A stretch of 35,730 nucleotides of DNA, from the NCBI GenBank assembly GCA_015488535.1, contig WFNP01000060.1, positions 1-35,730 of the forward strand. Direction: 5' to 3'. This DNA is from Nitratifractor sp. (lineage in GTDB: Bacteria; Campylobacterota; Campylobacteria; Campylobacterales; Sulfurovaceae). Below the pieces are notes generated by a model. The model had not been told where the DNA came from. It ran no database searches and was given only the letters and a program-made list of their open reading frames with translations. The translations under genes and the position numbers were made by a program. Below are positions 1 to 35,730 of this stretch, piece after piece. Position 1 is the first letter of the stretch. Every line of letters starts with the position of its first letter.

Positions 1-30
1 CCCCTTGGATAATCAAATACTCTTCATCGG

Positions 31-56
31 GAGTGGGACTTCAGTCCCACTCTTTT
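31..56 (+). terminator. Rho-independent terminator of an off-window plus-strand gene
   Basis: A perfect 9-bp stem, GAGTGGGAC (31-39) and GTCCCACTC (44-52), closes a TTCA tetraloop and is followed directly by TTTT (53-56). The T-run lies on the plus-strand side, so it should terminate a plus-strand transcript coming from the left of the window. On the minus strand the same hairpin has no T-run, so it is a poorer terminator for the sensor kinase operon ending at 117. Confidence 0.75.
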
Positions 57-116
57 AAAATTTATCTTCGAGCCATTTAATATCAAAAAGTCTAAAGATA
101 TCATTATTATCTGATA

Positions 117-1196
117 CTATCTGGCAGATATACCGTCTAAAATAATATTTGATAAATTCAAATCAACTCTTGTGCCACCCTCTTTGGATCTTTTAATATC
201 TATATCTATATTTAGTTGGGTAGATAGTTTTTTGACTATATTCATACCCAATCCACTTCCCTCTCTTTTGGATTCTCTGTAAAATCTTTTAAATACTTTT
301 TTGGGCTCTTTTATGCCTATACCATTATCCTCAATAGCAAGGATTTTACTCTCTTTATCAAAGATTATATTTACAATGGCATTATCATCTTTGGCATATT
401 TGGCTGCATTTTCTATGATATTATCTATTATTCTTGTAAATTCTCTCTTTCTTGTCATAATAGCAGTTTGAGGTATTTTAAAATTAAAAGTTGTATTTGG
501 ATATCCGGCTTTTACCAACTCTGCTCTCTCTTTAATAATGGTTTCTAAATCTATTCTCTCCTCTTTGGCATATCTTCTATCTAAAAACTCTCTAAGATTT
601 TGTTGGAGTGCTACAATGTTATCAATACTCTTTTCAATCCTATCCAAAGCCTTAGAATCTGGTAACTTGCGACGCAAAGAGGCACTATTTAATCTAATAA
701 CCGAAAGTGGAGTATTAAAATCGTGCAATATATCTCTGGCAAACTCTTCAGTAGTATGCAAAGCTCTTTTTAGTGGCAAGAGAGAGTATAGAGAAAATAG
801 CAAAGATAAAACAGATGATATTATTAATGATAGTATATATTTATAAATAGATGACATAAGAATATTTCGTTTTATTTTCAGATATTGAGTTGTAGGTAAT
901 ATTATGCGAAGTCTAAAATCATCTGATGCGGGTATGGCAAAATCAGCATATAGATAATTTTTATTTTGAGTTAATTTGTCTTCAATTGAGCTGTGATTAA
1001 TATCTACAAAATCCATTTTATACTCTTTGCAGTCAAGATTGTAACTGCAAACTTTCATCTTCTTGTAGATATCATCCTCTTTTTGAGCCAATACTCTTGA
1101 ATAATCATAATAGAGAATAATCGCAAATAGAGTAGATAGGGATATAAAAAACAGAGAAAAGCTCTTGATTAACGCTTCTCTTTCAGCACTCTTCAA
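117..1196 (-). CDS. Two-component sensor histidine kinase (HAMP-less)
   Basis: This is an inner-membrane sensor kinase that should autophosphorylate on a histidine and pass phosphate to the response regulator encoded just upstream. A first membrane helix covers residues 12-30. A small periplasmic region of about 80 residues contains two close cysteines, C50 and C56, that could form a disulfide. A second helix covers about 116-142. The dimerisation helix follows almost directly, with no room for a full HAMP domain. Its H-box (DILHDFNTPLSVI) puts the phospho-acceptor at H158 in place of the usual SHELRTP. The ATPase domain shows the N-box (NIIENAAKYA), G1 (EDNGIGI) and G2 (GSGLGMNIV). The start is TTG and overlaps the regulator by 14 bases; a GGAG lies 12 nt upstream, a slightly long spacing. 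The signal sensed is unknown. Confidence 0.9.
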   Translation of the reverse strand: MKSAEREALIKSFSLFFISLSTLFAIILYYDYSRVLAQKEDDIYKKMKVCSYNLDCKEYKMDFVDINHSSIEDKLTQNKNYLYADFAIPASDDFRLRIILPTTQYLKIKRNILMSSIYKYILSLIISSVLSLLFSLYSLLPLKRALHTTEEFARDILHDFNTPLSVIRLNSASLRRKLPDSKALDRIEKSIDNIVALQQNLREFLDRRYAKEERIDLETIIKERAELVKAGYPNTTFNFKIPQTAIMTRKREFTRIIDNIIENAAKYAKDDNAIVNIIFDKESKILAIEDNGIGIKEPKKVFKRFYRESKREGSGLGMNIVKKLSTQLNIDIDIKRSKEGGTRVDLNLSNIILDGISAR

Positions 1197-1827
1197 TGAT
1201 ATATCCGACTCCTCTAATACTCTTTATGGGTAATCCTGTCTTTTTCCTCAGACTGTTTATTGCTACTCTCAAAGCCACATCTGACGGTGTTTGTAAAATA
1301 TCCATCAATCTCTCTCTATCCACTACCTGCCCTCTGGCTTCAAAGAGAGCTTGAACCAGTTTTTCTGCTACACCTGTAAGCACTATAGATTCATCTTGAG
1401 GGGTTTGCAGTTTGTGAAACTCTGGATAATATTTCCAGGAGCCACACGCTAAAAACTTCTCATTGTTAGTATTAGAGTCTAGTCTGGTTTTTATTCTGAT
1501 TAATAACTCTTCCGGATAAAAAGGCTTTTTAATATAATCAAATGCTCCACTCTCAAACCCTTTGGATATCCACTCCAAATCAACCCTTGCACTTACAAAA
1601 ATGGCAGGAGTTTTATCTTCACCCTCTCTTAGAGCTTTGAGCAACTCTGTGCCGTCCATTCCTGGCACCCCAATATCAAAAACATACATATCATAACTAT
1701 TTTCAAATGTTAAATCCAAAACTTCATCTGAGGTAGTTGCCAATGTTACATCATATCCTTCATCTTCAAGCATCTCTTGAAGAGTCTCTCCAAGCATCTC
1801 ATCATCTTCAAGTAACAGTATCTTCAT
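1183..1827 (-). CDS. OmpR-family response regulator
   Basis: This 214-aa DNA-binding response regulator is the cognate partner of the downstream kinase. The receiver domain (1-115) has the acidic pocket E7/D8/D9, phospho-acceptor D51 (in FDIGVPGMDG), S79 and K101 before a proline. The C-terminal winged helix (about 125-212) ends with the typical RGVGY hairpin. The ATG has an AAGGA ribosome-binding site, and only 9 bases separate it from the barrel gene upstream. That makes co-transcription with the two envelope genes very likely. The kinase and regulator follow their probable targets in the operon, which suggests autoregulation (inference). Confidence 0.93.
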   Translation of the reverse strand: MKILLLEDDEMLGETLQEMLEDEGYDVTLATTSDEVLDLTFENSYDMYVFDIGVPGMDGTELLKALREGEDKTPAIFVSARVDLEWISKGFESGAFDYIKKPFYPEELLIRIKTRLDSNTNNEKFLACGSWKYYPEFHKLQTPQDESIVLTGVAEKLVQALFEARGQVVDRERLMDILQTPSDVALRVAINSLRKKTGLPIKSIRGVGYIIEEC

Positions 1828-1836
1828 CTCTTATCC

Positions 1837-2760
1837 TTAGAAATAATAACCAACAGACAATGAAAATCCATGCTCATAATCCAATCCCTTTACATTATTT
1901 ACAAATGATGCCGTAGAGAACCAGTGTCCGTCAATATCATAATAAAAATACAGACTGCTTGTCTTTATATCTTTTGTCCAGTCATACTCTTTTGATGAAT
2001 ATGAGTATGTAAAACTTCCATATAATTTGTTAGATAGATAAAATCCGGCACCGCCATAGAGTGAATAGTTATCTTTAAGCCCTTCATACCTTCCATCAAC
2101 TCCTGCAAATCTGTATGAAGCTCCCAAGTATGGATTGAAATAATCTTTATGATAACTGCTAAATATTGACAAACCGGCATCAACTCTTTTCTTATCATAG
2201 CCTTCAAGATGAGGCAATACTACCCCTGCTCCTACTTTGATATGAAGATGTTTGTCATATTTGTAATTGTAATAGCCCCAAAGTTTTGTATCATTAAATC
2301 TACTCTCACTATAATCTCTTTTACTGTCAAATGCAGAAAATAGAGACAGAGAAAAATTACCTTTATAGTAATCAATGGCAATATTCTCTTCTATACTGCC
2401 ACTTCCAAATTTACTGAGTCCCAAAGATATATCATAGTGTGAAGTTGGCTTATTCTCTTGGGGTATTTCAGAAACTACTTCTGTAGGTATGTTGTCTTGC
2501 TTTGAATATATCTTTTTTCTTACCTGTCTGCTCTCTTTTTTAACTCTTTTTTTCTTAGCTTTTTGTGTATGACTCTCATTTTTATTATCTTTTTTGACAA
2601 GAGATTTTATAGTGCAACCACTCTCATTGACCAAATCACTAAATGGTGTATTTGGACATTTATCTACACTGTCATCTACCCCGTCAAGGTCGCTATCTAC
2701 ATAGCCATAAAGGAAAAATGCTGATAATAACATAATCAATAAGAGTCTCAACACTACCAT
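1837..2760 (-). CDS. Outer-membrane beta-barrel protein with thrombospondin type-3 segment
   Basis: The 307-aa protein has an N-terminal signal peptide (about 1-20, hydrophobic LLLIMLLSAFFLYG). Next comes a calcium-binding-type thrombospondin type-3 segment (YVDSDLDGVDDSVDKCPNTP, about 20-40) and a Lys/Arg-rich linker (about 55-100). From about 110 to the end it has alternating aromatic/polar strands typical of an outer-membrane barrel, and it ends in VGYYF with a terminal Phe, the usual BAM recognition signal. TSP3 segments often sit next to OmpA-type domains, but no OmpA peptidoglycan motif is visible here. The ATG overlaps the preceding gene by 7 bases. It is probably a porin-like or adhesive surface barrel; its substrate is unknown. 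Confidence 0.75.
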   Translation of the reverse strand: MVVLRLLLIMLLSAFFLYGYVDSDLDGVDDSVDKCPNTPFSDLVNESGCTIKSLVKKDNKNESHTQKAKKKRVKKESRQVRKKIYSKQDNIPTEVVSEIPQENKPTSHYDISLGLSKFGSGSIEENIAIDYYKGNFSLSLFSAFDSKRDYSESRFNDTKLWGYYNYKYDKHLHIKVGAGVVLPHLEGYDKKRVDAGLSIFSSYHKDYFNPYLGASYRFAGVDGRYEGLKDNYSLYGGAGFYLSNKLYGSFTYSYSSKEYDWTKDIKTSSLYFYYDIDGHWFSTASFVNNVKGLDYEHGFSLSVGYYF

Positions 2761-3752
2761 CTACCTCCATTATCAGTAGATGATTCACCGCCAGATGATG
2801 GTGGTGGGGCATCATTATGGGGTTGAGATTCTGAATGATTCTCATAACTGTTGTGACTCTCTTGTGTCTGAATATCTGCAGAGCCTCTGTCATTATCCAT
2901 CTCTACTTTGCCTGACATATCTACTCTATCAGGCATAGCAGGATTTGTAACTGCTTTATCTGTTTTGAATATTACTTCTGTGTTTTTGATGTGTGGAGAG
3001 ACTATCGGTCTGCTTTGTGTTATATTTGGATTTGTAACTGCTTTATCTGTTTTAAATACCACTTCTGTATTTTTGATATGATGAGAAACTATCGGTTGTT
3101 TTGGTGAGATATCAGAATTTGTAATCGCTTTCTCTCTATTATCTTTCAATGTATCCAATGGCTTATTATTTACAATATCATTCTTACTATTATCCATTTC
3201 GCCATTATCTACCGCCACATGTTCATCTATATTTGGTTCAACAGTGGGTCTGCTATTTACAGACGGTCTGTCAATAGTGACTTCTCTGTGAGCTTTGACA
3301 ATATTTTGCTCTATCATCTGCTCAACACGGTGATTGCTATGGTGTATCACTCCTCCCATATCATTGACTACATTGATTACACTGTGATGATTGCTTATCT
3401 CTATCCTGTCTTGTAAATGCTCTATACCTCTATTATGTGTGACAATACTGTTTACTCTCTTGGTATAAGAAGCTTTTGCACTTCTTCTGACCTTTTTGTG
3501 AGTTATACCTTTGTTAGAGTGTGCAATAGATGTGCGGAGCTTCCTTATGGCTCTGATTCTTTCTGCTCTATTGAGGCTGAATAATCTTTTTTTCAGATTA
3601 TTCATCAACTTCACTCTCTCTTTTGGCGGTGCTGATTTGATTTTCATAATTTCAGCATCAAGACTTGTCCCAGCATGAAGAGAAAACATTCCTAAGAACA
3701 TCATCGTAACAATAGTGGCGATTACATTCTGCATATTTTTCATCTCATTCAT
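2754..3752 (-). CDS. Exported repeat-containing periplasmic protein, Spy/CpxP-like N-terminus (tentative)
   Basis: This 332-aa protein begins with a signal peptide (hydrophobic about 9-25, then SLHAG). Residues 30-75 form a charged helical stretch (PPKERVKLMNNLKKRLF, then LNRAERIRAIRKLR). The pattern recalls Spy/CpxP-type LTXXQ periplasmic helices; this resemblance is by eye only. The middle is rich in His and Asn. It carries a 29-residue tandem repeat around KNTEVVFKTDKAVTNP. The tail is Pro/Gly/Ser-rich and ends GGRW. It is first in the operon with the barrel protein and the two-component system. The start is uncertain: ATG 3752 or ATG 3743, neither with a strong ribosome-binding site. Function unknown; a periplasmic accessory or stress-sensing partner is an inference from context. 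Confidence 0.65.
   Translation of the reverse strand: MNEMKNMQNVIATIVTMMFLGMFSLHAGTSLDAEIMKIKSAPPKERVKLMNNLKKRLFSLNRAERIRAIRKLRTSIAHSNKGITHKKVRRSAKASYTKRVNSIVTHNRGIEHLQDRIEISNHHSVINVVNDMGGVIHHSNHRVEQMIEQNIVKAHREVTIDRPSVNSRPTVEPNIDEHVAVDNGEMDNSKNDIVNNKPLDTLKDNREKAITNSDISPKQPIVSHHIKNTEVVFKTDKAVTNPNITQSRPIVSPHIKNTEVIFKTDKAVTNPAMPDRVDMSGKVEMDNDRGSADIQTQESHNSYENHSESQPHNDAPPPSSGGESSTDNGGRW
2941..3140 (-). repeat. 87-bp in-frame tandem repeat, about 2.3 copies
   Basis: Near-identical units start at 2941, 3028 and, in degenerate form, 3115, an exact spacing of 87 bases (29 codons). Each begins on the plus strand with a version of GGATTTGTAACTGCTTTATC; the third copy reads GAATTTGTAATCGCTTT. The repeats lie inside the exported protein gene and encode KAVTNP-type units. 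The two full copies differ mostly at third codon positions, consistent with an old duplication held by selection on the protein. Confidence 0.85.
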
Positions 3753-3792
3753 ACTGCAACTTTACAATAAGTCTGTTAGTTAATAGTTAAAT

Positions 3793-4542
3793 TCATTTAT
3801 TTAACTCTTTTTTAAGTATTACAAGTGTTTTGTCTGCTGTATCAGAATAGAGTTCTATATCTTCAATCTCCACTTTTAGCATACCTGAAACTTGTAAAAT
3901 ATCCTCTATCGAGTGATAAAACTGCATAATCCTCTCTTGCTGTTTTTGATAGAGTCCATTTTCAGTTTTGCTAAACAATGTAAATTTTGATTGATGAATA
4001 CCACTTACATACTCTCCATCTATTGCCAAAAATTTATCACCCTCATCTACAATCAAACTACCGTTACTTATCTCTTCAAAACCATAGAGTGTATTTATAT
4101 CAAATAAAAAATATCCTCCATCATTTAACCTCTCATAGACACACTTCATAAATTTTTCCAACTCAAATGGAGGAATATAATTTAGCATATCAAAGATTGC
4201 TGTAATAACATCAAACTTTTCATCCAATTGACATATATCAACAGCTTTGGCATCTACCCCTTTTGCTTTGGCTCTCTCTACCATTTGAGGACTCAAATCT
4301 ATACCTTTTAATGTTTTATTGGGATATACTTTTGAGATACCTGCCAAAAAATTTCCATTTCCACAACCCAAATCCAGCAAAGAATCAAATTTAATATTTT
4401 GCAACTTTTCAAGATACTTTTCATACAGAGTCGGTGCTACTTCACCAATTTCTGTCATCTCCTCAATAATTGCATATAGGTCCAGAGCCTTTGGCTTATT
4501 TTTATAATCATCTGGATGAAACAACATCGCTAATCTTTTCAT
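3793..4542 (-). CDS. Class I SAM-dependent methyltransferase
   Basis: Motif I (LLDLGCGNGNFLAGI) is the SAM-binding loop. It is followed by the acidic end of strand 2 (KGIDLSPQM) and the post-motif region FDVITAIFDMLNYI, a standard Rossmann methyltransferase core. Substrate is unknown; the fold resembles small cytosolic methyltransferases of the Methyltransf_25/UbiE type. The start is unclear. ATGs at 4560, 4542 and 4527 are in frame, all inside the 3' end of hisG, and none has a clear ribosome-binding site. I use 4542, where the sequence begins MKRLAMLF. The overlap with hisG implies translational coupling. It is the last gene of the htpX-dedA-coaX-hisG run. Confidence 0.82.
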   Translation of the reverse strand: MKRLAMLFHPDDYKNKPKALDLYAIIEEMTEIGEVAPTLYEKYLEKLQNIKFDSLLDLGCGNGNFLAGISKVYPNKTLKGIDLSPQMVERAKAKGVDAKAVDICQLDEKFDVITAIFDMLNYIPPFELEKFMKCVYERLNDGGYFLFDINTLYGFEEISNGSLIVDEGDKFLAIDGEYVSGIHQSKFTLFSKTENGLYQKQQERIMQFYHSIEDILQVSGMLKVEIEDIELYSDTADKTLVILKKELNK

Positions 4543-5125
4543 AAAGGTCCAAAATAGCATCTTTTTTGGAATAGAAGCTATTTTTATTGGCTATCAAGTG
4601 AGCAGATGAATCCATAATATCTTGAGCCACCTTTAAACCATTCTCTTTCATAGTGGTTCCAGTCTCTACAATATCCACAATAGCATCAGCAAGTCCTACA
4701 AGAGGAGCCAACTCAATAGAGCCATAAAGTTTGATTATCTCAACCCCAACAGCCTTTGAAGCAAAATAGTTTCTGGTAATATTTACCATCTTTGTAGCCA
4801 CTTTTATATCTGGTCTGCTCCAATCCAAGGTATCATCATTTTTAATACCAATTGCTACTTTGCACTTGCCAAGTTGCATATCAAGCATATCAATAATATC
4901 CAACTCTTTTTCTGTAATTACATCAAGTCCCACTACTCCCAAATCAGCAGAGCCATACTCCACATAGGTCGGCACATCCTGATTGCGGACATTCAAAAAC
5001 CTAAAACCTCCCTTTTCCATAATAAGTTTTCGGCTCTCAAATTTGAAATCACCTCCAAATATCTCTGAAAATATATCCAATGTCTCTTCGGCTATTCTGC
5101 CTTTGGGTAGTGCTATTGTAAGCAT
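4508..5125 (-). CDS. hisG: ATP phosphoribosyltransferase, short form (histidine biosynthesis)
   Basis: HisG condenses ATP and PRPP in the first step of histidine synthesis. The protein starts MLTIALPKGRI, typical of the family, and carries the PRPP-binding segment DAIVDIVETGTTMKENGL near residue 155. At 205 aa it is the short form, which lacks the C-terminal regulatory domain and in other bacteria works as a complex with HisZ. No hisZ is in this window, so it must be elsewhere if the enzyme is active. ATG 5125 has an AAAGGA about 11 nt upstream, and 7 bases separate it from coaX. Confidence 0.95.
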   Translation of the reverse strand: MLTIALPKGRIAEETLDIFSEIFGGDFKFESRKLIMEKGGFRFLNVRNQDVPTYVEYGSADLGVVGLDVITEKELDIIDMLDMQLGKCKVAIGIKNDDTLDWSRPDIKVATKMVNITRNYFASKAVGVEIIKLYGSIELAPLVGLADAIVDIVETGTTMKENGLKVAQDIMDSSAHLIANKNSFYSKKDAILDLYEKISDVVSSR

Positions 5126-5132
5126 ACTTATA

Positions 5133-5753
5133 CTATTCCTTTATTTTATTATTGGCAATAGCTTTTGCCATACCTTGAAAAACAAGAGTCTCATCATATA
5201 TAGATTTTGTTATAAATTGTGATAAAAATTTACCATCTCCGCCACATATCCAAATATCCAAATCTTCTCTTATATCTGAAATCAGGGCAATAATTGGTGC
5301 GATTATACCATATCCAATCTGTGCCTTTGTGCCAAGTGGTGGAGTTGTATATGAAAAATCCGGCTCAATAGATAAAACATTTGATATATTTTTAAAAGAC
5401 TCTTTCAAACTCTTTATACCCGGTATTATCGCTCCACCTTTATATATGTCACGCTTTACAATATCAATAGTAATAGCACTACCTGCATCAATATATAATC
5501 CATCTCCTTTTGAGAGACTCAATGCTCTTCTATCTACTCCCATACCCTCATAAAACCCTTGCATTACAAGCCAAGAGGATATATCTATCCAGTTTGGAAT
5601 ATCTTTTAGCAATTTGGAGACAGAAGAATTTACAGATATATAATAGAGTTTTTTATCTTTATATCTATCTATTGCCTCTTTATGATTTAAGTGATATATT
5701 TTATTACCATCTTTTATATGAGTTCTACTGTTACCAATATCAGCAAGTATCAA
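5133..5753 (-). CDS. coaX: Type III pantothenate kinase
   Basis: CoaX phosphorylates pantothenate in the first step of coenzyme A synthesis. The ASKHA-fold motifs are present: N-terminal [13 protein letters not shown] (phosphate 1), [15 protein letters not shown] (phosphate 2 with the catalytic Asp) and GGAIIPGI. A late ICGGDGKFL motif binds the nucleotide. At 206 aa it is shorter than the roughly 250-aa enzyme of Bacillus or Thermotoga and matches the short form seen in epsilonproteobacteria. The start is TTG at 5753, in a TTGA overlap with the dedA stop, so it is probably translationally coupled. Confidence 0.92.
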
Positions 5754-6355
5754 GGTCTGCCTCCAAATTTGTGGCGAAGAGTATAAAAGAGAGTAAGCAA
5801 AGATATAAAAATAAGAGCCAATATTACAGCATTATGTAAATACTCTTTAACCAACTCTTCATTTGAGCCTATAAAATATCCCAAAAGTGCCAATATTGTT
5901 ACCCAGATACCGGCTCCAAGTGCTGTATATAGTATAAATTTTGAGATTGACATTTTTGCAAGTCCGGCAGGTAAAGATATATATTGTCTAATTCCCGGAA
6001 TTAATCTACCATTAAATGTGGATATCTCTCCGTGTTTATCAAAAAATTTTTCCAACTTTTTAAGGCTATCTTCTCTTAAAAAGATATATTTACCATATTT
6101 TTGCAAAAATGCTCTGCCAAAATGTTTGGCTAAATAGTAGTTAAAACCAGCTCCGACCACAGAGCCGAATATACCACTACATATGGCTATATATATATTC
6201 ATATCCCCTTTATATGCCAAATAACCAGCCGGTATCATCACCACTTCACTGGGAAATGGAAAAAAAGAACTCTCCAAAAACATAGCTGTAAATATGCCAA
6301 TATATCCCAATTGAGAAACAATATTTACAATATAATTTATGATATCGTGTAACAT
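5750..6355 (-). CDS. DedA-family membrane protein
   Basis: This is a 201-aa inner-membrane protein of the DedA/SNARE-associated family. Some members are undecaprenyl-phosphate or phospholipid flippases, and others affect envelope stress and pH tolerance. Visible family features are [14 protein letters not shown] early on, the re-entrant segment [17 protein letters not shown], the motif [19 protein letters not shown], and hydrophobic helices at 10-30, 50-70, 140-160 and 170-195. It overlaps htpX by one base (TAATG) and coaX by four. A second related protein is encoded at 12724. Confidence 0.92.
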
Positions 6356-7200
6356 TAAGCTCTGTATCTCAATTCTTGTTTTATCTCTTCAAGTCTCTCA
6401 ATTCTCTCTTCGGTAGTGGGGTGAGTTCTAAACAGGTTACCTATTGCACTGCCCATTCCACTAAATGGATTGACTATAAACATATGAGCAGTTGATGGAT
6501 CTGCATCGTGAATTACTCCCTCTCTTGCATAATTTTCCAATTTGCTCAATGCACTCTGTAGCCACTCAGGATGTCCGGTAATTTCTGCTGCTCCTCTGTC
6601 TGCTTCAAACTCTCTTGAGCGGCTGATACTCATCTGTATAATAGTAGCAGCAAGAGGCATAATAATCATCAAAATCAAATCTACCAAAAAGTTTCTATCT
6701 CTATCACCACCGAAAAACATACCAAAATTAGCAAGCATTGATATAGCTCCGGCAATAGTAGCTGCTACTGTTCCTATTAAGATATCATAATGTTTGATAT
6801 GACTAAGCTCATGAGCAATTACCCCCTCTATCTCCTCTTCATCAAGTAGATTGAGTAATCCTTCTGTTACAGCAACTGCTGCATGCTCATAGTCTCTACC
6901 GGTAGCAAAAGCATTTGGCACAGGATCTGGGATAATATATAGCTTTGGCATAGGTAGATTTGCTTTTCTTGTAAGCCCTCTGACGATATCATACAATCCA
7001 GGAGCATTACTCTCATCTACCGGTATGGCATCATAGTGAGCCAATACCTGCTTGTCACTGTAGTAGTAGGCATAAAAATTCATTCCAGCTGCAAATATAA
7101 AGGCTATTATCATACCAACTTTACCGCCTATTAAACCACCAAACCATATAAACAGCAGTGTCAAAGCTGTCATCAAAAAGTAAGTCTTAAACTTCTCCAT
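6355..7200 (-). CDS. htpX: Membrane M48 zinc metalloprotease HtpX
   Basis: HtpX is an inner-membrane protease that degrades misfolded membrane proteins with its active site facing the cytoplasm. The zinc site is [13 protein letters not shown] (HExxH); the third ligand glutamate is in [19 protein letters not shown]. Two hydrophobic N-terminal helices (about 8-45) and two after the HExxH motif match the family layout, and 281 aa is a normal length. ATG 7200 has an AAGGAG site (aataAGGAGtcaaaATG) and follows a -10 box at 7230-7235. It opens a dense operon with dedA, coaX, hisG and the methyltransferase. Confidence 0.94.
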
Positions 7201-7229
7201 TTTGACTCCTTATTTTTTATTTTTGGTTT

Positions 7230-7235
7230 ATTATA
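7230..7235 (-). promoter_or_regulatory. Probable -10 box for the htpX operon
   Basis: The minus strand reads TATAAT, a perfect consensus, 30 bases ahead of the htpX ATG. This predicts a transcription start near 7223 and a leader of about 23 nt holding the ribosome-binding site. No clear -35 box is seen, as is usual for epsilonproteobacterial housekeeping promoters. Confidence 0.55.
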
Positions 7236-7292
7236 GCAATAAATTAGTATATTGGTATATTGGTTATTAGTTATTGGAGATAGGATATCTAT

Positions 7293-7568
7293 TTATATCT
7301 CTTCTATTTCCATATGCCATATAAATTCACCAAAACCGTTATCCAATACTCTCTCTATACTTTGCCTTATTTGAGCTGAGTGTTTTTTGTCATGTGATAG
7401 CCAAACCAGAGCAATTTCTGCCTCTTTGGCATACTCACCGCTGATATCCAGCACAGATATATTAAATTTTTTTAATCTATCCTTGATAGAGTTTACTATA
7501 CGCCTTCTGCCTTTTAGAGAATGGGCTTGAGGTATTTCTATTGTGATTGTGGCGTATGAGATAGTCAC
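7293..7568 (-). CDS. DUF503 (YlxP-like) family protein
   Basis: This small cytosolic protein (91 aa from GTG 7568) matches the DUF503 pattern: a beta strand, then AHSLKGRRRIVNSIKDRLKKF, then NISVLDISGEYAKEAEIALVWLS and an amphipathic C-terminal half. The Bacillus relative YlxP lies in the nusA-infB-rbfA cluster and is thought to act near the ribosome; the true role is unsettled. Two starts are possible. TTG 7574 leaves only 2 nt after a strong GGAGG (7577-7581). GTG 7568 leaves 8 nt and is preferred. It is separated from htpX by about 90 bases holding the htpX promoter. Confidence 0.85.
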   Translation of the reverse strand: MTISYATITIEIPQAHSLKGRRRIVNSIKDRLKKFNISVLDISGEYAKEAEIALVWLSHDKKHSAQIRQSIERVLDNGFGEFIWHMEIEEI

Positions 7569-7645
7569 AGCCAATCCCTCCTCTAAAGTATATATGTTTT
7601 ATTTTCTTTCATAAAAAAATACCAAAATATTATAAAAACAAGCCT

Positions 7646-7674
7646 TGACATAGTAAATTGAAAAATATTTTATC
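7646..7674 (+). promoter_or_regulatory. Candidate sigma-70 promoter in spacer
   Basis: A perfect TTGACA (7646-7651) is followed after 17 bases by TTTTAT (7669-7674), four of six matches to TATAAT. It points to the plus strand and would start a transcript near 7681 that runs through the hairpin at 7710-7757 toward the toxin-antitoxin pair. The region is very AT-rich, so the match may be chance. Confidence 0.3.
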
Positions 7675-7709
7675 ACTTCCCTTGATAAATATAATGACTT
7701 AATAAGACC

Positions 7710-7757
7710 TTTCATAGAGGCTGACAGCATAACATCTGTCTAATAGCTCCTATGAAA
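7710..7757 (+). other. Long imperfect hairpin in intergenic spacer (possible structured RNA)
   Basis: TTTCATAG (7710-7717) pairs with CTATGAAA (7750-7757). After one A/C mismatch, GGCT (7719-7722) pairs with AGCT (7745-7748) with one G-U. After a 4-base bulge (7741-7744), GACAG (7723-7727) pairs with CTGTC (7736-7740) around an 8-base loop. That makes 17 pairs in 48 bases, in a 300-base stretch (7575-7876) that holds no gene. No T-run follows, so it is not a simple terminator. It could be a small RNA, an attenuator or a mobile-repeat remnant. Confidence 0.4.
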
Positions 7758-7823
7758 AACTACTAGTATTTAGATGCCAAGTTAAGTTTTAGACACTATT
7801 TTTTATATAACACCACAATTTTC

Positions 7824-7848
7824 TTATATCATCTATATATGATATAAT
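7824..7848 (+). promoter_or_regulatory. -10 box with overlapping palindrome (toxin-antitoxin operator)
   Basis: TATAAT (7843-7848) lies 28 bases before the antitoxin start. It is overlapped by a perfect inverted repeat, TTATATCAT (7824-7832) and ATGATATAA (7839-7847), with a 6-base spacer. Toxin-antitoxin operons are typically repressed by the antitoxin or the complex binding such a palindrome over the promoter, so this is a good operator candidate. AT-richness raises the chance of a coincidental palindrome. Confidence 0.55.
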
Positions 7849-7876
7849 CAAAAAAGATTAACTAAAAGGTAAGTCT

Positions 7877-8101
7877 ATGCAAAAAATAGAATTGTATGTA
7901 GAAGAAAAATATATTTATAAAATTATGAATATGCTAAAAAAGTATAAAAATAGTGGTATAGTAAATATTGTCACACAAGAATATGCTAACAATACTGAAA
8001 AAAGTGCATTTGGCATATTGAAGGGCAAAATTGAAGACCCCGTCCAGTGGCAGGAGAGAATAAGAAATGAAAATGAGAGGGATATTTATAATTCAGTATG
8101 A
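7877..8101 (+). CDS. Antitoxin of a VapC-type toxin-antitoxin pair
   Basis: This 74-aa protein precedes and overlaps (ATGA) the PIN-domain toxin, the usual antitoxin position. The N-terminal half (IELYVEEKYIYKIMNMLKKY) looks like a small DNA-binding or dimerisation segment. The C-terminal half (FGILKGKIEDPVQWQERIR) resembles the extended toxin-wrapping tail seen in antitoxins of the ILKGK-I-D-P-x-x-WQ type. No classic AbrB motif is clear. A ribosome-binding site (AAGGT) lies 7 nt upstream. Assignment rests mainly on position, size and tail pattern. Confidence 0.75.
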   Translation: MQKIELYVEEKYIYKIMNMLKKYKNSGIVNIVTQEYANNTEKSAFGILKGKIEDPVQWQERIRNENERDIYNSV

Positions 8102-8460
8102 AGTATCTTATTGACTCCAATATTATTATCTATTATCTGAATGGTTATTTAGAGGCTAAAAAATTTATAGACACATATCTTGAACAATCATCTATATCAT
8201 TAATTACCTATTATGAAGTATTAAATTACGACTTTACACCAGATGAAGAGAGGGTAGTCAGGATATTTTTAGAACAGTTTACAATTCTGCCACTCTCGAA
8301 AGAGATTGTAGAGCAATCATTAAAAAATCGTAAAAACAAAAAAATCAAAATGGCGGATAACTTTATTCTCTCTACTGCTCAAATATACAACTTACAAATA
8401 GTCACAAAAAACAGTAAAGATTTCATCTATTTTTGTGATAACATTATAGAACCTTTTTAA
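8098..8460 (+). CDS. PIN-domain ribonuclease toxin, VapC family
   Basis: VapC-type toxins are Mg-dependent RNases that cut tRNA or rRNA. This 120-aa protein has the PIN acidic residues D6 (MKYLIDSNIIIYYLNG), E40 (TYYEV), D87 (KMADNFILSTAQ) and D108 (TKNSKDF). The order and spacing are those of an intact active site. Length is normal. The start ATG overlaps the antitoxin stop, so synthesis is coupled. The pair sits alone between the DUF503 gene and the SNF2 helicase, without other mobile genes, suggesting a chromosomal acquisition (inference). Confidence 0.9.
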   Translation: MKYLIDSNIIIYYLNGYLEAKKFIDTYLEQSSISLITYYEVLNYDFTPDEERVVRIFLEQFTILPLSKEIVEQSLKNRKNKKIKMADNFILSTAQIYNLQIVTKNSKDFIYFCDNIIEPF

Positions 8461-8462
8461 CG

Positions 8463-8483
8463 AACATTTATTGTTACTTTTTT
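8463..8483 (+). terminator. Weak terminator candidate after the toxin gene
   Basis: AACA (8463-8466) and TGTT (8472-8475) form a short 4-bp stem followed after two bases by TTTTTT (8478-8483). The stem is weak, so this is only a candidate. The rest of the 138-base gap before the SNF2 stop codon shows no gene and no stronger structure. Confidence 0.25.
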
Positions 8484-8598
8484 AGAGTATCTGAAATGCA
8501 TTAACAACAAAATGGTATTTAAAAGTTATTACACGCTTTTTCTTATTCCACTTGGCAAATAATACTTAAAGCAATATTTTATAGGAGACGAGGAGAAA

Positions 8599-11500
8599 TC
8601 ACTCACTTAGAAGAGATATCAACTCTTCTGCATCTATCACCTTATCGCCTTTTTCATCTGCTTCGGAGTATATACCTTTTTGAAGTGAGCTTTTGCTCTC
8701 CTGAAGTTGCAAAATCTTCTCTTCAATTGAATTTTCGACTATCAGTTTATATACGAATAGTGTTTTGGTCTGCCCTATTCTGTATGCCCTGTCAGTTGCC
8801 TGATTCTCTACGGCAGGATTCCACCATGGGTCGTAATGTATGACCGTATCGGCTTCTACCAGGTTCAGCCCCACACCTCCGGCTTTTAGGCTGATGAGGA
8901 ATATATTGCAGTCATCTTCTTTGAATCTGTTTATTACAGCCTCTCTGTCTCTTGTCTGTCCTGTCAATTTACTGTAGTTGTAAGCTCTGGCTTTCAAATC
9001 ATCTTCTATGAGTGAAAGCATACTGGTAAACTGACTGAAGAGTAGTATCTTTCTCCCTTCGGCTATCAACTCATCTAAAAGCTCCATAAGCATCTCTCTT
9101 TTTGCAGACTCTTGCACATGTTTGGCCTGGGATATGGATAGTAGTGACGGGTCACAACATATCTGTCTGAGTTTGAGCAGAGCATCTAGTATCATTATTC
9201 TGGATTTTGCTATTCCTTTTTTGGAAATCTCCTCTTTTACCTTGCTCTCCATGGCTACTCTGATATTTTCATAAAGCAGTGCCTGTTTATTGCCGAATGG
9301 AACTTTTCTCAATATCTCTATCTTTTCCGGAAGCTCATCCAATACCTCATCTTTACTTCGTCTTAGCATAAATGGAGATATTTTTCGTCTGAGTCTCTCT
9401 TTTTTGAATATATCATTATCTTTTTCAATGGGATTTTGATACGCCTTTTTGAAAAACGGCTGATTACCCAAAAATCCTCTCATCAAAAAGTCATAAATGG
9501 ACCAGAGTTCTCCAAGGTGATTCTCCATCGGTGTACCAGTAAGAGCCAATTTGTATTCAGCTTTAAACTGTTTGACCGAGAGTGTGATTTTGGCTCTGGG
9601 ATTTTTGATTCTTTGGGCTTCATCCAAAATCAGATATGAAAATTCATGTTTTTTCAAAACAGCACTGTCTCTTTGAGCTATTTGGTAAGATGTCAATATA
9701 ATATCACTCTCGGCAAGTTTGGAATATATCTCATCTCTGTTGTTACCATAGAGCATAATATATCTCATATCGGGTGTAAACTTCTCTATCTCACTCTTCC
9801 AGTTACCAAGCAGTGAAGTAGGCATAATCACAAGTGCAGGTTTATTTAACTCTCCGTCATACTTCAATCTCTGCAAAAATGCAAGTGTCTGAAGTGTCTT
9901 ACCCAAACCCATATCATCAGCAAGAATACCTCCAAATTTAAAACGGTACAAAAATCCAAGCCACGATACTCCTCTACGCTGATAATCTCTCAAATCGGCT
10001 TTCAGATGAGGAGAAGGTGCCATCTCTTCGATACCTCTGAAATCTCTCATCTGTTTGGATAGTATTGCTATCTCTCTGTTGCCTATCCAGTTGATATCGG
10101 AGTGTTCGGCGAGTGTGCCAATCAAATGGGCATTGTATGGCTGGACCTTGACCTTGCCACTCTTTTCATCATACAGCTCATAGAGTGTAGATAAAATAGG
10201 AGCAATTTTAGATGACGGAGTATGGATATACCTGCCGTCTCCAAGATACAGATTCAGATTTTCAGGTAACTCCTCTACCGAATCAAACTCTCTGACCAGT
10301 GTGGTAACAATAGGTAACAAAGGTATCTGATTGCCATCAATTTCTACAGTAAAAGAGAGTTCAAACCATTCATCTGTATCACTTTTGACACTCTCGACAT
10401 CAAGAGCTATATCTTCAATAAAATTCCATTCAGCCTCTTCTACCTGCCATCCGTCTTTTTTCATAGCTTCTATATCATTTTGTAAAAAGAGTCTCCACTT
10501 TTCTATACCGGCTTGTGACTCTTTTGGCAAAGTTGAGCAAAATACAGAATTACTCTCATGACATAAGATAAAACCTGATTTTTTCAATCTCTCAATTGCA
10601 GATTTTTCAATATCCAAATCTCTTTTTATCAAAAGAATATCACTATCCTCTTTGATAAACTCTCGCTCTTTTTCAGGATATGGAGATACTTCTGTATTAT
10701 CATATATAAATTTCAACTCAACCCTGTAACTTTTGATATCTTCATTATCCGGATATATCAGTAGTTTTGGCACCGGTATTACTTCTATTGTTTTACCCTC
10801 TACCAATTCATGCGGTATAGGTATGGGCAGTTTTGGTAATTGCTCAAAACTGTTTTTTATAAACATAGAGAGATGTTTTTTTTCTATAGGAGGGGCTTTG
10901 AGCAGATGTAACAGCATATCAGGTGTCATATCCCCTGCCAAAGGGTGTATAATATCATTTTCCACATCCACCACCAAAGGCGGTTGGGTAGGCAAAAGTC
11001 TGTTTCTGTGTATATTAGAGGTTAATATATATTCACTATCGCTATTTTTACTCCATGTAAATTTTGGAATTACAGGCGTATCAGAATATGATAATGCTCT
11101 TTTTGAGTTGGCATAGTAGGCTTTACCAGAATCTATCATCATTTTGACAATAGAAGCTCCAAGTTCCCCTCTAAAATCAATACTGTAACTCCAACTCTCA
11201 CCCATCAATGCACCAATCATGGCTAGAATTGTCCTGTCTTCACCACTCAGATAAGAGTATTTTGGAGAATATGTATATCGGACGATATCATATAGTTCCA
11301 GTTTGGCTCCCTTGCTGTATAAACCGCTCTTTAGAAGCTTGGCACGAAAAAGTTTCAAATCTTCGGTAATTCCAGACTCACTGTAAAGAAGTCTGTATTC
11401 TAATCTAAACTCCGGTTTATCCTGCTTTGGTTCCTGCTTTTTGACTCCAAAAGATATAAGCGTATCAAGCCATGGAATATCGCTTACGGGAGGATTGTCA

Positions 11501-11829
11501 CCGGTCTTTTCATTCACATACAGCAAAGAAGCTACTACATGTTTGCAATCATACTCAACCGGACATGAGCAAATACCCTCTATCGTAATTTTATCTTCAC
11601 CCTCTTTTTTTTCTACACTTATCTCCTGCTGATATATGTTTATACCACTGCCGTGTGTGCTTGAATGAATTATGTATTTATTGTCATCTTTTATATCTAT
11701 CTCGGCATCTATTACTTTGCCTTTGCGATAATAATCCAGACCTTTAGAAAAATCAGAAGAGAATACATTCTCTTTTATATCGTCTATATCAAAAATAAAG
11801 GGTGGTGTTTTCAAATGCTTAAACTCCAT
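8599..11829 (-). CDS. SNF2-family DNA helicase/translocase with SWIM zinc finger
   Basis: This 1076-aa ATP-dependent DNA translocase has an N-terminal SWIM finger, C87-x-C89-x5-C95-x-H97. A long variable region (about 120-600) of the bacterial SNF2-associated type follows. The C-terminal motor has motif I DDMGLGKT (638-645), motif II DEAQ (736-739), ALTGTPMEN, KAGGVGLNL and motif VI DRAYRIGQTK. All core motifs are intact. Such proteins are thought to remodel nucleoprotein or aid transcription and repair; a few belong to defence islands, but no restriction or other defence partner is adjacent except the small VapC pair. It has its own -10 (TATAAT, 11849-11854 minus), predicting a leader of about 12 nt without a clear ribosome-binding site. 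Confidence 0.93.
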   Translation of the reverse strand: MEFKHLKTPPFIFDIDDIKENVFSSDFSKGLDYYRKGKVIDAEIDIKDDNKYIIHSSTHGSGINIYQQEISVEKKEGEDKITIEGICSCPVEYDCKHVVASLLYVNEKTGDNPPVSDIPWLDTLISFGVKKQEPKQDKPEFRLEYRLLYSESGITEDLKLFRAKLLKSGLYSKGAKLELYDIVRYTYSPKYSYLSGEDRTILAMIGALMGESWSYSIDFRGELGASIVKMMIDSGKAYYANSKRALSYSDTPVIPKFTWSKNSDSEYILTSNIHRNRLLPTQPPLVVDVENDIIHPLAGDMTPDMLLHLLKAPPIEKKHLSMFIKNSFEQLPKLPIPIPHELVEGKTIEVIPVPKLLIYPDNEDIKSYRVELKFIYDNTEVSPYPEKEREFIKEDSDILLIKRDLDIEKSAIERLKKSGFILCHESNSVFCSTLPKESQAGIEKWRLFLQNDIEAMKKDGWQVEEAEWNFIEDIALDVESVKSDTDEWFELSFTVEIDGNQIPLLPIVTTLVREFDSVEELPENLNLYLGDGRYIHTPSSKIAPILSTLYELYDEKSGKVKVQPYNAHLIGTLAEHSDINWIGNREIAILSKQMRDFRGIEEMAPSPHLKADLRDYQRRGVSWLGFLYRFKFGGILADDMGLGKTLQTLAFLQRLKYDGELNKPALVIMPTSLLGNWKSEIEKFTPDMRYIMLYGNNRDEIYSKLAESDIILTSYQIAQRDSAVLKKHEFSYLILDEAQRIKNPRAKITLSVKQFKAEYKLALTGTPMENHLGELWSIYDFLMRGFLGNQPFFKKAYQNPIEKDNDIFKKERLRRKISPFMLRRSKDEVLDELPEKIEILRKVPFGNKQALLYENIRVAMESKVKEEISKKGIAKSRIMILDALLKLRQICCDPSLLSISQAKHVQESAKREMLMELLDELIAEGRKILLFSQFTSMLSLIEDDLKARAYNYSKLTGQTRDREAVINRFKEDDCNIFLISLKAGGVGLNLVEADTVIHYDPWWNPAVENQATDRAYRIGQTKTLFVYKLIVENSIEEKILQLQESKSSLQKGIYSEADEKGDKVIDAEELISLLSE

Positions 11830-11873
11830 TAAATGAAATCAAATGCCAATTATAGCAGAATCTATTTCTATAC

Positions 11874-12644
11874 TTACAGATAAAAGCATAACAGAAGCAG
11901 ACCAAAAATTACTCTATATACTCCAAATGCGGTAAATGTAAATCTCTCCAAAAATCTCAAAAAGACTCTCATAGTCAGTAATGCGACTACAAAAGCTGTC
12001 ACAAATCCCACAAGCAATACCCAAACATTACTACCTGCAAAATCGTGATAGTGTTTGAGCATATCATATCCACTAGCAGCAAACATCACAGGCAGAGCCA
12101 ATAGGAAGCTAAACTCTGCACTGGCTTTTCTATCAAGTCCTGCCAATAATGCACCCACTATTGTAGAACCTGCCCTGCTCGTGCCTGGTATCAGAGCAAA
12201 TACCTGAGCAATACCGATAGCGAGTGCCTGTTTGACACTGACATCTTCTACTCTCGTGGTAGTATGCTTTTGTGGGTCATAAAATTTCTCTATAATAATA
12301 AATATAATACCCCCTACTATAAACATTACCGCAACAATTTCCACACTGAAAAGCTCTTTGATTTGATGACGAAATATAAAACCGACTATTGCAAGGGGAA
12401 GAAATGCTATAAATATTTTTATCCACAGAGGTATATATTTGGGTTGAAACTTATCTTTGTAATTAAAAATTACCGCCAAAATTGCAGCAAGTTGTATAAT
12501 CACTTCAAATGCTTTGACCGATACACTCTGATTTAATCCCAGCCAGGAAGAGACCACAATCATATGTCCGGTAGAGCTAATTGGCAAAAACTCTGTAAAT
12601 CCTTCGACAATTCCCAATATTACGGATTGAAATATATCCATCAT
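11874..12644 (-). CDS. uppP: Undecaprenyl-diphosphatase (BacA/UppP)
   Basis: UppP removes a phosphate from undecaprenyl pyrophosphate on the periplasmic side to recycle the carrier for cell-wall and glycan synthesis; overexpression gives bacitracin resistance. Family motifs are present: [19 protein letters not shown] near the N-terminus (catalytic Glu and Ser) and [19 protein letters not shown] in the middle with the key Arg. About eight hydrophobic helices are visible. At 256 aa it is slightly shorter than the E. coli protein (273). It starts at ATG 12644 with an AAGGT site. It is divergent from the YqaA-like gene, and a lipid-carrier role would fit the glycosyltransferase cluster next door. 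Confidence 0.95.
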
Positions 12645-12723
12645 ACTACCTTATTATTATTTTGACTCTATGTTTGGATAGAATCACGATACTCTTTATC
12701 CAACTATTAAAGGAGTATAAATA

Positions 12724-13128
12724 GTGGATTATATTACTCTGTTTATCGTATCATTTGCAGCTTCTACAATCCTACCCATATCAAGCGAAGCGACATTATA
12801 CTACTATTTGCATAATGGTGGAGACTGGCTCTATCTGCTGATATCTGCCGGTATAGGAAATACACTCGGTTCAATATTTAATTACTTTATCGGTATCAAA
12901 GGGATTGATTATCTTTTGGATAGAGGTAAACTATCATATAAATCCTATGAAAGGAGTGAAAGAGTATTTTTGAAATGGGGAGGTTGGAGTCTGCTACTTA
13001 GCTGGATGCCGATTATCGGAGATCCCATTACACTGATAGCCGGAGCATTGAGATATCCTTTTGTCAAATTTGTAATTATTGTATCTATTTCCAAATTTGC
13101 AAGATATATAGCTATTATCCTTTTTTAA
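12724..13128 (+). CDS. YqaA-like (DedA/SNARE-associated superfamily) membrane protein
   Basis: This 134-aa inner-membrane protein resembles YqaA. It has an early helix with SFAASTILPISSEATLYY, then GNTLGSIFNYFIGIKG, and a C-terminal segment with LLSWMPIIGDPITLIAGALR. The last matches the DedA signature around the re-entrant loop. The start is GTG 12724, supported by AAAGGAG (12709-12715) at 8 nt. A weak -10-like TAGAAT lies at 12679-12684. It may begin the glycosyltransferase transcript, although about 70 bases separate it from the next gene. Substrate is unknown; lipid flipping is suggested by the family. Confidence 0.85.
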   Translation: MDYITLFIVSFAASTILPISSEATLYYYLHNGGDWLYLLISAGIGNTLGSIFNYFIGIKGIDYLLDRGKLSYKSYERSERVFLKWGGWSLLLSWMPIIGDPITLIAGALRYPFVKFVIIVSISKFARYIAIILF

Positions 13129-13159
13129 CTATGTTTCATTTTTATTTCATCTTCAGCTT

Positions 13160-13176
13160 ATATAATTGTATTATAT
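13160..13176 (+). promoter_or_regulatory. Candidate promoter with AT palindrome before the GT2 gene
   Basis: A TATAAT box (13161-13166) lies 33 bases before the GTG start. It forms half of a 17-base palindrome, ATATAAT-TGT-ATTATAT. A second promoter inside the cluster would let the glycosyltransferase genes be expressed apart from the YqaA-like gene. The palindrome may be a chance product of the AT-rich spacer. Confidence 0.35.
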
Positions 13177-13198
13177 TTAAAATAAGGACTATATAACA

Positions 13199-13909
13199 GT
13201 GCAAGAGATGACCATCATAATTCCTGTATATAATGAAGTAGAAAACCTCCAAAAAGTAAAAGAGATTTTTGATGACTATTTACCGAGTGCATCTTACCCT
13301 GCAAAAATATTATTTGTAGATGATGGTTCAAATGACGGCAGTCTGGAGATGATAAAAAAGATATGCCAAGATAAGAAATATGACTATATCTCATTTACCA
13401 ACAACAGAGGGCTTAGCAGTGCCATAAAAGCAGGTATAGACTATGCCTCTACGCCACTAATCGGTTATATAGATGCAGATTTACAAACAACACCATATGA
13501 TTTTGAAAAACTCTTAGAATATATTGATGATTATGATGCAGTTGTTGGATACAGAGCCAAAAGAGCCGATACGCTAAGCAAAAAGATACAGTCAAAAATA
13601 GCCAATTTTATTAGACGCTCATTTATAGATGACGGTATCACAGACACAGGCTGTCCTCTGAAAATATTTCGCAGTGAAATAATCAAAAAGATACCTTTTT
13701 TTGACGGAATGCACCGGTTTATTCCGGCTCTGATGCTGCTTGAGGGAGCGACAATCAAACAAGTGCCGGTCAGACATTTTCCAAGAGTTGCCGGAGTATC
13801 CAAATTTAATATATTTAACCGCTCAATCAAGCCACTGCAAGACCTCTTTGCATACAGATGGATGAAGAGCAGATATATTAAATATGATATCAAGGATACA
13901 TCACTATGA
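13199..13909 (+). CDS. Family 2 glycosyltransferase, dolichyl-phosphate-mannose-synthase-like
   Basis: A cytosolic-face GT-A enzyme of 236 aa, probably making an undecaprenyl-phosphate-linked sugar. It has the N-terminal strand MTIIIPVYNE, the nucleotide loop FVDDGSNDGS (39-48) and the metal-binding DAD (YIDADLQTTP, about 90-99). A C-terminal HxxR-x-G-x-SK block (RHFPRVAGVSKFN) is also present. It lacks the C-terminal membrane helices of the ArnC/GtrB group, so it looks like the short Dpm1-type. GTG 13199 is preferred over ATG 13208 because AAGGA (13184-13188) is 10 nt upstream. It overlaps the LAB_N gene by 4 bases (ATGA). Confidence 0.9.
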   Translation: MQEMTIIIPVYNEVENLQKVKEIFDDYLPSASYPAKILFVDDGSNDGSLEMIKKICQDKKYDYISFTNNRGLSSAIKAGIDYASTPLIGYIDADLQTTPYDFEKLLEYIDDYDAVVGYRAKRADTLSKKIQSKIANFIRRSFIDDGITDTGCPLKIFRSEIIKKIPFFDGMHRFIPALMLLEGATIKQVPVRHFPRVAGVSKFNIFNRSIKPLQDLFAYRWMKSRYIKYDIKDTSL

Positions 13910-14544
13910 GTCATTGGTGGATATATACGATAGGATTTATGGCTCAGGCTCTCTTTTCGGCCAGACTGCTGATACAGTGGATAGCATCTGAGAGAGTCAA
14001 AAAGACAATAAATCCTCAACTTTTTTGGGAGTTGAGTCTGTTTGCTTCTATTATAATGTTTGTTTACGGTTGGCTTAGAGAAGATTTTGCAATTATTCTG
14101 GGGCAGAGTATCACATATTTTATATATCTTAGAAATCTGCATTTTATGGGCAGATGGAAAATGTTTCCGTTAATCACAAGAATAATATTACTTTTTTTAC
14201 CGACTATATTTTTAATATACTCTTTTACAAACGGTAAAAATGATACAGATATATTATTTCATAATCACAATATACCTCTGTGGCTCCTAATATGGGGTAG
14301 TTTGGCTCAAATTATGTTTACTATGAGATTTGTATATCAGTGGGTATATTCAGAAAAAAGAAAAAGTTCACATCTGCCGTTGGGATTTTGGCTCATCAGT
14401 CTGACAGGTTCATCTATGATAGTGATATATGCGATATTCAGAGCAGACCCTGTGCTGTTTTTGGGGCAGATATTCGGATTGACGGTTTATGCCAGAAATA
14501 TATATTTCAATTTAAATCATAAAAGGATTGAGACAGGGCATTAG
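13906..14544 (+). CDS. Membrane protein with two tandem LAB_N domains
   Basis: LAB_N is the small membrane domain found at the N-terminus of some lipid-A-disaccharide synthases and as a stand-alone protein beside GT2 and GT39 genes. Here it occurs twice in one 212-aa chain. Copy 1 (about 8-82) includes ALFSARLLIQWIASERVKK and ends YLRNLHF; copy 2 (about 122-205) includes IMFTMRFVYQWVYSEKRKS and ends YARNIYF. The shared RxxxQW-x-x-SE core and LGQ signature show an internal duplication. Each copy has about three membrane helices. It probably helps synthesis or flipping of a lipid-linked sugar; that role is inferred from neighbours. The stop codon lies inside the first units of the heptamer repeat. 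Confidence 0.88.
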   Translation: MSHWWIYTIGFMAQALFSARLLIQWIASERVKKTINPQLFWELSLFASIIMFVYGWLREDFAIILGQSITYFIYLRNLHFMGRWKMFPLITRIILLFLPTIFLIYSFTNGKNDTDILFHNHNIPLWLLIWGSLAQIMFTMRFVYQWVYSEKRKSSHLPLGFWLISLTGSSMIVIYAIFRADPVLFLGQIFGLTVYARNIYFNLNHKRIETGH

Positions 14545-14585
14545 GCATTAGGCATTAGGCATTGGGCATTGGGCATTGGGCATTA
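14537..14585 (+). repeat. Heptanucleotide tandem repeat GGCATTR, seven units
   Basis: Seven perfect-length 7-base units run without gaps: three GGCATTA, three GGCATTG, then one GGCATTA. The first two units contain the stop codon (TAG 14542-14544) of the tandem LAB_N gene; the rest is intergenic. The block structure, with one variant following the other, suggests expansion by slipped-strand copying. Because 7 is not a multiple of 3, unit changes alter spacing and not a reading frame here. Confidence 0.95.
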
Positions 14586-14610
14586 TAAAAATAACTTATA
14601 AACCATAAAT

Positions 14611-14638
14611 AACCAATAACCAATAACCAATAACCAAA
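14611..14638 (+). repeat. Second heptanucleotide repeat AACCAAT, four units
   Basis: Three perfect AACCAAT units (14611-14631) are followed by AACCAAA (14632-14638), and a degenerate AACCATA sits just before at 14601-14607. The complement, TTATTGG-type heptamers, also appears in degenerate form at about 7247-7278 upstream of htpX. The tract ends 15 bases before the GT39 start codon and so forms most of its untranslated leader. Confidence 0.9.
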
Positions 14639-14653
14639 ACACAAAAGGTCAAT

Positions 14654-16249
14654 ATGAAAACTTCAAACAAAGAGTTGTGGATACTGTTACTGTTTAGCAC
14701 TATAGTTTTACTATCTACCTGCGGTATATACTCTCCTATGGAGAGCAGTGATGCCAGATATCTTGAAATTGGCAGAGAGATGTTTTTAAGCGGAGATTAT
14801 ATTCATCCAAATCTGCTCAATATACACCACTATCACAAACCACCCGTTACATATCAATTGGCTTCACTTGGATATGAGATATTCGGTGTCAATCCTTTTG
14901 GTGGTAGATTTTTTCTGCAAATATCTATACTGCTTCAGATATATTTGGTCTATAAACTGGCTATACTGCTTACTGACAACTTAAAAGTTGCAATATACAG
15001 CTCATATATTTACAGCTCTTTTATTCTTGTCTTGAGTGCCTCCCGCTCATTGACTACTGACAGCTTTTTGAGTCTTTTTGCACTGCTTGGTATCATATTT
15101 TGGATTTTGTATGACAAAAACAGAGACAAAGCTATATATCTGTACTGTTTCTCTCTTGCTATGGCACTTGGATTTTTGAGTAAAGGTCCTGTAGTATTTA
15201 TTGTGCCTGTTACATTCATAGCTATATACAGATATTTTTTCAAACAAAACAGACAATGGAAGTATGAGCATATCATTGCACTGATTCTGTTTATTATTGT
15301 GGGTGGTAGCTGGTATTTTTATCTGATATGGGAAAACCACAACTTTTTTGATTATTTTACTCTTAGACAGACTGTAGAGAGATTTGCTAGTAGAGTATTT
15401 CACAGAGATGAGCCGTTTTACTACTACTGGATACTCACACCGCTTTTGGGTCTGCCGTGGCTTGGAATAGTGCCTTATCTGATAAAAAAGGTTAAATTAG
15501 CAAAGATAGACAGAGTATTACTTTTTACTTCTGTTGCCGTATTGATATTTTTTTCACTCTCTCACTCCAAAAGGATTTTATATATCCTGCCTCTTATGCC
15601 TATATTTGCAATATTTACATCTCATCTACTCACACAGATAAATCAATCAGATAAATTTATACAGAGATTTGTAACTGGATATATTACTATCTTGTTCATA
15701 GCTATGTTTACAGCACCAATTAGTAATAAAATATCTATGCCATGGTGGATATACATAGTTTTAACAGTTGCAATTTTGATAATATTCAGACTGAAAAGCA
15801 GTATTAAATCTCTAATCACAGCATCGCTAATTGCCAATTTTACTCTGCTTGGATACTTTTCTGTATTGGCAAGATACAATCCTGTATTGGTGCATAGTGA
15901 TGCCCAGATATTGACTACCTGGCTAAAAAATAAAAATCTTGACAGATACAATATCATAGTATATGACAAAAGATTACCTTCATTATCATTCAATTTAAAC
16001 AAAAGTATAATCTCTGTCTATGACAAATCACCGGATTTAAACAGAGAAATACAATTTGAAACAAATAACACATATAAAAGATACTATTACAATCTAAACA
16101 AAAAAGATGAAATAACAAGACTCAAAAGTTTTATGAAAGACAATCCCCATATCATAATCACAAAAAAAGGATATCCTCATAAAGACAGATTATGGCTCAT
16201 AAATGGTATGAAAAGAGTTGATATGGGTAAATGGAGTATATATTACTGA
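14654..16249 (+). CDS. GT39 (ArnT/PMT-type) membrane glycosyltransferase
   Basis: This 531-aa polytopic enzyme should transfer a sugar from an undecaprenyl-phosphate donor to an acceptor on the periplasmic side. The first periplasmic loop carries the family acidic motif, SSDARYLEIGREM (about 32-44), equivalent to the E/D-A-R-Y of ArnT, and HYHKPPVTYQLAS. About ten to twelve hydrophobic segments follow, then a soluble C-terminal region of roughly 130 residues. The acceptor (lipid A, glycan or protein) cannot be told from sequence. AAAGG lies about 8 nt before ATG 14654. The neighbouring GT2 and LAB_N genes supply a coherent donor-synthesis pathway. Confidence 0.9.
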   Translation: MKTSNKELWILLLFSTIVLLSTCGIYSPMESSDARYLEIGREMFLSGDYIHPNLLNIHHYHKPPVTYQLASLGYEIFGVNPFGGRFFLQISILLQIYLVYKLAILLTDNLKVAIYSSYIYSSFILVLSASRSLTTDSFLSLFALLGIIFWILYDKNRDKAIYLYCFSLAMALGFLSKGPVVFIVPVTFIAIYRYFFKQNRQWKYEHIIALILFIIVGGSWYFYLIWENHNFFDYFTLRQTVERFASRVFHRDEPFYYYWILTPLLGLPWLGIVPYLIKKVKLAKIDRVLLFTSVAVLIFFSLSHSKRILYILPLMPIFAIFTSHLLTQINQSDKFIQRFVTGYITILFIAMFTAPISNKISMPWWIYIVLTVAILIIFRLKSSIKSLITASLIANFTLLGYFSVLARYNPVLVHSDAQILTTWLKNKNLDRYNIIVYDKRLPSLSFNLNKSIISVYDKSPDLNREIQFETNNTYKRYYYNLNKKDEITRLKSFMKDNPHIIITKKGYPHKDRLWLINGMKRVDMGKWSIYY

Positions 16250-16322
16250 CATTTCATTATGACTGATTTTTGATATGACTATCCAGATATAGAGTAAAAT
16301 ATACAAAAAACTCGGAGCATTT

Positions 16323-17903
16323 ATGATAAAGAGAGTCTATATCAAAGATTTGGTGACATTTGACGAAGTATCATTGGAGCTGAAAAATGGTCTTATAGTA
16401 TTTACAGGTCCAAGCGGAGCGGGTAAATCACTGCTGATGCAAGCAATCCTGGCAAATCTAGGACACGGCACATCAGAAGCCAGACTCTGTGAAATAGAGA
16501 TGAGCCAACCTGATATAGAGAGTGATGAGTATCTGCTATCAGATCCCACTGTAATAAAAGCTCTCCGAAAGGATAGAAGCAGATACTATATAGATGGACA
16601 AAATATCTCTCACAAAAAGCTCAAAGAGCTGATGAAAAAGAGTGTAAAATACCTAAGCGTCAGAGACAAAAGCAATCTCGACAGCCATGATTTGACAGAT
16701 ATGGTAGATAGGTATATATCACAAAGAGAGTCTTCATACTCCAGAGTATTGGATAATTACAAAAATATATATATGACCTATCGCAAAGATATGAATGAAC
16801 TCTGTCTAAAAAAAGAGGAAGCCAAAAGAGTAAATGAATTGATAGAATTTACACGCTTTGAGATAGATAAAATCTCATCTATCGATCCAAAACCAAATGA
16901 GTATGATGAATTGATGGATATCAAACAGAAACTTTCCAAAATAGACAGAGTCAAAGAAGCTATAAAAAAGGCTTCGATAATCTTTGAATATGAGCAGAAT
17001 ATATCAGAAGTCTATTCCCTGATGGGAGAAAGTGAGCAGTTTTTTACAGATACTATGAATCAAATCAGAATAGATTTTGAACGCTTTGAAGATCAAGCTT
17101 TGGAGCTGGAGGATATAGATATTGAATATGTTTTGGACAGATTGGAAAAACTACACTCTCTTGTAAAGCGATATGACTCTATAGAGGGAGCATTGAAGTA
17201 TAAGCAAAACAAGCAAAAAGAGCTGGAAGCATACCTGAATATTGAACATGATTTAAGCAAACTTGAAGATAAGATATCTACACAAAAAGAAGAGCTAATG
17301 AGTTTGGCTTTGAATATATCACAGATACGAAAGCAGTATATACCAATCATTGAAAAAGAGTTATCCAATATCCTGGCACAATTAAAATTACCACAAATCA
17401 CTATTACTTCCTATACAAGCAAAGAGCCTGTAAATGACGGAATAGATATACTGAATATTAAAATGGGAAAAACACCTGTATCTTCTTTGAGTGGAGGAGA
17501 GTTTAATCGTCTGAGACTGGCTTTGATGAGCCTGAGTTCACCTCAAGACAGCAGTAAAGAGGTGATATTTTTAGATGAGATAGATGCTAATGTAAGCGGT
17601 GATGAATCTATAGCTATAGCACAGATGATTACCAATTTGTCAAAAAACAGACAGGTATTTGCGATATCACACCAGCCTCATCTCAGCTCTCAAGCCAATT
17701 TGCATATACTCGTGCAAAAATCAGGAGATAAAAGCCATGCTACTATACTGGAAAGAAGAGGGCGTATCAAAGAGGTAGCAAGAATTATAGGAGGAGAAAA
17801 TGCAGACAATGAAGCTACAGCATTTGCCAAGAAGCTCATAGGCAGACACAGTAACTCAAAGCTCTTTGGAATCGATAATAATCGTAACAGGTCCGTCATT
17901 TAA
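16323..17903 (+). CDS. recN: DNA repair protein RecN
   Basis: RecN is an SMC-like ATPase that acts early at double-strand breaks. The N-terminus has Walker A GPSGAGKS (29-36). A long coiled-coil region (about 140-350) is split by a short head-proximal turn. The C-terminus has the ABC signature SSLSGGEFNRLRLALMSL and Walker B VIFLDEIDANVSGDES, followed by the H-loop AISHQPHL. At 526 aa it is a normal epsilonproteobacterial length. A -10-like TAAAAT (16295-16300) and GGAG 5 nt before ATG support the start. Its 3' end overlaps the convergent dtd gene by 48 bases. Confidence 0.94.
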   Translation: MIKRVYIKDLVTFDEVSLELKNGLIVFTGPSGAGKSLLMQAILANLGHGTSEARLCEIEMSQPDIESDEYLLSDPTVIKALRKDRSRYYIDGQNISHKKLKELMKKSVKYLSVRDKSNLDSHDLTDMVDRYISQRESSYSRVLDNYKNIYMTYRKDMNELCLKKEEAKRVNELIEFTRFEIDKISSIDPKPNEYDELMDIKQKLSKIDRVKEAIKKASIIFEYEQNISEVYSLMGESEQFFTDTMNQIRIDFERFEDQALELEDIDIEYVLDRLEKLHSLVKRYDSIEGALKYKQNKQKELEAYLNIEHDLSKLEDKISTQKEELMSLALNISQIRKQYIPIIEKELSNILAQLKLPQITITSYTSKEPVNDGIDILNIKMGKTPVSSLSGGEFNRLRLALMSLSSPQDSSKEVIFLDEIDANVSGDESIAIAQMITNLSKNRQVFAISHQPHLSSQANLHILVQKSGDKSHATILERRGRIKEVARIIGGENADNEATAFAKKLIGRHSNSKLFGIDNNRNRSVI

Positions 17904-18299
17904 AATATCTACCTCCATCATAGCTCCAAATTCCCCTTGAGATACAGGGATATGCTTTTGTAACTCTTCACAAAATAGCTTATATAACCCTTTTGCCTCT
18001 TTTGGAGGCATGGCACTTTCAAATGACGGTCTGCGACCCTTTTTTACTGACGCTGCGAGTGTAAACTGGCTCACTACCAGTGCTTCACCCTCAATATCTA
18101 AGATACTCAAATTCATTTTGCCGTTTTCATCGGCAAATACACGAAGATGCACGATTTTATTGATAAGTTTGCTTATATCCTCTCTGCTGTCATCTTTCAT
18201 TACACCAAGTAAAATATTATACCCCTGATGTATAGATGCTATCTCTATACCCTCTACACTTACCCAAGAGCGTTTTACTCTTTGCAGTAATGCTATCAT
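17856..18299 (-). CDS. dtd: D-aminoacyl-tRNA deacylase
   Basis: DTD hydrolyses D-amino acids (and glycine mischarged on tRNA-Ala) from tRNA. The protein of 147 aa begins MIALLQRVKRSWVSVEG and carries both family signatures: SQFTLAA (the Ser-Gln-x-Thr catalytic motif) and NDGPVTI near the C-terminus with the cross-subunit Gly-cisPro equivalent. The start ATG overlaps the preceding small gene by 4 bases (ATGA). The last 48 bases overlap the 3' end of recN on the other strand, so both C-termini are constrained by one sequence. Confidence 0.96.
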   Translation of the reverse strand: MIALLQRVKRSWVSVEGIEIASIHQGYNILLGVMKDDSREDISKLINKIVHLRVFADENGKMNLSILDIEGEALVVSQFTLAASVKKGRRPSFESAMPPKEAKGLYKLFCEELQKHIPVSQGEFGAMMEVDILNDGPVTIIIDSKEL

Positions 18300-18589
18300 C
18301 TTTGGCTCCTGTCATCTTTACAACAACTCTCAATTATTTTTTTTAATGCCTCTATCTCATCTCTTAAAATTTTTATTTCATCTTCAAGAGACAAGCTACT
18401 GCTTTGTGTTTCAGTCTTATCATTTTCAGTTTGTGATGATTCACTTTCAGATATAAGCACAAATCTCTTTTTGATGCCGTCTGTCTCTTCTTCGATACTC
18501 TGCAATTTACCGCTTTGTATCTCTTTGACTACGGCAAAAATACTCTTTTTTTTCATTCTGGCATATTCATTGAGTGCCATCTTTTTCAT
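18296..18589 (-). CDS. Small protein with putative N-terminal DNA-binding segment and C-terminal coiled coil
   Basis: I do not recognise a named family. Starting at ATG 18589, which has a strong GGAGG site (18596-18600) at 6 nt, the product is 97 aa. The N-terminus (MALNEYARMKKKSIFAVVKE) could be a short helix-turn-helix of the MerR/excisionase kind. A middle stretch is acidic and Ser/Thr-rich. The C-terminus (EDEIKILRDEIEALKKIIE) is a strong coiled coil. A longer reading to 18628 lacks a ribosome-binding site and is rejected. Lying 17 bases after the Cys/His small gene and overlapping dtd, it belongs to the same operon. Confidence 0.7.
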   Translation of the reverse strand: MKKMALNEYARMKKKSIFAVVKEIQSGKLQSIEEETDGIKKRFVLISESESSQTENDKTETQSSSLSLEDEIKILRDEIEALKKIIESCCKDDRSQR

Positions 18590-18606
18590 ATCAAACCTCC
18601 TATATA

Positions 18607-18981
18607 TTATAATCTTGACAGATGCCATCCCTCAGATGTGGGACAGTGGTATATTTTTAGTTTTATATTTTCTCTATCAGATATAAATTTTTTGGCTCTT
18701 TGAGCATCCATCTTATATTTATAAAGCACTTTGGGCATACCCTCGCTATCACAACATCTACATACTTTTTTGTTTGATGTATATATATCTCTGCTTTTGG
18801 GCATATCCGAAGCTTCCAACTCCTTGGCAAACTCTATCAACCTCTCATAACTCTCCAATCCCAGATATTCAATCAAAATATTATCATTCAGTATCTTTAG
18901 ATGAGGATAGAGTCGTTTTATCTTTTTTATGGCTTCTTCTTTATGCCTAAGTCTCTTTTTTAGATATTTCAACTCTCTCAA
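18607..18981 (-). CDS. Small Cys/His protein, possible zinc binder, function unknown
   Basis: This 124-aa basic protein has a helical N-terminal half (YLKKRLRHKEEAIKKIKRL). It then has a Cys cluster (KVCRCCDSEGMP) and a C-terminal YHCPTSEGWHLSRL. The last piece resembles the C-P-x-x-x-G-W-H-L knuckle found in many small zinc-binding proteins, so the four Cys and one His may form one site. It starts at TTG 18981 in a TTGA overlap with the DUF2400 gene and is probably coupled to it. No specific function can be given; nucleic-acid binding would fit the charge. Confidence 0.7.
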   Translation of the reverse strand: MRELKYLKKRLRHKEEAIKKIKRLYPHLKILNDNILIEYLGLESYERLIEFAKELEASDMPKSRDIYTSNKKVCRCCDSEGMPKVLYKYKMDAQRAKKFISDRENIKLKIYHCPTSEGWHLSRL

Positions 18982-19754
18982 GATTTGCTCTCAGTGTTAA
19001 AATCATCTATCAAGCCCTCCTGGCCTATACGGTAGAGGGCAAAATCATACTTTATCGGGTCATCAGGGTCAAACTCTTTGAGCTTTTCAGTCAGTAAAAC
19101 AGCAGCTTTCATATCATAACTTTTACGCTTTATCAATCCGAGTTTCAAAGATACCTTGTGAGTATGTGTATCAAGAGGAATAATCAAATCCCTTTTATCT
19201 ATAGATTTCCACAATCCCATATCCAGATTATCACTCCTGACCATCCATCTAAAATACATCATATATCGTTTAAACGGTGCATTGGAGCGAGATTTGCCTG
19301 TCAAAAAGTCATACCCTTGCGAAGAGTGTGGATACAACGCTTTCAACTCATCTATCAATCGCCACAATCCATCTTTAATATCTCTGCTGTTTTTATACCC
19401 CTCATACACAACAGACTCTATGGTTTTGTTATTCTCATAGAGTCTTTTTAGAGCTATAAAAAGAGCTATTACATCTTCACTCTTTTGAAATCGGTAATAT
19501 TTATCCCTCAACCCCTCTTTAATCTCTTCATCACTCTTATCTATCAGTGAAAAATCCAATGAATCCAAAAATTTGACAATCTGACCCGCATTGCCGTATG
19601 CAAAGAGTGCCGATATCAGTGCAACCCTCTCATCACGATATCTTGAAGCTACCAACAGGGGGTCTGGTCTGTCATAACTGAGTTCTGTAACACTGTCTCT
19701 TTTTTGAGACTCTATATCCAATAGTGCTTTTAGTTTCATATCATCCATTTTCAA
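18978..19754 (-). CDS. TIGR02757/DUF2400 family protein
   Basis: A 258-aa cytosolic protein of unknown function found in many bacteria. Family landmarks are DPLLVASRYRDERVALISALFAYGN near the N-terminus, then a helical middle. The late segment PLDTHTHKVSLKLGLIKRKS recalls the helix-hairpin-helix and catalytic region of HhH-GPD base-excision glycosylases; whether DUF2400 proteins are active on DNA is not established. The TTG start at 19754 is supported by AAAAGG 6 nt upstream; ATG 19748 is the alternative. The minus-strand TATAAT at 19781-19786 is a likely -10 box. It heads a four-gene operon ending in dtd. Confidence 0.9.
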   Translation of the reverse strand: MKMDDMKLKALLDIESQKRDSVTELSYDRPDPLLVASRYRDERVALISALFAYGNAGQIVKFLDSLDFSLIDKSDEEIKEGLRDKYYRFQKSEDVIALFIALKRLYENNKTIESVVYEGYKNSRDIKDGLWRLIDELKALYPHSSQGYDFLTGKSRSNAPFKRYMMYFRWMVRSDNLDMGLWKSIDKRDLIIPLDTHTHKVSLKLGLIKRKSYDMKAAVLLTEKLKEFDPDDPIKYDFALYRIGQEGLIDDFNTESKS

Positions 19755-19780
19755 AAACAGCCTTTTATAAATTGTGTAAT

Positions 19781-19786
19781 ATTATA
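19781..19786 (-). promoter_or_regulatory. Probable -10 box for the DUF2400-dtd operon
   Basis: The minus strand reads TATAAT, predicting a start near 19774 and a leader of about 20 nt that carries the AAAAGG ribosome-binding site before TTG 19754. It lies in the 117-base divergent gap shared with the DUF234 gene. Confidence 0.5.
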
Positions 19787-19855
19787 ACTTATGATACGCA
19801 TATAATTTTAAGTGAGAATATTCAATGTTTAAACAACCAACTTACCGATTTATTT

Positions 19856-19864
19856 TGTTAAAAT
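19856..19864 (+). promoter_or_regulatory. Extended -10 box suggesting a leaderless DUF234 transcript
   Basis: TG-T-TAAAAT (19856-19864) is an extended -10 promoter element ending 7 bases before ATG 19872. Transcription would start at or next to the A of the ATG. No ribosome-binding site is seen before this ATG, which fits a leaderless message. A further TATAAT at 19801-19806 is an alternative and would give a long leader. Confidence 0.4.
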
Positions 19865-19871
19865 CCACACT

Positions 19872-20786
19872 ATGATAAGTATAGATAAACAGTTCAAAGA
19901 GTTTTATGACAAATTCAACTATATGCAGATAGAGACTCTTGTAGAGTATTTTTCAATATTTGGCGGAATGCATAATTATCCGAAATTCAGTTTCTTTGAA
20001 ACGCTCGAAGAGTCGATAGAGAGAATATTCATAGATGAGTATGAAAGCACAAAGCAGTGGATAGAAGCCGACTATATAATGCAAGAGCCATACAGAAGAC
20101 TTGCTATTGCCATAGCCAGAAGCGACGGTAAAATACTCAATATATTTAAAAGAGCCAGAGTGAGCGAGAGTGCAGGCGGTGCCATGATAGAAAATCTTGT
20201 AAAAGATGGTATCGTATTTGTAGAAGAGTCTAGAGAAAGACCTGTCAGCAGAGAGATAAAACCCATACTTCCAAAAGAGTTACGAAGATACCGAATACAG
20301 CCCAAAGTCCGATATATCTATCCGTTTTATAGGTTTTGGTTTGGATTTATAGAGCCGTTTTCCTCAGATATAGCAAGAAACAGACAAAAGATTATGACAA
20401 ATTATCAAGAGCATAAGGAGAGAGTAGAGTCTTTTCTATTTGAACGGCTCTCAAATGCTATGCTCTCAAAATATATCCAAAACAGTATGAGAGATGAGTG
20501 TATAAGTCAAGGCAATTTATGGGAGAGGACAGCAGAGTTTGATATATTTTCCATAACCAAATCAGGCAAAATAATTTTGGGTGAGTGTAAATTCAAATCA
20601 CGAAAAGTCTCTGCGGGTGAACTGCACAAACTGAAAGAAAAAGCCAGACAATCTGGTATAAATCCTGATATATACGCTCTGTTTTCATTTGAAGGCTTCT
20701 CCAACGAATTGACACAAAGAGCCAAAAGTGATGATACTTTATTACTATTTAGTAAAACGGATTTAAAAAATTTGTTATTAGAGTAG
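19872..20786 (+). CDS. DUF234 domain protein with PD-(D/E)XK nuclease-like C-terminus
   Basis: This 304-aa protein matches the C-terminal half of archaeal-type AAA ATPase/DUF234 proteins but lacks the ATPase: no Walker A or B is present. Residues 65-135 form a winged-helix-like region, and PFYRFWFGFIEPF (about 151-163) is the DUF234 landmark. The C-terminus has D224 (TAEFDIFSI) and E238-C-K240 (LGECKFKS), the D...ExK pattern of a restriction-like nuclease core. The start rests on the first ATG; there is no ribosome-binding site. Role unknown; a stand-alone nuclease or a remnant of a larger ATPase is possible. Confidence 0.8.
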   Translation: MISIDKQFKEFYDKFNYMQIETLVEYFSIFGGMHNYPKFSFFETLEESIERIFIDEYESTKQWIEADYIMQEPYRRLAIAIARSDGKILNIFKRARVSESAGGAMIENLVKDGIVFVEESRERPVSREIKPILPKELRRYRIQPKVRYIYPFYRFWFGFIEPFSSDIARNRQKIMTNYQEHKERVESFLFERLSNAMLSKYIQNSMRDECISQGNLWERTAEFDIFSITKSGKIILGECKFKSRKVSAGELHKLKEKARQSGINPDIYALFSFEGFSNELTQRAKSDDTLLLFSKTDLKNLLLE

Positions 20787-20817
20787 ATTGATTATATATT
20801 TATGAAGTTTGGGTGGT

Positions 20818-20823
20818 TATAAT
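20818..20823 (+). promoter_or_regulatory. Probable -10 box for the coiled-coil/EI24 gene pair
   Basis: A perfect TATAAT, preceded by a TGG, predicts a transcript start near 20830 and a leader of about 54 nt ending in AAAGGAG (20871-20877) before ATG 20884. It lies in the short gap after the DUF234 stop. Confidence 0.5.
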
Positions 20824-20883
20824 ATCTTATGCTAAAGAGTGATGAAACAAACAGATATCCAAATCAAAACAAAGGAGAATAAA

Positions 20884-21117
20884 ATGGTAGATTTCATTAA
20901 AAAAATGGCTGATTGGGTTTTGAAAAAGGAGGAAGAGTGGGCAAAAAACTGCGAACTCAATCCTCAGGATTTGCAAAAACAGCTCGATATGATGAAAAAC
21001 AAAAAGGCTACACTGCAAAAAGAGTGTCAGGATAATCTAAATGAACTCCAAAGTATCATCGACAGATTGGAAAAGATAATATCTGAAAACAATAAATGTA
21101 AAAGAGATGGAGAGTAG
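20884..21117 (+). CDS. Small coiled-coil protein, function unknown
   Basis: A 78-aa charged protein. It opens with a short amphipathic, Trp-containing segment (MVDFIKKMADWVLKKEEEWA) that could lie on a membrane surface, then a helix/coiled coil with DLQKQLDMMKNKK and LNELQSIIDRLEKIISEN. Two cysteines (C21, C41) are present. ATG 20884 is chosen because AAAGGAG lies 6 nt upstream; an upstream in-frame ATG at 20839 lacks one. Two bases separate its stop from the next ATG, so it is almost surely co-translated with the EI24 membrane protein and may be its partner (inference). Family not recognised. Confidence 0.75.
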   Translation: MVDFIKKMADWVLKKEEEWAKNCELNPQDLQKQLDMMKNKKATLQKECQDNLNELQSIIDRLEKIISENNKCKRDGE

Positions 21118-21119
21118 GT

Positions 21120-22043
21120 ATGGAGAGAGGAGGAATTTTTCTCAGAAGTTTCAGAGACCTTGTTAGATGGAGTGTTCTAAAAGATGTTCTTGTAACAGGT
21201 ATTCCTATGATGTTGATTTGGCTGTTTATAGGCTGGATAACATGGGATAAACTACTTGAAATAACTACTATGGTAATTGGGTGGGTACCGTTTTCTCTAG
21301 TCAGAGCAGATGGTGCTTTGTTGATTCTGTTTTTTATATGGTCTATAGCTGTGCTTGTATCATTTGCCTTTGTTACAGCACTATTTGGACCAATATTTTT
21401 CAAAAAAATAAATAAAGGGTATTACTACTACTCATTTGGCACTCTTGTATTTTTTGCTATTGCCTGGATGTGGGCAATTATGGCAAACTGGTCTATCTTT
21501 AAAACAGCTATAGCAGACAAACTGTTACTCTGGCTTCCATTTCAGACAGTAGCCGAGGGGAGTGCATGGTTATTAAATTTCTATATTTTATACAGTCTGT
21601 ATATTCTCTCTTTATATCTTGTCCTTGCTGTATATAGAAAAGATTTTCTACTCACTGTCAAAGAGATAGAGTATCCCGATGTAGATATCAGTGATGAAGA
21701 TATAGGAGCCAGACACAGCTTTGTGGCAATCAGAGACGCATTTTTATATATAGTGCTTACCATACTCTGTTTTCCTTTACTTTTCGTTCCATTTGTAAAT
21801 GTATTTACACAACTGTTTCTATGGGCATGGCTGTATAGAGATGCCAATTTTATAGGAACATGCAAACTGATATGCACAAAAGATGAATACACTAAATACA
21901 AAAACCACAAATTTACTATTTGGAGTATAGCTATATTCTCTTCTATACTAAACTTCCTGCCGGTATTGAATATATTTGCTCCGTTTTTCGCCCAACTGAT
22001 GGCATTTCACTGGATTATGCAGGAGAAACTGAGCAACAAATAG
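21120..22043 (+). CDS. EI24-domain (CysZ-like) polytopic membrane protein
   Basis: A 307-aa inner-membrane protein with about seven hydrophobic segments. The C-terminal part, from FPLLFVPFVNVFTQLFLWAW to NFLPVLNIFAPFFAQLMAFH, matches the EI24/CysZ pattern of paired helices ending in a conserved Asn/Pro-rich turn. CysZ transports sulfate, but many EI24 proteins are uncharacterised, and the extra N-terminal helices make sulfate transport unproven. It is the second gene of a two-gene unit with the small coiled-coil protein and ends at a 12-bp hairpin. Confidence 0.82.
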   Translation: MERGGIFLRSFRDLVRWSVLKDVLVTGIPMMLIWLFIGWITWDKLLEITTMVIGWVPFSLVRADGALLILFFIWSIAVLVSFAFVTALFGPIFFKKINKGYYYYSFGTLVFFAIAWMWAIMANWSIFKTAIADKLLLWLPFQTVAEGSAWLLNFYILYSLYILSLYLVLAVYRKDFLLTVKEIEYPDVDISDEDIGARHSFVAIRDAFLYIVLTILCFPLLFVPFVNVFTQLFLWAWLYRDANFIGTCKLICTKDEYTKYKNHKFTIWSIAIFSSILNFLPVLNIFAPFFAQLMAFHWIMQEKLSNK

Positions 22044-22049
22044 AGTAGT

Positions 22050-22078
22050 TTGGCTTCTCTCAAGATGAGGGAAGCCAA
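22050..22078. terminator. Hairpin between convergent genes, probable bidirectional terminator
   Basis: TTGGCTTCTCTC (22050-22061) pairs with GAGGGAAGCCAA (22067-22078) including one G-U, with a 5-base loop. The stem has 12 pairs and is stable for this AT-rich genome. It sits between the EI24 gene stop (22043) and the stop of the minus operon (22112). Neither side has a strong T-run, so efficiency is uncertain. Confidence 0.55.
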
Positions 22079-22111
22079 GCATATTTGAATTGTGTACGCC
22101 TCTATTATGCT

Positions 22112-22306
22112 TTATGGCATCATCATATGAGGCATAAATACTCCAAAAAAGCCATTAAATATCACTCCTATAAGAGCAAAGAAAAAATATATTATAAACA
22201 GTGCCGGTATTGAAGCTAATGCCAGTTTGACCATAAACCATACCAAATCCCAAAACGGGATATCCAAACCCGAAACAATTACTCTCTTTTTATCTTCATC
22301 TATCAT
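22112..22306 (-). CDS. Small membrane protein, function unknown
   Basis: A 64-aa protein with a charged cytosolic start (MIDEDKKRVIVSG) and one long or two short hydrophobic helices (about 16-58, including LALASIPALFIIYFFFALIG), ending in a Met/His/Pro tail (MPHMMMP). The N-terminus with VSGLDIPFWDLVWFMVK resembles small bacterial membrane proteins that begin with an IPF-x-DLV motif, but I cannot name a function. The ATG overlaps the LOG gene stop (ATGA). It is the last gene of the H+-ATPase operon and could be an accessory subunit (inference only). Confidence 0.75.
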   Translation of the reverse strand: MIDEDKKRVIVSGLDIPFWDLVWFMVKLALASIPALFIIYFFFALIGVIFNGFFGVFMPHMMMP

Positions 22307-23238
22307 TTTAGACCCTCTTTATAAACTTTATACAGATGTGTTTTTCTCTTTTTGTGCCATTTGAATAAATAATCAAATGCCTCTTGAGCATTTTCTACTA
22401 TTTTAAATATCTCCAAATCCTCAGGAGCTATCATTCCCTCTTCTACAAAGACATCAAAATTCAAAATCCTGTTCCAATACTTTTTGCCTACAAGCACTAC
22501 CGGAATTTCTCTGTTTTTATGTGTCTGAATCAGAGTCAATACTTCAAAGAGTTCATCAAATGTGCCAAATCCTCCAGGATATGCCACAAGTGCTTGGGCT
22601 CTGAGCATAAAATGCAGTTTTCTGATAGCAAAATATCTAAACTGGAAACACAACTCCGGAGATATATACGGATTTGGAAACTGTTCATGAGGGAGTTTGA
22701 TATTGAGCCCTATTGTTTTGGCTCCTACATCATAAGCCCCTCTGTTTGCCGCTTCCATAATCCCAGGTCCTCCTCCTGTCATTACAATAACTCTATTATC
22801 TTTTGGACCCTTACCTGCTTTTGCCACAAGTTGCCCCAGTTTTCTGGCATCTTCATAATACCTACTCATCTCTACTTCTCTTTCGGCTTTTCGTAACTCT
22901 TGAATCAACTCTTTGTTATTTTCATCTTTTTCTAATTTTTTTTCTATATTTTTGAGATTTTTAAGTGCTGTTTTCCTCTCTTTGATTCTGGCACTTCCAA
23001 ATACGACAATCGTATGCTCTATATCAAGTTTTTTGAATATCAATTCTGTTTTGAGATAATCAAGCTCTAATCTTATACCTCTTGTATCTTCACTCTTTAA
23101 AAAGTCCAAATCATCTTCTGCCATTTTATAGGTAGGAGAGTGCATCAACTCTTTGATTAATTTATCAGCTTTTGAATCCTCTTTTGTTGATTTTGGTTTT
23201 TGCCATGGAAGTTTTCTGGTTTTTATTGTTTTTTTCAT
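22303..23238 (-). CDS. LOG-family (TIGR00730) nucleotide phosphoribohydrolase-like protein
   Basis: Rossmann-fold protein of the LOG family. Several members release free bases from nucleoside 5'-monophosphates; older annotations call them lysine decarboxylases. Numbered from ATG 23238, it has FGSAR (80-84), the nucleotide loop TGGGPGIMEAANRG (154-167) and the signature PGGFGTFDE (221-229). An N-terminal extension of about 75 residues and a coiled insert (about 95-130) make it longer (311 aa) than the plain family. The TTG at 23250 is only part of the ribosome-binding site (TTGGAGAAAAAATG), so ATG 23238 is chosen. It lies between the MgtC/DUF4010 and small membrane genes. Confidence 0.9.
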   Translation of the reverse strand: MKKTIKTRKLPWQKPKSTKEDSKADKLIKELMHSPTYKMAEDDLDFLKSEDTRGIRLELDYLKTELIFKKLDIEHTIVVFGSARIKERKTALKNLKNIEKKLEKDENNKELIQELRKAEREVEMSRYYEDARKLGQLVAKAGKGPKDNRVIVMTGGGPGIMEAANRGAYDVGAKTIGLNIKLPHEQFPNPYISPELCFQFRYFAIRKLHFMLRAQALVAYPGGFGTFDELFEVLTLIQTHKNREIPVVLVGKKYWNRILNFDVFVEEGMIAPEDLEIFKIVENAQEAFDYLFKWHKKRKTHLYKVYKEGLK

Positions 23239-23257
23239 TTTTTTCTCCAATAAGTTT

Positions 23258-24529
23258 TTAGTATAGTTTTTCTATCCAAAATGCCCATGCTATTGTAGCA
23301 ACTCCAAGTAGAGCTATCGTAAATGCAGATTTCCAAGTCTCTTTAATCCCGCCAAACCATAAAGCATAAGTAGCCTTTAAGAGATTGTTACTGCCTGAAG
23401 CTATCATTATAGCTGATACTATTTCAATAACAGTTACACTGTATTTACCTGTAAGAAGTGAAAGTATAAAAGGGTCTATATCTGTAAATCCTACAATAAA
23501 TGATAATATCTCCAATCCACTTGTGCCATAAGATTTGATTACATATTGTGTAATCATCATCATTATTACAAAGAGTATTGCAAATATAAATGCCGTCCCA
23601 AGTTCCAATGGATTACTGTCAGTTGTCTGGGCTTGATTACTGTCTTTGCCCCCTCCTCTGATAAACAGAAGAGATATAATAAATCCGGCTAATGACAAGA
23701 CAACAAAAGGTAAAAGTATCTTTTGTGCTATTGTGAGATTAAAAATTGCAGCTACTGCGATGAGTCTAAGATACATCATTGAAGTAGCTGCTATTATCGA
23801 AGCATCCAATATCCAACTACCACCCATATTTTTGGCTTTTCTTGCCAATACCACAGTAGTAGCAGTAGATGAGTATGTCCCCCCAATGATACCGGTAAGA
23901 AAGTATCCCTTACTTGGAAAAAAATACTTTTGGGCTATATATCCACCATAACTGATACCTGATATTACAACCACTGCCAACCATATTTTAAATGGAGACA
24001 AAGGCACATAAGGAATAATATCTCTGTTTGGCAAGAGTGGAAGTATCACAGCCGAAAGCAGTATCATCTTGCCAAGTGTTTCCAATTCATAGGGATTTAA
24101 TCCAAGGCTTACACGGTGTATGGACTCTTTGGCATTGAGTATAAATACAATCAATACAAACAGCAGTGAAGGCATCCAAAGAGGATACAAAACACTTAAC
24201 GGTCCAAATGTATATACACATATCAAAACAAGATACATCAGGATACTCTGTCTGTTTTTTTGCAGTTTATGATGATAAAATAGAGCAAACAGCAGTGTAA
24301 TGCCAATAAACCCCACTGAATACATCAACAGATTATGAGGGTCTATTTTATAGAGTAAAAATCCCAAGATAGCTGTAAATGTAAATGTTCTGGCAGTGCC
24401 AAAAAAGGCATCTTCGGCACTGTTTGAATGAAATTTGTCTCTGTAAGTTTTCACTTCCAAACCTGTCAAGAAGCCAAGCACTGTGCTAAGTAACAAATGA
24501 GTCAAATCGGCATTCAGATACAGATTCAT
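23258..24529 (-). CDS. MgtC/SapB-DUF4010 integral membrane protein
   Basis: A 423-aa polytopic protein. The N-terminal part (about 8-65, LLLSTVLGFLTGLEVKTYRD, then FGTARTFTFTAILGFL) is the MgtC/SapB module with its conserved G-L-E-R/K pattern and the R-T-F-x-x-x-x-L-G segment. The rest (about 150-420) is the DUF4010 domain, with GGTYSSTATTVVLARKAK and GFTDIDPFILSLLTGKYS as recognisable landmarks. MgtC relatives in pathogens inhibit the F-type ATP synthase and help in low Mg or acid; DUF4010 itself is uncharacterised. It overlaps the H+-ATPase gene by 4 bases, suggesting joint control of proton or cation balance (inference). Confidence 0.92.
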   Translation of the reverse strand: MNLYLNADLTHLLLSTVLGFLTGLEVKTYRDKFHSNSAEDAFFGTARTFTFTAILGFLLYKIDPHNLLMYSVGFIGITLLFALFYHHKLQKNRQSILMYLVLICVYTFGPLSVLYPLWMPSLLFVLIVFILNAKESIHRVSLGLNPYELETLGKMILLSAVILPLLPNRDIIPYVPLSPFKIWLAVVVISGISYGGYIAQKYFFPSKGYFLTGIIGGTYSSTATTVVLARKAKNMGGSWILDASIIAATSMMYLRLIAVAAIFNLTIAQKILLPFVVLSLAGFIISLLFIRGGGKDSNQAQTTDSNPLELGTAFIFAILFVIMMMITQYVIKSYGTSGLEILSFIVGFTDIDPFILSLLTGKYSVTVIEIVSAIMIASGSNNLLKATYALWFGGIKETWKSAFTIALLGVATIAWAFWIEKLY

Positions 24530-27264
24530 ATTACATCAAGCCCCATTTTCTTGCGATAGTATCTCAATACAATCATTTTGACAATATCATTAAATACAAA
24601 CCATGTAAGAGCATAAGCCCATAAAAATCCTGCCCACTCCCAGCCAATAGGAGTCATAAGACCAAAACCATATACACCTACAACAGTGCCAATTACGGCA
24701 GTACTCCAGGTAGCCAAAAACAGTATCCAGCTTGGCCAAGGTCTCTTGAAAAACCAGTCATCTATACGGGTATTATAAATTGTTCCGTGTCCTGCCACTA
24801 CAAGTTTGACAAAAAATGCAGATTGCACAAATCCCAAAAAGGCTTTGTTATCATGATAATCTATCCATTTTGGAATATCCGGCAAAAACATAGCACTCTC
24901 AGGATGACTTTTTAAATATACCATTGTAATAAAAAAGATTAAAAAGGAACTCATAACACCGGCAATACCAAGCCAACTGGATAATACAAGCATCTCTTTC
25001 ATATCCCATCTTACCGGCATTTTACGCACTTTTGTATTATCATATGCTATTGTAAGAATAGGTATATCATTTAAAAGAGCCAATACAATAATCATTACAG
25101 CAGTAACAGGATAGAATTTAAATATTACAATAGCCAATGTCATAAAAAATATAATTCTGAGAGTCTCGGCAATACGATAAATTGTATAACTCTTCATTCT
25201 CTCAAATGTAATTCTGGCTTCCTTGATGGCATCTACAATTACTCTGAGTCCAGGAGCCATCAATACGATATCAGCTGCTGCTCTTGCTGCATCTGTTGCA
25301 CCGCTTACGGCTATACCGCAATCTGCTTTTTTGAGTGCCGGAGCATCATTTACACCATCACCTGTCATTCCTACGATATGGTCAGCTTTTTGAAGTTCAT
25401 CGACAATAAAATATTTATCTTCTGGGAATACCTGTGCAAAACCGTCTGCATCTTCAATGGCTGAAATAATTTCAGATTCGTGTTTCTTGACACTACCTTT
25501 TGGCAGAGGCATATTGTAAAGCTCTCTTTTTACCTGCTTTACAACATCTTCTACAATATGCTCTATTTCACCATCTTGTGCATTGGGATTGAATTTTTTT
25601 GCCAATGCTTTGGTCAAGACTTTGGATAGATACAGATACTCCTCTACCGATTCACCTTTCAACTCTTTGATATCCTTGATATTATCACCAATACCAAGTA
25701 ATCCTGATATATATTTGGCAACGGATATATTATCACCTGTCACCATCTTGACAGATACACCCTTGGCTTTGGCTTCTTCGATAGCCTGTTTAGAGTCCGG
25801 TCTTGGAGGGTCAAAAAGAGGAATAAGACCTACAAAGTGATAAAAATCCTCTTCACATTTTCTGTATGCTACACCAAGAGTCCTGAATCCCTTTTGTGCA
25901 TATATTTCTACTTGTGCATACGCCTCTTTTTTATCAAATTCATTATCATGACACTGCTCTATGATTACCTGTGGAGCTCCTTTGGTAACAACAAAGCAGT
26001 CACTCCCGTCATATAACCCCTCTGTTCTTTTATGCACTGGGTCAAATGGCAAAAATTTTGTAAGATGTTTTAAATGCTCATTTAGTTTATCTGTGAGATT
26101 ATGATTATAAATATATTCAAATATCGGTTTTTCAATAGGGTCAGTATTCTCTTCTTTACTGGCTAATGCCGCATATAACATCAAATCATCTTCTGTATAT
26201 CCTTTTATAAGATAAGGCTCAGCCAAACTCATCCTATTTTGAGTTAATGTTCCTGTCTTGTCAGAGCATAATATATCCATACCTGCCATCTCTTCAATGG
26301 CAGCAAGTTTACTCACAATAGCCTGTCTTTTTGCCAGATTGACTGCTCCTACTGCCATCGTAACTGTAAGCACGGCAGGCAGTGCCACAGGAATAGCCGA
26401 AATAGTCAAAACAAGAGAAAATATTAATAAATCTACAGGATTTTCATGTCTGTTTAATCCTACAAGTATAATGATTAAAATCATTAAAACAGTAAGTAAA
26501 ATCAGAAAATCACCTACCTGAATAACCATCTTTTGAAAGTGGCTCTTTTGCTCTCTTTGAGCTTTTGCCACCAATCCGACAGTTTTACCAAAATATGTAT
26601 TTGCTCCCGTAGCTGTCACATGGGCAATCATCTCTCCCTGTTTTATAACAGCATTGGCATATATATCATCACCGCTTTTTTTATTTACCGGCAATGATTC
26701 TCCCGTCAGTGCCGCCTGATCTACCAGCAGGAAATCCCCTCCACCTATAAGTTTGGCATCAGCAGGAACTATATCCCCGATTTTCAGTTTGACAATATCT
26801 CCTGGAACCACTTCTCGTGCGGGTATTTTTTGCCATTTACCATCTCTTAGGACAATAGCATCTCTTGCCAATTTCTTTTTCAATACCGCTATGGCATTGA
26901 GTGCTTTTGATTCTTGATAAAAATCGACTATGGCATTTACCAGCAACATCGCCAAAATAATATAAAACTCTTCCCAGTGATGCACCATAGCCGCCAAAAT
27001 ACCGGCTATCTCTATCATCCACGGTATCGGTCCCCAAAATCTCCTGAAGAGTCTGTGCAACCAACTCTCTTCTTTCTCTTTGATTTCGTTATATCCGTAT
27101 TTTTTCAGTAGCTCTTCAGCCTCTTGACTACTCAAACCACCGGCTTGAGTATTTTGGACTGTTTCATTCTCATTGTCCCTGTTTTGCTCTCTGTTTTCAA
27201 TATTTTCACTGCTGTTGGCAGTTTGATTTGTTGTTGTTTTATGTCTGTGTCGTCTATGACCCAT
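24526..27264 (-). CDS. Plasma-membrane H+-transporting P-type ATPase (P3A)
   Basis: This 912-aa enzyme resembles fungal, plant and archaeal proton pumps. Motifs are intact: actuator LTGES (186-190), PVALP in helix 4 (about 292-296), phosphorylation loop SDKTGTLTQN with D335, KGAP (428-431) and TGDGVND (634-640). About ten membrane helices are present. The first 45 residues are a hydrophilic His/Arg/Asn-rich tail. Residues about 525-605, between GLLGIG and DGFAQVFPEDKY, hold a helical insert of roughly 60 residues not usual in the family. Start ATG 27264 has AAAGGA at 9 nt. Direction of transport is presumed outward; it could counter acid stress or work as a generator of membrane potential. 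Confidence 0.95.
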   Translation of the reverse strand: MGHRRHRHKTTTNQTANSSENIENREQNRDNENETVQNTQAGGLSSQEAEELLKKYGYNEIKEKEESWLHRLFRRFWGPIPWMIEIAGILAAMVHHWEEFYIILAMLLVNAIVDFYQESKALNAIAVLKKKLARDAIVLRDGKWQKIPAREVVPGDIVKLKIGDIVPADAKLIGGGDFLLVDQAALTGESLPVNKKSGDDIYANAVIKQGEMIAHVTATGANTYFGKTVGLVAKAQREQKSHFQKMVIQVGDFLILLTVLMILIIILVGLNRHENPVDLLIFSLVLTISAIPVALPAVLTVTMAVGAVNLAKRQAIVSKLAAIEEMAGMDILCSDKTGTLTQNRMSLAEPYLIKGYTEDDLMLYAALASKEENTDPIEKPIFEYIYNHNLTDKLNEHLKHLTKFLPFDPVHKRTEGLYDGSDCFVVTKGAPQVIIEQCHDNEFDKKEAYAQVEIYAQKGFRTLGVAYRKCEEDFYHFVGLIPLFDPPRPDSKQAIEEAKAKGVSVKMVTGDNISVAKYISGLLGIGDNIKDIKELKGESVEEYLYLSKVLTKALAKKFNPNAQDGEIEHIVEDVVKQVKRELYNMPLPKGSVKKHESEIISAIEDADGFAQVFPEDKYFIVDELQKADHIVGMTGDGVNDAPALKKADCGIAVSGATDAARAAADIVLMAPGLRVIVDAIKEARITFERMKSYTIYRIAETLRIIFFMTLAIVIFKFYPVTAVMIIVLALLNDIPILTIAYDNTKVRKMPVRWDMKEMLVLSSWLGIAGVMSSFLIFFITMVYLKSHPESAMFLPDIPKWIDYHDNKAFLGFVQSAFFVKLVVAGHGTIYNTRIDDWFFKRPWPSWILFLATWSTAVIGTVVGVYGFGLMTPIGWEWAGFLWAYALTWFVFNDIVKMIVLRYYRKKMGLDVI

Positions 27265-27280
27265 TGTTTACTATCCTTTA

Positions 27281-28687
27281 CTATCTATTTAATTCGTATC
27301 TTTGATTCTCTTCTACAATTACAGCTTTTTTATCCAGTTTCTGCCTGATGACTTTTCTAAGCACCTTTTGTTTGTCATACTCTCCATGCACCAAAAATAT
27401 ATTTCCAAGCTTCTCAAAGCCACCCATCCACTTAATCAATTCATTTTGGTCAGCATGAGCTGAAAAGCCGTTAATAGTATATATTTTTGCTCTTACTCTT
27501 ACTTTTTCGTGATACAGTTTTATCCATTTGCTACCCTCTACTATCTTTCTGCCTATAGTCCCTTCGGCTTGATAGCCTACAAAGATTACACAGTTTTTGG
27601 GATTCCATATCTGATGTTTGAAGTGGTGCAGTATCCTGCCTCCGGTACACATACCGCTACCTGCTATAATAATCGCTCCACTTTCTATATCATTAATTCT
27701 TTTGGAATCTTCCACAGTCACACTAAAATGTAATCCTTTAAAATCAAATAACTCTTTGTCTTGTTTTATCATCTTTTTACATCTAGGACTCAATTCATCA
27801 GAGTATTTATTAAATATATTTGTAGCTCTTATTGCCATAGGAGAATCTAGAAATATTTTACATTTACTAGGCAATTCTCTGTTTAGTCTCATCTCTTTGA
27901 GTATGCACAATATATCCTGAGTTCTTTCAATAGCAAATGATGGAATTATTACATTACCTCTGTTTAATATTGTATCTTTTACTGCTTTTTTAAATTCGGC
28001 TATACTCTCAGACATAGCTCGGTGGTTTCTGTCACCGTAAGTTGACTCTATCACCAAATTCTGGGCAAATTTTGGCTGTTCCTGTTTTGGCATTACTACA
28101 GCTTTGACATTCCCCAAATCACCGCTGAATACTATTGTATAATTTTTGCCATCCTCTTTGTAAGTTAGCTCTATAAAAGCCGAGCCAAGAATATGACCTG
28201 CATTTCTATAAACAGCCTTTACTCCCTTGGCTACAGTAATTGTTTTATCATATTTGGCGTGAGTAGTGGGCAAAAGCCAAACATTTTCTACATCATCGAC
28301 ACTGTATAAAGGCGGTTTTACCTTGTCTTCTTTGCCTCTTCTTTGAGCTTTTTTATATAGAGTTTTATACTCCTCTTCCATTAAATTTGCACTATCAAGC
28401 AGGACAACATTAGCCAGTTCAAATGTAGGCTTTGTAGCTATAATCCTGCCTTCAAAGCCCTCTTTTACCAGCTTTGGTATTCTGCCTACATGGTCCAAAT
28501 GTGCATGAGTTACTAGCAATACATCAATCTTGGCAGGGTCAAATCCAAAATCTTCATAATTACGATGCTCATTTTTTCCCTGATACATACCGCAATCAAT
28601 CAATATATTTACACCGTTTTTAAGTCTCAGCAGATGACACGAGCCGGTAACTACCTCATCAGCTCCGTGTGATTCAAGTATAGCCAT
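27281..28687 (-). CDS. Beta-CASP metallo-beta-lactamase-fold hydrolase, probable RNase
   Basis: A 468-aa protein of the MBL/beta-CASP group (YSH1/CPSF73-like), usually RNA nucleases. Motif 2 HAHLDH is at 61-66, with further metal ligands in AGHILGSAF and FSGDLGN. Beta-CASP motifs follow: IESTYGDR, the block around GSGMCTGGRILHH, INGFSAHADQNEL and LVHGEYD. The active site looks complete. ATG 28687 has AAGGAG 6 nt upstream, and TACAAT (28734-28739, minus) is a plausible -10. It is the first gene of the operon with the H+-ATPase 16 bases downstream, an unexpected pairing of an RNase-like enzyme and an ion pump. Confidence 0.92.
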   Translation of the reverse strand: MAILESHGADEVVTGSCHLLRLKNGVNILIDCGMYQGKNEHRNYEDFGFDPAKIDVLLVTHAHLDHVGRIPKLVKEGFEGRIIATKPTFELANVVLLDSANLMEEEYKTLYKKAQRRGKEDKVKPPLYSVDDVENVWLLPTTHAKYDKTITVAKGVKAVYRNAGHILGSAFIELTYKEDGKNYTIVFSGDLGNVKAVVMPKQEQPKFAQNLVIESTYGDRNHRAMSESIAEFKKAVKDTILNRGNVIIPSFAIERTQDILCILKEMRLNRELPSKCKIFLDSPMAIRATNIFNKYSDELSPRCKKMIKQDKELFDFKGLHFSVTVEDSKRINDIESGAIIIAGSGMCTGGRILHHFKHQIWNPKNCVIFVGYQAEGTIGRKIVEGSKWIKLYHEKVRVRAKIYTINGFSAHADQNELIKWMGGFEKLGNIFLVHGEYDKQKVLRKVIRQKLDKKAVIVEENQRYELNR

Positions 28688-28733
28688 AATATTCTCCTTT
28701 TGTTTGATAAGCTTATTTCAAAGCTCTTGCTTA

Positions 28734-28739
28734 ATTGTA
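28734..28739 (-). promoter_or_regulatory. Candidate -10 box of the beta-CASP/H+-ATPase operon
   Basis: The minus strand reads TACAAT (five of six to consensus), giving a start near 28727 and a leader of about 40 nt. The leader contains the palindrome ATAAGCTTAT (28707-28716), which could serve as an operator or a small leader hairpin. Confidence 0.4.
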
Positions 28740-28819
28740 GCATTTGATATTTAATCTAATTTAACAATTGGTAAATGTTTTTTGGCTATTCTATTACTAT
28801 AGATTCAGGAGGAGAAATA

Positions 28820-29245
28820 TTGAAAAAGATTTTATTGATAACTACATTACTTAATCTGCTGATTACTGCTCAAGCTTATAATCTGAGAGTAATTGCCAAA
28901 GGCTTGAAAAACGATAAAGGCAAAGTGCAAATTGCTATCTATAACAAAGATGGCACGATTCCGGACAAAGAGCAAAACAGATATTATAAAATGAAGCGGG
29001 TATCCATACATAATAAAACAGCTCAAGCAGTTTTTACAAATCTGCCAAATGGCAGATATGCCGTAAGTGTATATCACGATGAAAATGACAACCACAAAAT
29101 AGACAAAGGTTTGATAATGCCTATAGAGGGTATTGGACTATCCAATTACAAATCTGTAAATCTTTTTCATTTGCCAAACTTCAAAAATGCCTCTTTTTTA
29201 CTCAATCACAATTCAAAAGTAATCATAAAGCTAATCTATCTATAA
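28820..29245 (+). CDS. Exported DUF2141 family protein
   Basis: A 141-aa exported protein. The signal peptide (LLITTLLNLLITAQA) directly follows a TTG start at 28820, which has GGAGGAG at 5 nt. The longer reading from ATG 28775 would place about 15 extra residues ahead of it and is rejected. The mature part is an all-beta DUF2141 domain. Its marks are VIAKGLKNDKGKVQIAIYNK, the loop VSVYHDENDNHKIDKG (EF-hand-like, perhaps metal-binding) and GIGLSNY. Function of the family is unknown; members are periplasmic or secreted. It is a single gene facing metH. Confidence 0.85.
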   Translation: MKKILLITTLLNLLITAQAYNLRVIAKGLKNDKGKVQIAIYNKDGTIPDKEQNRYYKMKRVSIHNKTAQAVFTNLPNGRYAVSVYHDENDNHKIDKGLIMPIEGIGLSNYKSVNLFHLPNFKNASFLLNHNSKVIIKLIYL

Positions 29246-29249
29246 AAAC

Positions 29250-29275
29250 TGAGTAAAACAAACCGCTCATTTTTA
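29250..29275. terminator. Weak bidirectional terminator candidate between DUF2141 and metH
   Basis: TGAG (29250-29253) and CTCA (29266-29269) form a 4-bp stem with a 12-base loop, flanked by AAAAA on the left and TTTTT on the right. The T-runs are right for both directions, but the stem is poor. Only 27 bases separate the two convergent stop codons. Confidence 0.3.
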
Positions 29276-32200
29276 CACTGCATAGTATGTAGCCTGTGGG
29301 TGATGCACTACCAAAGCACTTGTAGTCTGCTCCGGGTGCATCTGAAATGTTTCACTCAGCTCTATTCCAAACTCTTCGGGGTGTAGTATATCAAACAGCA
29401 CTCTGTTTTGCTCCAAATCAGGACATGCAGGGTATCCAAAACTGTATCTTGCACCTCTGTATCTGTTCATTCGCACATCTTTGAGTGTATATCCCTCATC
29501 TTCTGAAGCTATATTTAAATCGAGTCTAATCTGTTTATGGACAATCTCAGCCAATGCCTCTGCCAACTCTACCCCCAGGCCGTGTATCATATTATATTCA
29601 AGATACTCACCTTTGGCATAAAACTCTCTTTCATAATCACTTATTTTACTACCGGCACTCACACAAGTAAGAGCTACCACATCGTGTCTGTCGTGTCTGA
29701 AAAAATCACTCAAGGCTCTGTGTGGTTTTCTTCGCTGTCTTGGGAATGAAAATACTCCAATGGCTCTGCCTACAATCTCTTCAAGAGGTTCTCTATTTAC
29801 CTCATCCTCACTGTTAAATCCCTCTTGCGGATCAAATAAAAAGAGTTCTGAATCATCACTTCTACACGGATAATAACCATAAATCACAGTAGGCTCTAAC
29901 AGATTCTCTTTTAAAAATGTATCTTTTAATCTCTCATATGCCGGATATACCTTTTCTTCCATAAGTTTGCGATACTTATCTTTATCCATTCCTTTGCTTT
30001 TGTATCCCCAGTGCATTTTAAATAGCATTCTTTTATTTAGCCAATCAAAGGCTAATGCAGGGTCAAAACTGTTTCTATCCATTACCCTCCTACCCCAAAA
30101 TGGCGGTATTGGAATATCACAAGGTGGTGGCATTTTTATCTCTTCAAATGGTGGAATGATTATCTCTTTATGCTCTTTTTCCACCCTCTCAATCATATCT
30201 CCAGCAAGTTTTGTATCAAGAGGTTTGCTTTTATCCTTTTTCCACTCCTCTATCCTGCTCATTGCTACCACACCGTCAAAGGCATCACGGCAGTAAAATA
30301 TCGCTCCTTTATAGATTGGTCGGCAGTAATCATCTACAAAGCCTCTTGTTAAAGCCGCTCCTCCCATAAGTATGGGTATATCTATATTCAGCTCAGCCAA
30401 TCTCTGCAAATTCTCTTTCATTACCTGTGTAGATTTTACCAATAAGCCACTCATACCGATAGCATCGGCATTTATCTCTTTGTAGTGTTTCAAAAAATCT
30501 TCAAGCTCTACTTTGATACCTATATTTTTGACTTTATAACCATTATTTGAAAGAATAATATCCACAAGGTTTTTACCCACATCATGCACATCGCCTTTAA
30601 CTGTGCCAAGCACCAAAGTGGTATCGCTCTCTTTATCCTGCTTTGTCAAATATGGATTTAAAAAATCCACAGTAGCCTTCATTGTTTCAGCCGACTGCAA
30701 TACAAAAGGCAACTGCATTTGACCGCTACCAAACAGCTCACCCACCACCTTCATAGCATCAATCAGTATCTCATTTACTATTCTGTCAGCTCCCAATTTT
30801 TCATGGACTTTATCTACAAGAGGTATCATTCTCTCTTTGTCGCCATCCATCAAAAGCTTTTTAATTTTCTCTTCATCACTGAGTTTTTCAAACTCTTCAT
30901 CATTATCATTATTATCTACACTCTTATCACTAAAATGCTCTATAAATCTAAAGAGTGTATTCTCGTCGGCATTAAACAGCAACTCTTCACAAATCTCTCT
31001 ATCCTCTTTGCTCATTCTGTTGAGAGGAATGATATGTTTTACATTGATAATAACTGATGTCATTCCTGCTTCTATACAGTGGTGCAAAAATACAGAGTTT
31101 AGATAAATTCTTGCATTCTTATCAAGTCCAAATGAGATATTACTAAGTCCCAAAGTGGTGCCGACTTCCGGATATATTTTGTGCAATTCTCTGATAGCCT
31201 CCAGAGTATGAACCGCTGCATCTCTATACTCTTCATCTCCGGAACCTACTGTAAAGGTAAGCACATCAAATATTAAATCTTGAGGTCTTAATCCGTGTCT
31301 TTTTGTGGCTAACTCATACATTCTTTTGGCTATGGCAATTTTTTGCTCTTTGGTCTTTGCCATACCCTTTTCATCTATTGTCAAACATACCAAAGCTGTG
31401 CCATACTTTTTTGCCAATTGACACACTTTGTCAAATTTGCCTTCACCATCTTCAAGGTTGGCAGAGTTTATTATGGCTCTTCCTCCTATATATTGAAGCC
31501 CCGCCTCCATAGTCAAGACATTGGTAGCATCCGGCATCAATGGAATTGGTATATTTTGGTTATATCTGCTGATAACCTCAACCATATCTTTTCGCCCGTC
31601 TCTACCGGCAAACTCAACATTGACATCAAGTGCATGAGCCCCTGCTCTAACCTGCTCTTGTGCTACTGTAAGAGTCCCTTCATAATCTTCATTGAGTAAA
31701 AGTTCTCTAAAAGCTTTTGAGCCGGTGGAGTTGGAACGCTCACCAATCAGTAGCGGTGGCGGGTCTTGAAATAGTGAAGTGGTATTAAAAAGAGATGCAA
31801 TAGACGGCTCAATACTGCCTGTCGGTGCTTTTGGAGTTTTAGCTTCAATAGCTTTTACAAGAGCGTGAATATGTTGAGGTGTAGTCCCGCAACAACCGCC
31901 CAAAAAGCTCACTCCATCAAATTCACAAAACTCCAACTCTTTTTTGGCAAACTCATCCGGTCCCATCGGATAGAATGTAAAACCTCCCCTGTTTTGGGGA
32001 AGTCCGGCATTGGAGTGTATAGAGATAGGAAATTTACACTTTTTGGATAGCACAGATATATGCTTTTTGACCTGCTCCGGTCCTGTTCCGCAGTTAAATC
32101 CAAGTGACAATATATCAAAAGGCTCCATTATTGCCGTAATAGTCTCAGCATCTGTTCCAATTAGCATAGTCCCGCTAAGCTCAATAGTTACTGATACCAT

Positions 32201-32779
32201 TACAGGCAGATTGGTGCCTTTGCGTCTGTTTGCCTCCTGTGCCGCATGAAGAGCTGCTTTTATCTGCAAAGGGTCTTGACAAGTCTCTAACAAAAAAACA
32301 TCACAACCGCCGTCAATCAACCCTTCACAAGTCTGGATATACCCCTCATACATTGTCGGATAATCTATATGTCTGAGTGATGGCAGTTTTGTTCCCGGAC
32401 CTATCGAACCCAATACAAAACGGGGCTTATCGGGGGTGGAGTATTCATCACAAATTGCCTTTACAAGCTCTGCCCCCTTTTTGGATAACTCATAAGCTCT
32501 GTGTCCCATTCCATACTCATCAAGCACCCACGGCATAGCTCCAAATGTATTGGTCTTTATCATATCCGCACCGGCTACGGCATATCGTTTGTGAATTGTG
32601 CTTATTATATCCTCAGCTGTAGCATTCAAAAGCTCATTACAACCCTCTTGAGATTTTCCATTCTCATCCAACCACGCTTCATTTGGAACTTTAATATCCT
32701 GTATCTGGGTCCCCATTGCTCCATCAATTACCAGATAACGACTCTTGATAATCTCTTTTATTCTATCTGCTATACTCAC
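29273..32779 (-). CDS. metH: Cobalamin-dependent methionine synthase
   Basis: MetH transfers the methyl group of methyltetrahydrofolate to homocysteine through a cobalamin cofactor. All four modules are present in 1168 aa. The homocysteine module (1-310) has zinc ligands C230 (GFNCGTG) and C296/C297 (GGCCGTTP). The pterin module begins at IGERSNSTGSKAF (345-357). The B12 module (about 640-880) has the axial ligand motif D730-V-H732-D-V-G735. The C-terminal SAM reactivation domain includes NRYRGARYSFGYPACPDL. An acidic insert (DNNDNDEEFEK, about 622) lies at the module border. The start is GTG 32779 with AAGGAC 5 nt upstream. No B12 or SAM riboswitch fits in the leader. Confidence 0.97.
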   Translation of the reverse strand: MSIADRIKEIIKSRYLVIDGAMGTQIQDIKVPNEAWLDENGKSQEGCNELLNATAEDIISTIHKRYAVAGADMIKTNTFGAMPWVLDEYGMGHRAYELSKKGAELVKAICDEYSTPDKPRFVLGSIGPGTKLPSLRHIDYPTMYEGYIQTCEGLIDGGCDVFLLETCQDPLQIKAALHAAQEANRRKGTNLPVMVSVTIELSGTMLIGTDAETITAIMEPFDILSLGFNCGTGPEQVKKHISVLSKKCKFPISIHSNAGLPQNRGGFTFYPMGPDEFAKKELEFCEFDGVSFLGGCCGTTPQHIHALVKAIEAKTPKAPTGSIEPSIASLFNTTSLFQDPPPLLIGERSNSTGSKAFRELLLNEDYEGTLTVAQEQVRAGAHALDVNVEFAGRDGRKDMVEVISRYNQNIPIPLMPDATNVLTMEAGLQYIGGRAIINSANLEDGEGKFDKVCQLAKKYGTALVCLTIDEKGMAKTKEQKIAIAKRMYELATKRHGLRPQDLIFDVLTFTVGSGDEEYRDAAVHTLEAIRELHKIYPEVGTTLGLSNISFGLDKNARIYLNSVFLHHCIEAGMTSVIINVKHIIPLNRMSKEDREICEELLFNADENTLFRFIEHFSDKSVDNNDNDEEFEKLSDEEKIKKLLMDGDKERMIPLVDKVHEKLGADRIVNEILIDAMKVVGELFGSGQMQLPFVLQSAETMKATVDFLNPYLTKQDKESDTTLVLGTVKGDVHDVGKNLVDIILSNNGYKVKNIGIKVELEDFLKHYKEINADAIGMSGLLVKSTQVMKENLQRLAELNIDIPILMGGAALTRGFVDDYCRPIYKGAIFYCRDAFDGVVAMSRIEEWKKDKSKPLDTKLAGDMIERVEKEHKEIIIPPFEEIKMPPPCDIPIPPFWGRRVMDRNSFDPALAFDWLNKRMLFKMHWGYKSKGMDKDKYRKLMEEKVYPAYERLKDTFLKENLLEPTVIYGYYPCRSDDSELFLFDPQEGFNSEDEVNREPLEEIVGRAIGVFSFPRQRRKPHRALSDFFRHDRHDVVALTCVSAGSKISDYEREFYAKGEYLEYNMIHGLGVELAEALAEIVHKQIRLDLNIASEDEGYTLKDVRMNRYRGARYSFGYPACPDLEQNRVLFDILHPEEFGIELSETFQMHPEQTTSALVVHHPQATYYAV

Positions 32780-32804
32780 GATTGTCCTTGTATGGGTAAT
32801 ATTA

Positions 32805-32819
32805 TTGATATTATATCAA
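32805..32819 (-). promoter_or_regulatory. metH -10 box overlapped by a palindrome
   Basis: TTGATA-TTA-TATCAA is a perfect 15-base inverted repeat. The minus strand reads TATAAT at 32810-32815 within it, placing the metH transcript start near 32803 and the GTG 24 bases later. A dyad over a -10 box could be a repressor site, though no regulator can be named. Confidence 0.4.
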
Positions 32820-32859
32820 AGCAATAAATTCATTGTATCTATATTTAAGATTTTTTAGA

Positions 32860-32865
32860 TAAAAT
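32860..32865 (+). promoter_or_regulatory. Probable rpmH-rnpA -10 box
   Basis: TAAAAT preceded by a T-rich stretch (TTTTTTAGA) is the usual form of an epsilonproteobacterial promoter. It predicts a transcript start near 32872 and a leader of about 47 nt before rpmH. It shares a 139-base divergent gap with metH; nothing else is seen there. Confidence 0.5.
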
Positions 32866-32918
32866 CCGCCCTAATTTCTCCAAATAGAGATTTCAAAATA
32901 ATATAAAAGGATAATGCA

Positions 32919-33053
32919 ATGAAAAGAACATATCAACCGCACAACACACCAAGAAAAAGAACACACGGATTCAGAGCCAGAATGAAAACTAAAAACGGTA
33001 GAAAAATCATCAATGCCAGAAGAGCAAAAGGTAGAAAAAGATTAGCCGCATAA
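32919..33053 (+). CDS. rpmH: 50S ribosomal protein L34
   Basis: A 44-residue, strongly basic protein. It opens [18 protein letters not shown] and continues with [20 protein letters not shown] and RKRLAA, the standard L34 sequence. ATG 32919 has AAAGGA (32906-32911) at 7 nt. Its 3' end overlaps the reading frame of rnpA by up to 13 bases, depending on which rnpA start is used. Confidence 0.98.
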
Positions 33054-33385
33054 AAGGCTTTGAGAGCCTAAAAAGCAAAAAAGAGTTCGACAATATATAT
33101 CGTCGGGCTGACAGAGTATGGCACAGTGCCGGTTTTGTAATCTTTTACAAAAAAAGCGACTCACCCAAAGTCGCCTTTGTAGCCGGTAAAAAAGTAGGCA
33201 ATGCTGTCAAACGAAACAGAGCAAAAAGAGTCATGAGAGCTCATTTTACACTACACAGTGATCAGATTCAAAAACATCTATTTATCATAGTAGCAAAACC
33301 TCAAATCTTAAATCAATCATTCAAAGAGAGAGAAAAACAGTTTTTAAATGCACTAAAGCGTATCAAAGTTTTAAAAAACAGTTAA
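33041..33385 (+). CDS. rnpA: Ribonuclease P protein component, non-canonical start
   Basis: RnpA is the protein subunit of RNase P, which trims the 5' leader of tRNAs. The frame encodes [19 protein letters not shown] near the N-terminus. The RNA-binding signature [19 protein letters not shown] follows, then a C-terminal helix ending LKNS. The first in-frame ATG lies inside that signature and cannot be the start. The frame opens after TAG at 33032 and offers only ATT 33041 (114 aa, AAAAGG 9 nt upstream) or ATA 33050 (111 aa, overlapping the rpmH stop as ATAA). No ATG, GTG, TTG or CTG is available. I use ATT 33041 because of the ribosome-binding site. Confidence 0.9.
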
Positions 33386-33393
33386 TATTTATC

Positions 33394-33738
33394 TCAACAA
33401 TCCATCTCCAAACTCATCAGATACATATCTTCCCCATCTATCACTTCGGTATTTAGGCTACCGCACTTATTACATACCATTGTCAGTTCACTCTTTTGCC
33501 CCTCATATCCGCACTCTTTGCATTTAATTACCAAAGGTTGAATATTCATAATAAATTCAGCATCTTTACAAATAGTGCCGTCTTTAAATGTATCAAAGGC
33601 TATCTGTAATAAATCTGGCTCTACTCCACTAAGCACTCCGATTTTAGTAATTACTTTGCTTATCTTTTTGGCTCCATTTTGCATAGCATAATCTTCACAC
33701 TGATTTAGCAAAGCTTGAACAATCGAATACTCATGCAT
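33394..33738 (-). CDS. hypA: Hydrogenase nickel-insertion protein HypA
   Basis: HypA delivers nickel to [NiFe]-hydrogenase together with HypB. The 114-aa protein begins MHEYSIVQALL, with H2 and E3 in the nickel site, and has a structural zinc site of two pairs: C73-x-x-C76 and C89-x-x-C92. It overlaps the 3' end of hypX by 8 bases. It converges on rnpA with only 8 bases between the two stop codons and no clear terminator. Other hyp genes are not in this window. Confidence 0.95.
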   Translation of the reverse strand: MHEYSIVQALLNQCEDYAMQNGAKKISKVITKIGVLSGVEPDLLQIAFDTFKDGTICKDAEFIMNIQPLVIKCKECGYEGQKSELTMVCNKCGSLNTEVIDGEDMYLMSLEMDC

Positions 33739-35383
33739 CTTTTTTTGCCTTTAGTCTCTTTGGCGTAGCAAGAGGACAAATTTTATATACAAAATCATAT
33801 CTTAATTTATGAAATTTACTATCTTTATCCCAAAATTCAGGATACATTACTTTAAGCTCTTTTTCTTTGTAACTATTTATCATCTCTTCATTTTCAATCA
33901 AATAATCCTCCTTATCCCATAAAAAATCATCATATCTATCTTCATCTTCTATCAAAAAGTTACAAAACTTGCTCAACTTTTCAAAATATCCGTCACTATA
34001 TACCTCATCTACCAATCCAATCTCTTTGGCATAACTACTGCTAATAGGCAAACACTCATTTAGTAACTTTTTAGCCATCTCCTGCCCAACTCTTTTTGGC
34101 AATGTATAGCTGTGATATTCACTCCCGCTAAGCCCCAATGTTTTGTAGTGAGGATTTAATACACTATCTTTGTGAGCTACTACATAATCACAAGCAGTTG
34201 CCAAAAACACCCCTCCGGCACCTGCATTTTTATATAGACTTGCTACTGTAATCACATCACTAGCAAATAGCACAGAGCCTACCAAATCATTGATAGCGTT
34301 TATATTGCTCCAACCATCCTCTCCGCTTTTGGCACTATCTTCTAAAATATTTAGATTTATACCGTTGCTGAAAAAATCCAGTCCTCCCATCAAAACGACT
34401 ACTTTTACCTGCTCTTTGATATACTCAAATGCATACTTTAGTCTCATACACTGCTCAGCTCTAAATGCTCCATTGTGAAAATTAAAATGCAAATAGGCAA
34501 TATCACCCTCAATATCGCAACTTATCTCATAAAATGTCTGATAACTCTTATCAAAAATTAGAGGTAACCTATGCTCTTTTATTCCTTTTAATCTCTTTTT
34601 TAGCACATAAGTAGCCGGCAACTTAAAGCCGTCAATTTTCATAAGATGAGTTATCCATACAGCCCCGTCAATTGTCCCGATACAAATTGCACCATCTCTT
34701 TTTGCCAATATCTCTTTGGGATTGCCTTTGAGTTTATCTTCTTTGTGTCCGCCAAACAGATAGCACTCTACTCCCAATATCTCATCAAGCACTCCGGGAT
34801 GGCTGTCACTAAAATATATCTTTTTGAGTATCTCATCGGTTGAATCTTTTTGCCAATTTATAGCTCTATCTTGTTGGGTGATATATTTATGCATTGGAGT
34901 ATTTGGCTGAGGAGTTGGTATAAAGTTTGGGTTATTATATCTCTCAAGTAGTAAATCAAGAGCTTTTGAAGCAGCATTAAATACCTCATTGCGGTATATA
35001 CTTGCTTTGTAGCTATTTCTCATCTCAAAGCACACCTCTACAAATACATCTCCGCCGTCAAACTCTTCATTGGCTCTAATTACCGTTACGCCCCACTTAT
35101 CTCTATCTTCTTTGATGGCATTATCAAGAGCATAAGCCCCCTTGTCGCCTATGATACCCGGATGCACAATAAAAGTGGGATATTTGTCAAATATAGATTT
35201 TGGCACAAACTTTTTCAAATAAGGAGATACGATAATATCAGGCTCAAACTCATCTACCTCTTTAATCATCTGCTCATTATTTATAGCATACACCACATCC
35301 ACAATATGCCCCAAATCCTTAAATTTGGTATATGCCATTTGAGAGAGTGAATTAAAGGTGCTTACAAGCAGAGTAATTTTCAA
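33731..35383 (-). CDS. hypX: HypX (HoxX): CO-ligand synthesis for [NiFe]-hydrogenase
   Basis: HypX makes carbon monoxide for the hydrogenase active site from formyl-tetrahydrofolate, a route linked to hydrogenase maturation under oxygen. The N-terminal half is a formyltransferase-like domain (VHPGIIGDKGAYALDNAI, about 70-87, then GGDVFVEV). A linker follows, and the C-terminal half is an enoyl-CoA-hydratase-fold domain (GGLDFFSNGINLNIL, NAGAGGVFLATACDYVVA, and the TLGLSGSEYHSYTLPKR loop). It is 550 aa from TTG 35383. That TTG overlaps the stop of the upstream gene (TTGA) and has a purine-rich GGAG...GGA tract before it; GTG 35398 is less likely. The sequence start LKITLLVSTFNSLSQ fits the family. 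Confidence 0.93.
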   Translation of the reverse strand: MKITLLVSTFNSLSQMAYTKFKDLGHIVDVVYAINNEQMIKEVDEFEPDIIVSPYLKKFVPKSIFDKYPTFIVHPGIIGDKGAYALDNAIKEDRDKWGVTVIRANEEFDGGDVFVEVCFEMRNSYKASIYRNEVFNAASKALDLLLERYNNPNFIPTPQPNTPMHKYITQQDRAINWQKDSTDEILKKIYFSDSHPGVLDEILGVECYLFGGHKEDKLKGNPKEILAKRDGAICIGTIDGAVWITHLMKIDGFKLPATYVLKKRLKGIKEHRLPLIFDKSYQTFYEISCDIEGDIAYLHFNFHNGAFRAEQCMRLKYAFEYIKEQVKVVVLMGGLDFFSNGINLNILEDSAKSGEDGWSNINAINDLVGSVLFASDVITVASLYKNAGAGGVFLATACDYVVAHKDSVLNPHYKTLGLSGSEYHSYTLPKRVGQEMAKKLLNECLPISSSYAKEIGLVDEVYSDGYFEKLSKFCNFLIEDEDRYDDFLWDKEDYLIENEEMINSYKEKELKVMYPEFWDKDSKFHKLRYDFVYKICPLATPKRLKAKKDA

Positions 35384-35730
35384 TCCACCCTCTCCCACTC
35401 AAAAGAGCTTATATTTTTAGCTTCCCTATCAAATTCAATACCAACTAAATATATCTCTTTGTTTTCATTTAGATACTTTTGATGATAGTTTTTGGCTTTA
35501 ATCTGAGTTAGAGCCCCACCACTTCCAACTTTAAACTCAATGATATAAATCTTGTCAAATATAACCAAAGTCATATCTACTCTACCTCTGTTTGTAACAT
35601 CTTCTGCTATTATTCTAATTCCCAAAGATGCTAAATAGGCATAAATTACACTGGCATAATACCCTTCAAATTCACCTATTTCATTTTTGACATAGTTGTT
35701 ATATGGAATTGAGGCAAAGAGTGAAGAAAG
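35380..35730 (-). CDS. 3' end of a DUF1703/AAA-ATPase-like PD-(D/E)XK protein (partial)
   Basis: The frame is open to the window edge, so this is the C-terminal 116 residues of a longer protein. It reads LFASIPYNNYVKNEIGEF and YYASVIYAYLASLGIRIIA. The nuclease-like core follows, GRVDMTLVIFDKIYIIEFKV (D...ExK), then ALTQIKAKNYHQKYL. This layout is the C-terminal domain of DUF1703 proteins, which normally carry an AAA-ATPase-like N-terminus; that part is off-window. An internal ATG at 35625 is not a start. Its stop overlaps the hypX start, an unusual neighbour for a hydrogenase gene. Confidence 0.85.
   Translation of the reverse strand, partial: LSSLFASIPYNNYVKNEIGEFEGYYASVIYAYLASLGIRIIAEDVTNRGRVDMTLVIFDKIYIIEFKVGSGGALTQIKAKNYHQKYLNENKEIYLVGIEFDREAKNISSFEWERVD

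Follow-up and report, generated by a model that had tools for sequence, protein, structure and literature searches.

Heptameric repeat arrays between a LAB_N gene and a glycosyltransferase gene of Nitratifractor: a probable insert of a dispersed repeat family

REP and BIME elements, with their RAYT transposases, are short palindromes at gene ends, and the STRR sequences of cyanobacteria are short tandem heptamers of several unit types. The closest known system to the repeats described here is that of the G-rich heptameric repeats of Xanthomonas and Nostoc (GGGAATC and GGGGA(C/T)T), which the available text of Rehm et al. (2015; PMC4692102) presents as genome-wide and non-coding, their G-rich strand adjoining or overlapping a stop codon when it is the coding strand, and preceding a start when it is the non-coding one. 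They occur singly or in inverted pairs, the adjoining genes are of mixed function and heptanucleotides of Calothrix are mentioned in the same text. The TAACTGA direct repeats of marine Beggiatoaceae (MacGregor, 2015; PMC4679880), as the accessible portion of that paper describes them, are intergenic and give stops in three frames, with 13 sets overlapping the upstream stop codon; there is one main unit, related heptamers are rarely in tandem, and the usual position is immediately ahead of a start codon. The accessible parts of both papers raise the question of why heptamers dominate bacterial simple repeats. Heptamer-derived satellites in bacteria are mentioned in the available part of PMC6749651, and the BrickBuilt MITE of Porphyromonas gingivalis is outlined, in the available part of PMC4596501, as having a 23-base unit and a leader and tail with small inverted ends. 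A search covering papers outside subscription returned none on Nitratifractor together with a tandem repeat or heptamer, and among the matches listed from the wider literature none had Nitratifractor heptamer arrays in its title or the start of its abstract.

The window (the whole stretch of DNA that was analysed, 35,730 nucleotides) is on contig C60 of a Nitratifractor genome (G000) of 1.87 Mb in 81 contigs. The features around the repeats are as follows.

13199–13909, plus strand: GT2 gene, upstream in the same gene run (Pfam)
13906–14544, plus strand: LAB_N gene, with two LAB_N stretches (PF07578; Pfam)
14537–14585, plus strand: array 1, (GGCATTR)7 (direct reading and TRF)
14542–14558, plus strand: three TAG codons (14542, 14549 and 14556), one in each reading frame (0, 1, 2) of the gene upstream
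14586–14610, no strand: A+T-rich core separating arrays 1 and 2 (direct reading)
14611–14637, plus strand: array 2, AACCAAT in 3.9 copies (direct reading)
14638–14653, plus strand: short leader ahead of the glycosyltransferase ATG, containing AAGG as a possible ribosome-binding site (direct reading)
14654–16249, plus strand: PMT/PMT_2-type glycosyltransferase gene (GT39-like; Pfam)

The preliminary description placed two heptamer tracts, 25 bases apart, in a 109-base gap between a LAB_N gene and a GT39 gene. Their spacing and the length of the gap (stop at 14544 to ATG at 14654) are confirmed, Pfam bears out the LAB_N and PMT_2-type (GT39-like) neighbours, and direct reading agrees with the reported order of seventh bases in the GGCATTR units, AAAGGGA. 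The claim that the tracts lie inside the gap holds for array 2 but not for array 1, which starts 8 bases within the LAB_N gene, the TAG stop of this gene (14542–14544) being part of the first unit. TRF gives array 1 as 14537–14585 with period 7, 7.0 copies and the consensus GGCATTA, and array 2 as 14608–14637 with period 7 and 4.3 copies (AATAACC frame). The three A-type units of array 1 are the source of the TAG codons in all three frames. On the minus strand array 2 reads ATTGGTT, and its G-rich strand is again directed inward from the gene edge. The longest match run at lags of 4–12 was 14 across 200 copies generated by a first-order Markov model of the window, versus 20, 20 and 23 observed, and elsewhere in the window there is no further perfect run of period 3 to 15 with at least 12 matched positions. 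No Rfam match at gathering scores was obtained for the window and five further loci.

Two other repeats were noted in the window: a degenerate ATTAGTAT/TATTGGT tract at 7243–7277, upstream of another gene and resembling the octamer arms of other inserts, and a tandem repeat of period 87 in 2.3 copies (2935–3135) within a predicted gene. The six named matches of the glycosyltransferase (14654–16249) are from Bacteroidota, Chlorobiota, Cloacimonadota and Neomarinimicrobiota at 36–45% identity, in a search that may omit near relatives of the source genome.

Both units recur across the source genome, as emerged from the search for further GGCATTR and AACCAAT tracts that had been proposed. The GGCATTR pattern gives 115 overlapping matches and its reversed control 0; AACCAAT gives 125, and as its reversed unit is the same cyclic unit it has no control value. 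For each pattern the positions considered are roughly the first 100. In a sample of ∼250 kb (34 stretches picked near arrays and contig starts, together with the window) there are 40 three-unit runs of period 7, versus 4, 0, 0, 4 and 4 for periods 4, 5, 6, 8 and 9. The assignment of the tracts to heptameric tandem repeats of the short-tandemly-repeated kind is upheld by their direct tandem arrangement, their genome-wide recurrence and their mainly non-coding location, the last assessed from longest-ORF calls only. Within the ∼250 kb sample, 25 of 26 G-quadruplex motifs are (GGGCATT)n; a canonical G-quadruplex in the window arrays was ruled out, the motif of four G3 tracts being absent from them.

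The family extends through part of the genus. GGCATTR arrays are present in six of 150 family genomes, all six within the 13 Nitratifractor genomes, and AACCAAT arrays in seven of these 13. Loci fetched from the 12 relatives by neighbouring protein contain 36 period-7 runs, versus 0, 0, 4 and 6 runs of periods 5, 6, 8 and 9 at the same loci; G020, G053 and G070 have none of the 36 and G058 has one. The period is constant at 7 while the units vary among relatives. Stretches of GC-rich relatives that were chosen by their arrays are mosaics of many-unit heptamer arrays separated by perfect short hairpins, and in the intergenic blocks L146–L173 hairpins such as GCGTTGC-nnn-GCAACGC were observed between arrays. 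GGCATTG and AACCAAT rank with the most frequent units in array-chosen relative stretches of 55–58% GC (36% in the window), as is expected because these arrays were used to choose the stretches. A four-gene tree groups the source genome with G020 (49% GC) and next with G053 (34% GC); both nearest neighbours lack GGCATTR and AACCAAT units, which points either to late spread in the source genome or to loss in these two. Four units are the preferred length of the Xanthomonas and Nostoc repeats; array lengths in the Nitratifractor relatives show a peak at 29–31 bases plus many shorter runs, a peak that is absent from the source genome and may be affected by the many-contig state of most relative assemblies, in which long arrays may have been lost. 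Of the 32 contig ends inspected, most of them chosen for arrays, 20 have a period-7 run no more than 20 bases away; the genome has 162 ends in all. Draft assemblies of the Nitratifractor group can break at heptamer arrays. Exact arrays were also seen in IMG/VR stretches (L114–L138), with GGCATTG in nine and AACCAAT in 16.

The tracts had been regarded as the leader or spacer of a surface glycosyltransferase gene, and a special link of this kind is not supported, the genes at array junctions being of mixed function. Among 20 proteins encoded at or near array junctions Pfam assigned families to 19, and about seven of the 20 are envelope-related (GT2, LAB_N, PMT_2, outer-membrane efflux, O-antigen ligase, PglD-like and LpxC); the others include FtsW, MurG, amino-acid kinase, aminotransferases, a menaquinone enzyme and proteins of cell division, transport and cofactor synthesis. 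The GT2 gene sits one gene away from the array. The 20 proteins are a chosen set without a background rate, so the scan establishes only that genes other than surface genes have arrays as well. The envelope-related share, the position of tandem repeats immediately ahead of a glycosyltransferase gene and the variation in array length among loci would suit a contingency locus, in which changes in unit number switch or tune a surface glycosyltransferase by phase variation. We nevertheless consider such a switch very unlikely: arrays likewise end ftsW, amino-acid kinase and aminotransferase genes, the tracts are outside the GT39 reading frame, the three-frame stops leave LAB_N nearly insensitive to a change in unit number, and the LAB_N–GT39 gap contains no promoter-like match, the best one (14479–14506) being within the LAB_N gene. 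A terminator-like match is likewise absent from the gap. That the block order AAAGGGA reflects slippage, as was first proposed, is plausible and gains from the range of 3 to about 19 units per array in the source genome. The order may also have a meaning beyond slippage, since the A units give the three-frame TAG codons and the G units are predicted to pair with AACCAAT.

The junction in the window has one counterpart without arrays. In G046 a GT2-like frame, LAB_N and GT39 are consecutive, the last being a syntenic homologue of the window glycosyltransferase, with 11 bases shared by LAB_N and GT39 (the GT39 start being set by homology). This is the one relative among 12 with a LAB_N homologue in the search made, so that the empty site at this junction is provided by a single genome. 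Four further junctions were chosen that have both flanking genes on one strand and inside a contig, their gaps being extrapolated from tblastn alignments. Between ftsW and murG the source genome has a 109-base insert with (ATTGGTT)5, and the gap in relatives is −5 to +2 bases at all ten loci with both genes, from nine genomes (13 relative loci were returned; at the other three the neighbour is lacking or the locus is cut or paralogous). Between the efflux-protein and methyltransferase genes the insert is 207 bases long; 11 relatives have both genes (12 were returned), four with gaps of −7 to +11 bases and seven with gaps of 155–275 bases, and heptamer tracts, partly degenerate, were recognized by eye in five of these seven (within 170 bases past the stop). 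The junction of an aminotransferase gene with a gene of unknown function is 75 bases long in the source genome. Ten relatives have both of these genes (11 were returned): five carry no array insert (gaps of −2 to +12 bases, plus one of 48 by extrapolation, in which the first ATG comes after 18) and in the other five, where the gap is 72–98 bases, heptamer tracts that are partly degenerate sit at the stop or run across it. The amino-acid kinase junction has a different downstream neighbour in 11 of 11 relatives and hence is not comparable. Because G020, the nearest relative in the tree, has neither murG after ftsW nor the partner gene after the aminotransferase, the evidence from it is the efflux junction (−7 bases) alone. 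Judged from these alignments, the 109-base LAB_N–GT39 gap is best read as an insert.

Arrays are also polar: from the gene edge the G-rich strand runs inward, and a TAG stop is often provided by the first array. Both window arrays fit this polarity. We oriented 41 array instances of the source genome by their G-rich strand, the 5′ side being inside a contig for 34 and the 3′ side for 29. A same-strand stop of a long ORF is located at −11 to +15 of the array 5′ end in 15 of the 34, and 12 of these 15 stops are at +1, +8 or +15 and are the array's own TAG; only a divergent start is nearby in five, and neither a stop nor a divergent start in 14. On the 3′ side no array of the 29 has an adjacent stop (in two cases a stop is farther off, at −31 and −37) and three have a same-strand start within 60 bases. 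TAG is the stop of 11 of 14 array-ended ORFs versus 39 of 183 other ORFs (Fisher p = 2e-5), a bias that is partly built in, as the GGCATTA unit itself contains TAG; for the same reason the arrays supply the stop, rather than TAG attracting arrays. Neighbouring arrays in relatives, read on the plus strand, are ordered G–C in 31 cases, C–G in one, G–G in 16 and C–C in 15 (35 stretches of eight relatives, nine pairs containing a unit without G/C skew being set aside); the corresponding numbers for the source genome are 1, 0, 2 and 3, with only a single pair of perfect arrays facing each other.

Inward polarity on both sides is predicted by templated or self-templated 3′-end extension, in which an enzyme would add 7-base units to broken 3′ ends before they are rejoined at junctions, as are a constant period of 7 with varying units and arrays that begin exactly at the junction. 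Against this, RVT_1 reverse transcriptases are present in only two of the 13 genomes and repeated cores such as that described below are left unexplained; we know of no enzyme or template for the templated 3′-end extension of heptamers, and regard the mechanism as highly improbable. A reverse-transcriptase frame of more than 500 residues was noted at L237 (contig C11 of the source genome), and only one of the 12 congeners gave an RVT_1 match; reverse transcriptase was rejected as a general driver, as it was not found in all array-bearing genomes. It is also quite unlikely, in our estimate, that a trans-acting process of Nitratifractor writes 7-base units inward from junctions, its machinery setting the period and polarity and a small set of templates supplying the unit. 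If it did, the templates would be common to species of 35% and 57% GC and the array–hairpin mosaics would be layers of such events.

A core of ∼125 bases flanked by inverted arrays (L095:3082–3208) has at least 11 matches in the source genome (40 of 59 candidates being scored) and none in the 12 other Nitratifractor genomes. Such a core, the short REP-like hairpins that alternate with arrays in relatives and the units common to the source genome and distant congeners could indicate a non-autonomous MITE- or REP-like element whose ends are heptamers, which a transposase would mobilize in trans and which is selected at gene junctions. We hold this to be unlikely: the matches to the core do not include the window, and the IS200-like Y1 transposase (PF01797), although present in seven of the 13 genomes including the source genome, was not found in array-bearing G064, G086, G076, G081 and G038, all but one of which are less than 97% complete. 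IS200/RAYT is likewise disfavoured as a general driver, not being found in all array-bearing genomes. Seven Y1-transposase matches in G010 have identical scores and are therefore probably recent copies.

Eight inserts of the source genome were chosen for folding, and five of them fold with z scores of −4.8 to −8.9, their 7-base units pairing with 8-base units. This would be expected of a functional intercistronic RNA structure under selection, in which the left-hand heptamers would base-pair with heptamers or octamers on the right to form a long hairpin, shielding the upstream mRNA or damping the downstream gene. The inserts at L074 and L083b, however, fold worse than shuffles (z = +1.9 and +1.8), the window is weakly better than shuffles (z = −1.9; −1.5 for a longer stretch), with three G-type units predicted to pair, as ATTGG, with three CCAAT, and facing arrays in GC-rich relatives look mostly non-complementary by eye. 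Selection for such a structure appears distinctly unlikely.

Given the observed dispersal, insert and empty sites, polarity and TAG bias, the 109-base spacer is probably an insert of a dispersed Nitratifractor heptamer-repeat family, placed between formerly overlapping genes, prone to slippage and of small effect. It is an inverted array pair around an A+T-rich core, with the G-rich strand (ATTGG or GGCATT) running inward from each gene edge and A-type units providing stops in every frame. Array length would change by slippage, and arrays would reach new gene junctions by copying, most simply by template switching between repeats during replication. Their persistence at junctions may reflect survival bias: elsewhere genes would be broken, which would explain why arrays begin on a stop codon. 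The insert would uncouple GT39 translation from LAB_N and add a weak intercistronic ATTGG:CCAAT hairpin to the mRNA; the change in expression is probably small and nearly neutral. Within this unusual, genus-wide repeat system the window tracts are one ordinary copy. At identical junctions, sites with and without an insert can be compared across 13 congeners in which the units differ and the period and polarity do not, and since a sequenced type strain (N. salsuginis) also exists, the origin of heptamer arrays is directly testable.

STRR sequences and the Nitratifractor arrays are both tandem heptamers of several unit types, from different phyla. REP and BIME elements share short palindromes at gene ends with the GC-rich Nitratifractor relatives, which differ in carrying heptamer arrays between the palindromes; the Y1 transposase, moreover, was not found in five array-bearing genomes. 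We have seen no earlier description of overlapping genes compared with and without an insert, of one genome carrying many units that share a period, or of the array–hairpin mosaic. BrickBuilt, in the available account (PMC4596501), resembles the Nitratifractor inserts in having tandem repeats within a dispersed intergenic element, but its repeats are internal and those of Nitratifractor are at both ends. With the TAACTGA repeats, as described in the accessible text of PMC4679880, the window arrays share intergenic heptamers, overlap with the upstream stop and three-frame stops; the units GGCATTR and AACCAAT differ from TAACTGA. As the accessible texts already report stop overlap (PMC4692102) and three-frame stops (PMC4679880), array polarity and the supply of stops are not new in kind. 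The Nitratifractor heptamers resemble those of Xanthomonas and Nostoc, as far as the available text of PMC4692102 describes them, in dispersal, stop-codon overlap, G-strand orientation, occurrence singly or in inverted pairs and mixed neighbouring genes, and differ from them in that the window units are GGCATTR and AACCAAT rather than GGGAATC or GGGGA(C/T)T, the window arrays lack the G3 quadruplex motif and the Nitratifractor relatives carry many unit types per genome.
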